DNA from: Sipunculus nudus | Lineage: Eukaryota > Annelida > Sipuncula > Golfingiida > Sipunculidae | Assembly (NCBI GenBank): GCA_026874595.1 | Contig: CM049306.1 | Span: 3,114,019-3,178,018 of the forward strand | Length of the DNA: 64,000 bases | Direction: 5' to 3' | Shown here: positions 1-64,000 of the stretch, in pieces | Layout of the letters: each line of letters starts with the position of its first letter | Position numbering within the stretch: position 1 is the stretch's first letter | The notes under the pieces: model-generated | The model's input: only the letters and a program-made list of their open reading frames with translations | What the model was told of the DNA's origin: nothing | Database searches by the model: none | Program-made: the position numbers and the translations under genes

Positions 1-285
1 CTTGGTGGAATTTTGCAGCTTGTCTGGCAGACCCTTTTGCACATTATTATTTCTTTCCTAGTGTAACTACAAACCAGTATGTATTTTATACAAGTTATAA
101 AAGATACAGTATTGTTTCACTTAATTTGATGCCTTGCATGCTACAATCTTAAAAATATAATTTATTCACAAAAGAAACCCTAAGTATAATTTGTAATTGA
201 AATAAAAAAAAGTGATTAAGCAAAAGTCAATATATCATTTTATATACAAATAGTTAAAATCCCTGAGTCAGCTGTGACAATATAA
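1..285. other. AT-rich sequence, nothing recognised
   Basis: AT-rich DNA with no long open frame, no tandem structure and no similarity that I can see to the repeat families elsewhere in the window. Confidence 0.5.
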
Positions 286-2816
286 GCATTGAGGGTGGTG
301 TATCTATATTTACATTTCTCTCCGTGAGGGTGGTGTATCTGTATTTATATTTCTCTCCTTGAGGGTGGTGTATCTATATTTACATTTCTCTCACTGAGGG
401 TGGTGTATCTATATTTACGTCTCTCTAATTGAGGGTGGTGTATCTATATTAATATCTCTCTCATTGAGGGTGGTGTATCTATATTTGCGTCTCTCTAATT
501 GAGGGTGGTGTATCTATATTAATATCTCTCTCATTGGGGGTGGTGTATCTGTATTTATATCTCTCTCATTTAGGGTGGTGTATCTATATTTACATTTCTC
601 TCACTGAGGGTGGTGTATCTATATTTACATCTCTCTCATTGAGGATGGTGTATCTATATTTACATCTCTCTCACTGAGGGTGGTGTATCTATATTTATGT
701 CTCTCATTGAGGGTGGTGTATCTATATTTACATGTCTCTCATTGTATCTGTATTTACATCTCTCTCATTGAGGGTGGTGTATCTATGGAGTGGTGTATCT
801 GTATTCATACCTCTCTCATTGAGGGTGGTGTATCTATATTTACATGTCTCTCATTGTATCTGTATTTACATCTCTCTCATTGAGGATGGTGTATCTATAT
901 TTACATCTCTCTCATTGAGGGTGGTGTATCTATATTTATGTCTCTCATTGTATCTGTATTTACATCTCTCTCATTGAGGGTAGTGTATCTATATTTATGT
1001 CTCTCATTGTATCTGTATTTACATCTCTCTCATTGGGGGTGGTGTATCTATATTTACATCTCTCTCATTGAGGATGGTGTATCTATATTTACATCTCTCT
1101 CATTGAGGGTAGTGTATCTATATTTACATCTCTCTCATTGTATCTATATTTACATCTCTCTCATTGAGGGTGGTGTATCTATATTTATGTCTCTCATTGT
1201 ATCTGTATTTACATCTCTCTCATTGAGGGTAGTGTATCTATATTTATGTCTCTCATTGTATCTGTATTTACATCTCTCTCATTGAGGGTAGTGTATCTAT
1301 ATTTACATGTCTCCCATTGTATCTGTATTTACATCTCTCTCATTGGGGGTGGTGTATCTATATTTACATGTCTCTCATTGTATTTGTATTTACATCTCTC
1401 TCATTGAGGGTGGTGTATCTGTATTCAAATCTCTCTCATTGAGGGTGGTGTATCTATATTTACGTCTCTCTAATTGAGGGTGGTGTATCTATATTAATAT
1501 CTCTCTCATTGGGGGTGGTGTATCTGTATTTATATCTCTCTCATTTAGGGTGGTGTATCTATATTTACATTTCTCTCACTGAGGGTGGTGTATCTATGGG
1601 GTGGTGTATCTGTATTTACATCTCTCTCATTGAGGATGGTGTATCTATATTTACATCTCTCTCACTGAGGGTGGTGTATCTATATTTATGTCTCTCATTG
1701 AGGGTGGTGTATCTATGGGGTGGTGTATCTGTATTCATACCTCTCTCATTGAGGGTGGTGTATCTATATTTACATGTCTCTCATTTTATCTGTATTTACA
1801 CCTCTCTCATTGAGGGTGGTGTATCTATATTTACATGTCTCTCATTGTATCTGTATTTACATCTCTCTCATTGAGGGTGGTGTATCTATATTTACATGTC
1901 TCTCATTGTATCTGTATTTACATCTCTCTCATTGAGGATGGTGTATCTATATTTACATGTCTCCCATTGTATCTGTATTTACATCTCTCTCATTGAGGGT
2001 GGTGTATCTATGGGGTGGTGTATCTGTATTCATACCTCTCTCATTGAGGGTGGTGTATCTATATTTACATCTCTCTCACTGAGGGTGGTGTATCTATATT
2101 TATGTCTCTCATTGAGGGTGGTGTATCTATGGGGTGGTGTATCTGTATTCATACCTCTCTCATTGAGGGTGGTGTATCTATATTTACATGTCTCTTATTG
2201 TATCTGTATTTACATCTCTCTCATTGAGGGTAGTGTATCTATATTTACATGTCTCCCATTGTATCTGTATTTACATCTCTCTCATTGAGGGTGGTGTATC
2301 TGTATTCAAATCTCTCTCATTGAGGGTAGTGTATCTATATTTACATGTCTCTCATTGTATTTGTATTTACATCTCTCTCACTGAGGGTGGTGTATCTATA
2401 TTTACATGTCTCTCATTGTATTTGTATTTACATCTCTCTCATTGAGGGTAGTGTATCTATATTTACATGTCTCCCATTGTATCTGTATTTACATCTCTCT
2501 CATTGAGGGTGGTGTATCTGTATTCAAATCTCTCTCATTAAGGGTAGTGTATCTATATTTACATGTCTCTCATTGTATTTGTATTTACATCTCTCTCATT
2601 GAGGGTAGTGTATCTATATTTACATGTCTCCCATTGTATCTGTATTTACATCTCTCTCATTGAGGGTGGTGTATCTGTATTCAAATCTCTCTCATTGAGG
2701 GTAGTGTATCTATATTTACATGTCTCTCATTGTATTTGTATTTACATCTCTCTCACTGAGGGTGGTGTATCTATATTTACATGTCTCTCATTGTATTTGT
2801 ATTTACATCTCTCTCT
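286..2816. repeat. 35-bp minisatellite, about 70 copies
   Basis: Tandem array built on a 35-bp unit that starts GAGGGTGGTGTATCTATATT and ends in CT-rich TCTCTCATT. The first units begin at 291, 326 and 361, which fixes the period. Shortened units lacking GAGGGTGGTG are interspersed. Towards the end, blocks repeat with a 157-bp higher-order period (seen at 2406, 2563 and 2720). Open frames on the + strand here are by-products of a unit that lacks stops; 35 is not a multiple of 3, so a real protein repeat is not expected. Confidence 0.95.
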
Positions 2817-2871
2817 TTAAAATGTTACCTTTTATGACCTTGCCCTTCTTGGATTTCACTTTTTCTATATC

Positions 2872-2963
2872 CATGACCTCCACTTCATGTTTTATCTGTA
2901 AAATGTATGAAACAAAACATGACCTCCACTTCATGTTTTATCTGTAAAATGTATGAAACAAAC
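2872..2963. repeat. 46-bp direct duplication (two copies)
   Basis: Two adjacent, nearly identical 46-bp units starting CATGACCTCCACTTCATG at 2872 and 2918. They sit between the minisatellite and the hairpin-ended element. Confidence 0.85.
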
Positions 2964-4132
2964 CAGGTGCCATAGTATCCCCCGGCAATTAACCCCCCCC
3001 CCCCCACCCCCAGCCTCGAAGAATAGGATCCCATCTTGAATTCAGATGCAGAGACTGACACTTGGCAAGCCACCATGGTTTCTTTTCAAATTTGACCTAG
3101 CCATTGAAAAGATGCATCAAACTTGTGGGTTTGGTGACTACCTCAAATTCTTACAAAGTTATTGCGTTAACATCATTTTAACAGGAAAACGACACAAGGT
3201 GGCGCCACCTGTCTTCTGCAGAAAACAATGCTATCAAAGATCTTATGTCAATGTGATCTTTTGACCAATCCATGCATCCCTCAGTGAGATATGAAAGTTA
3301 ACATCATTTCAGCTTTATCGCCTCTGTGACCTTGAAAAATGCATCAGGGTCATCCATATTCATACTTGGCCTAGCCCTTGATAAGATGCATCAAACCTGT
3401 GGGTTTGGTGACTGTACCTCAAATTCTTACAAAGTTATTGCGTTAACATCATTTTAACAAGAAAACAACACAAGGTGGCACCACCTGTCTTCTGCAAAAG
3501 ACAAAAGCTATCCAAGATCTTGGTCAATTTGATTTTCGGATCATTCCATGTATCCCCTACTGAGATATAAAAGATTTTGTGTGAATTTCACCAAATATGG
3601 AATTATTCAAGGTCCAGGCCACTCTCACGGGAAAGATCATGACCCCAATTTAAATAAAACATCATCCCATAACCCATATCTATGTATATGCATAATATAA
3701 AAGAAATCTGTCCATTAGTTTTTGACTTATAATGCTCACAGTACTGTCCAGTGGCAATTTTGGGGGTATTAAAAGGCACGAAAACAAATAAAGAATAATA
3801 GGTGGCACCACTAGTTTCTGGAACATGACAACCCTATCCATGATCTTCAATCAGCTTGATTTTGGGATCAATCCATGCATGATTTCTTGAGATATTTAAG
3901 AATTTGTGTGATTTTCCCCTAAATTGGACCTATTCCAGGTCAAGGACACTCTCCTAGTAAAGGTCATGACCTCATTTTGAACAGGCATCGTCCTCTCACC
4001 CATATCTATACATATACCAAGTTTAGTAAAGATCCGTGAAATATTTTTTGAGTTATCGCGCCAACAACATTTATATGCGGCGGCGGGGGGACCGGTATGA
4101 AAACAGTATCCCCCAACTTTGTCTGGGGTCAC
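2964..4132 (+). mobile_element. Hairpin-ended 'GTATCCCC' element, copy a
   Basis: Starts near GGTGCCATAGTATCCCCC with a poly-C tract. It ends in a GC-rich (CGG)n stretch followed by GTATCCCCCAACTTTGTCTG and GGGGTCAC, which can fold back on itself. Inside are two diverged copies of a core unit (about 3090 and 3360) with the palindrome GGTGGCGCCACC or a variant, and runs like 'GGTCAAGG-CACTCTC'. The same start and end occur at 48838-50728 and 50985-52290, which defines the family. No coding capacity was seen. Known bivalve pearl-type elements have similar core-repeat plus microsatellite designs; membership is inferred. Confidence 0.7.
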
Positions 4133-4133
4133 A

Positions 4134-4446
4134 ACAAATACATTAAAATGTACACCTATTCAATGTAAAATGTATAAAACAAATACATTATAATGTACAC
4201 CTAGTCAATGTAAAATGTATACAACAAATACATTATAATGTACACCTGGTCAATGTTACATGTATAATTTACTATAAAGCAAATACATTATAAAGTACAC
4301 CTAGTCAATGTAAAATGTATGGAACAAATACATTATAAAGTACACCTAGTCAATGTAAAATGTATGGAACAAATACATTATAATGTACACCTAGTCAATG
4401 TAAAATGTATGGAACAAATACATTATAATGTACACCTAGTCAATGT
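4134..4446. repeat. 45-bp tandem repeat, about 7 copies
   Basis: Unit CAAATACATTATAATGTACA continuing CCTAGTCAATGTAAAATGTATG. Copies start at about 4141, 4186, 4231, 4286, 4331, 4376 and 4421; one spacing is 55 bp because of a 10-bp insertion. It directly abuts the end of the preceding hairpin-ended element. Confidence 0.9.
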
Positions 4447-5344
4447 TTAACAGTAAAAATGGAAATGTATTCAATATAAATGCAAACTAGGCAGTTGTTT
4501 GAACTGAATATACATAATGAAGGACAGAAGATTTCTTCCGTTTAGATTTTAAATATGTGGCCTAAACAAGGAGCTCAGTTCAATCAGTATACAGTCACAC
4601 ACTTTTATATTTTCAATGATTAAATGGTAAATGTAGAATAAATGTTTTTTTTCTGTTATAGATACTTCTATCATTTTTTAAATTTATATTTTTTTACTCA
4701 TAAATTTTTATAATTTATAAGCTGCCATAAATTACTTTATACTTAACACTGACTTCCTAGTGGCACAATATGTCACAATACTAGTATTTTTTCAAGGTAA
4801 AGTGAAGAGACATATGAGAAAAAACATGCAACAGCCAGGGTTGGGGTTCTAAACAATGTGCAAAATACAATTAGGATAGCTGGTCTCCTCCAAATATAAT
4901 TACAAGTCATTTAGTGAGTGAAGATAAATAAAAATAAAAATACAGAAAATCAAATTCAAATATGCAAATGTAGGTTTTACAGAATATTTATTTATTTCCA
5001 GCACCATAAATATTCATGATGTCAACTCATGTACTACTTGTGTATATTTAGAGATCAGCGTTCTTCTCTTTTCTAAAAAGTCTAAATAAATTCCCTGTTT
5101 CAACGCAGAAACATAACTTCCTCAGACCTGTTGTCTGACTTGATGCTGTCTTTGGCTGTTCAGAATTTAGGTAGTAGTTAAAATTTTAAAAAAATATGGC
5201 ACATATGAATATGTATAAAAACATATGTATTTTTACAGTTTAAATCGAATACATCAAATATTGAGATAAAATACAAATACAAATTTAAATACAAATATAT
5301 ACTTTGACTGTATTTAAATATATACATATTTGATCCCAATCTTG
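4447..5344. other. AT-rich intergenic sequence
   Basis: No gene, tandem array or recognised element. It contains a run of CAAATA/TAAATA-like simple sequence at about 5260-5330. Confidence 0.5.
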
Positions 5345-6468
5345 GCAACAACCAGGGTTGGCAAACTTCCAGGGAAGATAGGTATTTCTTCCCTTCCCAG
5401 GGAGGAAAAGGAAGTTTCTGGGAAGAAAAGGAAGTTTCATGGAAGAAAAGGAAGTTAGGGAAGGAACTCTGACCTTTTGCCCACAGGTTCATAAAAGTTT
5501 TATTAATAATATATAACATAGTATATAAGCATATGTAACAGAGCACCAGTTCTTCATTATGCACACATTGTAAATCATTATTTACACTCAGATAGGGTAG
5601 ACTAATATTTCATTGAACACAGTGAATTCAGTAGTCCAAAACTTGGCTTCTACGCAGCATCCTGTATGCAGACACAAGCTTGTTTGTATGCTTCACACTG
5701 AACCTGTTCCAAAGTATTGACTGAACTAGACCCATGATTGAGACCCATGGGTGTTTGACATCCCCATTGCTTTGTCACAACACCAAGGAACCCCTGAACG
5801 GCACACTCGTTTTATGAGTGAAACACGACTGTTGGGTACAGTCTCCCAATTAAGCATGCAGTGTGCTCACCCAGTGTGGAGGCCGACTGTGTAAAATCTC
5901 AGAGCCTCTGCTGAGATCCGAACTCACAATCTCCCGGCTTTGAGTCCTGCGCTCTAACTCTAAGCCACCAGCTCAACTGTACAGGCCAAACTCCATCTTA
6001 TTCCCTGAAGGCTATGTACTAATGTTGAGTTAATCCTTATAACTCAAATAAAGACCAGCTCAACTGTACAAGCCAAACTCCACCCCTGAAGGATATGTAC
6101 CAATATTAAATTCATCCTAATCACTCAGCTGAAGACAAGCCTTCAGCTACAACACACTAAAGGACTGAGTGAACTCAAGTTGAGTTCATCTTAATTACTA
6201 AGCTGAAGACTTCACCATCCAGTCCCATCATAAAATCCCTCACCAGTCACATCCACATGGTTTATTTTCACGTCCCTTATTTACCAAATGTGTGAAACAA
6301 TCTCCCTGATGTGCACTGATATGACAAGCCAAAATGTCATTTGAACAATGTGAATGAAAATTATGTTGTACCTGTATTTTTTTCCCTGGGAAGAAATGGT
6401 GGGAAGAAAGTATTTCTTCCCATCCCTTTCCTTTCCTCTGGGAAGATTTTGCCAACCCTGGCAACAAT
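5345..6468. mobile_element. hAT-like non-autonomous DNA transposon
   Basis: The element spans 5353-6460 (1,108 bp). The left end reads CAGGGTTGGCAAACTTCC. The right end, reverse-complemented, reads CAGGGTTGGCAAAATCTTCC. Both are followed by purine-rich GGGAAGAAA-type sequence, so inverted repeats extend for tens of bases. The flanks are GCAACAAC (5345-5352) and GCAACAAT (6461-6468), an 8-bp duplication with one mismatch. CAGGG termini and 8-bp duplications are hallmarks of the hAT superfamily. No transposase is visible inside; a tRNA-like SINE segment sits near its middle. Confidence 0.75.
5905..5975 (-). repeat. tRNA-derived SINE head
   Basis: Read on the - strand, this has an A-box-like TGGCTTAGAGTTAGAG (5952-5967) and a B-box-like GAGTTCGGATCTC (5913-5925) at tRNA-like spacing, with an anticodon-arm-like section between. 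It lies inside the hAT-like element, so it is better read as a tRNA-derived SINE than as a working tRNA gene. The SINE body probably continues to about 5700; I could not define its tail. Confidence 0.5.
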
Positions 6469-6985
6469 TGCAGCAAACAAAAGTGAACAGCTTGAGAAAC
6501 TTGTTAATGTATATGAAAATTCCAAGGAAAAAAAATAAATTTACATTTTTTCAATCATAAAATTTTATAGATTTAAATACAGGTGTAATTTGTGTATTTT
6601 GTAGTATTTCTCTTTCATATTTCCATGAAGCCTGCCTTTTCTTAATTTGCTTCAAATCCAAATTTTACTTGACCCGTGTATTTGAATTAAATCTCTCTCA
6701 ATCTTTTCAAAAATATTCCACATCTAAATACAGACTGCAATGATACAGTCTTATCATTCCTAATCAAACCTGTAGTTTTCAGACAAAATCATTTTCTGTT
6801 GGTGTAATTGTACCTATTCAGATGTAAAGAGAGTTTCAAACTATAGAATCCTGCCTGAAGAATTCAACAAATTCTTAAAAATTTGCTCCAGTAATAGCCA
6901 CGTTGCATAAGCATTCTTAGTATAAGTGTAATCAAGAGCACTGCAAATGGTGCATAATATGCCTGTCACTTATCTTGTGACCTCT
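6469..6985. other. AT-rich sequence, nothing recognised
   Basis: No open frame of note and no repeat assignment. Confidence 0.45.
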
Positions 6986-8100
6986 GACCTCATTAACTAA
7001 GGACCCATGGGTCTCAACGTTCAGCTGTATTTGTCCATAAGGATATTTTAAAAGAATTTTTATGGATGACTGTCCTGTGACCTTAACCAATGACTTTGTG
7101 ACCAAAAAATCTGATAACTTATTATCCTTGAACTTGCAGAATTTAGATTATTGTAAAATTCTTCTAAAAAATGCAGATCAAGTGAACCTTGACCTCTCAC
7201 CCGGTAACCTCAAAATCTACAGATTTCTTCCACTTTGGGCAAGTAAGCCATGGGTGAAAGATGGAAAGTTTTGGATGAAAAGTTTGATTTACATTCATCC
7301 ACAATCATTTTTAAGATATGGCTCCTGTGACCTTCACCTTTGACCTCTGGACCCTGAAAATCAAAATGATTTTTACTTATGTGGAAGGTTATTAAAAATA
7401 AAGTTTGAAGCCAATCTGTCTAGCCAAAGCAGAATTATCATCCATAAACTAGTTTGTGAATGGATGGGCCTTATGACCTAGACCTTTGACCCTATGACCT
7501 CAAATCAAGGGCGGGTGAGTAATATCTTGAAGATGGAAGGGTTGTGATGAAGTTTGGCTTGAAATGCATACACATTCCTTTTAAAGAAATGGGTCCTGTG
7601 ACCTTGACCTTGGGACCCTAAAATCAACAGGGTTTTTACTTTAGTGGTGAGCCATATATGAGTAAAGTTTGAAACCAATATCTCAGACTAAACTGGAGTT
7701 ATCATCTGGAAACTAATTTGTGGACAGATGGTCCCTGTGACCTTGACCTTTGACCCCAAATTCATTTATGCTCTCCCTATACTGGCAAATCCCCTAAATG
7801 TGCAAGATGGAAATTTTGGGATGAAAAGCTTGGCTTAAAATGCAGCCATAATCTTTTTAAATAAATGAGTCTTGTGACCTTGACCTCTGACCTCATGACC
7901 CAAAAATCATACAGGTTCTTTCTTTAATGATGGGCCATGTGTAAGTCATGTCTGAAATCCATATGTCAAGCCAACCTGGAGAAATCATCTGGAAACAAAT
8001 TTGTGTGGATGGACAGAGGGACAGACAGATGAACAGACAGACAGACAGGGTGATTACTATAGGGAATCAACTTGAGATCAATAAAACACACCAGGTTTTT
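6986..8100 (+). mobile_element. Pearl-like core-repeat element 1 (TGACCTTTGACC cores)
   Basis: Begins ACTAAGGACCCATGGGTCTC, a variant of the CAAGGG terminal motif. It continues as about seven diverged core units, each carrying a 'GTGACCTTGACCTTTGACC' type run and a 'TTGAAATCCATATGTCAA' type run. It closes with a (GACA)n microsatellite near 8020-8050 and a short tail GGGTGATTACTATAGGGAAT. This start-core-microsatellite-tail design matches pearl elements described from bivalves. A second full copy lies at 9080-10600. Confidence 0.7.
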
Positions 8101-8159
8101 GGACACTAGATGGAAACTGTCATAATTGTTGTCGTTTTAGAGTTAAAAAAATTGAAAAA

Positions 8160-8558
8160 TATTCGTAAAAAGAAGAAAAAATACAGGTGGCGCCACCACT
8201 TTTTGGGAACTGACAAAACTAGTCATGGTCAAGATTAAAGGCAAGTTTCATGACAATCTAAGTATTATTTATCAAGATATTGGAGGTTTTGTATCAATTT
8301 AATTATTATTCGGGGGGGGGGGGGGGGATTTACAAGCCCAATAGCTCGGAGGATAAAGGTCGCAGTGACCTAATTTAAGGTTTCCAAGGAGTTTTTTTTA
8401 TAAACTTCCCTGGATTTTCACTTAAAAGATTGTAGGACCAGCAGTTACGATTTGTGCCCTGCTAACGGATGGCCGGAGGGCCAGATGACCAGACTGCCTG
8501 ACAGACAACGGACAAAGCGCCATTCCTATACCTTAGTTGACTTACAGTCAGCTGAGCT
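8160..8558 (+). repeat. AGCT-hairpin element 3' part
   Basis: Contains GGTGGCGCCACC (about 8189), a poly-G tract (about 8312), then a degenerate GGAC-rich stretch and the terminal hairpin ending GTCAGCTGAGCT at 8558, followed by AA. The same sequence in the opposite orientation is recognisable at 20797-21170. Confidence 0.65.
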
Positions 8559-8734
8559 AAAAATGCCTGAATTTTGCTGTGAATGTAATACAGATGATAA
8601 TTTGTAACAGTTTGTTTACATTATGTTTTAATGACTTACAGGTTTGGGTATACCAAGGGTCTTGTTGGGATCATATGAAAGCCCCATCTCCTTCATGTTC
8701 AATGCCACTGACTTGTGCTGGTCCCAGGCTCCTC

Positions 8735-9079
8735 TCATCTGTGTACTACAAATATAACTAAACATCTGTGTACTACATATATAACCAAACATCTGTGTAC
8801 TACATATATAACCAAACATCTGTGTACTACAAATATAACCAAACATCTGTGTACTACATATATAACCAAACATCTGTATACTACAAATATAACCAAACAT
8901 CTGTGTACTACAAATATAACCAAACATCTGTGTACTACAAATATAACCAAACATTTGTGTACTACAAATATAACCAAACATCTGTGTACTACAAATATAA
9001 CCAAACATCTGTGTACTACAAATATAATCAAACATCTGTGTACTACAAATATAACCAAACATCTGTGTACTACAAATAA
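8735..9079. repeat. 27-bp tandem repeat, 12-13 copies
   Basis: Unit ATCTGTGTACTACAAATATA followed by ACCAAAC, with very few substitutions (CATATATA for CAAATATA in some). Because 27 is a multiple of 3 the unit leaves several frames open on both strands, giving apparent 9-residue protein repeats that I regard as artefacts. It separates the two pearl-like arrays. Confidence 0.95.
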
Positions 9080-10600
9080 CTAGGGACCCATGGGTCTTGA
9101 TGCTCAGCTGCATTTGTCTATAAGTTTGTTAGGTTTTCCAAATATTGGTCCTGTGATCAGTTTGAAGCCAACCTATCTACCCTAACTGGAGTTATCATCC
9201 ATAAACTAATTTGTGAATGGATGGGCCCTGTGACCTTACCCTTTGATCTTATGACCCCAAAATCAAAACTTCCCCTATTGGCAGGTGCACCACATGTTGA
9301 TGATGGAAGGATTGAGATGAAAAGTTTTGCTTAAAATGCATCCACAATCTTTCTAAAGTAGTGGGTCCTGTGACCATGACCTTTTATCTCATAACCCTAG
9401 AATCAAAAGTCCTTACTTTAGTGGTGGGCCATATATAAGTCAAGTTTGACACCAATATTTTCAAACCAAACTGGTATTATCATCTGGAAACTAATATGTG
9501 GTTTGATGGCCCCCATGACCTTGACCTTGTGACCCAAAAATCCATAAGTTACTTCCACTATTGGCAGGTGAGCAATATCTGGAAGATAGAATGTTTGGGA
9601 CAGAAAGTTTTGCTAAAAATACATCAACATTTTTTTAAAGAAGTGGGTCTTGTGACCTTGACCTTTGGCCTTATGACCCAAAAATCAAAAGGGTTCTTAC
9701 TAATTGGTGGGTCATATAAGTCAAAATTGAAACCAATATGTCAATCCGAACTGGAGACATCATGCAGAAACAAATGTGTGGATAGACAGGCCCCTGTCAG
9801 GATGACCTTTGACCTTGTGACCCCCAAATCAATCAGTTTCTTCCCCTACTGGCAGCTCAGCCATATGTGCAAGATGGAAGGTTTTGGATGAAAAGTTTGG
9901 CTTAAAATGCATAGGTGGGTACTGTGCCCTTGACCTTTGACCTCATGACCCCAAAATTGAACAGAACCTTCCCCTATTGGCAGGTTAGCAATGTTTTGAA
10001 GATGGAAGGTTTGGGATGAAAATTTTGGCTTCAAATGCATATGCATTCTTTTTAAAGAAATGAGTCCTGTGACCATGACCTTTAACCGTTGTACCACAAA
10101 ATCCACACTGTTCTTACTTTAGTAGTGAGTCATATATAAGTTAAGTTTGAAACCAATATGTCAAACTAAACTGGAGTTATCATCTGGAATTTAATTTGTG
10201 AACAGGTGGCCCCTGTGACCTTGACCTTCGACCATGTGACCCCAAATTCATTTATGCTCTCCCCATACTGGCAAGTCAGGTAAATGTGCAAAATGGAAAG
10301 TTTGGGATGAAAAGCTTGGCATAAAATGCAGCCATAATCTTTTTAAAAAAGTGAGTCCTGTGACCTTGACCTTTGACCTCATGACCCAAAATCATATAGG
10401 TTCTTGCTTAATTGGTGGGCCATATGTAAGTCAAGTTTGAAATCCATGTGTCAATAAAACCTAGAGTTATCATCAGGAAACATATTTGTGTGGATGGACG
10501 GATGGACAGACAGACAGACAGACAGGGTGATAACTATATGGCATCCACTTGTGATCAATAACAAACCAGGTTTTGGGACACTAGATGTATAACAGCTGAG
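9080..10600 (+). mobile_element. Pearl-like core-repeat element 2 (TGACCTTTGACC cores)
   Basis: Starts ACTAGGGACCCATGGGTCTT, has about nine diverged core units of roughly 140-150 bp, then (GACA)n at about 10505-10525 and the tail GGGTGATAACTATATGGCAT. Perfect 13-mers TGACCTTTGACCT lie at 9803-9815, 9931-9943 and 10367-10379. It is the same family as 6986-8100. Open frames here are too diverged and too short to be genes. Confidence 0.7.
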
Positions 10601-10634
10601 AAACTGACATGATTGTTGTCATTTTATAGTTAAA

Positions 10635-13600
10635 CAAGGGACCCATGGGTCACATCGCTCAGCTGAATTTTGGAAAATATTATTAACTGCAAAATATTTT
10701 TATTTCTTTTAGTTTTTCATGTATATAATCATTAGAAAAGCTATGAGAAAATGTCCCTGCTAAAATGAAACTCAGTAAATTATAGAATAATGGACATGAG
10801 CTAAACCATTTAGTGATGCACCAAGGGAACAAATAGGCCTACGGTAAGTGTTATATAAAAGTAACATTTCATAAGCAAATAATGTGTGAAGGTAATTAAG
10901 TTTTCAAAAGTTAAATATATGGCCATATGAGTTAAAAATTAATCCCACAAAGTTTGACCAATATTCCTAATTTTAATACCAAGTTAACAGTGTTATTCAC
11001 ACCTGGGCCCCGCTAACTTTAAGAGATATGAATGAAATGCTACAAAGTATTTATTTCTTCTTCAATCTTGTCAGTTAGCACTTACATTAGATCTTAATAT
11101 TTTATCACATTTGAATATTACGATTAAATTCCTGAATTTTTTTTCTTTAAAAAAATTAAAATTGTCAAAGTCTCATCAAAAAGAATTTATTTAACATTAA
11201 AATTATAAGATTCATCTTGTTTATTAGTCCTGTGTATTGAAGGGGTGGGTGGGGGGAGGGGTGATCAAGCTCAACTCAGTGGAGAGAGGGCTTGGCCTAG
11301 TAATGGGATTGCATACGAGCCAACAGCCTGGGGAGCATAGAGAGCTGCACTGAATGACCTACAGTCACCAAAGTGGACTGCTTGACAATGTAAGGGAATA
11401 CAACACAACAAGAGCCTCCAAAAAAATTCAATAACTAGCCTAATTTTTGCAGCAATTTTTTTTTAAATTTCAGATTTTAACAGATCCTTATGTGCACATG
11501 CTGTGAAAATTAAATCCACAGTACTTACAGTAAAAAAACGTGCCGTGGCCAAAGTTGAGCAAAATTTAAGGTACCAATTTTTATTTTTGCTAATATTTTA
11601 AAAAATTTAAAAGATTTTGATCTAGTTTTGGGTATACAATTTAATTTTGATTATTTAAAGTTATATTACTAGGAAAAAAGTCCTAAGCTTTAACATGTTT
11701 TGTGATAAGCGATCAAATATCTTTCCTGATTTTTTACAAAATGCATTATGTTTGAGCCCATAACTTTTTTAAATTATATAATACACACCTTATTTCTGGC
11801 ATGTACATAGGAACTATATAGAGGAATATTTATGGTAAATATGAGGAACAGATGAGAGGTTTTGATATTAGGCAGTCCTGAAGTATGAAAATATGTTTTT
11901 AATAAACAAGGGACCCATGGGTCACGGCGCTCAGCTGATCATGATTGGACTATAGTATATGTAAGTCAGCAAGATTTAAATTTGACAGATATAATGTTAT
12001 GATTAATATGCTGATGAGGGGATTTATGCATTTGTGACTGTATGACATGATATCTCTTCGGTCTTAACAAGGTACATTATATTGATGCCCACCACATCTA
12101 CATATTACACAATATTGACATAATTTCTGGAAAGTAAATAGGTACCTATGGACAAATAGTTAAACAAACTATAAAAATATGAATATATCTGATTCATCTT
12201 GTTCTTGTTTACTGAGGCTGACATTGGGATGGGGTTCAGAGAAGGGAATAGTGCAGGCTGCAAGGAGGACTGGATGTAGAGAGAAAAGGAGGGGGGGGGG
12301 GGACAGAGCATCCAACAGTACTTCAACTCCTGGAAGGTTAACATCTAAAATATTATGAAATATAGATAAAGTTTGAAAGAAAGAGGTAATCTAGGCCATG
12401 GTTGGTTGATATGCTTGACAAAATTGTTGCAAATAATATTTTGAGATCTGCCCATGCATTTCTATTGGTTACCTTTTTGATAAGCTGTTGACAATTCAAC
12501 AGTTTACACATTTATCTTATAAGATCAAGTTTATTTAATAAACCTTTTTATCAATTTTATGATGAGTATACAGTTGCCATCATGTCATATACATACAGGA
12601 TATGAAATTTAATTCAACAGTGCTTATAAGAAATAGGTTTATTTATAATCATTAAATATTCAAAACAGCCAGACAGATGGAGAAACAAAGCAAAGCATTT
12701 TTTCCCATTCTACTGAGCCAGAAAAAATTAACAATATTTGCATTAATTCTTTTTTTTTCATTACATCATTTTTTTCCAGGTTTAAAAATGTTAATATACA
12801 TTTACGGTATAACATATATATATGTGATTGTGAATATTTCAGTTGATTCACATTTCTAAGTTGCATCAACATTTATAGCTATTTAATCTGGTTTATAGTA
12901 CCTGTTAAAAGAATGGGATGGAGGGAGGAAGGGAGGCATTGGGGTAAGAGAGAGAGATAGAGAGAAAGAGAGAAAGAAAAAGCAGGGGAGAGAGAGAGCC
13001 AGACTGTCATGGAAAGAAAGAGAGAGAGAGAGAGAGGGAAAGAGAGAGAGAGAGAGAGAGCTAGACTGCTTGAGAGAGAGAGAAAGAGAGATAGGGGCTC
13101 TCTGGTAATTACTGCCTGACCCAGCCTGACCCAGACACTCACAGAGGCAGTAGGTAAAAAAGTGAAGGTGTTATGTAACAGCCTGGCACACAGTACTGCA
13201 TTTATAATGACTTGATGTAAACAGTCAAGTCATGGTGCTTGAAAATTTGAATGAAATCTACAGTTTTTGAACAACTGGTTTCAAATTTCAGATTTTAACA
13301 GATGAAAAGCTTATGTGTACATGCTGTAAAAATTAAACCCACAGAACTAAGAGGAAAAATTTGAATATTTATAAATACAAATACATTTAGGCTTCTAAAA
13401 AACTTCAATAGCTAGACTATTTTTTAAGCTTATACTTTCAAATTTCGTAATTCATCAGATTAAATCCATATTTAAACTGAATGTGAAAATTAAATCAAAT
13501 GTCCTTACAAGAAAAAGACATGCCATGGTCAAAGTTGGACAAAATTTTAAAAGTGCTTATGATTGGGCCCTTAACTTTTTAAAATTATACAGAACTGACT

Positions 13601-13894
13601 TAATTTCGGGCATGTACATAGGTTATATATAGATAATTATTTATGGAAATATGAAGAAAAAAGTGAGTGGGTTTGATATTAGGCATTCCTGAAGTGTAAA
13701 AATGATTTTAATAAAAAATTGAGGTTTTCCTTCATTTCTCAAAGGAAAAAAGTCGCAGAGCCCCAGTTTTTGGCTTGGAAGGAGATCTTAGGGACATCTC
13801 ACATTTTGCCAATTTTTGGATTACCAGGCAAAGTTTTAGTAAACAAAATTGGGGTCATAATGCTAGAAAGTACAAATACATTAAGGCCTCTAAA
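10635..13894 (+). repeat. Mosaic of truncated CAAGGG-element pieces
   Basis: The terminal motif CAAGGGACCCATGGGTCAC occurs at 10635 and again at 11907, so at least two 5' ends are present, neither with an obvious matching 3' hairpin before 13895. Interior runs such as 'TGCTGTGAAAATTAAATC', 'GTGCC(G/A)TGGCCAAAGTTG' and 'GATATTAGGCAGTCCTGAAG' are shared with the full copies at 13895-17929 and 27434-32440. A reverse-oriented, decayed retrotransposon endonuclease-like fragment lies at about 12390-12530. Confidence 0.65.
12944..13092. repeat. GA-rich low-complexity tract
   Basis: (GA)n and GAAAGAGA-type simple sequence on the + strand. The apparent 87-aa serine/leucine-rich frame on the - strand is a by-product of it. 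Confidence 0.9.
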
Positions 13895-16800
13895 CAAGGG
13901 ACCCATGGGTCACGGCGCTCAGCTGATCGTGATTGGACTATAAATGTTTCTCCACTGTGATACTATATCTAGTCAAGGAGATTACAGACTGGAGTATCAA
14001 CTGTCAGAAGCCTCGAGTGTCAGTCGTGCGCTAATTGCAATTAAAACCTGATAAGCCCATTAACTCTATTGTGCCTCTATTGTGCCGCGGTGTCAGGCGC
14101 AGCGGCGGCAAGGCCTTTGATAATTTCATAAAGCGAGTCTGCTAGATGTTACTTCGCGGTCCGCTGTAGCTCGCTGAAGTGGAGAGCGATATATCCAGTA
14201 ACTGAGCGGTATATCACTGGAATAACATTGACCAGAATTATGAATGCGCAAATGGTTTGTTTTGTCAAGAATTATGCGTCACAAATATATCTAGAGAGGT
14301 CTTGTGTTGAGGAATCACTGGATCGATTTTGGGATAGATGCGGTCACTCTGCATCAACTTCTGCTGTAATTCATGACGGACGACTGTTAAAAGTAAACCT
14401 TACTTTCCCTGAATAACTTCGGAATTATAAAAATTTACATCAGTTCCCACACTTCTGACATATATCAATAATTAGCCACGTATTATAGTATTCCGTCAAT
14501 AACTAAATATTTTGACGCTTATGATCGGATGACTTTCATTTTGATGGATAACAGTGAGCAATCTCCCGCTCTGTCACTGACGGCCTTGTTCTCGTATTAT
14601 CGCCCATTTTTACCGCAGCCGGGAATTAACGAGATGTTCTGAAGTCACGCCGAAGGGGGGTCTCTCGCGCTGTATCAATTAGCGCCGAGCTTATCAGCGG
14701 CATCTCTGTGTCCCTTTGAGCAGCAAGTTTTATGACCCCAGTCAGCAACATTCGACACGGCCAGACTCTCACTTGATACTCCAGTCTGTAATCTCCTTGA
14801 TCTAGTCGATAAAGCTTATGAATATCATGGACATGTTGGGCTATTATAAAGGAATGTAATGTAATATGTGAGTAAATGATAAATGAAATTACCTGACTGA
14901 TGGATTAATAGAGTCAAATATAGTGGTTTATTTTTTATTTATTTAGGAGGGGTTGAAAATTGTGATATATTTGAGCAAATATGAATGCAATGACAGCAGT
15001 AATAAGCAGTAGTAGAATGATGATAAGGCTATTTGTTGAAGGATCTAAAGTGTATGGTAGTCTGCGAGCTTTCAATTTGACAGATATGATGTTATGATTA
15101 ACTATGCTGATGAAGTGATTTATGAATTTGTGACTGTATGACACAATATCTCTTTAGTCTTGACAAGGTACATTATTGTGATGCCCACTATGTCTACATA
15201 TTACACAATATTGACATAATTTCTGGCATGTACATAGGTACCAATGGACGAATAGTTATACAAAATATTAAAGTATGAATATATCTGATTCATCTTGTTC
15301 TTGCTTACTGAGGCTGACTTTGGGAGGGGGTTTGGAGAAGGGAAAAGTGAGGGCAGCACGAAGGTGGATGTAGAAATATTCTATTGTAATGTTTTTCATT
15401 CATATAAGAATATGAAAAGCTAAGAGGAAAGGGGCCCTCCTACTTGGTTAAAGTACAGTTCTAAATATATGATTGCAAACTAATACTCTGACAAGACTGT
15501 CATGAAGAAAAACAGTAAAAGTTTTGAGATACTGTGATGCATATGAAAATTTACAGATGGACAGGCAAGTGGACAGAATGGACTAATACCTTTATTTCAC
15601 TTTCAAGGGAATAATGCATTTAAGTTTATTTATAATCCTATTTTTTTTAAGCATATCCACTTTTTCCATTAAGAAGTTTTTATCTGAATCATTTTTTTAT
15701 TTACAGGTTTTATAAATTTTTAATAAAAAAACCTGAAAATATAAGTTAAAATATTAGAATTGTTGCAAAAGTTGCAATCATTATATATACAGAGTAAAAA
15801 ACTGAAACTATAAGTTAAAATATTAGAATTGTTGCAAAAGTTGCAATCATCATATATCCAGAGTGTAGCTCATATTGGGTCATATTATGCATACATATAT
15901 ATTTTATTATTTTTAAATCATAAATGTTTAAACTGAATTTAAAAGAAAATAATGCAACAACATGGCATCTACAAGAATATTCCTTGAATCACTATTAAAA
16001 AGTTTTGCACAATGGAGTTTTCAGTACATGCTTAATTTTATTCACCAAAATAAAATAAAAGTAAATTTGATAAAATAAAACATCTTTTCAAATAAAGTAT
16101 ACACACTGTTGGTTGAATGAGGGACAAACAATATCATTGTGCTAATTACTATCCCAGTTTTAATTTATTACTGGAATTAATAGTCAGTTTCACACCTGGT
16201 GAAGTTTTTACTCTTCTGAAGTAAGGAATTACTTATCTCATGAACATCCACACTTTCATAGCAATACACCACTTTGTGTACACAATTAAATGTACACTTT
16301 AATCATTGTAACCCTGGTGGTACAATACAAAATCTAAAATGTAGCATGTCCAAGAATAAAATAAAATACAGAAAATTATAACATTCATCTAGTTTATGCA
16401 CCAGCTGGGGGGGGGGGGGGGGAATGAGTGCAGGGCAGAGGGGAAGCCTGCTGGTAGTGGCCAAGCTGGGCCAAGGCAAGCTGCCTGGGGTGGGTTACAT
16501 AATGCAAGTGAAGGCTGTACTACTAGGTGGATAAGATGTAAACAACACTTGACATGGTGTATGAAAACATGAATAAAAGCTATTCTTACCAATCAATTTC
16601 TTTGAAATTTCAGATTTTAAAAGATTAAATCCTCATGTATATATGCTGTGAAAATTAAATCAACAGTGCCAAAGTTGGACAAAATTTAAGGTATTGATTT
16701 TTTATTTATGCTAATAACTTGAAAAATTTGCAAAATTCAGATCTAATTTTGGGTAAACAATTGAATCTTGATTAAATAAAGTTATATTCCTGAAAAAAAG

Positions 16801-17929
16801 TCTCTAGGTTCAGCAATTCTCATGTTAGGTGAGTAAATATATTTCCTGATTTTTTTAAAAATTGCATTACGTTTTGGCCCATAACTTCAAAATAATACCC
16901 AATACTGACCTAATTTTTGGTATGTTCATAGAAAATGTATGGAAGAATGTGAATACTAAATACGATCAAAAACAGATCAGTGGTTTTGATATTAGGCAGC
17001 CTTGAAGTGTAACAATGGCTTTTTTTTATGAAAAACAGAGTTTTTTTTTCCTTAATATCTCGAAGGAATGAAGTCCTAATGACCCAATTCTCGGTATGGT
17101 AGGAGATTTTGGGGACATCTAAAATTATGCCAACAGCCTGGGGAACATAGAGATGCGCACTGAATGACCTACAGTCATCAAAGTGGACTGCTTGACAATG
17201 TAAGGGAATACAACAAGAGCCTCCAAAAAAATTCAATAACTAACCTAATTTTGCAGCTTTTATTTTCAAATTTCAGATTTTAACAGATTAAATCCTTATG
17301 TATACATGCTGTGAAAATTAAATCCACAGTACTTACAGGGAAAAAATGTGCCGTGGCCAAAATTTAAGGTACCAATTTTATATTTTTGCCAATATTTAAA
17401 AAATTTAACATATTTTGATCCAATTTTTGGTATACAATTAAATTTTGATTAATTAAAGTTGTATTACTGGAAAAAAAGTCCCTACCTTTAACACTTTTGG
17501 TCTTAAGTGACCAAATATCTTCCTGTTTTTTTACAAAGTCCATTATGTTTGGGCCCATAACTTTTTTAAATTATATAATACTGACTTAATATCTGGCATG
17601 TACATAGGAACTATATAGAGGAATATTTATGGTAAATATGAAGAAAACCAGATGAGTAGTTTTGATATTAGGCAGTCCTGAAATGTGAAAATAGATTTCT
17701 AATAAAAATTGAGGTTTTTCCTTAATATCTCGAAGGAACGAAGTCCTATTGACCCAATTTTTGGCATGGTAGGAGATTTTTGGGACATCTAACTGTATGC
17801 CAAATTTCAGATTCGTAGGTCCAACGGTGTCGAAACGTGCCAGTCTTACAGACGGACTTCAAGACGGACAGACGGACGATGGACAATGGACCACGACTAT
17901 AGCTCAGATGACTTATAGTCAGCGGAGCT
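13895..17929 (+). mobile_element. Helentron/pearl-like CAAGGG...GAGCT element, copy A
   Basis: Full-length copy. The 5' end is CAAGGGACCCATGGGTCAC followed by GGCGCTCAGCTGA. The 3' end is a (GGAC/AGAC)n tract, then GGACCACGACTATAGCTCAG and the hairpin ending in GAGCT, with AA outside. Without the 826-bp transposon inserted at 13974 it is about 3.2 kb, matching copy B (27434-32440 without its own insertion). No protein is encoded. The 5' subterminal GCTCAGCTGA is the inverted complement of the 3' terminal TCAGCTGAGC, an asymmetric arrangement reported for Helentrons. It is probably non-autonomous; assignment to Helitron2/Helentron is inference. Confidence 0.7.
13967..14806. mobile_element. 826-bp TIR transposon with target duplication, copy 1
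   Basis: The element is 13974-14799. It has 27-bp perfect terminal inverted repeats beginning CAAGGAGATTACAGACTGGA. It is flanked by ATCTAGT at 13967-13973 and 14800-14806, or alternatively TCTAG if the TIR is extended by one base each side. The same host sequence without the insertion is present at about 27500-27529, so the insertion is exact. The interior is GC-richer than its surroundings and has no long conserved frame. A longer relative spans 48082-52698. The superfamily is unclear: the CAAG end plus 7-8 bp duplication would suit hAT- or P-type elements. Confidence 0.85.
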
Positions 17930-18921
17930 AAAAACTTCAATAGCTAGACTATTTTTTATGCTTATACTTTCAAATTTCAAAATTCATCAGATTAAATCCT
18001 TATGTAAAAATGGCTGTGAAAATTAAATCAAATGAACTTACAAGAAAAAACATGCCATGGTCGAAGTTGGGCAAAATTTAAGGTACCAAATTTTTATTTT
18101 TGCTAATATTTTAAAAAATTTTAAAGATTTTGATCTAATTTTTGGTATACAATTTCAGTTTGATTTATTAAAGTTAAATTACTGGAAAAAAGTCCTTAGC
18201 TTTGACATGTTTTGTGTTAAGTGATCAAATATCTTTCCTGATTTTTTACAAAATGCAATATGTTTGAGCCCATTACTTTTTTAAATTATACAATACAGAC
18301 CTAATTTCTGGCATGAACATAGGAACTATATAGAGGAATATTTATGGTTAATATGAGGAAAAACGGATGAGTGGTTTTGTTATTAGGCAGTCCTGAAGTG
18401 TGAAAATAGGTTTTTAATAAAAAAATGAGGTTTTTCCTTAATTTCTCAAAGGAACAAAGTCGCAAAGACCCAGTACTAGGCTTGGAAGGAGATCTCGGGG
18501 ACATCTAACATTATGCCAAATTTTGGATTCTTACAGTTTCAAAACGTGCCACATCTACGGAAAAACTGACGGACGGACAGACAGATGACAGACAATGGAC
18601 CACGACTATAGCTCAAATGACTTATAGTCAGCTGAGCTAAAAACAGATCAGTGGTTTTTATATTAGGCAGCCTTGAAGTGTAACAGTGGGGTTTTAATGG
18701 AAAAAAGAGGTTTTTTCTTGATATCTCCAAGGAATGAAAACCCAGTGACCCAATTTTCTGTATCGAAGGAGATTTGGGGGACATCTAACTGTATGCAAAA
18801 TTTTGGATTCATAGGTCCAACCGTTTCAAAATGTGCCCTGTCAACAGACAGACAGCATGACAGCTGGACGATGGACAGAGGACCATGACTATAGCTCAGA
18901 TGACTTTTAGTCAGCTGAGCC
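17930..18921 (+). repeat. Two extra 3' end units stacked behind copy A
   Basis: After the hairpin end at 17929, element interior sequence resumes and ends in a second hairpin terminus at 18638 and a third at about 18921 (GAGCC instead of GAGCT). Each is preceded by a GGAC/GACA-rich tract and GGACCA(C/T)GACTATAGCTCA. This is a head-to-tail stack of 3' portions. Confidence 0.75.
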
Positions 18922-20121
18922 AAAAATCCTTCACTTCCAACTTCGGAGTTTTACACACGGCCATAAATATTTTGGAATATGTGTTCTCATAGATCACATG
19001 GTCAGTCAAATATTCAGCTGACGGACTTGTTTACACTTTGGCAGCAGGTTACTGGGTTAAACATGACATATCAGTTTGTCACTTAAAACGTTTATCAGAC
19101 ATCTCATATCTTGATATTACCATGATAGATTTATAGGCAGAACTATAGAAACCCGGCTGTAGCCTACGGCTGGGGTACCTTATGCACAACGGGTGTCGCA
19201 TAATAAATTGTTTCCTGACAAAAGCTGATACATATTATTTTCCTGAGTATTCCCGTATTTTATTTTGCTCATAACTGGAGACTATATTAGAGAAGGTGGG
19301 GTCCGGGGAACCTGGGTACCCAGTCAGTCGTCAGAACGTGGGTGTGGGGGGCGGAGCCCCCACCTTCAGCTTATTTCTCCTGTTTAAATAGTAAATGGTT
19401 CCCCGTTTTTCGCAACAGATGGCACTTCAATCGCAGATATAAATGAACAAAACTCGGCCCTGCTGGTATCTCACCTTCATGGCTCACTTATTGGTGTGTA
19501 GAGCCCTTAGTCTAGAGATCATAGTTTCGATTCCCCCGAGTCAGGCGATTTCTATGTTCAGTAGTTGTATATGTTAGAAGAGTTGATATGAGTATATACT
19601 ATAGGGACATCTACAGGGAAAAGTAGGAGTTAAAATAGGAAATGAAAGGGGACAGTCTTATTTATATTTTCATGTTCCTCAACAGAAGCGTAGCCTGCAT
19701 TCTATAGTGGCTCCGATTTATATATTTATACGAACAGTACAACTAGTGAACTACATTGTGAAATTAATGTTGCAAAAATTTTTTTTTGAAAAATGTGGAC
19801 ACATTTTATTAACTGATAAAAACTGAGAAGTGCCCTTTAAATAACTTTCACCTAAAATATCAATGGACAATAGTCAATACTGCTCAGGCTCAGCTGTATA
19901 TATCTTGATTATAACACAAGAGTTGTCAAGACTCCGTGTAGTACACACCATTCAACTTTTGGCATCTGTTTCTTCTTCTTCCACGCTTTTCTTCTGTTTT
20001 TATTATAATCGAACTTATGAGCCCTCTTCCTTGGCTTACCCATTTTTGAGATTTTAAGGCAGTCGTTATTTCTTTATTATAAATCTGAATTGTTCATGAA
20101 ACCACCATGTGGATCTTATTG

Positions 20122-20130
20122 ACGGAAGTA
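20122..20130 (+). promoter_or_regulatory. ETS/GABP-like site
   Basis: ACGGAAGTA matches the ETS core CGGAAGT. It lies about 230 bp before the start codon. GABP/NRF-2 sites of this type are common in promoters of mitochondrial genes; function here is inferred from position only. Confidence 0.3.
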
Positions 20131-20313
20131 GAATCCATGTAACGAAATATAACGCCTGTTAAGTATTTTGGTCACGTTCCAAAGTTCGTGCAGCAGTTGG
20201 ATTATAAACGTATATTTTGATTAGAGTTGCTCAGTAATTTACTTTTAGATTAACAATTTTGCAGGTCAACAAAACCTTCATTTAGGTCTTTTTTGCTGTG
20301 TTCGGGTTGTCAA

Positions 20314-20325
20314 AGGTCAAGGTCA
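20314..20325 (+). promoter_or_regulatory. ERR/FTZ-F1-type nuclear receptor site
   Basis: AGGTCAAGGTCA is a perfect direct repeat of AGGTCA with no spacer and contains the extended half-site TCAAGGTCA (20317-20325). It ends 35 bp before the start codon. ERR receptors bind this extended half-site and control many respiratory-chain genes in animals. It may lie in the 5' UTR or core promoter. Confidence 0.4.
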
Positions 20326-20360
20326 CCTTATGCAAGACCACCATATTTTGCTGTTTCAAC

Positions 20361-20526
20361 ATGGGGGACAACACCAAGGATGCCAAGACAGTAACCACAG
20401 AACTAAGTAACCCGGCTCTGGGCTACCTCCAATTACCGCCTGACATCGACCTGAAGTGGCCTAAACAAGAGTCTTTTCAAGAAAAGTTTACAAGAAAAAT
20501 AAAAGAAAATCCATTTGTTCCTGTTG
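20361..20526 (+). CDS. HIGD2A: HIG1 domain family member 2A-like, exon 1
   Basis: The start codon is in AACATGGGG; an upstream in-frame GTG at 20298 is not a likely eukaryotic start. Exon 1 encodes residues 1-55 and the first base of Gly56, ending G|GTATGT, a good splice donor. The sequence ends with SFQEKFTRKIKENPFVPVG, typical of the N-terminal side of the HIG1 domain, where FKEKFxRKxxENPxVPxG leads into the first membrane helix. HIGD2A is the animal counterpart of yeast Rcf1, an inner mitochondrial membrane protein that helps assemble cytochrome c oxidase and respiratory supercomplexes. No cleavable targeting peptide is evident, which is usual for the family. The reading frame and phase match exon 2 at 40199. 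HIGD1-type is less likely because of the motif in exon 2. Confidence 0.9.
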
Positions 20527-20543
20527 GTATGTATGACCAGTGA

Positions 20544-23500
20544 TCTAATACCAGTGAACAGGGGGGGGGGGGGGGCAATAATTTCAGAGGTATTGGGACA
20601 TATCTGCGGACGTTGATATCGGCCGCCAATCTATTTGACCATATTCGGCCAGTCTATTTGACCATATCAGCCTTGGTGTGAACTGGTGAACACCATTTCG
20701 GCCACCAGGCCCCTCGCAAAGTGCATAAACCTTAATAGTAGTTTATTATTTTAGTTTTCCCTTTATTTGACTGAGGGACATGCGCTGATAGTTTTTAGCT
20801 CAGCTGACTGAAAGTCATCTGAGCTACAGCGATCACCATTTGTCTGGCTGTCTGCCTGTCCATCTGTCAGTCCGTCTGTCTGTCCGTCCGTTAACCGGGC
20901 ACAAATTGTAACTGCTAGACCTGGAATCTTCTAACTTTACATCCTGGGAGGTCCATAAAAAATCTCCTTGGTAACCTGAAATTAGGTCTCTGTTATCCAT
21001 TTTCTTCAAGGTATGGAGCTCCGAAGTACTCACCAGAATAATGGAAAAATTGATACAAAAGCTCAAGAATCTGAACAACTAATGCATTGATCACCATGAT
21101 TTTTTGCATGGATATAGATCATGGAGTGTTTTCTGCAGACTGGTGGCACCACCTGTATAATTTTGATTAATAATGAATTTTTCTTTTTTTGAGACCTTAA
21201 TAGATGCAGTCATCTGATTACAGGGCACAAATTGTAACTGCTGGACCTGGAATCTTCTAACTTGACATCCCAGGAGTCCATGAAAAGTCTCCTTGGAAAC
21301 CTGAAATTAGGTCTCTGTTATCCATATCTTCCGAGCTATTGGGCTCTAAAGGTCCCCCCAGAATAATTAAAAATTTGATACAAAAGCTCAGATGCTGTGA
21401 TAAATCTTTAGGACAGCAGATAAAGTTGTGATACATGACTTTTTAGTGAACCCTGTGAGCTTATGCAATGGCGCAGCTTTGTCAATCTGCTGCTGTCAGT
21501 ACGATAACCCATGCTATCTCAAAAATGTTGAGGCTGGCATCACCAAATTTTATGCAAAATATCAGTCAATTAAAAAAACTCTATAGGATTTTGCTTATTT
21601 TTTTGCTATCTGCATTTACTTGGATTTTTAGCAAACCTGTGAGCATATGCGATGGTGTGGCATCGTCAGTCCGCCATCCGCCGTCCATTGCTGTAAGTCA
21701 GAAACCGTCGGAGCAAGCAGCTCCAAATTACATCTAAGAATTAGTCACATGTGAAACTTGGTGCCCTAGAACTTATTATTGGGTATCTGCATTTATTTAG
21801 ATTTTATAGAGAAAAAAGCTTAAAATCCTTTAAAAATCTTCTTCTCTGAAACTGTACAGCCAAATTGTCAAAAATTTCACAGAAATGTTCCCTGGAACAA
21901 TCTCTTTCAAGTTTGTTCTAATGGTTCCAGTTCGGTGATTTTTGACCAAGTTACAGGAAGTTGAAGTCATTTGCATGCTAAAATTACAATCTCAGAAACG
22001 GCTGGAGCTATCATCATCAAGTTTTATGTAAATGTTGGTCACTTGAGTCATATCTGAAATTGAGGTATTGGTGGTGCCACCTGCATTGATCTTTTTGTAC
22101 GGGGTCAATGGTGCCCGAAGCATACAGAGGGCTACAAAAAAACTTCTTCTCTGAAAGCGTAAAGCCAAATTGTCTAATATTGCACAGAAATGCTCCTAGG
22201 GTAGACACCAGACAGGGTTCTGCCAGTTTTGTAAGAATAGATTGGGTAAATGCAGCTTTATAAAAGCAGTGTAGTCAATTGAAAAAGGCTTTCTGTGTTT
22301 GAAAACAGATTTGACAAAATGCCGAGTTTCAGCAGCCAAGTCAAGAGGTCACTCAGTTGAACCAGGTGGGGGTCCATACATCACCATGGCAACTGACCTG
22401 GCTCTGTCTGGTGTCTAGACAATATGTCTAGACGTCTAGACACATCGTCTAGACATCTAGACACATCATCTAGATGCAGAATGCCCCGATAAGAATTATT
22501 GGAACTACATCTTTCAACTGTTTGAAAATTCTTGGTTTCCATTTTTAGCCAATCTGTGAGCTTATGCAATGGTGTGACGTCGTCCGTCTTTTCGTCTGTC
22601 TTGCATCAAAAAGGGCAGGAGCTAGCATCACCAAATTTTTTGCAAAAAAATTGTCATCTAAAAAATTCTATCTGGTTTTGCTTATTTCTTGGGTAACTGC
22701 ATTTTCTTAGATTTTATAGGGAAGATGCTAAAAAACATTTAAAATTGGTCTTCTCCAAAACCATGCTGCCAAATTGTCTGTTCATCTGTCCCAATAATCC
22801 TCCCTGGCAAAAAGAACATGTCCAAAATATCCTGACTGATATATCCTAGTTGTATTAGCCAAAACAGAGTTTTGGGGATACTATGTTTTCAGTCGTATGC
22901 CGCCGCTGCTGCCGCTGCATAGGTTTCAGCAGAACTCCTCCGTAACCACTGGGCGGAATTATTTGAAATTCAAGATTACGATTGGGTCACATTTGAACTG
23001 CTGCGCCCTCATTTTTGGTTGACTTCTGACTTTTCCTCTCTGCCCAGCCTCCATTTGTGCCTCTGTTTCCACACATAAATCCACATATCTCGGGAACCAT
23101 TTGACTGATCAGGCTAAATATTTTGCACAAACGAAGCCCTTGGATAGCTTTATAACATACACTAAAAATGGTGGCGCCACCTGCAACATTTTTGCACAGG
23201 GTCCGTCTGTTCATCTGCCAAGGGATAAAATCACTCATGTCTCTGCATTGGACTTATCCACCTGAAATTTTGCATGTGTATACATCCTGGATAGCCTTCT
23301 TGATTTTATGACAGGTGGCGCCACCTACATTCACGTTAATGCTGCAGACATCCAAGCTCATATCTCAGGAACCGTCTGACCGATTGGGTCAAAATTTTGC
23401 ATGTGTATAGATCTCACACAGCTCTTTATCATACGCAAAACTGATGTCGCCTCATCCAAGCATTTTGGCACAGCGTCCATCTATTTGTCTGCTGTGGGAT

Positions 23501-24956
23501 AAAATCACTCATATCTTGGTAGTGGTTTGACTTATCTGCCAAAAATTTTGCATGTTTATACATCTTGGATAGCCTTTTGTGGCACATGGCACCACCTGCA
23601 TACACATTTCAGCTGCAGACATCCATGCTAATATGCAACACACCTCACACTCTTTCCCCTTGCCACTCAGTCCATGCCTCACTTCACTTCTCCCACTCTG
23701 ATTTTGGCAGATACACGTAGTCGCTTGTTGACTACCCGTATTCTAGTTTGTAATTGTTATTGGGATTTTTGGAAGTAATTTTAATTGTAATGATTACCTT
23801 TCAATGTAACCCTGGTGATGAGTGACTAGACAGTATCAGCGGCTAACTTGCAACAGCAGCCCTAGAAGCTGACCTTTTTAGACAATGAGGACTCATTGAG
23901 GTGGCAGATGCTGCTGCATACTTGTGATCAATTTTAAGCTGTAGATATGTTCATGTCATTTTTTAGCTTAGTTGACATAAAGTCATCTGAGCTATAGCGA
24001 TTGTGCTTTGTCCTTCTGGCTGGAGGACCATTAACAAGGCACTTTTTTTTAGCGAACCTGTGAGCTTATGCGATGGTGTGGCATCGTCCGTCGTCTGTAC
24101 GTTAACCCATACTATCTTGAATACTGCGAGAGTTAGCATCATGAAATTTTTATGCAAAAAATTAGTCATCTGAAAAACTCTATCAGATTTTGCTTATTTT
24201 TTGGCTAACTGCATTTTCTTAGATTTTATAGGGAAAAAGCTAAAAAAGCTTTAAAAATCTTCTTCTCCGAAACTGTTCAGCCAAATTGTCCAATATTTCA
24301 CAGAGATGATTCCTGGAACAATCTCTCTCAAGTTTGTTCAAATGGTTTAATTTTTTGCCGAGTTACAGGAAGTTGAACTTAGTCATCTTTCCAAAAAAGC
24401 ATACTAAAATTACAATCTCAGAAACAGCTGAAGCAATCATCACCAAATGTTATGCCAAGGTTGGTCACATGAGTCATAACTGAAATTGAGGTATTGGTGG
24501 CGCCACCTGCATCGGCCTTTTTTGTACGGGGGTCAGCAGTGCCCGTATGATACTGACGGCTACAAAAAACTTCTTCTCTGAAACTATATGGCCAAATTCT
24601 TTAATATCACACAGAAATGATCCTAGGGTAGTGCTTTCTGAAATTTGTTCAAATGGTCTCAGTTCAGTTACTTTTGACTGAGTTATGGGAAGCTGAATTT
24701 AGTCATATGCCATAACAGCCCATTTCAGCTCAGTGGCTACAAAAATCTTCTTCTCAAAAACCACAGGGCCAAATTCTTAAATCTCACACATTAATTATCC
24801 TTAGATGTTGATAATTCAAGTTTGTTCAAATGGTTTTGGTTCAGTGATTTTTGGCCGAGTTATGGGAAGCTTAACTTAGCCATAATGCTGTATTTTCCCA
24901 TATGAGTTATAAACCTGCAAAACGATTTTTGATTCATGCCACTGAGGCCAATTTTT
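20544..24956 (-). repeat. Mosaic of 'AACCTGTGAGCTTATGC' and AGCT-hairpin repeats
   Basis: Reverse-oriented AGCT hairpin ends occur at about 20797 and 23965, followed by GTCC/GTCTG-rich tracts. A different start motif, TTAGCGAACCTGTGAGCTTA followed by TGCGATGGTGTGGCATCGTC, recurs with variations at about 21440, 21627, 22543 and 24050. Each is followed by 'TTTTTTGGCTAACTGCATTT' and 'TGGTTCAGTTCGGTGATTTTTGGCCGAG'-like runs and the palindrome GGTGGCGCCACC (23172, 23315, 24497). A reversed hairpin-ended 'GTATCCCC' terminus is at about 22875-22930. There is no coding content. Confidence 0.65.
22412..22476. repeat. TCTAGA palindrome cluster
   Basis: Six TCTAGA palindromes lie within about 65 bp, arranged as GTCTAGAC and ATCTAGAC units separated by 2-8 bp. 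They sit within the repeat mosaic and look like a short tandem expansion. Confidence 0.8.
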
Positions 24957-26905
24957 AGCTCAGCTGACTATAAGTCATCTGAGCTATAGTCGTGGTCCAT
25001 TGTCCGTCGTCCGTCCGTCCGTCAGTCCGTCCGTCCGTCCGTCCGTAGATGTGGCACGTTTTGAAACCGTAAGACTTAGGAATCCAAAATATTGCATAAT
25101 GTTAGCTGTCCCCAAGATCTCCTACCAAGCCGAAAACTGGGTCTTTGCGACTTTGTTCCTTTGAGAAATTAAGGAAAAACCTCAATTTTTTATTAAAAAC
25201 CTATTTTCACACTTTAGGGCTGCCTAATATCAAAACCACTCATCTGTTTTTCCTCATATTTACCATAAATATTCCTCTATATAGTTCCTATGTACATGCC
25301 TGAAATTATGTCTGTATTATATAATTTAAGAAAGTTATGGGCCCAAACATAATGCACTTTGTAAAAAATCAAGAAATATATTTACTCCCTTAACAAGGGG
25401 CTTGCTGAAGCTAGAGATTTTTTGTCAGGGATGTAAGATTATTTAATCAAGATTCAATTGAATACCCAAAATTAGTTCTGAATTTTTTAAATTTTATAAG
25501 TTATTAGTATAAATATAAAATTAGTACCTTAAATTTTGCCCAACTTTGACCATTTCACTTTTGTTTCATGTGAGCTCTGTTTATATAATTTTCATATCAT
25601 GCACACACAAGGATTTCAGCTTTTTAGTTTAGAAAGCTGAAAGAAATTGGCAAAAAATTGTAGCTTTTATTAATGTTTTTATGAGACCATGTCAGACCTT
25701 GGCTCTCTCCAGCCACTCTTGAGTCACCTGTATGTCGACCTTGTTGAACTTTCAGCAAATTATGCACGCTTGAGGCGAGGCAGATACCGGGGCAACAAGG
25801 CAGCTTATGGCCAGCCACAGTTGATCCAGGTGTCCAACCCAACTCATCAAGTAGTTTTAACCAACAACATAACAATAAATTAATCAATTTTTATTGGTTT
25901 TTAATAACAAATTAAAGAAAAATAGAAAAGGAATTTGTTAGTTTATATTAATAGGGAAATAACTTGCAGTTACTGATGATATAAGAATCTTGTATTGATG
26001 GATATTATGTCACGTATTCAAAATAACACCATGCAGTCACCTATGGCATTTTTAGTTCAATTTTAATAATAAAAAAGTAAATCATATTATTCATTACTAA
26101 TCATTAGGGATCATATGAAGGAAATTAATGATAGACAAAGATGCAGTTGATAATATTAATCTAGATTCCTACTGTGTCTAGTGTGTACATTGATGTGAAA
26201 TTAGTCCAAAATAAATATATCACATTTATTTTTTTTTAATATAAATAAAAGCCATAAAACCAGGTACTTATGATCATTATTTAAATGTGTTAATTTTGTA
26301 CATTCTGGATTCTCAACACCATTGTTTGGTGAAAACTGAATAAATACCAGACATGGTGGGAATACTTTGCAATTGTATTTAAATACGAATATGAATATGT
26401 ACTCCATTATAAAATTTCTTGCATAAAGAATGGGAATTCAGGAAAAAATGAAAGTATATGAATACCAGTGCAAATACTTTCCAAATGTATTCATGAATGC
26501 ATTCATGAATATATTCTTTAATATTATTTTAATAATCATTTCAGTTATATTTCATTTTAAAAATCATACGATTCTCTTATTATTTTTAATAAAAATTATA
26601 TCTGGGACAATATTTGTAATTTTTTTAATAAATAGTTAAACTCTTATATTATATGTTCTGCTTATAAGTTATATGGCCAAGTCAAAATCTGTGTGACAAT
26701 AGTACTCCATTTGTTAATAAAATAAATGAAATCAATTCTCTTCTCTGTCTCCAAAGGTACTATCAAAATCATACATAAGCTTAACAACAACAACTCATAA
26801 TACAGCTTATACTTATTACCACACAAAACCAGCATGTGCCTCATTTCTAAATCATATTTTTTTATCATATATAACAGCTGAGCGCCGTGACCCATAGGTC
26901 CCTTG
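24957..26905 (-). mobile_element. CAAGGG...GAGCT element, complete reverse copy
   Basis: Begins with the AGCT hairpin end (AGCTCAGCTGACTATAAGTC, then CTGAGCT), followed by a (GTCC)n tract at about 25010-25050. It ends with the reverse complement of the CAAGGG motif at 26875-26905. It is 1,949 bp, with TT on both flanks. A GC-richer patch at 25685-25865 within AT-rich sequence may be captured foreign DNA; I do not recognise its possible translation on either strand. Confidence 0.7.
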
Positions 26906-28374
26906 TTTAAATATTTTACAAGAATAATCCCCTGAATAATTCTTATAATGATTATCTTTCATGGGTCCAAAGAATGAATTTTGGCTGAATATTAAAGATT
27001 GAATTAAGTCATTTTACCATATATGTTAGCTGTGTAAAGCAGATTCATCTAGCCTGGCACCAGTTTATCAGCATCCGTTACATCATGCCTCTAGACCTTC
27101 AGATTTCTATGGTTATTATTGACAAGAATGTTTTTTAAAAGATTTTAAAAAAGTAGATTTATGATTTTTAGATATTCTTCATGCCAGGCAATGTTAACAA
27201 TCACAGGTATACAGCTCCCTGTGGGTATATAAAGATGGCTATACATAGATTATAAATAATTGGTATCCATGCTCAACTTAATTCAAGATTTTGCCATCAG
27301 TGAGATGTATCTGTATTATAATTTTGCATTCAATATGCATCCGTAGTAATTTTTAGTGAACCTGTGAGCTAATTCGATGTTGTGGCGGCGTCCATTGTCC
27401 ATCGTCTGTACGTTAACCCATACTATTCTAAAACAAGGGACCCATGGGTCACAGCGCTCAGCTGATCGTGATTGGACTATAAATGTTTCTCCACTGTTAT
27501 CCTATAGCGAGTCGATAAAGCTTATGAATATCATGTACATGTTGGGCTATTATAAAGGAATGTAATGTAATATGTGAGTAAATGATAAATGAAATTACCT
27601 GACTGATGGATTAATAGAGTCAAATAAAGTGGTTTATTTTTTAGCTCAGCTGACTATAAGTCATCTGAGCTATAGTCTTGGTCCATTGTCCGTCGTCCGT
27701 CCGTCTGTCCGTCCGTCCGTAGATGTGGCACGTTTTGAAACCGTAAGACCTAGGAATCCGAAATTCAGCATAATGTTAGATGTCCCCAAGATCTCCTACC
27801 AAGCCAAAAACTGGGTCTTTGCGACTTCGTTCCTTTGAGAAATTCAGGAAAAACCTCAATTTTTTATTTAATTCCTATTTTCACACTTCAGGACTGCCTA
27901 ATTTCAAAACCACTCATCTGTTTTTCCTCATATTAACCATAAATATTCTTCTATATAGTTCCTATGTACATGCCAGAAATTAAGTCTGTTAAGTATAAAT
28001 TCTTTAAGTTATGGGCCCAAACATAATGGACTTTGTAAAAAATCAGGAAAAATATTTACTCACTTAACATGAAAAATTTTGAAACTAGAGTCTATTTTCC
28101 CAAGTATATAACTATGTTTAATTAAGATTCAATTGTTTACCCTAAAATTAGGTCTGAATTTTGTAAATTTTTTAAGTAATTAGCATAAAAATAAAATCAG
28201 TACCTTAAATTTTGCCCAACTTTGACCATGGCACGTTTTTTTCCTGTAAGTACCATTGATTTAATTTTCACAGCATGTAAACATAAATATTTAATTTGTT
28301 TAAATCTGAAATTTGGAAGTAAAAGCTTGAGGCTCTATTGTAGTCATTTTCTTTGATTACAGATTACAGATGCA

Positions 28375-28490
28375 GGATCCCACTCCAGGTCACTGGAAGT
28401 CAGCTATGCCAGGGTTTCTGATTTGTTACAGTCACTGGGGGAGATCCCCTGCTGTGACAGGTGTACAGTTATTCTGATATCACCACCCCA
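28375..28490. repeat. GC-rich captured segment shared by three elements
   Basis: The run CCAGGTCACTGGAAGTCAGC onward, through GTTACAGTCACTGGGGGAGA and TCCCCTGCTGTGACAGGTGT, is nearly identical at 28391-28480, 59430-59515 and, reversed, at 62768-62850. It stands out by base composition within AT-rich elements. One frame is open in all copies (reading SLEVSYAR then DLLQSLGEIPCCDRCT), but I recognise no family. Confidence 0.5.
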
Positions 28491-29191
28491 ATCCCCCCCC
28501 CCCCCCCCCCGCAAACCCAACCCACCAAGTGTTATGCAGTATTGTTATTGTTCTCACTGTATCTCCTTAATTGTAATGCTGTTTCCACTCTGATATGCAA
28601 AAACTTTCCTTAAAAAAGTAATTCAAGGTGTAATCCAGAAGATGCAATGTTGTGTAATGTAACATTTTTAAAGAAATCATTTTTCTTTTAAATGATTTTA
28701 CCAATCATAATGGAACCCATCAGTATGCTTAAATTATGATAAAATATGAAGCACATTATGGATAAATAAAGACACAATTCAAAATTGTGAAATCTAAATC
28801 AAGTATTTTTTTTAGACATTTATTGTTTTGCAGATTTAAAAGATATATTTTTGTGGTAAAAAATAAATAAACATTTGTATGCATGATGTGGTGTTATCTG
28901 ACAAGATTGAGATTTATGATGATGCAATTGAGAATTATGAATCAACTTTTATATTCAGATATATATGTTATATTGAAAATGTATAGAAATATAAACTTAA
29001 ATTAAAAAAAAATTGATGTGATAAAAAAATGTGGATTTGTTACAAACATTTGTTCATTATTTTCCTGCATCAGCAGAATTTGAGATCAGGCTTTGTTTGC
29101 CATGTTTTATGTTGTTAATTAGTTATATTTCAACTGTATACATTTCATAAAAAAAACATATTTAATAATTTATATTATACAAAAAAAAGAT

Positions 29192-29470
29192 TTGATTGAA
29201 CAAATGTGTAAACTACTGAAATGTCAACAGTTAATCGAAAAGCCAACTAATGATCATGGTAATTGTACAGATCATTTGTTCACAAACTGCTCACATGCTT
29301 CAGTTTCAACATTAGGAAACACATGGTCAGGTCACAAAATATTATTTGCAACAATTTCTTGCTCATCAATACAAACCAATCATATAAACAAACCATGGCC
29401 TTTATTACCTCTTCCTCTTACACTTTATCTCCATTTGATATTATTTAAATTTTTACCTTCAAGGTTAACG
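29192..29470 (+). pseudogene. Non-LTR retrotransposon endonuclease fragment
   Basis: An open frame contains the runs CQQLIEKPTND, TDHLFTN and WSGHKILFATIS. Their order and spacing fit the C-terminal part of endonuclease domains of LINE-type elements, where 'QLV-PTR-LD-FTN-SDHxxVF' is typical; the catalytic Asp-His appears as SGH. It is only about 90 residues long, with no reverse transcriptase, so it is a decayed piece carried inside a CAAGGG element. Similar pieces are at about 60480-60740, 61370-61560, 62420-62705 (reversed) and 12390-12530 (reversed). Confidence 0.5.
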
Positions 29471-32440
29471 TCAGCTGAGCATAGTGACCCATAGGTCCCT
29501 TGTTATTTATTTAGGAGGGGTTGAAAATTGTGATATATTTGAGCAAATATGAATGCAATGACAGCAGTAATAAGCAGTAGTAGAATGATGATAAGGCTAT
29601 TTGTTGAAGGATCTAAAGTGTATGGTAGTCTGCAAGCGTTCAATTTGACAGATATGATGTTATGATTAACTATGCTGATGAAGTGATTTATGAATATGTG
29701 ACTGTATGACACAATATCTCTTTAGTCTTGACAAGGTACATTATTGTGATGCCCACTATGTCTACATATTACACAATATTGACATAATTTCTGGCATGTA
29801 CATAGGTACCTATGGACGAATAGTTATACAAAATATTAAAGTATGAATATATCTGATTCATCTTGTTCTTGCTTACTGAGGCTGACTTTGGGATGGGGTT
29901 CGGAGAAGGGAAAAGTGAGGGCAGCATGAAGGTGGATGTAGAAATATTCTATTTTAATGTTTTTCATTTATATAAGAATATGAAAAGCTAAGAGGAAAGG
30001 GGCCCTCCTACTTGGTTATAGTAAAGTTCTAAATATATGATTGCAAACTAATACTCTGACAAGACTGTCATGAAGAAAAACAGTAAAAGTTTTGAGATAC
30101 TGTGTTGCATACGAAAATTTACAGATGGACAGGCAAGTGGACAGAATGGACTAATACCTTTATTTCACTTTCAAGAGAATAATGCATTTAAGTTTATATA
30201 TAATCCTATTTTTTTAAGCAGATCCACTTTTTCCATTAAGAAGTTTTTATATGAATCATTTTTTTATTTACAGGTTTATATATTTTTAATTAAAAAACCT
30301 GAAAATATAAGTTAAAATATTAGAATTGTTGCAAAAGTTGCAATCATAATATACACAGAGTAAAAAACATTGGGTCATATTAAGCATACACATATATTTT
30401 ATTATTTTTAATTACAAATGTTTCAACTGATTTTAAAAGAAAATAATGCCACAACATGGCATCTACAAGAATATTCCTTGAATCACTATTAAAAAGTTTT
30501 GCACATTGGAGTTTTCAGGACATGCTTAATTTTATTCACCAAAATAAAATAAAAGTAAATTTGATAAAATAAAACATCTTTCAAATAAAGTATACACACT
30601 GTTGGTTGAATGAGGGACAAACAATATCATTGTGCTAATTACTATCCCAGTTTTAATTAATTACTGGAATTAATAGTCAATTTCACACCTGGTGAAGTTT
30701 TTACTCTTCTGAAGTAAGGAATTACTTATCTCATGAACATCCACACTTTCACAGCAATACACCACTTTGTGGACACAATTAAATGTACACTTTAATCATT
30801 GTAACCCTGGTGGTTCAATACAAAATCTAAAATGTAGCATGTCCAAGAATAAAATAAAATACAGAAAAATTATAACATTCATCTAGTTTATGCACCAGCT
30901 GGGGGGGGGGGGGGATGAGTGCAGGGCAGAGGGGAAGCCTGCTAGTAGTGGCCAAGCTGGGCCAAGGTAAGCTGCCTGGGGTGGGTTACATAATGCAAGT
31001 GAAGGCTGTACTACTAGGTGGGCTAGATGTAAACAACACTTGACATGGTGTATGAAAACATGAATAAAAGCTATTCATTCCAATCAATTTCTTTTGAAAG
31101 TTCAGATTTTAAAAGATTAAATCCTTATGCATATATGCTGGGAAAATTAAATCCACAGTGCCAAAGTTGGACAAAATTTAAGGTATTGATTTTTTATTTA
31201 TGCTAATAACTTGAAAAATTTGCAAAATTCAGATCTAATTTTGGGTAAACAATTGAATCTTGATTAAATAAAGTTATATTCCTGAAAAAAAGTCTCTAGG
31301 TTCAGCAATTCTCATGTTAGGTAAGTAAATATATTTCCTGATTTTTTTAAAAATTGCATTATGTTTTGGCCCATAACTTCAAAATAATACCCAATACTGA
31401 CCTAATTTTTGGTATGTTCATAGAAAATGTATAAAAGAATGTGAATACTAAATACGAGCGAAAACAGATCAGTGGTTTTGATATTAGGCAGCCTTGAAGT
31501 GTAACAATGGCTTTTTTTTATGGAAAACAGAGTTTTTTTTTCCTTAATATCTCGAAGGAACAAAGTCCTAATGACCCAATTTTTGGTATGGTAGGAGATT
31601 TTGGGGACATCTAAAATTATGTCAACAGCCTGGGGAGCATAGAGATGTGCACTGAATGACCTACAGTCATCAAAGTGGACTGCTTGACAATGTAAGGGAA
31701 TACAACAAGAGCCTCCAAAAAATTCCATAACTAGCCTAATTTTGCAGCTTTTATTTTCAAATTTCAGATTTTAACAGATTAAATCCTTATGTATACATGG
31801 TGTGAAAATTAAATCCACAGTACTTACAGGAAAAAAACGTGCCATGGCCAAAGTTGGGCAAAATTTAAGGTACCAATTTTATATTTTTGCCAATATTTAA
31901 AAAAATTTAACAAATTTTGATCTAATTTTTGGTATACAATTAAATTCTGATTAATTAAAGTTGTATTACTGGAAAAAAGTCCCTACCTTTAACACTTTTG
32001 GTCTTAAGTGACCAAATATCTTCCTGATTTTTTTACAAAGTCCATTATGTTTGGGCCCATAACTTTTTTAAATTATATAATACTGACTTAATATCGGGCA
32101 TGTACATAGGAACTATATAGAGGAATATTTATGGTAAATATGAAGAAAACCAGATGAGTGGTTTTGATATTAGGCAGTCCTGAAGTGTGAAAATAGATTT
32201 CTAATAAAAAATTGAGGTTTTTCCTTAATATCTCAAAGGAACGCAGTCCTATTGACCCAGTTTTTGGCATGGTAGGAGATTATGGGGACATCTAACTGTA
32301 TGCCGAAATTCAGATTCGTAGGTCCAACGGTGTCGAAACGTGCCAGTCTTACGGACGGACATCCAGACAGACGGACAGACAGACGGACGACGGACAATGG
32401 ACCATGACTATAGCTCAGATGACTTATAGTCAGCTGAGCT

Positions 32441-35141
32441 AATGACTGGAGCTAGCATCATGAAATGTAATGTAAAAATTTAGCCATCTGAAAAACTCTG
32501 CATTTTCTTAGATTTTAATGAGAAAAAAAATAAAAAACCTTTAAAAATCTTCTCCGAGGAAATGGTCAAACCAAATTGTTCAATATTTCACAGAAATAAT
32601 CTTTTATACCATCACTCTCAAGTTTGTTCGAATGGTTCAAGTTCGGTGAATTTTGGCAGAGTTACAGGAAGTTGAACTTAGTCATCTGTCCAAAAAAGCA
32701 TACTAAAATGACAATCTCAGAAATGGCCGGAGCAATCATCACCAAATTTTATGCCAGTGTTAGTCACATGAGTCATATATGAGACTGAGGTATTGGTAGT
32801 GCCACCTGCATTGACCTTTTTTTGTACAGGGGTCATTGGTCATCTGTACATTAACCCATTATTTCTCAGGAATAGCAGGAGCTACCATCCCCAGATTTTA
32901 TGCAATAATCTGTCACATATCAAATGTTGTGGTATTTAGCTTATTTTTTTGCTTTCTGCATGTACTTAGATTTTATAGGGAAAAAGCTGAAAAACCTTTA
33001 AAAGTCTTCTTTTTGTAAACGGTCCAGCCAAATTGTTCAATTTTTTTACAGAAATGATCCCAGAGGCAAGCCCTTTCAAGTTTGTTCTAATGGTTTTGCA
33101 TTTGATGAATTTTAGCGGAGTTACACAAATTTGGCCAAGTAAGCATACTGACATAGTAATCTCAGAAATGACAGAATCTAGCATTACCAAGTATTGTGCA
33201 AATGTTGCACACATGACTCAGATTTGAAGTTGCAGATTTCATGGTGCCACCTACATTGACCTTTTTTTATGGGCAAAAAAACTCATAATTTTAGCTTTTT
33301 TCATCTTCAAATGTTTGTGATGAAACTGTCAAGTTGAATTGTTCAATTTTTCAAAAGAATTATCCTAGGACATGGTTCTTTCAATTATATCAGAATAGAT
33401 TGAGTTTGTTGATTTTTGGTTGAGTCTTGAAAAGCTTAAATTGGTATTATGACCATTTTTATGACTATTTCAGACTGAGGACTGCGATAGTGTTCTTCTA
33501 CAAAATTATTGTTTCAATTATATTTTCTGTAACATTGCACAAAAATTATTCTTAGGTGGCTTTTGTTCAAGTTTACTTGAATGATTTTTGGCAGAACTAT
33601 TGGACCTTTAACAATGAAAGGACTGCAACTTTTTTTATTCTAGATATTTTGATAAAAAGTATATGAATATGTCAGCTTGAAAAAAAAAAGTATTTTAGCC
33701 AAAGTCTTTCAGTATGTGTAAACAGATTTACCAACAGGCCAAGATTGTGTCTGTAATGTTAAATAGGTTGAGAAACTGCCAACTGTTTCAGATTTGGCAA
33801 CAGATCAAGAGTTCATTCAGTGCAGCCAGATATAGGTCAAGAGTTCATTCAGTGCAGCCAAGCACAAGGCATGTGATCACTTCATGGATGACATGTGAAC
33901 ACCTCATGGGCACCATGTGATCACCTCATAGGTAGCATGTGAACACCTCATGAGTATCATGTGATCACTTATGTGTGTCATGCCCCTCAGGGCTGCATGT
34001 GGAGCCAATCTGAGAGCTTATGCAAAGGTGTGGCTACTATTTCAGATTTGGCAACAGGCCAAAGGTCAGTCTGGATCTATTTATAGGTTTGGCAGACTGC
34101 CAACTGTATCAGATTAGGCAACAGGTCAAGAGTTCACTCAGTGCAGCCAGTTACAGGTCAAAAGTTCACTCAGTCTAGCCAGGTGCAGGTCATGAGTTCA
34201 CTCAGTGCAGTAGCCTTAGCAAGCAATTTGTCACAGTTCACTTGGGGCAACTGCCTTTCTCACCTAAGCCTGGTCAGCCCCATGCATCAGACTCAAAGTA
34301 AGTTTGATGTATTGGCCTAATATTTTGACCTGTCTATGTGTCTTTGATGGCTTTCTCGCTCACAAGACAGGTGTCGCCACCTACAATGACTTTTGCACAG
34401 TTTGTGTTCCTGCGTTTTTCTCAGGAGAAGTTTGATATATCAGTCTGAAATTGAGCATATGTATATATCTCTGATAGCTTCGTTGTATACAAGACTGGTG
34501 GTGCCAGCTACAATCATTTTTGTGTTGTGTGCACACATGCCAGAATTTCAGCAGTGATGTTTGTGTAATTGTTTTATATTCAAAATGTTTGGTACTTGCA
34601 TTGTTCATATACATGAAAAGTAATGGTCCAGCATTGAAGCATTATACCTGGTGTATTTCTTAATGCACAGGTTCGCATTAGGCCTGTAGGCCTTGTTAAA
34701 CCATTGGACCTGCAAATCTGAAATACAACTAGTCCATAACTAATACAACTAGTCCAGAACCAGACACTTATTGGCCTCACAAAGACCAAGGGGCAAGCAC
34801 AATATCGGGGCAAGCACAAAAATATTACAAAAAGTTACATTTCATAATTCTGATGAAAAATTTACTGTTGTTAGGACTAGGATATGAGCATTTAGCCAGA
34901 ATAAGCATTCTGGCCTGATTTTAAAGCTGGAAGGATGGAATGTGTAACTTATGTGTTGGATGCTGGTGGGGGGGGGGGGGGGGGGAGGGGGGATGTGATG
35001 CCCACCAGCATTCAGTTATGGATTTAATTCAGCATGCAGTTAGATGTCCCTAAGTTCTCCTAAAAAATGGAAAACTTGGTCACTGCGACTTAGTTTCTAT
35101 GAGAAAATAAAGAACAACCTCTATCTTCCATAAACTAGAGA
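32441..35141. repeat. Core-repeat mosaic of the 'CTGTGAGCTTATGC' family
   Basis: Sequence resembling 24050-24950: 'GAAGTTGAACTTAGTCATCT', 'GGTATTGGTAGTGCCACCTGC', and a start-like CAATCTGAGAGCTTATGCAA at about 34008. At 33820-34230 short imperfect repeats of 'GTCAAGAGTTCATTCAGTGC' and 'CATGTGATCACCTCATGGG' occur. A poly-G tract lies at 34970. No gene recognised. Confidence 0.55.
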
Positions 35142-37150
35142 CCCATTGGTCTCGACACTCAGCTGAATTTGTCTATAAGAATATGTTTATGAGCTCTTTC
35201 AAAATATCAGTCCTATGATCAGTTTGAAGTCAACCTGTCTACCCAAACATCCATTAACAAATTTTTGAATGGAAGGGCCCTATGACCTTGACTTTTGACC
35301 AAGTGGCCCAAAAATAAAAAAAGAACTTTCCACTTTTGGAAGGTGCACAATGGAAGAGTTAGACTTTAATTCATCCACAATCTTTTTAAAGAAGTGGATC
35401 CTGTGACCGTTAGTGTTGGGACGATATGGGTTTTTTTTAATCATGATAATTATTCAAATTTAATCGCGATATACCGTGATATCGCGATATTTTTAATTAT
35501 TTATAATGGCATAAATAAGCCATCAATAATGATATTTATAACAACCACCTTAAAGTCTTGACTATATACAAGGGGTTAAGTATTAATGTCATTTATACCT
35601 ATTGTGCCAGTACCACAGAATGACCCATTACGTGATGTAAGTTGCATGAAGGTCCTGCAGGTGTGCAAGCTTGAGGCGCGGGAAGTCCTGCCCCCATCGT
35701 CGAATCACGCTTGTCAGAACTTTCCATCAGTTTCCTATAGCTACATAAAAGCCGGAGAATCCCGGCGAATTTTCGGAGAGCGTGTTATACCAATCATGGC
35801 TAAATATACTATCCCAATTTTATATGGCAAAATATGCAACCTGTATGGAATGTTCGATTCAGTTGTGACACTTTTATGTTGACATTTTCGTTCTATGCAA
35901 TAAAAGTGGAAATATGTGTATTTATTGCTCTTTCATTATAATGTTATTTTCTCCTGGAATTCTCAAGCTTATGTCCTCTCTGATTCATCCTGCTACTTCC
36001 ATACATTTCCGACTAATCCCGAAGTCTGTAAACACACGGTTCCCCCACACGCGTGTATTCAAATACATGTGGTTTATAAAATAAATGTAATTCTTTGAAA
36101 TAAATTTATTTGAACCTCAAGGGCTTGCTTGTGAACCAAAATTGTGAACAAAAATTAATATTGTGGTATTGCGATAATAGGAAAGTTGACGGTATGATAA
36201 CCGTAGCTGTCAGATATCGTGATAATACCGTATACAGGTAACCGTCCCAACCCTAGTCAGAACTTTCCATCAGTTTCCTATAGCTACATAAAAGCCGGAG
36301 AATCCTGGCGAATTTTCAGAGAGCGTGTTATACCAATCATGGCTAAATATACTATCCCAATTTTATATGGCAAAATATGCAACCTGTATGGAATGTTCGA
36401 TTCAGTTGTGACACTTTTATGTTGACATTTTCGTTCTATGCAATAAAAGCGGAAATATGTGTATTTATTGCTCTTTCATTATAATGTTATTTTCTCCTGG
36501 AATTCTCAAGCTTATGTCCTCTCTGATTCATCCTTCTACTTCCATACATTTCCGACTAATCCCGAAGTCTGTAAACACACGGTTCCCCCACACGCGTGTA
36601 TTCAAATACATGTGGTTTATAAAAATAAATGTAATTCTTTGAAATAAATTTATTTGAACCTCAAGGGCTTGCTTGTGAACCAAAATCGTGAACAAAAATT
36701 AATATCGTGGTATCGCGATAATAGGAAAGTTGACGGTATGATAACCGTAGCTGTCAGATATCGTGATAATACCGTATACTGGTAACCGTCCCAACCCTAT
36801 TGACCGTGACCTTTGATCTCATAACCCCAATATCAATAGAGTTTTAACTTTAGTGGTGGTCCATATATAAGTCAAGTTTGAAACCAATATTTCAATCCAA
36901 ACTGGAGCTATCATCTTGAAATTACTATGTGGACAGATGGCCCCCTTGATCTTTGACCTTGTTGCCCCAATATCCATATGTTTCTTCCAATATTGGTAGG
37001 TGAGCTATATCTGGAAGATGGAAAATTTTGGGTGAAAAGTTTGCCTTAGAATACATACATAATTTTTTAAAGAAGTGAGTCCTCTGACCTTGACCTTTGA
37101 CCTCATGACCCCCAGTTCAATAAAGATTCTTACTGAAACCCAGTGTGTTA
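35142..37150 (+). mobile_element. Pearl-like core-repeat element 3, interrupted by a hAT dimer
   Basis: Starts AGAGACCCATTGGTCTCGAC with ACTCAGCTGAATTT, a variant of the element start at 9080. Core units with TGACC runs continue to about 35410 and resume at 36800; a perfect TGACCTTTGACCT is at 37091-37103. The break is the hAT-like dimer at 35411-36799. Confidence 0.65.
35403..36807. mobile_element. hAT-like MITE, tandem dimer
   Basis: The element is 35411-36799. The left end is TAGTGTTGGGACGATATGGG and the right end CGTCCCAACCCTA, giving TIRs TAG(T/G)GTTGGGACG. The flanks GTGACCGT and TTGACCGT are an 8-bp duplication with one mismatch. The interior has ATATCGCGATAT-type palindromes. A second, nearly identical partial copy starts at 36256 (equivalent to 35713, period 543 bp) directly after an internal right end ending CCCTA at 36255. 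No transposase is present. Confidence 0.8.
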
Positions 37151-37189
37151 ATTGATTATAATTGGTTCGTTAAGTTCCTGGAGACTTGT

Positions 37190-39774
37190 GGTGCTACAAG
37201 TCATCCTAGCTATAGTCATGGTCCTTTGATGGGCCTACAGTAAGTGTTATATAAAAGTTACATTTCATAAACAAATAACGTGTGAAGTTGATTATGTTTT
37301 CAAAAATTAAATATATCGCAATATGAGTTAAGAATTAATCCCACAAAGTTTGACCAATATTCCTGATTTTAAAACTAGGTTTAATGGTGTTATTCACACC
37401 TAGGCCCAGCCAACTTTAAGGGATATAAATGAAATGCTACAAAGTATTTATACCTTCTTAAATCTTGTCAGTTAGCACTTACATTAGATCCTAATATTTT
37501 ATCACATTTGAATATTAGGATTGAATTCCTGAACATTTTTTTATTTTAAAAAATCAGAATTGTACAAGTCTCAACAAAAAGAATTTATTTAACATTAAAA
37601 TTTTAAGATTCGCCGTGTTTATTAGTCCTGTGTATTGAAGGAGTGGGTGGGGGGAAGGGTCTCTGTTGTTACTGCTCATTGCTGAAAAAAATGTGAATAT
37701 TTACAGTATATCATATATAACTGAATATTTAAATTGATTGACAAATCTAAATTGCATCAACATTAATACTTAATTTAGTCAGGTAACATCACATAATGCA
37801 CACAGATATAGTTCTTTTTTTTATAAAATATTTTTTTTTTAATTTGCAAAGCAATAAATGAAAATAACACTCTAGAATTCACAATTTTAAACTGCACCTT
37901 TATTTATCCATGATTTGTTTCATATACTGTTATGGAACCTAATATAAACAGATCACGTATGGGTGATGATCACAAATTCTGTAACGGAAATAAAAAAAAT
38001 GAGATTCTGTAACACTAGGCTGCGTGAAATTTCTAGGGGAATGAATAAAGAAGTCAGTGGTTTTTTGTTAACAAATAACTATAATTTATTCTTAAAACAA
38101 CCCTAACATTACAATACACTAAATCAATATAATTATACAGTAAAACAGCGGTATAACAACAAATCAATACAATCACACAAAAATAATGTGCACGGTACCT
38201 GGATACCAACGCCGTCACAATGATAAGTTCTTTAAATGTATTCTCTCGGAGAATGACAGTCCAGTGTAAAGCTCTTGTAACAATTCAGAAAGTAAACTGA
38301 AGTCCAAATGCACAAAATCCAGGAGAAACACATTGGATAAGGTCCCAGAAACTCTGCGTCCGCCGGAAAACTTCTCTGTTCTCTGCCCCTGGCTCTAAAA
38401 CACAACCCCTTTATATACTCTTCAACCCAAGCCGAGAATTTTCCACCTATTAGAACATTCAAAGAATAATACATTATACACAGTAAGCATGCATCACAGG
38501 AATTATCTAGAAGAACGTAGCCGTGTGTATCCCCCACACACCAGGGTCATCATGTGACCCACGACCAGGTGTGAAAGCCCAAGGCTATCATGACAACGAG
38601 AGTTCAACCAGTACGGATTAAACATAGAATGTAACAAACGGCCCAGTGAGGGTGTTACAACATGAGTTAAGCCCGTGTCACACAATAAAAAGAGCACCTG
38701 TAACAATATTATCAAATTATGCCTACTGATGGGTTAACTTATATTTTGTTTAATTATTTAAAAGGAAATAATTTCTTGAAAATGCTACATCAGAACAACG
38801 TGGCATCTCTTGGATTACTTCTTGAATTAATATTTCAAGAAAAGTTGTGCACATTGGGTTAAAAAACAGCTTTACATTTATAGAAATACAGTTGACAATA
38901 ACAAACCATGTATTGCAATAGAATTGGTGATGGTAGTGGTGGGGGGGTTAGGGTAGGGCCCATGAGAATAAGTGTTTGTTTATTGCAGCAGGGGTGTTCT
39001 GCCAGTGCTGCATCACTAATAGGTTTACCTAGGCAAGGCTGTAGCGAGCAAGAGTGGGGTCTTGGATATACAAAATGCAAATACATTAGAGCATCTGAAA
39101 AACTTAAATAATTAGATTAATTTTTAAGCTTTTACTTTCAAATTTTCAGAATTTAACAGATTAAATCCACATGTATCCCAGCTGTGAAAAATAAATTAAA
39201 TATACGAGAATAAAACGTGCCGTGGTCAAATTTGGGCAAAATTTAAGGTACCACTTTATATTTTTGCTAATATTTTATAAAATTTAAAAGATTGTGATCT
39301 GATTTTGGGTAAACAATTAAATTTTGATTAATTAAAGTTATATTACTGAAAGAAAGTCCCTAGCTTTAACATTTTTTTTGTGTTAAGTGACCAAATATTT
39401 TTCCTGAAGTTTTACGAAGTGCAATATGTTTGGGCCCATACTTGTTTAAATTATATAATACAGACCTAATTTCTGGCATTTACACAGGAACTATAGAGAA
39501 GAATATTTATGGTAAATATGAGGAAAAACAGATGAGTGGTTTTGATATTAGGCAGTTCTGTAGTGTGAAAATAGGTATTTAATAAAAAATTGAGGTTTTT
39601 CCTTAATTTCTCAAAGGAATAAAGTCGCAAAGACCCAGTTTTGGGCTTGGTAGGAGATCTTGGGGACATCTAACATTATGCCAAATTTTGGATTCCTAGG
39701 CCTTATGGACAGGCAGACGGACGACGGAAAATGGACCACGACTATAGCTCAGATGACTTATAGTCAGCTGAGCT
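37190..39774 (+). mobile_element. CAAGGG-family element, 5' truncated, with solo LTR inside
   Basis: Shares interior sequence with 10830-11250 (GCCTACAGTAAGTGTTATAT onward) and ends in the AGCT hairpin terminus at 39774 after a GGAC-rich tract, with AA outside. A canonical CAAGGG start is lacking. It is interrupted by the LTR candidate at 38008-38659. Confidence 0.6.
38008..38659 (-). mobile_element. Candidate solo LTR (652 bp)
   Basis: On the - strand it runs from TGTAACACCCTCAC to AGTGTTACA, i.e. TG...CA ends with 7-bp inverted repeats TGTAACA/TGTTACA. It contains a TATA-like GAGTATATAAAGGGG (about 38405-38420) and, further on, a GAATAAATTATAG polyadenylation-like signal, in the order expected for an LTR. 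The flanking 5-mers do not match, so a target duplication is not shown. No internal gag or pol is adjacent. Confidence 0.5.
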
Positions 39775-39829
39775 AAAAATTCTGTTGTGAATGTAAGGCT
39801 TCATATGCATGCTGATAAACTAAGTGTCA

Positions 39830-40030
39830 ATACAAACAAAACAAGAGATGCTTATATCAAACAAAACAAGAGAGGCTTATATCAAACAAAACAAGGGAGG
39901 CTTATATCAAACAAAACAAGAGGCTTAAATTAAACAAAATAAGAGAAGCTTATCTCAAACAAAACAAGAGACTTATGTCAAAGAAAACAAGATAGGCTTT
40001 TCTCAAACAAAACAAGAGCGGCTTAAATCA
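39830..40030. repeat. 25-bp tandem repeat, about 8 copies
   Basis: Unit AAACAAAACAAGAGAGGCTT followed by ATATC, with substitutions and a few short deletions. It lies 170 bp upstream of the splice acceptor of HIGD2A-like exon 2. Confidence 0.85.
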
Positions 40031-40198
40031 ATCATTATCGATAGGTGGGATGTTATATATGTGATTAACTGTAGGTGAGACTATTTTTTAGTATTTGTTA
40101 ACTTCATAATAAAAGTTTTATTTGTATTTAATATGTGAATTCATCATTACTGTGTCACATTTTCAATATAGCAATCTATTTATCTTCATATTTTTCAG

Positions 40199-40389
40199 GT
40201 CTTGGTGTAACATGTTTCGCACTTATATACGGGATACGGAATATGATGAAAGGAGACACAGCCATGTCACAGAAGATGATGCGATTACGTGTAGGAGCAC
40301 AAAGTTTCACTGTGGTGGCCCTACTGGGTGGCATTGTGTATAGTGCCCAGAAGAATCAGAAACTGACGAGCAAACCAGTCAGGGACTGA
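40199..40389 (+). CDS. HIGD2A: HIG1 domain family member 2A-like, exon 2 (C-terminal)
   Basis: Follows a polypyrimidine tract and acceptor TTTTTCAG. The first two bases complete Gly56, and the frame runs to TGA at 40387-40389, giving 118 aa in total (human HIGD2A is about 106). It holds both membrane helices (about 53-69 and 90-105) with the loop between. The loop carries Gln80-x3-Arg84-x-Arg86-x3-Gln90, the QRRQ motif of type-2 (Rcf1-like) HIG1 proteins; type-1 members have a different motif here. Predicted location: inner mitochondrial membrane, aiding cytochrome c oxidase and supercomplex assembly. The C-terminus ends with a basic stretch. Confidence 0.93.
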
Positions 40390-40965
40390 ACAGATGTCAT
40401 GTGATAGTTGTGACAAGACTGCAGGTTACCAGGTGTGACATGTAGCATGCCACAGACATAACAGGGCAGAGGACGTTAGTCTTCATAACATAAAAATCAA
40501 GTTAATCTGTAGTAACACCTTCACAAAGCACCATCCCCCAGTAGTTTTGGGTGCTGTGATTTGAAGGAAAGCCGACTTAAGCTGTGACTTGTTTTAGCTT
40601 GGGTCAGAACTATGCACAAATTTTCAAGCATTTTATCAAATCTGGAGAACGACAAACAGAGAAAAAGAAAGCTGAAATAACTCCTTGTACACTTTGGAAT
40701 CTTAGTGTGTCATGTCACATCTGATATTTTGATGAATATTACTCATTAGTACCAGAGTCTGGTCTCGCTGTGAATGTGTGAGACTGGATACAGCAAAGCA
40801 ATACATGTGAGACTGGATACAGGAAAGCTATACAACAGAAGAACAGAAGAACTAGAGAGGTTTGACTGGAAAATACAAACTGGCATGAAGACCATGCATA
40901 CAGAGTGACTTTACAACTGAATAAAACTATAATGTATGAATCTGAATAAAGAAATGTGAATTAAC
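40390..40965 (+). other. HIGD2A-like 3' UTR with poly(A) signals
   Basis: Non-repetitive sequence after the stop codon with AATAAA at 40920-40925 and 40945-40950. The end of the transcript is therefore expected at about 40940-40975. Confidence 0.6.
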
Positions 40966-41007
40966 ATTTGGCTCAGTTTTTTGATTGGTAACTTGAAAAG
41001 AGTAGAT

Positions 41008-41155
41008 TGCAAGGGCAGATCCAGGATTTAGGAAAAGGGGGGGGGGGGTCTAAGGGGTCCGGACCACAAAATTTTGTCTGAAGCCCTTAAAAAACGTTTT
41101 CTGATGAAAAAGGGGGGGGTCTGGACCCCCCCCCCCCCTGGGATCCGCTTCTGGA
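41008..41155. repeat. Small GATCC-ended inverted-repeat element
   Basis: The left side GGGCAGATCCAGGATTTAGG and the right side, reverse-complemented (AGAAGCGGATCCCAGG), are similar. G-rich tracts follow the left and C-rich tracts precede the right end, so the roughly 145-bp unit can fold. It looks like a short MITE. Confidence 0.45.
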
Positions 41156-42585
41156 TTGGTATAGTACACCCTTACATGGCAACACTTACTGAAACACCTG
41201 CACACATCAGACTGCTTGAACTGAACCATCTTAACACTAATATTAAAAACACTGGTAATTATACAATTGCATTTATTGTCAGAGGTTCATGTACATATAT
41301 AAAGCATTTTCCTGACATGACCAACTTCCTTCTACATCAGAAAATAATGTACATCAAAACTTAAAGCAACATGAAGTATAACTTACAAACAGTGCACGTT
41401 TTATCAGAACTTTGGCTGGACTGGAATTATCAGTTTGAATGAAAGGACAAACATTTGTCATGGTAGTCTAATACCTTATTTGCCACACTTTATGCTGTAT
41501 TTGTTATCAAGATGCCCATTGATGTGGCTTTATGACTATATGGAACATTCTCTGAATTCACAAGAATTAAAGGAAATTAATGAGAGTAACAATGAATGAA
41601 TGGTTCTAATAATGATCACTGTACGTTTTGTCACTTTCCAGATAAAATAGGATATTTTAAACTATTTTCTTAATTTAAAAATAATAACGCTTAAATAAAG
41701 CAATCCTGAACCTGCAGAATTCAATAGATAAATATTTTATGATACAAAAATCTGTGATTGTATGTTGACTAAATCTCATGTTGCACTTCGTAATAAAATT
41801 AATAATAGTAAATTCAGATTTCTTGAAAAATATTTAAAACGCTACAGACACAAGCCCCCATTCTCTTCTCGTAAATTCTACTGGCAATCACAGCAACAAT
41901 CAACTAATCTGCTTCCAAACTTGCTACTCTCCTGATTTTTACAGTAAACACTTCAATGATACTTAATTAAGACCTGAGAATCTGCACTCTTTAAACGACT
42001 TAATTCATGGAATTCCTACATTGCCCAAATAGCGCAAGTGATAGAAAGACTGGCTTTAATGGGGCTTGAGCATATTACATATATGTATATTAAAATACAA
42101 TTTTAATTGAATGAAATAATTTTAATTACAATTAAACAGATTTCTTAACATAAAGCTACAATTACACTGAAACACAACACATTCCTCATCAAGCATTCTT
42201 TTACATGGTCTTCTCCAGCCCTGACAACCAAGGAGGCATCACAAACGGTTTCTGATGAAAGTTTTTTTCTGATGATAAATATCTAATGTGCATTTTTATA
42301 TTTTATTCATGTACAAGTAAAGTAATTCTAATACATTAGCCGGCACTTGAAATATACAGAACCATTTTCTACATCTATACAAATGATAAGGCATCACACT
42401 ATGTTACAAAGGCTTGGTAAACCAGCTGTGACTGACTCCACGATGGAGCATATATTTAATTGAGCAACTTGAAGGCAATATATGAGTTAGCAGACATGAT
42501 TAATAGTACAGCTCACTATTCTATTAAGCTGAAGACTGATATGTACACAGGGACAGCTGTGCGTGATTGTCAGACCTTGCTAAAA
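41156..42585. other. Intergenic sequence, nothing recognised
   Basis: AT-rich DNA without clear repeats, long frames or RNA genes. Confidence 0.45.
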
Positions 42586-44454
42586 CAAGGGACCCATGGG
42601 TCACGGCGCTCAGCTGAAAATTTTGCAAATGCAAAATATGCAAAATATTCTATTGTAATGTTTTTCATTTATATAAGCATATGAGAACCTAAGAGGAAAG
42701 GGGCCCTCCTACTTGGTTATAGTAAAGTTCTAAATATATGATTGCAAACTAATACTCTGACAAGACTGTCATGAAGAAAAACAGTAAAAGTGTTGAGATA
42801 CTGTGATGCATATGAAAAATTTACAGATGGACAGGCAAGTGGACAGAATGGACTAATACCTTTATTTCACTTTCAAGGGAATAATGCATTTAAGTTTATA
42901 TATAAGCCTATTCTTTTAAGCATATCAACTTTCTACATAACAGTTTTTACCTTATTCATTTTTTTTTTATTTACAAGTTTTATAAATTTTTAATAAAAAA
43001 CTGAAAATATAAGTTAAAATATTGAATTCTAAGTTGCAATCATTATTTTGCCAGAGTGTAGCTCATATTGGGTCATATTATGCATACACATATATTTTAT
43101 TATTTTTAAATCACAAATGTTTAAACTGAAATTAAAAGAAAATAATGCCACAACATGGCATCTACAAGATTATTCCTTGAATCACTATTTAAAAGTTTTG
43201 CACATTGGAGTTTTCAGTACATGCTTAATTTTATTCACCGAAATAAAATAAAAGATTCAGTAAATTTTGGTAAAATAAAAATATCTTTTCAAATAAAATA
43301 TACACACTGTTGGTTGAATGAGGGACAAACAAGATCATTGTGCTAATAACTATCTCGGCTATAATTTATTACTGGAATTAATAGTCAATTTCACACCTGG
43401 TGAAGTTTTTAATCTTCTGAAGTAAGAATTTACTTATCTTATAAACATCCACACTTTCATAGCAATACACCACTTTGTGGACACAATTAAATGTGCACTT
43501 TAATCATTGTAACCCTGGTGGTACAATTCAAAATCTAAAATGTAGCATAGCCAAGAATAAATGAAAATACAGAAAAATTATAACATTCATCTAGTTAATG
43601 CACCATCTTGGGGGGGGGGGGGGGAGGGCAGGGCAGAGTGGAAGCCTGCTAGTAGTGGCCAAGCTGGGCCAAGGCAAGCTGCCTGGGGTGGGTTACATAA
43701 TGCAAGTGAAGGCTGTGTTACTGGGTGGGCTAGATGTAAACAACACTTGACATGGTGTATGAAAACTTGAATAAAAGCTACTCTTTTCAATCAATTCCTT
43801 TGAAATTTCAAATTTAAAAGATTAAATCCTTATGTATATATGCTGTGAAAATTAAATCAACAGTGCTTACAGGGAAAAAATGTGCCATTGCCAAAGTTGG
43901 ACAAAATTTAAGGTATTGATTTTTTATTTATGCTAATAACTTGAAAAATTTGCAAAATTCAGATCTAATTTTTGGTAAACAATTGAATCTTGATTAAATA
44001 AAGTTATATTCCTGAAAAAAAAGTCCCCAGCTTCAGCAATTCTCATGTTAGGTGAGTAAATATATTTCCTGATTTTTTAAAAATTGCATTATATTTGGGC
44101 CCATAACTTCAAAATAATACCTAATACTGACATAATTTTTGGTATGTTCATAGAAAATGTATGGAAGAATATGAATACTAAATATGATCAAAAACATCAT
44201 TGGTTTTGACATTAGGCAGCCTTGAAGTGTAACAATGGCTTTTTTATGGAAAACGGAGGTTTTTCCTTAATATCTCGAAGGAACGAAGTCCTAATGACCC
44301 AATTTTCGGTATGGTAGGAGATTTTGGGGACATGTAATGGTATGCAAAATTTTGGATACGTAGGTCCAACGGTTTTAAAACGTGCCCTGTTAACGGCCGG
44401 ACGACGGACAAAGGACCACGACTATAGCTCAGATAACTTACAGTCAGCTGAGCT
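42586..44454 (+). mobile_element. CAAGGG...GAGCT element, copy C (1.87 kb)
   Basis: 5' motif CAAGGGACCCATGGGTCAC at 42586, 3' hairpin ending GTCAGCTGAGCT at 44454, with AA on both sides. The interior matches copies A and B from about 42645 onward, but about 1.2 kb of their sequence is missing, so this is an internal deletion form. A poly-G tract is at about 43611. Confidence 0.75.
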
Positions 44455-45399
44455 AAAAACATATTCATGCTGATGTATGAAAGTAAAAACATTTGGTAAT
44501 TGTGCTGTAATTTTGGGGACCTAATAAATATGAGGGTCTGGTGGAATATAAATGCATAGTAATGTCCTGATCATGAAAAAAAGCTGCTGGTCACCCGATC
44601 TTCCCTGCTTCATAATTATCCAAAATTCTGTATTCTCTGATTGATTTCTTATTTCATGGTTTACTGGCATTCACGGTAAGGTATTGGTCAATCACATTTA
44701 ACTGTCTCTATCAGTCAGCTAGAATGTTCACAAATGAATACTTAACTTGTGTAAGGAAACTGTTTAAAGCAAATAAAAACATGAAACTGCCATACACCTG
44801 TTTTACAGGATATTTTTTATGAACTTGGGACATTAACAAATTACTGGTATAATATGTATTAGTCTCTTGCTGCTGGTCATTACAATCAGACATTTACAGT
44901 GTGCTCTGATTTACCTTTGTAGTCTCACAGCAAATGTCTTCTTTCTCAAACCTGTGGAGTTTGCCAGCAGTATTTTGTGTGTGTACAAAAGACATACATA
45001 AAACATCAATCTTTACACAGCAACACTCATCCCTTTTATACAGGCTGTATAGGATAACTTCAAATTAATGACCATCAGAAATATGGCACACCCTTCCTGA
45101 ATTATACAAAAGTTGACTGCAATTTACACAGGAGGCTTCAGCATACAAGCTTACGCAAATTGTTCTGGGAGGATACATCCATGTATAACACAATTTAAGT
45201 GAAAACAAATACAAATAATAAAACTATAAACAAAGTTGAATTGTTTCTTGAACTGGATGGTAAATTAATGGAGATCTTACAATGATATAAACAATAAACA
45301 AGATCCATGTTTTATACATCTTGTATTAGCGGTACAGAACTTATACAGGAACAATACTAAACTGCATACAAAAAGGAAAGCTCTGACAACCCTGACATG
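44455..45399. other. Intergenic sequence, nothing recognised
   Basis: No repeat family and no convincing exon. It could include the end of the ARL-like 3' UTR, but no clear poly(A) signal was found on the - strand. Confidence 0.4.
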
Positions 45400-47215
45400 T
45401 TTTTTTTAACCTGTTTAACAGTAGGACAGCCTTTCATGTGCTGTTCATATTTCAGGGTTGAAATTAAGGAAGCCTTTAATATCCTGCTCTGATACCAAAC
45501 AATTGATAGTAAAGTAGCCTTTCTTTTCTTGGTCCGATACCAGACAAGCTGGTTATTAAGGTAGCCTATCATATCCCACTCCACTCTGATACCAGATAGG
45601 GTGGTAATTAAGGTAGTCCTTCATTTCCTGCTCTGATACCAAACAGGGTTGACATTAAGGTATTTTTTTTTTATTTCCTGCTCTGATACCATATAGGTTG
45701 GACATTAAGGTAGTCTATCATATCCTGCTCTGATACCAGATGAGAGGAAATTAAGGTTGCTTTTCATATCCTGCTCTGATAAAAGACAGGTTTGACATGA
45801 AGGTAGCTTTTCATATCCTGCTCTGATACCAGACTGGTTGGACATTAAGGTAGCCTTTCATATCCTGCTTTGATAACAGACAGGTTGGACATTAAGGTAG
45901 CCTTTCATGACCAGCTCCGATACCAGATATGGTGGACATTAAGGTAGCTTTTCATATCCTGCTCTGACACCAGATAGGGTGGTAATTAAGGCAGTCTTTC
46001 ATTTCCTGCTCTGATATCAGACAGGGTTGGTCATTAAGGTAGCTTTTCATATCCTGCTATGATACCAGACGTGTGGACATTACGGTAGCCCTTTCATATC
46101 CTGCTCTGATAACAGACAGGTTGGACATTAAGGTTGCTTTTCATGACCAGCTCCGATACCAGATATGGTGGACATTAAGGTAGCTTTTCATATCCTGCTC
46201 TGACACCAGATAGGGTGGTAATTAAGGCAGTCTTTCATTTCCTGCTCTGATATCAGACAGGGTTGGACATTAAGGTAGCTTTTCATATCCTGCTATGATA
46301 CCAGACGTGTGGACATTACGGTAGCCTTTTCATATCCTGCTCTGATAACAGACAGGTTGGACATTAAGGTAGCCTTTCATATCCTGCTATGATACCAGAC
46401 GGGTGGACATTACGATAGCCCTTTCATATCCTGCTCTGATAACAGACAGGTTGGACACTAAGGTAGCCTTTCATGACCAGCTCCGATACCAGATATGGTG
46501 GACATTAAGGTAGCTTTTCATATCCTGCTCTGACAACAGATAGGGTGGTAATTAAGGCAGTCTTTCATTTCCTGCTCTGATATCAGACAGGGTTGGACAT
46601 TAAGGTAGCTTTTCATATCCTGCTCTGACACCAGATAGGGTGGTAATTAAGGCAGTCTTTCATTTCCTGCTCTGATATCAGACAGGGTTGGTCATTAAGG
46701 TAGCTTTTCATATCCTGCTATGATACCAGACATGTGGACATTACGGTAGCCTTTTCATATCCTGCTGTGATAACAGACAGGTTGGACATTAAGGTTGCTT
46801 TTCATGACCAGTTCCGATACCAGATATGGTGGACATTAAGGTAGCTTTTCATATCCTGCTTTGACACCAGATAGGGTGGTAATTAAGGCAGTCTTTCATT
46901 TCCTGCTCTGATATCAGACAGGGTTGGACATTAAGGTAGCTTTTCATATCCTGCTATGATACCAGACGTGTGGACATTACGGTAGCCTTTTCATATCCTG
47001 CTCTGATAACAGACAGGTTGGACATTAAGGTAGCCTTTCATGACCAGCTCTGATACCAGATAGGTTGAACTTTTAGGTAGCCTTTTCATATCCTGCTCTG
47101 ATACCAGATGGGGAGGATATTAAAGTAGTCTTTCACTTGTTGCTCTCATTCTAGGCAGGGTTGACATTAAGGTAGCCTTTCCCTGATTTCAGACATTGTT
47201 TTATATCCTGCTCTG
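45400..47215. repeat. 48-bp minisatellite with higher-order structure
   Basis: Unit TCATATCCTGCTCTGATACC continuing AGACAGGTTGGACATTAAGGTAGCCTTT; about 36 copies. A marker variant beginning CATGACCAG(C/T)TCCGATACC recurs at 45906, 46142, 46472 and 46803, and a related CATGACCAGCTCTGATACC at 47038. Spacings are about 236 or 331 bp, so blocks of five or seven units were copied together. It lies about 300 bp downstream of the ARL-like stop codon and may be part of its 3' UTR. Confidence 0.93.
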
Positions 47216-47520
47216 ATACCGAGCACATATGTGTCTCATATATGCTCCCCTCACATCAAACAGGTCTGACAAAGAAGTGTCCTTTAAGTCCTTTTCGGAC
47301 TGACCTTAAACCATTCAGAGGCTCATTTAAAGTATCAAGAAACTTTCATAAACTGCTCTAGAAAAAGGAAGCCTTTATGATAGTTGTTGTTCACTTGGAT
47401 TAATGAAATGAAGAGTGATGGTGTACACTACATGGAGTGCACATTCCATAATATTGTGACCATACACAACTGACTGACACGATGTAATCAAGTCAAGTTC
47501 ATATTTACTTTATAATGGCC

Positions 47521-47691
47521 CTAGGAGCCTGTTAAACTGTTCAGTAGGTTCTCCAGCTCTCTGATGCCTTTTGACTCCCCGCCCACGGGGGCCTGTGTGG
47601 CCAGCACTCGCACTTTGTGCTCACGTGGAGAGAGGTTGTCCATGGCAACAGCATGTTGTATTTGTTCTGGTGATTGCGAGTCAGCTTTATC
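47521..47691 (-). CDS. ARL10: ARL9/ARL10-like small GTPase, last exon
   Basis: Starts after the acceptor TTATTTTAG, with GAT (Asp) as first codon, and runs 56 codons to TAG at 47523-47521. Joined in phase 0 to the exon ending at 53003, it restores the base-recognition motif Asn-Lys-Gln-Asp of small GTPases. The rest (SPEQIQHAVAM, REHKVRVLATQAP, GIRELENLLNSLTG) fits the C-terminal helix-strand-helix of ARF-like proteins. The guanine-binding 'SAL' region is replaced by 'TQAPVG', as expected for the divergent ARL9/ARL10 branch. Function of that branch is poorly known; a nucleotide-dependent membrane-trafficking or organelle role is only an inference from the ARF family. Confidence 0.85.
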   Translation of the reverse strand, partial: DKADSQSPEQIQHAVAMDNLSPREHKVRVLATQAPVGGESKGIRELENLLNSLTGS

Positions 47692-47809
47692 CTAAAATAA
47701 ATAAAAAAACATTTCAGAGTAAGTTTTATTACTGTTATGTCTAAGGTTAAATAATTCCACAAACAAATCAGCTGTAATAACAGTGCTAGACCTGTCATCA
47801 AGGTCCAGT

Positions 47810-48081
47810 GACCATGTTTACTAGCTAGCACAATATGTGGTAACAATGTGATCATTACTGACCTGTTTATAGGCTAGGAGGGAGAGTGACCATGTGATCG
47901 TTACTGACCTGTTATTGGCTAGAAGGAGGGATAGTGACAATGTGATCATTATTGACATCTTTACTGGCAAGGAGGAGGGATATAGACCATGTGATCATTT
48001 CTGACCTGTTCATTGGCTAGGAGGGGTAGAGACCATCTGATTGTTACTGACCTGTTTATTGGCTAGAAGGTTGGTAGAGAC
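47810..48081 (-). repeat. Splice-donor minisatellite, distal half
   Basis: About six diverged units of about 46 bp resembling the end of the upstream exon plus its donor. On the + strand they read ACTGACCTGTTTATTGGCTA followed by GGAGGG...GACCATGTGATCATT, at about 47860, 47905, 47952, 48003 and 48047, plus a weaker one near 47815. The array is interrupted at 48082 by a TIR transposon and continues at 52699. Confidence 0.85.
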
Positions 48082-48837
48082 CAAGAGTTAACAGACTTGA
48101 GTATCAACTGTCAGAAGCCCTGCCAGGCAGGAGTGTCAGTCATGCGCTAACTGCAATTAAGACATGATAAGCCCATCAACTCTATTGTGTGTCGCGGTGT
48201 AAGGTGCAGCGGCCGCACGTCCTTTGATAAAGCAAGTCTGCCAGATGTTCCTTCAGCGGTCCGCTGAAGCTCGCTGATTGGGAGAGCCACATTTCCAGTA
48301 ACTGAGCAGTAAAACACTGGAATAACACTGACCTGATTTAAGAACCGCAAATTGTTTGTTTTGTCAAGAATTATGCGCAAAAAGTATATCTAGAAAGGTC
48401 TTGAGTTGAAGAATCACTGGGTAGATTTTGGGACAGATGGGGCCATTCTTCAACTTCTGCCATGATACAGGACGGGCTACTTGAAAGTGTAAACCTTACT
48501 TTCCTTGAATAACTTTGGAATTCTTAGTTTGCAACAGTTTTCACACTTCTAACATATATTAATAATTAGCCTTGTATTATAGTATTCCGACAAGAGCTAA
48601 ATATTATGAAACTTGTGTATTGAAGACTCTCATTTTGATGGATAACAGTGAGCCATCGCCTGCTCTGTCACTGACGGCATTGTCCTCGTATTATTGCCCA
48701 TGATTACTCTGGCCCAGTTATAACTAAGGCATCATAAGCAACGCCAGCTTCACACTCGTTCGCATGCCAAACGTTTCTTTTTTATGAAAATATGTTGTGC
48801 AAACTTACGATTGTTCCAATATTTACATTAAATAACT

Positions 48838-50728
48838 AGACATTTCCTGGCACCTGTGGTGCCAGAGAATCCCCAGACATAGTACGCCCCCCCCATTTAA
48901 GAATAGGCCCCCATTTTTAGCAGCATATACTGACACTTGGCAAGCAATTATTGTTTCTTCCATCTATCAATCCACAATCTTTTTGAAGATGTTGGTCCTG
49001 TGACCTTGACCTTTGACCTCATGACCCCAAAATCAATTGGGGTCTTGCTTATTCAATGGGACAAATATAAGTCAAGTTTGAAATCTATACATCAATAAAA
49101 GCAGGAATTATCATCCACAAACTAATTTTTTGACAGATGGCTCCTGTGGCCATGACCTTTGAATTTGTGACCCCAAAATTGATATTGATCATCCACTTTT
49201 ATATATAAATCAATAGAGGTCTAGATTTATTGATGGACCATATATAAGTCAGGTTTGAAATCCATATATTAATCCAAGCTTGAATTATCATCTCGGGAAC
49301 TTATTTTTGGACAGATGGCTCCTGTGACCTTCACCTTCGACCTTGTGACCTCACAATTGACAGGCGTCTTCCTCTATTGGCAGGGGAACTGTATGTACAA
49401 GATGAAATGTCTGAGATGAAACGTTTGGCTGAAAATGCATCCACCATCTTTTTTAAGATGTGTCCTGTGACCTTGACCTTTGACCTCATGACCCCAAAAT
49501 CAATTAGGGTCTTGCTTTTCCAATGGGACATATACAAGTCAAGTTTGAAATCCATACATCAATAAAAGCACGAATTATCATCCAGAAACTAATTTTTGGA
49601 CAGATGGCTCCTGTGACCTTCACCTTTGACCTTGTGACCTCAAAATTGATAGGGGTCTTCCACTCTTGGCAGGTGAACTATATGTGCAAGATGAAAGATC
49701 TGAGATGAATTGTTTGGCTGAAAATGCATCCACAATCTTTTTGAAGATGTGTCCTGTGACCTTGACCTTTGACCTCATGACCCCAAAATCAATTGGAGTC
49801 TTGCTTTTTCAATGGGACATATATAAGTCAAGTTTGAAATCAATACATCAATAAAAGCAGGAATTATCATCCAGAAACTAATTTTTTGACAGATAGATCC
49901 TGTGGCCTTGACCTTTGACCTTGTGACCCCAAAATTGATATGGATCATCCACTATTGGCAGGTGAGCTATATATTCAAGATGGAAGACCTGGGATGAAAG
50001 TTTGGCTTAAAATGCATCCACAGTATCTTTTAAGATGCAAGTCCAGTGACCTTGATCTTTGACCTCATGACCCTAGAACCTATAGGGTTCTTACTTTAGT
50101 GGTGGGCCATACATAAGTGATGTTTGAAATCCATATGGCTATCAACACTGGAGATATCATAAGAGGCGTGTGATTTTCACCAAATATGGACACATTAAAG
50201 GTCAAGGCCACTCTCATGGTAAAGGTCATGACCCAAATGTAAATAGACCTCATCCCATAACCCATCCCTCTACATGTGCATAATATGAAAGAAAACTGTC
50301 CATTAGTTTTTGACTTATAATGCTTACAGTACTGTCAAGTGGCAATTATGGGATATTAAAAGGAATAAAAACAAGAAAAGAATAATAGGTGGCGCCACCA
50401 GTTTTTGCATATCACAAGGCTTACCAAGATCTTTGGTCACCTTTATTTTTGGACCAGTCCTTACAAGCTTATTCGAGATATTTAAGAATTTGTGTTATTT
50501 TCAGCAAAAATGGACCTATTCAAGGTCAAGGTCACTCTCCTAGCATAGGTCATGACCCCATTTTAAAAGGCTTCGTCCCCTTACCTATATCTATACAAAT
50601 GTAAAGTTTGAAAAAGATCAGTGAAATATTTTTTGAGTTATCCTGCTCACAAGGTTTTTCTGCGGCGGCGGCGGCGAGACCATCGTGAAACCATAGTATC
50701 CCGACTTTGTCTGGGGACACAAATATTT
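48838..50728 (+). mobile_element. Hairpin-ended 'GTATCCCC' element, copy b
   Basis: Starts near ACTAGACATTTCCTGGCACC with the hairpin GGCACC-TGT-GGTGCC and a poly-C tract. It ends with (GGC)n, then ATAGTATCCCGACTTTGTCT followed by GGGGACAC. The interior is a core-repeat array with TGACCTTTGACCT at 49007, 49474, 49763 and 49909. It is nested in TIR copy 2. Confidence 0.7.
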
Positions 50729-50984
50729 ACATTGTTAACTCCTAGTGACAATAAAGCATACCAAACTTCCACAAAAGAGTGGAATCTATCTAAATTATTA
50801 TAATTTTGTACTTCTATGTGAATATTTCACATTCCTTAAAACATTTTCTATGTTTATGTTCCCTGTTATGAAGGACAAGCGAAGTCATCAATTTTCAAGA
50901 TGGCAGCAGTCACACTTGCTGCTCGACAACTTGACAACTTTCAGAATATGTCTTGAACAAAATAAATATGAAATAATGTTCAAC

Positions 50985-52290
50985 TAGATATTTCTTGGCA
51001 CCGCGGGTGCCATAGTATCCCCAGACAACTAATCCCCCCCCCCACCTTTAAGAATATATAGGCCCCCCAACTCCAGCAACAATTAATATCAGACCACACT
51101 CATGGAAAAGGTCACTCTCATAGAAAAGGTCATGACCCCAATTTCAATATACATCATCCCCTAACCCATGTCTATGTATATGCATAATATGAAAGAAATC
51201 TGTCCATTAGTTTTTTACTTATAATGCTCACAGTACTGTTAAGTGGCTATGATGAGGGTATTAAACAGCACGAAAATAAGTAAAAGAATAACAGGTGGCG
51301 CTACCAGTTTCTGGTACATGAGAACACTATCCAAGATCTTTGGTCAAGTTGATTTTTGGACAAATCAATGCAGCCCTTATTGAGATATTAATGATTTTGT
51401 GTGATTTTCACCATATATGGCAATATTCAAGGTCAAGGCCACTCTCATAGGAAAGGTCATGACCCCAATTTAAATAAACATCATCCCATAACCCATATCT
51501 ATGTATATGCATAATATGAAAGAAATCTGTCCATTAGCTTTTGACTTATAATGCTCACAGCACTGTTAAGTGGCAATGATAAAGGGGTATAAAACAGCAC
51601 GAAAATAAGTAAAAGAATAACAGGTGGTGCTACCAGTTTCTGGTACATGAGAACACTATCCAAGATCTTTGGTCAAGTTGATTTTTGGACCAATCCATGC
51701 ATCCCCTATTGAGATATTAATAATTTTGTGTGATTTTCACCATATATGGCAATATTCAAGGTCAAGGCCACTCTCATAGGAAAGGTCATGACCCCAATTT
51801 AAATAAACATCATCCCATAACCCATATCTATGTACATGCAAAATATAAAAGAAATCTGTCCATTAGTTTTTGACTTCTCATGCTCACAGTACTGTCAAGT
51901 AGCAATTTTGGGGGTATTAAATGGCACGAAAACAAGTAAAAAATTACAGGTGGCGCCACCAGTTTCTGGAACATGACAACCCTATCCATGATCTTCCATC
52001 AACTTGATTTTGAGATCAATCCTTGCAAGAATTCTTGAGATATTTAAGAATTTGTGTGATTTTCCCCAAAATTGGACCTATTCAAGGTCAAGGATACTCT
52101 CCTAGTCAAGGTCATGACCTCATTTTAAATAGGCGTCGTCCTCTCACCAATATCTATACATATACCATTATTTGGTAAAGATCCGTGAAATATTTTTTGA
52201 GTTATCACGCCAACAAGATTTATATGCTGCGGCAGCAGCTGGACCGGTATGAAAACATAGTATCCCCCGACTTTGTCTGGGGGATACAAT
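50985..52290 (+). mobile_element. Hairpin-ended 'GTATCCCC' element, copy c
   Basis: Starts ACTAGATATTTCTTGGCACC with the hairpin GGCACC-GCG-GGTGCC. It has four core units of about 250-310 bp (each with AATAACAGGTGGCGCTACCA or a related run). It ends GTATCCCCCGACTTTGTCTG followed by GGGGATACAA, which forms a 9-bp GTATCCCCC/GGGGGATAC stem plus a GAC/GTC stem around TTT. It is nested in TIR copy 2. Confidence 0.75.
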
Positions 52291-52698
52291 AAATGTTAGT
52301 TACTCGTATTCGAGAATTTTTGCTCTTATTTTCATTCTTACTTCTTGAATTTTTGTCTAAAGAAAAAAAGACATCTGACATCGTTTTGATAGTGGGTGAT
52401 CATAATGCAATGCAACGGGGCTTTCCCTGCTCTTTCTGTCACAGGCCACAAGAAAGGGATATACGCGTTACCAGGAGTACCAAAACTTTCACGCTTGGGG
52501 TCTCCAGGAACTAACAGACTATTCCGATGTCATGCCTAAAGGGGGGTGGGGGCGGACTCTCACGCTGTGTCAGTTAGTGCCCGGGCTTATCAGCGGTACC
52601 TCTGTGTGCCTTTGAGCAGTGAGTTTTATGACCCCTGTCAGCAACATTCGACACAACCATTCGACTCTCAGTTGATACTTCAGTCTGTAAACTCCTTG

Positions 52699-53002
52699 GT
52701 AGAGACCATCTGATCATTTCTTACATGTTTATTGGCAAGGAGGAGGGATAGTGACCTGTGATCATTTCTTACCTGTTTATTGGCTAGGAGGGGTATTGTT
52801 GCAGAATCCACAACTGTGATAAGTTGATGTAGAGGAGCAGAGCGAATCGGAATAAAGCGTCTTGGGACGAGACAAGGAGGGGTAGAGACCATGTGATCAT
52901 TACTTACCTGTTTACTGGCAAGGAGGAGGGATAGTGACCATGTGATCATTTCTTACCGGTTTATTGGCTAGGAGGGGTAGAGACCATGTGATCATTACTG
53001 AC
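52699..53002 (-). repeat. Splice-donor minisatellite, proximal half
   Basis: Four or five units directly following the exon end at 53003. Read on the - strand, each carries a version of 'CTCCT(A/T)GCCAATAAACAG|GT(A/C)AGTAATG'. Decoy donors include CAG|GTAAGT at 52908/52907, CAG|GTAAGA at about 52773 and CCG|GTAAGA at about 52957. A non-repeated 80-bp segment lies at about 52798-52878. Confidence 0.85.
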
Positions 53003-53184
53003 CTGTTTATTGGCTAGGAGGATTATTGGTACACTCCGCAGCCTGTCATCACCCATGAGTTTGTGAAGCTCGGTGAAGGCCTCGGGGAGACGAGATTCAT
53101 CAGAGGAGTCCACAACATACACCAGGATATCTGTGTCTTGTGTAAAGTTGGACCAATACTGCCGCACATTCTCAGCACCTCCAA
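53003..53184 (-). CDS. ARL10: ARL9/ARL10-like small GTPase, internal exon
   Basis: Starts after TTGCACAG with two bases of a split codon (phase 1), then 60 codons ending in ANKQ before the donor. It begins with GGAENVRQYW, corresponding to switch II of ARF-like proteins (DxGGQxxxRxYW), continues through TDILVYVVDSSDESRLPEA (the strand that leads to the family-typical VDSxD), and ends in IILLANKQ, the first part of NKxD completed by the next exon. The usual catalytic Gln after Gly-Gly is Ala, so hydrolysis may be slow or absent; ARL9/ARL10 relatives are also altered here. The upstream exon with the P-loop and switch I was not found in 53185-64000 and may be outside the window. Confidence 0.88.
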
Positions 53185-53324
53185 CTGTGCAAAATAACAA
53201 ACAAGACTGAAGCATAATGTATGAAAAAGTAAAAAACAATCTGAGGAAAGTCAGGCAACAACAAGTACACCAATCTGACACATGTTCCTGGTACCTAAAA
53301 TTGTGCTCAGATTATGACAGGATG

Positions 53325-55238
53325 GAGACTGGTATGAAATACTGGCTGCTGTAAGAGATACTGGCTGGTGTGAACTACTGGCTGCTGTAAGAGATACTGG
53401 CTGGTATGAAATACTGGCTGCTGTAAGAGATACTGGCTGGTGTGAACTACTGGCTGCTGTAAGAGATACTGGCTGGTGTGAACTACTGGCTGCTGTAAGA
53501 GATACTGGCCGGTATGAAATAATGGCTGCTGTAAGAGATACTGGCTGGTGTGAACTACTGGCTGCTGTAAGAGATACTGGCTGGTGTGAACTACTGGCTG
53601 CTGTAAGAGATACTGGCTAGTGTGAACTACTGGCTGCTGTAAGAAATACTGGCCGGTATGAAATACTGGCTGCTGTAAGAGATACTGACTGGTGTGAACT
53701 ACTGGCTGCTGTAAGAGATACTGGCTGGTGTGAACTACTGGCTGCTGTAAGAGATACTGACCGGTATGAAATACTGGCTGCTGTAAGAGATACTGGCTGG
53801 TGTGAACTACTGGCTGCTGTAAGAGATACTGGCTGGTATGATATACTGGCTGCTGTAAGAGATACTGGCTGGTGTGAACTACTGGCTGCTGTAAGAGATA
53901 CTGACTGGTATGAAATACTGGCTGCTGTAAGAGATACTGGCTGGTGTGAACTACTGGCTGCTGTAAGAGATACTGGCCGGTATGAAATACTGGCTGCTGT
54001 AAGATATACTGGCCGGTATGAAATACTGGCTGCTGTAAGAGATACTGGCTGGTATAATACTGGCTGCTGTAAGAGATACTGGCTGGTGTGAACTACTGGC
54101 TGCTGTAAGAGATACTGGCCGGTATGAAATACTGGCTGCTGTAAGAGATACTGGCCGGTATAATACTGGCTGCTGTAAGAGATACTTGCTGGTGTGAACT
54201 ACTGGCTGCTGTAAGAGATACTGGCCAGTATGAAATACTGGCTGCTGTAAGAGATACTGACTGGTGTGAACTACTGGCTGCTGTAAGAGATACTGGCTGG
54301 TGTGAACTACTGGCTGCTGTAAGAGATACTGGCCGGTATGAAATACTGGCTGCTGTAAGAGATACTGGCTGGTGTGAACTACTGGCTGCTGTAAGAGATA
54401 CTGGCCGGTATGAAATACTGGCTGTTGTAAGAGATACTGGCTGGTGTGAACTACTGGCTGCTGTAAGAGATACTGACTGGTATGAAATACTGGCTGCTGT
54501 AAGAGATACTGGCTGGTGTGAACTACTGGCTGCTGTAAGAGACACTGGCTGGTGTGAACTACTGGCTGCTGTAAGAGATACTGGCCGGTATGAAATAATG
54601 GCTGCTGTAAGAGATACTGGCTGGTATGAACTACTGGCTGCTGTAAGAGATACTGGCTGGTGTGAACTACTGGCTGCTGTAAGAGATACTGGCTGGTGTG
54701 AACTACTGGCAGCTGTAAGAGATACTGGCCTGTATGAAATAATGGCTGCTGTAAGAGATACTGGCTGGTATGAAATACTGGCTGCTGTAAGAGATACTGG
54801 CCGGTGTGAACTACTGGCTGCTGTAAGAGATACTGGCCGGTATGAAATACTGGCTGCTGTAAGAGATACTGGCTGGTGTGAAATACTGGCTGCTGTAAGA
54901 GATACTGGCTGGTGTGAACTCCTGGCTGCTGTAAGAGATACTGGCCGGTATGAACTACTGGCTGCTGTAAGAGATACTGGCTGGTGTGAACTACTGGCTG
55001 CTGTAAGAGATACTGGCTGGTGTGAAATACTGGCTGCTGTAAGAGATACTGGCTGGTGTGAACTACTGGCTGCTGTAAGAGATACTGACTGGTGTGAACT
55101 ACTGGCTGCTGTAAGAGATACTGGCCGGTATGAAATACTGGCTGCTGTAAGAGATACTGACTGGTGTGAACTACTGGCTGCTGTAAGAGATACTGGCTGG
55201 TATGAAATACTGGCTGCTGTAAGAGATACTGGCTTGTA
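53325..55238. repeat. 36-bp minisatellite, about 53 copies
   Basis: Unit CTGGCTGCTGTAAGAGATAC followed by TGGCTGGTGTGAACTA, mixed with a second version ending CCGGTATGAAATA. It is very homogeneous and lies 140 bp upstream of the ARL-like internal exon, thus in its preceding intron. Since 36 is a multiple of 3, frames of 410 aa (-) and 244 aa (+) stay open as 12-residue repeats; neither has flanking unique coding sequence. Confidence 0.95.
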
Positions 55239-55428
55239 CGGAAATAACACTGATATTGATATTATCCACACCACTGCACTGACTGAGGGAGCTGCTCTTG
55301 GAGAAACTTTTTTCAGCATCACCAAGATGTAATCGGCTAACAGGGATCAGCTGTCCAGGATTTGGTGTAGGGAGGGGTTAATTTTTTACCCCAACAGGAT
55401 TCCTGCACTCCAGAGGATAAGGCCTAAA

Positions 55429-56721
55429 AAAAAAGTCTTTGTTTCCGATTACATGCCAGAGAAAATAGGGTAGGTAGGTCGGGAATTTTTTTTTTTTTTA
55501 TTTTTTATTCAGTTTATGCGACATATTTTCAGAATAAAATGGTAAATAGAATTATGTTTATGCATATCTGTGCCAATCTGTGTACAGTATGATCAAATAT
55601 TGACCAATTAGAACCATTTTCTCTTGAAGAAATAGGTGTTTGTTCAATCTCTTATAAGAAGTGAAGCGAAGTAACTCACAAGGAATGATCAGCTGGTCGC
55701 TGACAAATAATTAAAGTTGGCGATCAGGCAGGTTTACCTTCTTAGGCTAACATGAACGGCCGGCCATTCATTCGCCCTCAGAAATTGCTTAATGACACTG
55801 TTGAACCATGATGTAGTACGCACGCATTAAGTTGGGGGGAAAATAAAGTGATCATAACATGGGTATATTTGTTTAAAATAAGAAATGTACATCGGCAATC
55901 CGCCGGTGTCAAATTTGACATCGCAGTTATGAATATGCTCTTATCTTTTACAGCCGTTATATATAAAATATCGACAAAAATGCATGATCACCATGTGTTA
56001 CCGCCAAATTTGCGTTTAACTTTTCGTAAAATGACTGGCCAACGTTCATTAAATCGTTCGTTTTTACTCATGCCTGCGCCCGAGCGCAGGTTCAGGTGAT
56101 CAATGACAGATCAAATATGAGTACATATGAAACGGAATAGGTAACCAAGGTTACATGCAGTGACCGTCTTGTCATTGGTTCATTTAAACTCATTTGCATA
56201 GCCGAAGACGGCACTCACTTCCGAATATTCCGGAATAGCGACTGTGCATTAAGGAAGATGCAAATTTTCGGGGCTTAGGGCAAATTTGAACGATCTCAAA
56301 TCAGTTCTCAGACAGGTCACGGCTATCAGACATTCACGGAGGAGGCCACGTTCATAGCTTGAAAGAAGCTGCTTATTTCTCCAGCGGAACACTTTTGATA
56401 TTTATCTGCTTCCAATAAATTAAAAAAAGTTGTTGCGCAGAACTACGTTCTAAGCTGACGAACTCGCTTATGAATATGAATATGACCGTCCACACGCCGT
56501 TTTCGCGGGTATATTTGAACTGTCAGTGACGATCTCAGAAAATCGTAATTTGTATCTGTATGACAGATTAAAGTTGTCGACATTATGTTGTACTTCACCT
56601 TAAAAATTCCACGCGCAAACCTCGACTTTTACTGGTTTTGCAATCAGAATCCAAATAAAAATTTTAGGGTCGCACAGTAAATCTAGGGTCGGTCGGGTAA
56701 CCGGAAACAAAGACTTTTTTT
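55429..56721. mobile_element. TIR element with A-run ends, about 1.3 kb
   Basis: The left end AAAAAAAGTCTTTGTTTCCG and right end CGGAAACAAAGACTTTTTTT are perfect 20-bp inverted repeats. Inside them GTAGGTAGGTCGGG (left) and GGGTCGGTCGGGTAACC (right) follow but do not pair well. A TA dinucleotide can be read at each junction, consistent with a mariner-like TA duplication but not proof. The interior is GC-richer than the neighbourhood and has no convincing transposase. Confidence 0.6.
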
Positions 56722-56726
56722 ATGCC

Positions 56727-57515
56727 AGCTGTGTTTCCATGTATCCGCAAAAAACGTATCCGCCAAAGACGTACGTACGTTCCATACAGCGCAGTCCGCA
56801 AAAACTGTTTCCATAAGTACGTGCTATTTCTTGCGGATACCCTTTCACGTGCCTCTTCTGAAGGTGCAAGGACGACAGGCAGGAAGAAGGTCAATATGTC
56901 TTATCACACCTGGCGCCAGGGCACTGTTGGGAAATGTAGGCATTTTTGCCATCTGCAAAATGGATGAATCGCTCACCGATCCGTTTCCATGCTGTCTGTT
57001 TTTGTGGATACGCATGCGGAGCACGTTAAAACGTACATATGGAAACACTTCATCTTTAGAAGAGGGATCTGATTTTTTGCGTACGAGATGTATGAGATTT
57101 ACGGATGCATGGAAACACAGCTGTGTTTCCATGTATCCGCAAAAGACGTATCCGCAAAAGACGTACGTACGTTTCATAGCGCGCAGTCCGCAAAAACTGT
57201 TTCCGTTAGTACGTACATTTTTCTTGCTGATATCCTTTCGCGTGCCTCTTTTAAAACAGCAAGGACGACAGGCAGGAAGAAGGTCAATATGTCTCATCAC
57301 ACCTGGCGCCAGGGCACTTTTGGGAAATGTAGGCATTTTTGCCATCCGCAAAACGGATGAATCGCTCACCGATCCATTTCCATGCTGTCCGTTTTTGCGG
57401 ATACGTTTGCGGAGCACGTTAAAACGTACATATGGAAACAGTTCATCTTAAAAGGAGGGATCTGATTTTTTGCGTACAAAAAGTACAAGATTTACGGATG
57501 AATGGAAACACAGCT
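56727..57515. mobile_element. Two abutting TIR elements (AGCTGTGTTTCCATG ends)
   Basis: Unit 1 spans 56727-57122 and unit 2 57119-57515, sharing AGCT at the joint. Each starts AGCTGTGTTTCCATGTATCC and ends CGGAT(G)-ATGGAAACACAGCT, so each is an inverted-repeat unit of about 396 bp. The interior has GTACGTACGT palindromes and GCGGATAC repeats. Open frames of 206 aa (+) and 190 aa (-) span the joint and result from the duplication. Confidence 0.75.
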
Positions 57516-58711
57516 TTAAGGTTTTCACAATTTTTTCAAGACTGACCTCAAAACATCATGACCTTTTGCCTGTTTGACTTGGGGTATTTAAGCATGACCT
57601 GTGGTTACTGCAATTCATTTAATCATTACCAATTAACAAACATAAGGTAAGCAAGGATGAGAGACATTTCAAGACGGCCAGACAAAAAAGCTTAAGATTT
57701 TTAATTATCTTTTTTAAAAGTCATCACTACAGTTTATTTTAAATTTAAAAACTCATGACTTTTTATGGTGTGGGAACCTAGGGAAACAAGGTCAACAAAT
57801 CAAGGAAAGGTGGTACGGGTAAACCTTAAAAATTCAATATAAATTCCAGCAATAACAGAATGAAAACAGAGGGGAGGGGAGTTGCTCCTGGATAATATTT
57901 CATAGATGTCTCAATAACTATGATTTTACATATTCAAAAGTCTGATTTTCACCATCTCTTTTAAAAATTTACAGAGCTTGTCCCCAGTTTTATTTTAACA
58001 CCAAGGCATGTTTCCTATTCTGGTTAAAACATTTTGTGTCATAGAAGGGATGCCCAGCATTTCAAAATAATGTAACTTCATGATTTTACCCTGAGTTTTC
58101 CCTGTTGAATTTGACACTTCAAGGATAATTGTTTTGATCTAAGCAAGGTATTTCAATCATTAAATGCCACTATAGCAATTACTCCAGTGATGGTGCTGGT
58201 AACATTAACAAAAAGACAAAATATGACAGACCATTTGCTCATTTGAGTCAAACAAAGCACCTGACATTTCCTGATTTGAGGGAATTTTTGGTAAAAAAAA
58301 ACCTGGTCCTAACTAGAAAAAGGAAAAGCTTTTTTCCAGGTTTCTTCTTATATCCAAAATGGCTTTGAGACCTGAAAGAAAATTCCATGTCCTGACTGAG
58401 CCACAGACAAGTAACACCCTACCCTAGACCTTATCCGAAACAAGAATCAACAACATATAAATCAACAACATATAACCTCATGAAACCCCTCCCCACACTG
58501 TTACCCAATTCATGTAAAAATCCTCTCCCCAAAACCTGACCTGACCCAAACAAACAGCACGTCCCTCAGACACCATTCACTGTTGCATTTACATACCTTA
58601 TGGACTTAAAAATTTGATGATCAAATCAAACAGGGGTCCCAGTTTTAATAAAAAAAAAAATCCCTGAATTTTCTGGCATGAAATTTTCATAAATGTAGGT
58701 GATTCATTTTT
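57516..58711. other. Intron or intergenic sequence, nothing recognised
   Basis: No repeat family, tandem array or GTPase-like exon detected on either strand. If the ARL-like gene extends beyond the window, this is part of its upstream intron. Confidence 0.4.
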
Positions 58712-60479
58712 AGCTCGGCTGACTATAAGTCATCTGAGCTATAGTTGTGGTCCATTGTCCGTCGTCCATCTGTCTGTCTGTCCGTCCTGGTGTCCCTCCA
58801 TAAGACAGGCACTTTCGACACCGTTGGACCTACGAATCTGAAATTCAGCATACTGTTAAGTGTCCCCAAAATCTCCTACCAAACCGAAAACTGGGTAACT
58901 GTGACCTTGTTCCTTCGAAAAATTAAGGAAAAACTTCAAATTTCCATTAAAAACCTATTATTAACACTTCAGGACTGCCTAATATCAAAACCACTTACTT
59001 ATCTGTTTTTCTTAATATTTATCAGAAGTATTCTTCTATATATTTCCTATACACATGCCAGAAATTAAGTCTGTAAAGTTTAATTTCTTTAAGTTATGGG
59101 CCCAAACATATTGGACTTTGTAAAAAAATAAGGAAAAACATTTTACTCACGATTCAATTGTATACCCAAAATTAGATCTGTATTTTGTAAATTTTATAAG
59201 TTATTAGCATAAACATAAAATCAGTACCTTATACTTTACCCAACTTTGACCATGGCACTTTTTTCCTGTGAGTATGGTTGACTTAATTTTCACAGCATGT
59301 AAACATAAGTATTTAATTTGTTTAGATCTGAAATTTGAATATAAAAGGTTGAAAATAAGGCTAGTTATTAAATTTTTTCATGAGGCTCTGTTGTAGTCAC
59401 TTGCCTTGTTCCAGATACAGGTAGGCATCTCCAGGTCACTGGAAGTCAGCTATGCCAGGGTTCCTGATTTGTTACAGTCACTGGGGGAGATCCCCTGCTG
59501 TGACAGGTGTACGATTGTTCTCATATCATACCCCCCCCCCCTGAATATAAAAATATACATTTGTATGCATGATGTGGTGTTATATGACAAGATTGAGATT
59601 TATGATGATGCAATTTAGAATTATGAATCAACTTTTATATTCAGAAATATATGTTATATTGGAAATGTACAGAAATTAAAACTTTAAAAAATGAGGATCT
59701 AATACAAACATGTGTTTATTATGTTTCAGCCTCAGCAGAATTGGAGATCAGGCTTTTTCCCTGAATGTGTATGCAAAATGGTTGTTAATCCCACCATCCC
59801 CCCCCCCTCCCCCCTCCCCCAGCTGTCATTGATCCTTTGCAACTGTGCACTGGGACATTAGTTTTTATAGCAAATGTGTATAATTTTTTTTTTTAATTTG
59901 AAAAACAATTGGTTCAGAAAAAATAAGATCTAACTGAAACATATTCATGCCTCAGGAGAATGTAACACAAAATGATCAGCTCTGACTGTCCATCATCTCT
60001 CCATTATCATTAAATATATATATTAATTATGAAATTTTTCCTTTAAGCACTGTTCAAATAACTTTCATATGCTGTATGTGTATGGATTTAAGCTATTAAA
60101 GTCTGAAATTTGAAAGCAACTTGTATATTCAGATGTGTAATATTGCAGATGAAAAACTTTAAAATATTAAAATACATTGTCAGCTTTGTATGTCTAACAG
60201 TCTGTTTGTCCTTTTTTAAATATTATGTAATTATGAATGAACTATTTTATCCTGTAAGTATTGTTGAATTAAGTGAAAATCCTATATGTACACTATATTA
60301 ATACAGAGATGTTGTAACTCCCATCATTCCAGCCCTCCCCCCCCCCCCCCCCCCCTAACCACCACCAAGTCCTTGCATCTGGGGACTGGGGACATCAGTT
60401 ATATTTCAACTGTATACATTTTATAAAATTAAAAAAAAATACATATATTTAATAATATATATTATGTAAAATAGATCCA

Positions 60480-60745
60480 ATTGAGCAAATGTGTAAACTA
60501 CTGAACTGTCAACAATTTATCAAAAAGCCAGCCAAATGATCATGGTAATAATATACATCTTATGTTCACAAACTGCTCACATGCTTCAATTTTGACTTTA
60601 GAGAATGCATGGTTTGGTCACAAAATATTATTTGCAACAATTTCTTACTCATCAATACAAACCAATCATGTCAACCAGCCATGGCATATATTACCTTTTC
60701 CTCTAAGACTTGATCTCCATTTGATATTATTTTAGATTTTTTTGT
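60480..60745 (+). pseudogene. Endonuclease-like retrotransposon fragment, second copy
   Basis: Nucleotide-level relative of 29192-29470: GTGTAAACTACTGAACTGTC, CACAAACTGCTCACATGCTT and CACAAAATATTATTTGCAAC are shared. The frame is broken (frameshift near AGCCAGCCAAATGATC). Confidence 0.5.
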
Positions 60746-60776
60746 CAGGCTGGGTCAGGCAGTAATTACCAGAGAG

Positions 60777-60777
<1 letters not shown>

Positions 60778-60821
<44 letters not shown>

Positions 60822-60822
60822 A
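60778..60822. repeat. (TC)n microsatellite
   Basis: About 22 uninterrupted TC dinucleotides. It is preceded by GGGTCAGGCAGTAATTACCAG, which also flanks the GA tract at 12944-13092 in reverse orientation, so both belong to the same element position. Confidence 0.95.
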
Positions 60823-61369
60823 CTCTATGCCTCCCTTCTGCCCTCCACCCCATTCTGTTGACAGGTACTATAAACCTGATTTATTTGATTTATATGTTAA
60901 TGCAATTAAGAAATGTGAATCAACTGAAATATTCACATAAATCTGTTATACTCTAAATGTATAGTTACATTTTCAAACCTGAAAAAAAAAATGATGCTAT
61001 AAAAAAAGAAATTTATGTAAAAATTGTTCATAATTTCTGCCTGGTTTAAATATTTAAAAATTATGAATAAACTTTTTTTCCTGTAAGCACTGATTAATTA
61101 AATTTCATATCCTGTAAGTATATGCAAGGGTATTGTAACTCCCACCATATGCTTCACCCACCCCGCTAAGTCCTTGCTCTTTGGCACTATGAACAATTGT
61201 TCTATTGCTATAGCATAAAATTTAATATTTGAAGAAAATATACACAGAGAGACAGAGGCATTGTAATGCCCATCATAACCCCCCCCCCCCCCCCCAAATC
61301 AAGTCCTTCCGCCTGTGGAGTGGGGACCTTATTACAACTGTATACATACCATAAAATGGAAAAAAAAAT

Positions 61370-61560
61370 TAGATCTCATTAGCCAAATGTGTAAAATGTT
61401 GAACTGTCAACAGCCTGTCAAAAAGGTATCCAATGGAAACGCATGGTCAGATCTCAAAATATTATTTGCAACAATTTCTTCAATCATATCAACCAGCCAT
61501 GGCCTAGATTACCTCTTTCTCTCAGACTTTATCTACATTTCATAATATTTTAGATTTTAA
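61370..61560 (+). pseudogene. Endonuclease-like retrotransposon fragment, third copy
   Basis: A shorter, internally deleted relative of 29192-29470: it retains GTGTAAAATGTTGAACTGTC and AAAATATTATTTGCAACAAT but lacks the middle part. Confidence 0.45.
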
Positions 61561-62275
61561 CCTTACAGGTGTCTAAGTACCGTTGAATGCTCCGTCCCCT
61601 CTCTCTCTATCTCCTTTTCTCTCTACATCCAACCCTCCTTGCTGCCCACACTGTTCCCTTCTCCGAACCCCATACCAATGTTAGCCTCAGTAAACAAGAA
61701 CAAGATGAATCAGATATATTCATATTTTTATATATTGTATAACTATTTGTTACCTATGTACATGCCAGAAATTATGTCAATACTGTTTAATATGTAGACA
61801 TGGTGGGCATCAATATAATGTACCTTGTCAGGACCTAAGAAATATCATGTCATACAGTCACAATTCATAGATCCCCTCTTCAGCATAGTTATAATCATAA
61901 CATTATATCTGTCAAATTGAAATCTTGAGGACTTCCATACACTATAGATCCTTCAACAAACAGCCTTATCATCATTCTACCACTGGGTCCACTGCTTAGT
62001 GTGCTGTCATTGCATTCATATTTGCTCAAATATATCACTATTTTCAACAGCTCCCAAATAAATAAAAAATAAACCACTATATTAACTCCATATTAACCCA
62101 TCAGTCAGGTTATTTCATACATCATTTACTCACATATATTACATTATATTCCTTTATAATAGCCCAACATTTCCATGATATTCATAAGGTTTGTCGACTA
62201 AATATAGTATCACAATGGTGATACATTTATAGTCCAATCACGAACAGCTGAGTGCCATGACCCATGGGTCCCTTA

Positions 62276-62390
62276 TTATAGCTAACCTGTGAGCTTATGC
62301 GATGGAATGCCGTCATCTGTCATCTGTACGTTAAACCATACCATCTTGAAAACTACAGGAGCTAGCATAATGAGATTTTATTTAAAAAAA
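62276..62390 (+). repeat. 'AACCTGTGAGCTTATGC' repeat fragment
   Basis: TAGCTAACCTGTGAGCTTATGC and the following TCTGTACGTTAAACC match the start motif seen at 24050. It is cut off by the CAAGGG element inserted at 62391; its missing continuation resumes at about 63586. Confidence 0.65.
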
Positions 62391-63585
62391 CAAGGGACCT
62401 ATGGGTCACTGTGCTCAGCTGACGTTAACCTTGAAGGTAAAAATCTAAAATAATATCAAATGGAGATAAAGGTGTAAGAGGAAGAGGTAATAAAGGCCAT
62501 GGTTGGTTTATATGATTGGTTTGTATTGATGGGCAAGAAATTGTTGCAAAAAATATTTTTTGACCTGACCATGCGTTTCCTAATGTTGAAACTAAAGCAT
62601 GTGAGCAGTTTGTGAACAAATGATCTGTACTATTACCTTGATCATTAGTTGGTTTTTTGATTAACTGTTGACATTTCAGTAGTTTACACATTTTTTCTAT
62701 TGAATCAATTTTTTTGTATAATATATTTGGGTGGTGATTTGGGTGGTGATATGAGAATAACTGTACACCTGTCACAGCAGGGGATCTCCCCCAGTGACTG
62801 TAACAAATCAGAAACCCTGGCATAGCTGACTTCCAGTGACCTGGAGTGGGACCCTGCATCTGTAATCAAAGCAAGTGACTACAGAAAAAAAATCAATAAC
62901 TAGCTTAATTTTCAAGCTTTTATTTTCAAATTTCAGATTTAATCAAACTAAATATTTATGTTTACATGCTGTGAAAATTAAATCAATGGTGCTTACAGGA
63001 AAAAAACGTGCCATGGTCAAAGTTGGGCAAAATTTAAGGTACTGATTTTTTTTTTAATGCTAATAACTTAAAAAATTTACAAAATTCAGATCTAATTTTG
63101 GGTAAACAATTGAATCTAAATTAAACATAGTTATGTACTTGAGAAAATAGACTCTAGTTTCAAAATTTTTCACGTTAAGTGAGTTATTATTTTTCCTGAT
63201 TTTTTACAAAGTCCATTATGTTTGGGCCCATAACTAAAAGAATTTTTACTTTACATACTTAATTTCTGGCATGTACATAGGAACTATATAGAGGAATGTT
63301 TATGGAAAATTTGAGGAAAAACAGATGAGTGGTTTTGATATTAGGCAGTCCTGAAGTGTGAAAATAGGATTTTAATAAAATATTGAGGTTTTTCCTTAAT
63401 TTCTCAAAGGAATGAAGTCGCAAAGACCCAGTTTTCGGCTTGGTAGGAGATCTTGGGGACATCTAACATTATGCCGAATTTTGGATTCCTAGGTCAAAAC
63501 GTGCCACATCTACGGACGGACAGACGGACGGAAGACGGACAATGGACCACGACTATAGCTCAGATGACTTATAGTCAGCTGAGCT
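62391..63585 (+). mobile_element. CAAGGG...GAGCT element, 1.2-kb copy
   Basis: 5' end CAAGGGACCTATGGGTCAC at 62391, 3' hairpin ending GTCAGCTGAGCT at 63585. AA lies on both sides (AAAAAAA before, AATAAG after). It carries a reversed endonuclease-like fragment (62420-62705), a reversed GC-rich segment (62768-62850) and a (GGAC)n tract near 63515. It splits another repeat into 62276-62390 and 63586-64000. Confidence 0.8.
62420..62705 (-). pseudogene. Endonuclease-like retrotransposon fragment, reversed copy
   Basis: On the - strand it contains the runs CKLLKCQQLIKKPTND, TDHLFTNCSHA and WSGQKIFFATIS, close to those at 29192. It is open through its length, with no reverse transcriptase nearby. 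Confidence 0.5.
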
Positions 63586-64000
63586 AATAAGCCATCTGAA
63601 AAACTTCATCGGATTTTGCTTATTTTTTGGCTAACTCCATGTTCTTTCTCCATTTTATAGAGAAAAAGCTAAAAACCTTTAGAAATCTTTTCCTCTGAAA
63701 CAGTCCAGCCAAATTGGTCAATATTTCACAGAAATAATCTCTTATACCATTTCTCTCAAGTGTGTTCAAATGGTACAAGATTGGTGAATTTTGGCCGAGT
63801 TACAGGAAGCTGAACTTAGTCATCTGCCCAAAAAAGCATACTAATATGACAATCTCAGAAACGGCCCGAGCTATCATCACCAAATTATATGCCAGTGTTG
63901 GTCACATGAGTTATATATGAAATTCAGGTATTTGTAGCGCCACCTGCATTGACCTTTTTTGTATGGGGGGTCATCAGTCATCTGTACATTAACCCAATAT
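63586..64000 (+). repeat. Core-repeat sequence of the 'CTGTGAGCTTATGC' family
   Basis: Starts AAGCCATCTGAAAAACTTCA and runs parallel to 24160-24540, including a GTAGCGCCACCTGCATTGAC run at about 63936. It continues past the window edge. Confidence 0.65.

Follow-up and report, generated by a model that had tools for sequence, protein, structure and literature searches.

A probable non-autonomous Helentron in Sipunculus nudus and the shared orientation of neighbouring Helentron ends on one chromosome

A 1,860-bp insertion in the genome of Sipunculus nudus is, with high confidence on its sequence features, a non-autonomous Helentron (HINE), and on chromosome C1 Helentron elements of several families are co-oriented with their neighbours over about 5–100 kb. 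The orientation domains weigh more than the element itself. The insertion lies in a 64,000-nt stretch of contig CM049306.1 (the window, to which all positions refer; Table 1), where it interrupts a 5-kb relative, copy B, in the opposite orientation. This had been claimed in the initial annotation and is confirmed by the sequence and by alignment of copy B with copy A, which match at 97–98.5% on each flank of the insert. The affinity proposed in the same annotation is supported, but its naming (CAAGGG...GAGCT) runs opposite to the element, whose biological 5' end lies at GAGCT.

Table 1. Positions of the insertion, its structural features and the associated sites in the window.
Feature	Position	Strand	Basis or remark
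Very probable non-autonomous Helentron (HINE), 1,860 bp, 5'-AGCTCAGCTGA...GGTCCCTTG-3'	27643-29502	+	Sequence, copies, junctions
TTTTT at 5' junction, probably element-borne	27638-27642	+	Local run is six T's, 27637-27642
5' palindromic subTIR/hairpin AGCTCAGCTGACTATAAGTCATCTGAGCT	27643-27671	+	DNA fold
GTCC-type microsatellite adjoining 5' end	27681-27720	+	Read from sequence
3' subTIR TCAGCTGAGC	29471-29480	+	Inverted copy of 5' subTIR
3' palindrome GACC-CATA-GGTC, weak stem	29486-29497	+	5 nt from 3' terminus
TT at 3' junction	29503-29504	+	Same in 19/19 other copies fetched
Copy B, 5-kb relative hosting the insert	27434-32440	- (Helentron sense)	CAAGGG...GAGCT at both limits
Empty target site in copy A (GGTTTATTTTTTATTTATTT)	14925-14944	no strand	Alignment with copy B
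Second empty site	26217-26224	no strand	L002 flanks match 25916-26216 and 26225-26523, 93%

Copy A retains the empty site that the annotation reported, although the 20-mer lies one base before the 14926–14945 given there. The filled site in copy B reads GGTTTATTTTTT-[AGCTC...CCCTTG]-TTATTTATTT, in which the six T's have become 6 + 2. The earlier statement that the element plus TT was added thus holds for the two extra T's, but not for assigning them to host or element, given the ambiguity of the T-run. The predicted DNA fold of the 5' hairpin (−9.6 kcal/mol) was equalled by 0 of 200 shuffles. At the 3' end, where the fold gave −2.6 kcal/mol, 54 of 200 shuffles were as good (158 of 200 for a second end variant), and of the hairpin ends described previously only the 5' one therefore folds better than shuffles, the 3' one being a palindrome. 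As had been noted, the inverted repeat is terminal at one end and subterminal at the other, with 1 nt separating it from the 5' terminus and 22 nt from the 3' terminus. No tandem array was found within the element at a TRF score of 200 or more.

The family to which the insert belongs is far above chance in abundance. In the 1.43-Gb genome, a 31-base CAAGGG-end pattern has exact matches at 7,197 forward and 7,190 reverse sites, against 0 for its reversed control. A DNA search, in which 40 of 5,305 candidates were scored, returned at least 37 more near-complete copies (94–97% identity) among the 50 matches listed; 19 of the 37 were fetched with their flanks and form the junction sample. The duplicates L020, L029 and L041 were left out of the repeat scans, and a further scan left out L040 as well. 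On C7, an array comprises one full element and four head-to-tail units of 1,649–1,650 bp that differ by 0–3 mismatches and 0–4 gaps. This array is compatible with, but not decisive for, rolling-circle transposition via a circle, as self-insertion with unequal crossing-over can also give rise to it.

Read in the Helentron orientation, all 19 fetched copies are flanked on both sides by TT or a longer T-run, in keeping with the TT or AA flanks reported earlier for other complete copies, and in 14 of the 19 the T-run at the 5' junction is exactly five long. The 76 sampled kilobases contain 1,385 T/A runs of at least four, of which 324 are exactly five long, and against this background the five T's look element-borne. 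Two further observations point the same way: two autonomous copies become homologous one base ahead of TTTTT, and on the 5' side of copy L005 there are five T's where its host repeat CACCTGTTCC has one, so that the T's come with the element. Thus, the T5 tract appears to be carried at the 5' end of the element, and no true target duplication is shown. Further empty sites were read for L002, L014 and L012. L002 lacks about 9 target bases relative to its empty site in the window, and L014, whose empty site is present in other HINE copies, lacks about 2 relative to the best-matching paralogue; T-rich sequence occupies the site in three of the four paralogues compared. For L012, 40 of 40 listed matches (the best 40 of 2,778 candidates) run without interruption across the joined flanks, at 98%; 13 of 14 fetched empty sites read GGA-T6/T7/T8-CAATTTTGG (7/3/3), the remaining one has eight T's ahead of AATTTTGG, and the filled site is T5+T3. 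With empty sites varying from T6 to T8, the exact junction appears uncertain within T-runs by up to two bases. The claim of at most a 2-bp duplication stands, a constant longer one being absent from the 19 copies and the empty sites read.

These junctions also bear on whether the element could instead be a MITE, moved by cut and paste, that has inverted repeats and duplicates a 2-bp TT target. Copy B does have exactly two extra T's, and the TT on both sides of every fetched copy would fit such an element. We nevertheless consider this highly unlikely: the inverted repeat lies asymmetrically, the matching ends are those of Rep-helicase elements, the T's of L005 come with the element, and target bases are missing in L002 and L014. 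A DDE MITE was rejected for its expected symmetry, the repeats here being asymmetric and the duplication not constant, and no DDE transposase with these ends was met among the elements read. Canonical Helitrons (Helitron1) begin with 5'-TC, end with CTRR-3', form a hairpin some 11 nt inside the 3' end and insert between A and T. They were also rejected, as the ends here are AGCTC and CCCTTG between T's.

Rep-helicase relatives were located in several places. A 2,342-aa stop-to-stop frame on C17 contains Helitron_like_N, DUF6570 and PIF1 domains, and HUH and Y-x4-Y motifs were found in the Rep of the autonomous relatives. Both ends could be read in two copies of the C17 subfamily, on C10 and C5, which are about 16 kb long and have stops in their Rep regions. 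Their 5' end equals that of the insert at 36 of 38 bases, T5 included, their shared sequence starting one base ahead of TTTTT|AGCTCAGCTGACTGAAAGTCATCTGAGCTATAG; their 3' end, ...TCAGCTGAGCATCATGACCCAT(G/T)GGTCACTTG|TTTA, is related but not identical to that of the CAAGGG family. Conversely, a Rep-helicase copy at C7:71.19 Mb has exactly the commonest 3' end variant of the CAAGGG family (from the genome pattern list) and has 178 bp of subterminal sequence in common with the insert (77%); its 5' end was looked for and not found. A frame on C13, 94% identical to C17 over the Rep region, terminates in the Helentron-defining endonuclease domain (PF14529, 38.0 bits against a cut-off of 27.4; PF03372 likewise above cut-off), whereas the score of this domain in C17 is below cut-off. 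The autonomous relative with the same ends that had been sought is therefore found in parts, the 5' end on C10 and C5 and the 3' end on C7, and none of the C17, C10, C5 and C7 copies shows an intact protein together with both ends.

Among the tail regions of 15 relatives and C13 (L029–L044), 10 of 16 match a relaxed 3'-end pattern in the element orientation, C13 being one of the six that do not. Three further tails gave two matches (L048 and L050) and one on the other strand only (L049). L040 and L041, both with matching tails, look like one duplicated locus with an identical 3' flank. Frames of 2,235 aa at C11:50.385 and 2,229 aa at C4:36.175 were set aside, having no matching ends within the 13 kb fetched, as was a CAGCTCACCTGA site near C17 position 94 as a 5' end, past which homology to C10 and C5 continues.

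The Helitron2/Helentron affinity proposed at the outset is thus supported by HINE anatomy, TT junctions and the ends of Rep-helicase relatives. Insertion between T's without target duplication, with up to two bases ambiguous in T-runs, and a C-terminal AP-type endonuclease in the partner (via C13) are both Helentron/HINE traits. By the corresponding mechanism, the Rep of an autonomous partner (HUH, two tyrosines) would nick the T-strand at the 5' T-tract, and the helicase would peel this strand as far as the 3' palindrome. Next, the 3' CTTG of the peeled strand, or of a circle derived from it, would be joined to TT in exposed target DNA, and the element's own T-tract would close the 5' side, at times with the loss of a few target bases.

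Known families share most of this anatomy. HINE/DINE-1 elements, in the portions of Thomas et al. (2014; PMC4067079) available to us, have subTIRs, a 3' palindrome, a Rep/helicase/endonuclease partner and T-rich targets, with two or more T's per side, a variable T number and no target duplication, much like the insert, whose 3' palindrome is a weak stem; however, their 3' subTIR lies 38–60 nt from the end in the mite (22 nt here), and the 5' T number here is mostly exactly five. Pacific oyster Cg_HINE (Vojvoda Zeljko et al., 2020; PMC7492417, available portions) likewise has a 5' subTIR with a complementary IR, a GTCY/GTCC microsatellite beside the 5' end, a 3' subTIR, a palindrome and TT insertion, but also a tandem array, of which the TRF scan found none in the insert. 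Cg_HINE occurs in both orientations with no preference for chromosomal segments. Those portions of the two papers make no mention of orientation domains or co-oriented neighbours. According to the accessible parts of PMC5148889, Helitron2/FoHeli of Fusarium are similar in their asymmetric terminal inverted repeats, hairpins, self-insertion and tandem junctions; FoHeli1/2 differ in inserting between TNAT and T and, unlike in reports on Helentrons, in showing no number variation.

The orientation analysis covered one chromosome, C1. When ends from two different Helentron families or subfamilies were paired, they had the same orientation in 81 of 87 pairs 5–20 kb apart (93%) and in 127 of 158 pairs 20–50 kb apart, against up to 70% and 72%, respectively, in shuffles that preserve each family's own clustering. 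The steep part of the decay spans about 50–100 kb; co-orientation between families is weak up to 1 Mb and at chance level beyond. At 0.23–1.17 Mb, 56 consecutive combined ends run in one sense. A repeat picked as a control (CCTGTGACCTTGACC...) turned out to be a 289-bp tandem repeat (r289) that follows the same orientation domains; we suspect that it is part of another Helentron, and its run does not distinguish Helentrons from other repeats. Merging its same-strand tandem hits within 15 kb reduced them from 100 to 34, and they were excluded from the pooled counts. Pattern matching gave 205 copies of a hAT-like element (35411–36258), of which six lie in the mapped part of C1; for five of these six the nearest Helentron end is on the other strand, although the strand label is arbitrary and the number too small. 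Masked base skew in 38 + 38 kilobases did not differ significantly (TA +0.022, SE 0.036; GC −0.044, SE 0.034).

Target-strand choice would depend on a process with polarity that leaves one strand exposed, and we infer that insertion into strand-asymmetric single-stranded DNA, at the lagging-strand template or through transcription, would account for the domains. Tentatively, all Helentron families of S. nudus may take one orientation per domain via the lagging-strand template or another exposed strand of fixed sense. It is also possible, if somewhat doubtful, that transcription is responsible, by selection against one intron orientation or by insertion into a transcription-exposed strand. The steep decay is of the order of gene spacing, and the Helraiser authors (PMC4778049, in the parts available) name transcription-driven supercoiling, beside lagging-strand replication, as a candidate single-strand source. 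However, the 56-end run is long for gene strands, and the agreement at 5–20 kb leaves scant room for random intergenic copies.

Segmental or tandem duplication, nesting or preferred mutual insertion could also yield co-orientation, and nested and tandem copies do occur. This is unlikely as the explanation, as the effect joins families and subfamilies with different ends, and the insert itself is opposite in sense to its host copy. That the domains merely mirror the strand richer in T-runs is very improbable even though the elements sit between T's: runs of at least five number 31 T and 31 A in the flanks of 18 copies (L004, whose flanks are other family copies, was excluded), in the window, leaving HINE matches aside, there are 147 A-runs and 139 T-runs, and in the 76 sampled kilobases, masked, the bias is opposite (79 A/98 T in plus domains, 127 A/72 T in minus domains).

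The element adds to the Helentrons a well-documented family for which empty sites are known and autonomous relatives have been located. The more than 14,000 exact ends of one family offer a direct, sequence-only test of replication against transcription. IS200/IS605 elements are much smaller and have no helicase. They are bacterial peel-and-paste elements alike in HUH chemistry (IS608; PMC4778049), and their copy orientation records replication direction (review PMC5371812, as far as accessible), a link that is shown there whereas here we infer it. If the lagging-strand reading is true, Helentrons would be a eukaryotic counterpart of IS200/IS605, their orientations would preserve, readable from sequence alone, a fossil record of replication fork direction in an animal germ line, and fork direction would be mappable without an assay.

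Alignment of copy B (27434-32440) with copy A, a related element in the window, gave 97-98.5% identity on either side of the 1,860-bp insert at 27643-29502, confirming that the insert is real and its boundaries correct. The empty site described for copy A, GGTTTATTTTTTATTTATTT, is present but lies one base lower than the initial annotation placed it, at 14925-14944; the filled site in copy B, whose orientation is opposite to that of the insert, reads GGTTTATTTTTT-(1,860 bp)-TTATTTATTT. Used as a DNA query against the 1.43-Gb genome, the insert returned at least 50 matches (best 40 of 5,305 candidates scored), and among the matches listed at least 37 further copies are near-complete at 94-97%. 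The CAAGGG terminus has 7,197 and 7,190 exact matches on the two strands genome-wide (reversed control, 0). The name CAAGGG...GAGCT denotes the same element but reads it backwards relative to its 5' to 3' sense, in which AGCTC is the 5' side and CCCTTG the 3' terminus. The insert adds to an already known kind of element (HINE, a non-autonomous Helentron), and HINE (PMC4067079) and Cg_HINE (PMC7492417) are described with the same named parts as the insert's palindromes, microsatellite and inverted copy (see table).

Structural features of the insert
Feature	Position	Strand	Evidence
5' palindrome AGCTCAGCTGACTATAAGTCATCTGAGCT	extreme 5' end	+	DNA fold -9.6 kcal/mol; 0/200 shuffles equally good
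GTCC microsatellite	after 5' palindrome	+	sequence reading
Inverted copy TCAGCTGAGC	22 nt from 3' end	+	sequence reading
Short palindrome GACC-CATA-GGTC	5 nt from 3' end	+	fold no better than shuffles
3' junction CTTG/TT	3' end	+	sequence reading

The window also holds ends of another Helentron-like family at 27355-27379 and 24051-24075 (TTTTTAGYGAACCTGTGAGCTWATKCGATG, then a GTCC-type stretch; 4,339 exact genome matches), tandem arrays at 287-2815, 8736-9078, 45584-47181 and 53329-55234 (units of 35/61, 27, 47/94 and 36 bp), and, at 35411-36258, a non-autonomous element that we take to be hAT-like (ends TAGTGTTGGGACGA / CCCAACCCTA; copies elsewhere 95-97%; an internal pattern hits 205 times when as many as 2 mismatches are allowed).

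Junctions were read in element orientation in 19 of the 37 near-complete relatives. The 5' flank ended in five T's in 14 copies, two in 2, and four, seven and ten in one each; the 3' flank began with three T's in 10, two in 4, four in 2, five in 2 and seven in 1. The TT flanks proposed for other complete copies were therefore seen on both sides in all 19, as T-runs of at least two. Of 1,385 T/A runs of four or more in a 76-kb sample, 324 were exactly five long. Two autonomous copies on different chromosomes begin to be similar one base ahead of TTTTT/AGCTC, although this shared TTTTT, taken alone, could equally represent two T5 targets. Another copy, L005, is embedded in a tandem repeat whose ~28-bp units read CACCTGTTCC, yet L005 is flanked 5' by CACCTTTTT and 3' by TTC. 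From the T5 excess at 5' junctions, the autonomous-copy homology and L005 together, we conclude that four or five T's are probably carried by the element and the 3' TT supplied by the target. Five T's are not obligatory, since two copies have TTGTT and nested copies ATT at the 5' junction.

Empty sites besides copy A agree, though T-runs blur the exact junctions. For the copy L002, the empty site (window 25916-26523, 93%) reads AAATAAATATATCACATTTA and the filled site AAATGAATTTTT-(element)-TTTAG, with about 9 bases absent. For L014, the best-matching paralogue is empty at CTTCAAATTTCC and the filled site reads CTTCATTTTT-(element)-TTTCC; the other three paralogues read CAATTTTTATT, CAATTTTTTATT and CAATATTTTATT, for which simple insertion into a T-run would suffice. 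The joined flanks of L012 matched without interruption at 98% in 40/40 listed matches (best 40 of 2,778 candidates), and 14 fetched empty sites carried T6 in 7, T7 in 3, T8 in 3 and, in the remaining one, a single-base difference after the T-run (filled site, 5+3). Thus, consistent with the claim of no real target duplication, none exceeding T-run ambiguity is seen at copy A, L002, L014 and L012, and small 5'-side losses of target bases are likely.

The profile PF14214 had at least 131 matches in this genome at E 1e-5 (best 150 of 195 candidates scored), and none of 14 control genomes gave a match. A stop-to-stop frame of 2,342 aa at C17:35.63 Mb contains DUF6570, Helitron_like_N and PIF1, and an endonuclease match slightly below cut-off (1,999/2,342 aa scanned). 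The C13 frame (2,420 aa) is 94% identical to it over the Rep region, with PF14529 and PF03372 above cut-off; against solved structures, only the end of the PIF1 helicase was matched in its C-terminal piece, at E up to 0.1. The Rep-helicase sequence includes an HUH motif (PHIH), Y-x4-Y and Walker A. The C17 copy ends 3' in TCAGCTGAGCATCATGACCCATGGGTCACTTG/TTTTT. Copies on C10 and C5, 98.7-98.9% identical to it in the tail and with stops inside their Rep regions, have a 3' end of the same kind and, ~16 kb away as computed from positions, the 5' end TTTTTAGCTCAGCTGACTGAAAGTCATCTGAGCTATAG, with 36/38 bases identical to the insert's. At C7:71.19 Mb (1,658-aa frame) the 3' end, TCAGCTGAGCGCCGTGACCCATGGGTCCCTTG, is the commonest CAAGGG-family variant among the matches listed, and 178 bp of subterminal sequence are common with the insert at 77%; no 5' end was found within 8 kb upstream of the frame. 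The anticipated autonomous relative with the same ends was thus recovered in part, the 5' end on C10 and C5 and the 3' family end on C7, with both identical ends and an intact protein seen together in none of the copies read. Two Rep-helicase Helentron copies 209 kb apart (C7:70980038 and C7:71189187) have a common 3' flank, tttagattcccattag, and are apparently a segmental duplication.

An array at C7:39.955-39.9635 Mb consists of a 226-bp 5' piece, one full element and four 1,649-1,650-bp units arranged head to tail (the units differ by 0-3 mismatches and 0-4 gaps), with additional 5' pieces upstream. At the joints, CCCTTG/TTAAAATCC, the 3' end meets a TT inside the element. Such an array would result either from one self-insertion and later unequal crossing-over or from copying of a circle in which the 3' end had closed on this TT. 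The array (loci L045 and L020, C7:39949800-39963800) is a possible satellite birth from a HINE. Another copy, L004, is directly adjoined by a further 5' end (CCCTTG-TTT-AGCTC). At L037 (C10:71594000-71596500, minus; 896-972), two 3' ends stand 13 bp apart, first a Helentron one (..GGTCACTTG) and then one of CAAGGG type (..GGTCCCTTG); end bypass would produce a doubled terminator of this kind.

Genome-wide the totals are balanced, but of the first 100 CAAGGG ends on C1, 80 lay on the plus and 20 on the minus strand, forming 16 runs versus 33 expected (0/20,000 shuffles as low). Four further first-100 C1 lists were compiled: the CAAGGG-end subfamilies TGT and GAC (each overlapping with the first list as far as 3.5 Mb), the CAAGTGACCCATGGGTCATGAY end, and the unrelated 5' end AGYGAACCTGTGAGCT, whose strand sign was inverted because it marks the opposite element end. 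These spanned 48.5, 27.5, 18.0 and 20.5 Mb, respectively (genome-wide strand totals 1,015/971, 1,501/1,557, 3,126/3,195 and 2,230/2,109), and gave runs-test p of 0.011, 0.008, 0.0012 and 0.0014. Pairs across families or subfamilies, which are non-independent and cover C1 alone, had the same sense in 23/25 cases at 0-5 kb, 81/87 at 5-20 kb, 127/158 at 20-50 kb, 163/248 at 50-100 kb, 236/420 at 100-200 kb, 696/1153 at 200-500 kb, 1131/1991 at 0.5-1 Mb and 1774/3441 at 1-2 Mb. When the strand series of each family was circularly shifted 2,000 times, independently of the others, the maxima were 0.701, 0.715 and 0.645 versus 0.931, 0.804 and 0.657 observed at 5-20, 20-50 and 50-100 kb, with p of 0.049, 0.0015, 0.007 and 0.26 in the four successive bins from 100-200 kb to 1-2 Mb. 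CAAGTG ends agreed with the CAAGGG end closest to them, at up to 200 kb, in 0.736 of 87 cases (0/99 shifts as high), AGYGAACC ends with their nearest neighbour within 100 kb in 68/92 (shift maximum 62), and 46/60 blocks of 200 kb agreed (pairs 5-50 kb apart), with 6 disagreeing. In some single-family bins agreement drops to one half or less (0.34 of 38 for GAC at 100-200 kb; 0.48 of 60 for TGT at 200-500 kb), which counts against a smooth picture, and the insert, opposite to copy B, is itself an exception. As controls, the hAT-like repeat was too rare and the other candidate tracked the same Helentron domains on C1; this 289-bp tandem repeat (CCTGTGACCTTGACCTTTGACCTCATGACCC; window ~48997-50073; 3,865 + 3,866 exact genome matches) may be the central repeat of a further Helentron family.

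Among the papers searched, which mostly exclude subscription titles, we found no report of Helitron or Helentron orientation domains, which is not proof of absence; the accessible parts of PMC4067079, PMC7492417, PMC5371812, PMC5876387, PMC4778049, PMC13286980, PMC2575219 and PMC5148889 do not mention them. For oyster Cg_HINE, both orientations are reported to occur and chromosome segments are not preferred (PMC7492417).

A strand difference in T-runs does not cause the domains; any trend in T-run strand counts of the sampled sequence is opposite in direction. Duplication and nesting do not easily account for them, different families 20-50 kb apart being hard to tie in this way. With these set aside, a polar process at integration (fork or transcription) or gene-strand selection is left. 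A base-skew sample of plus versus minus domains gave no significant difference. IS200/IS605 elements insert into the lagging-strand template, and the orientation of copies records replication direction (PMC5371812), and the Helraiser authors suggest single strands from lagging-strand replication or transcription-driven supercoiling (PMC4778049). The random insertion of Helraiser, described there as without local hopping from genomic donors (PMC4778049), does not speak to orientation. Because the domains extend to ~1 Mb and short-range agreement is near complete, we slightly prefer replication over transcription or gene-strand selection as the candidate cause.
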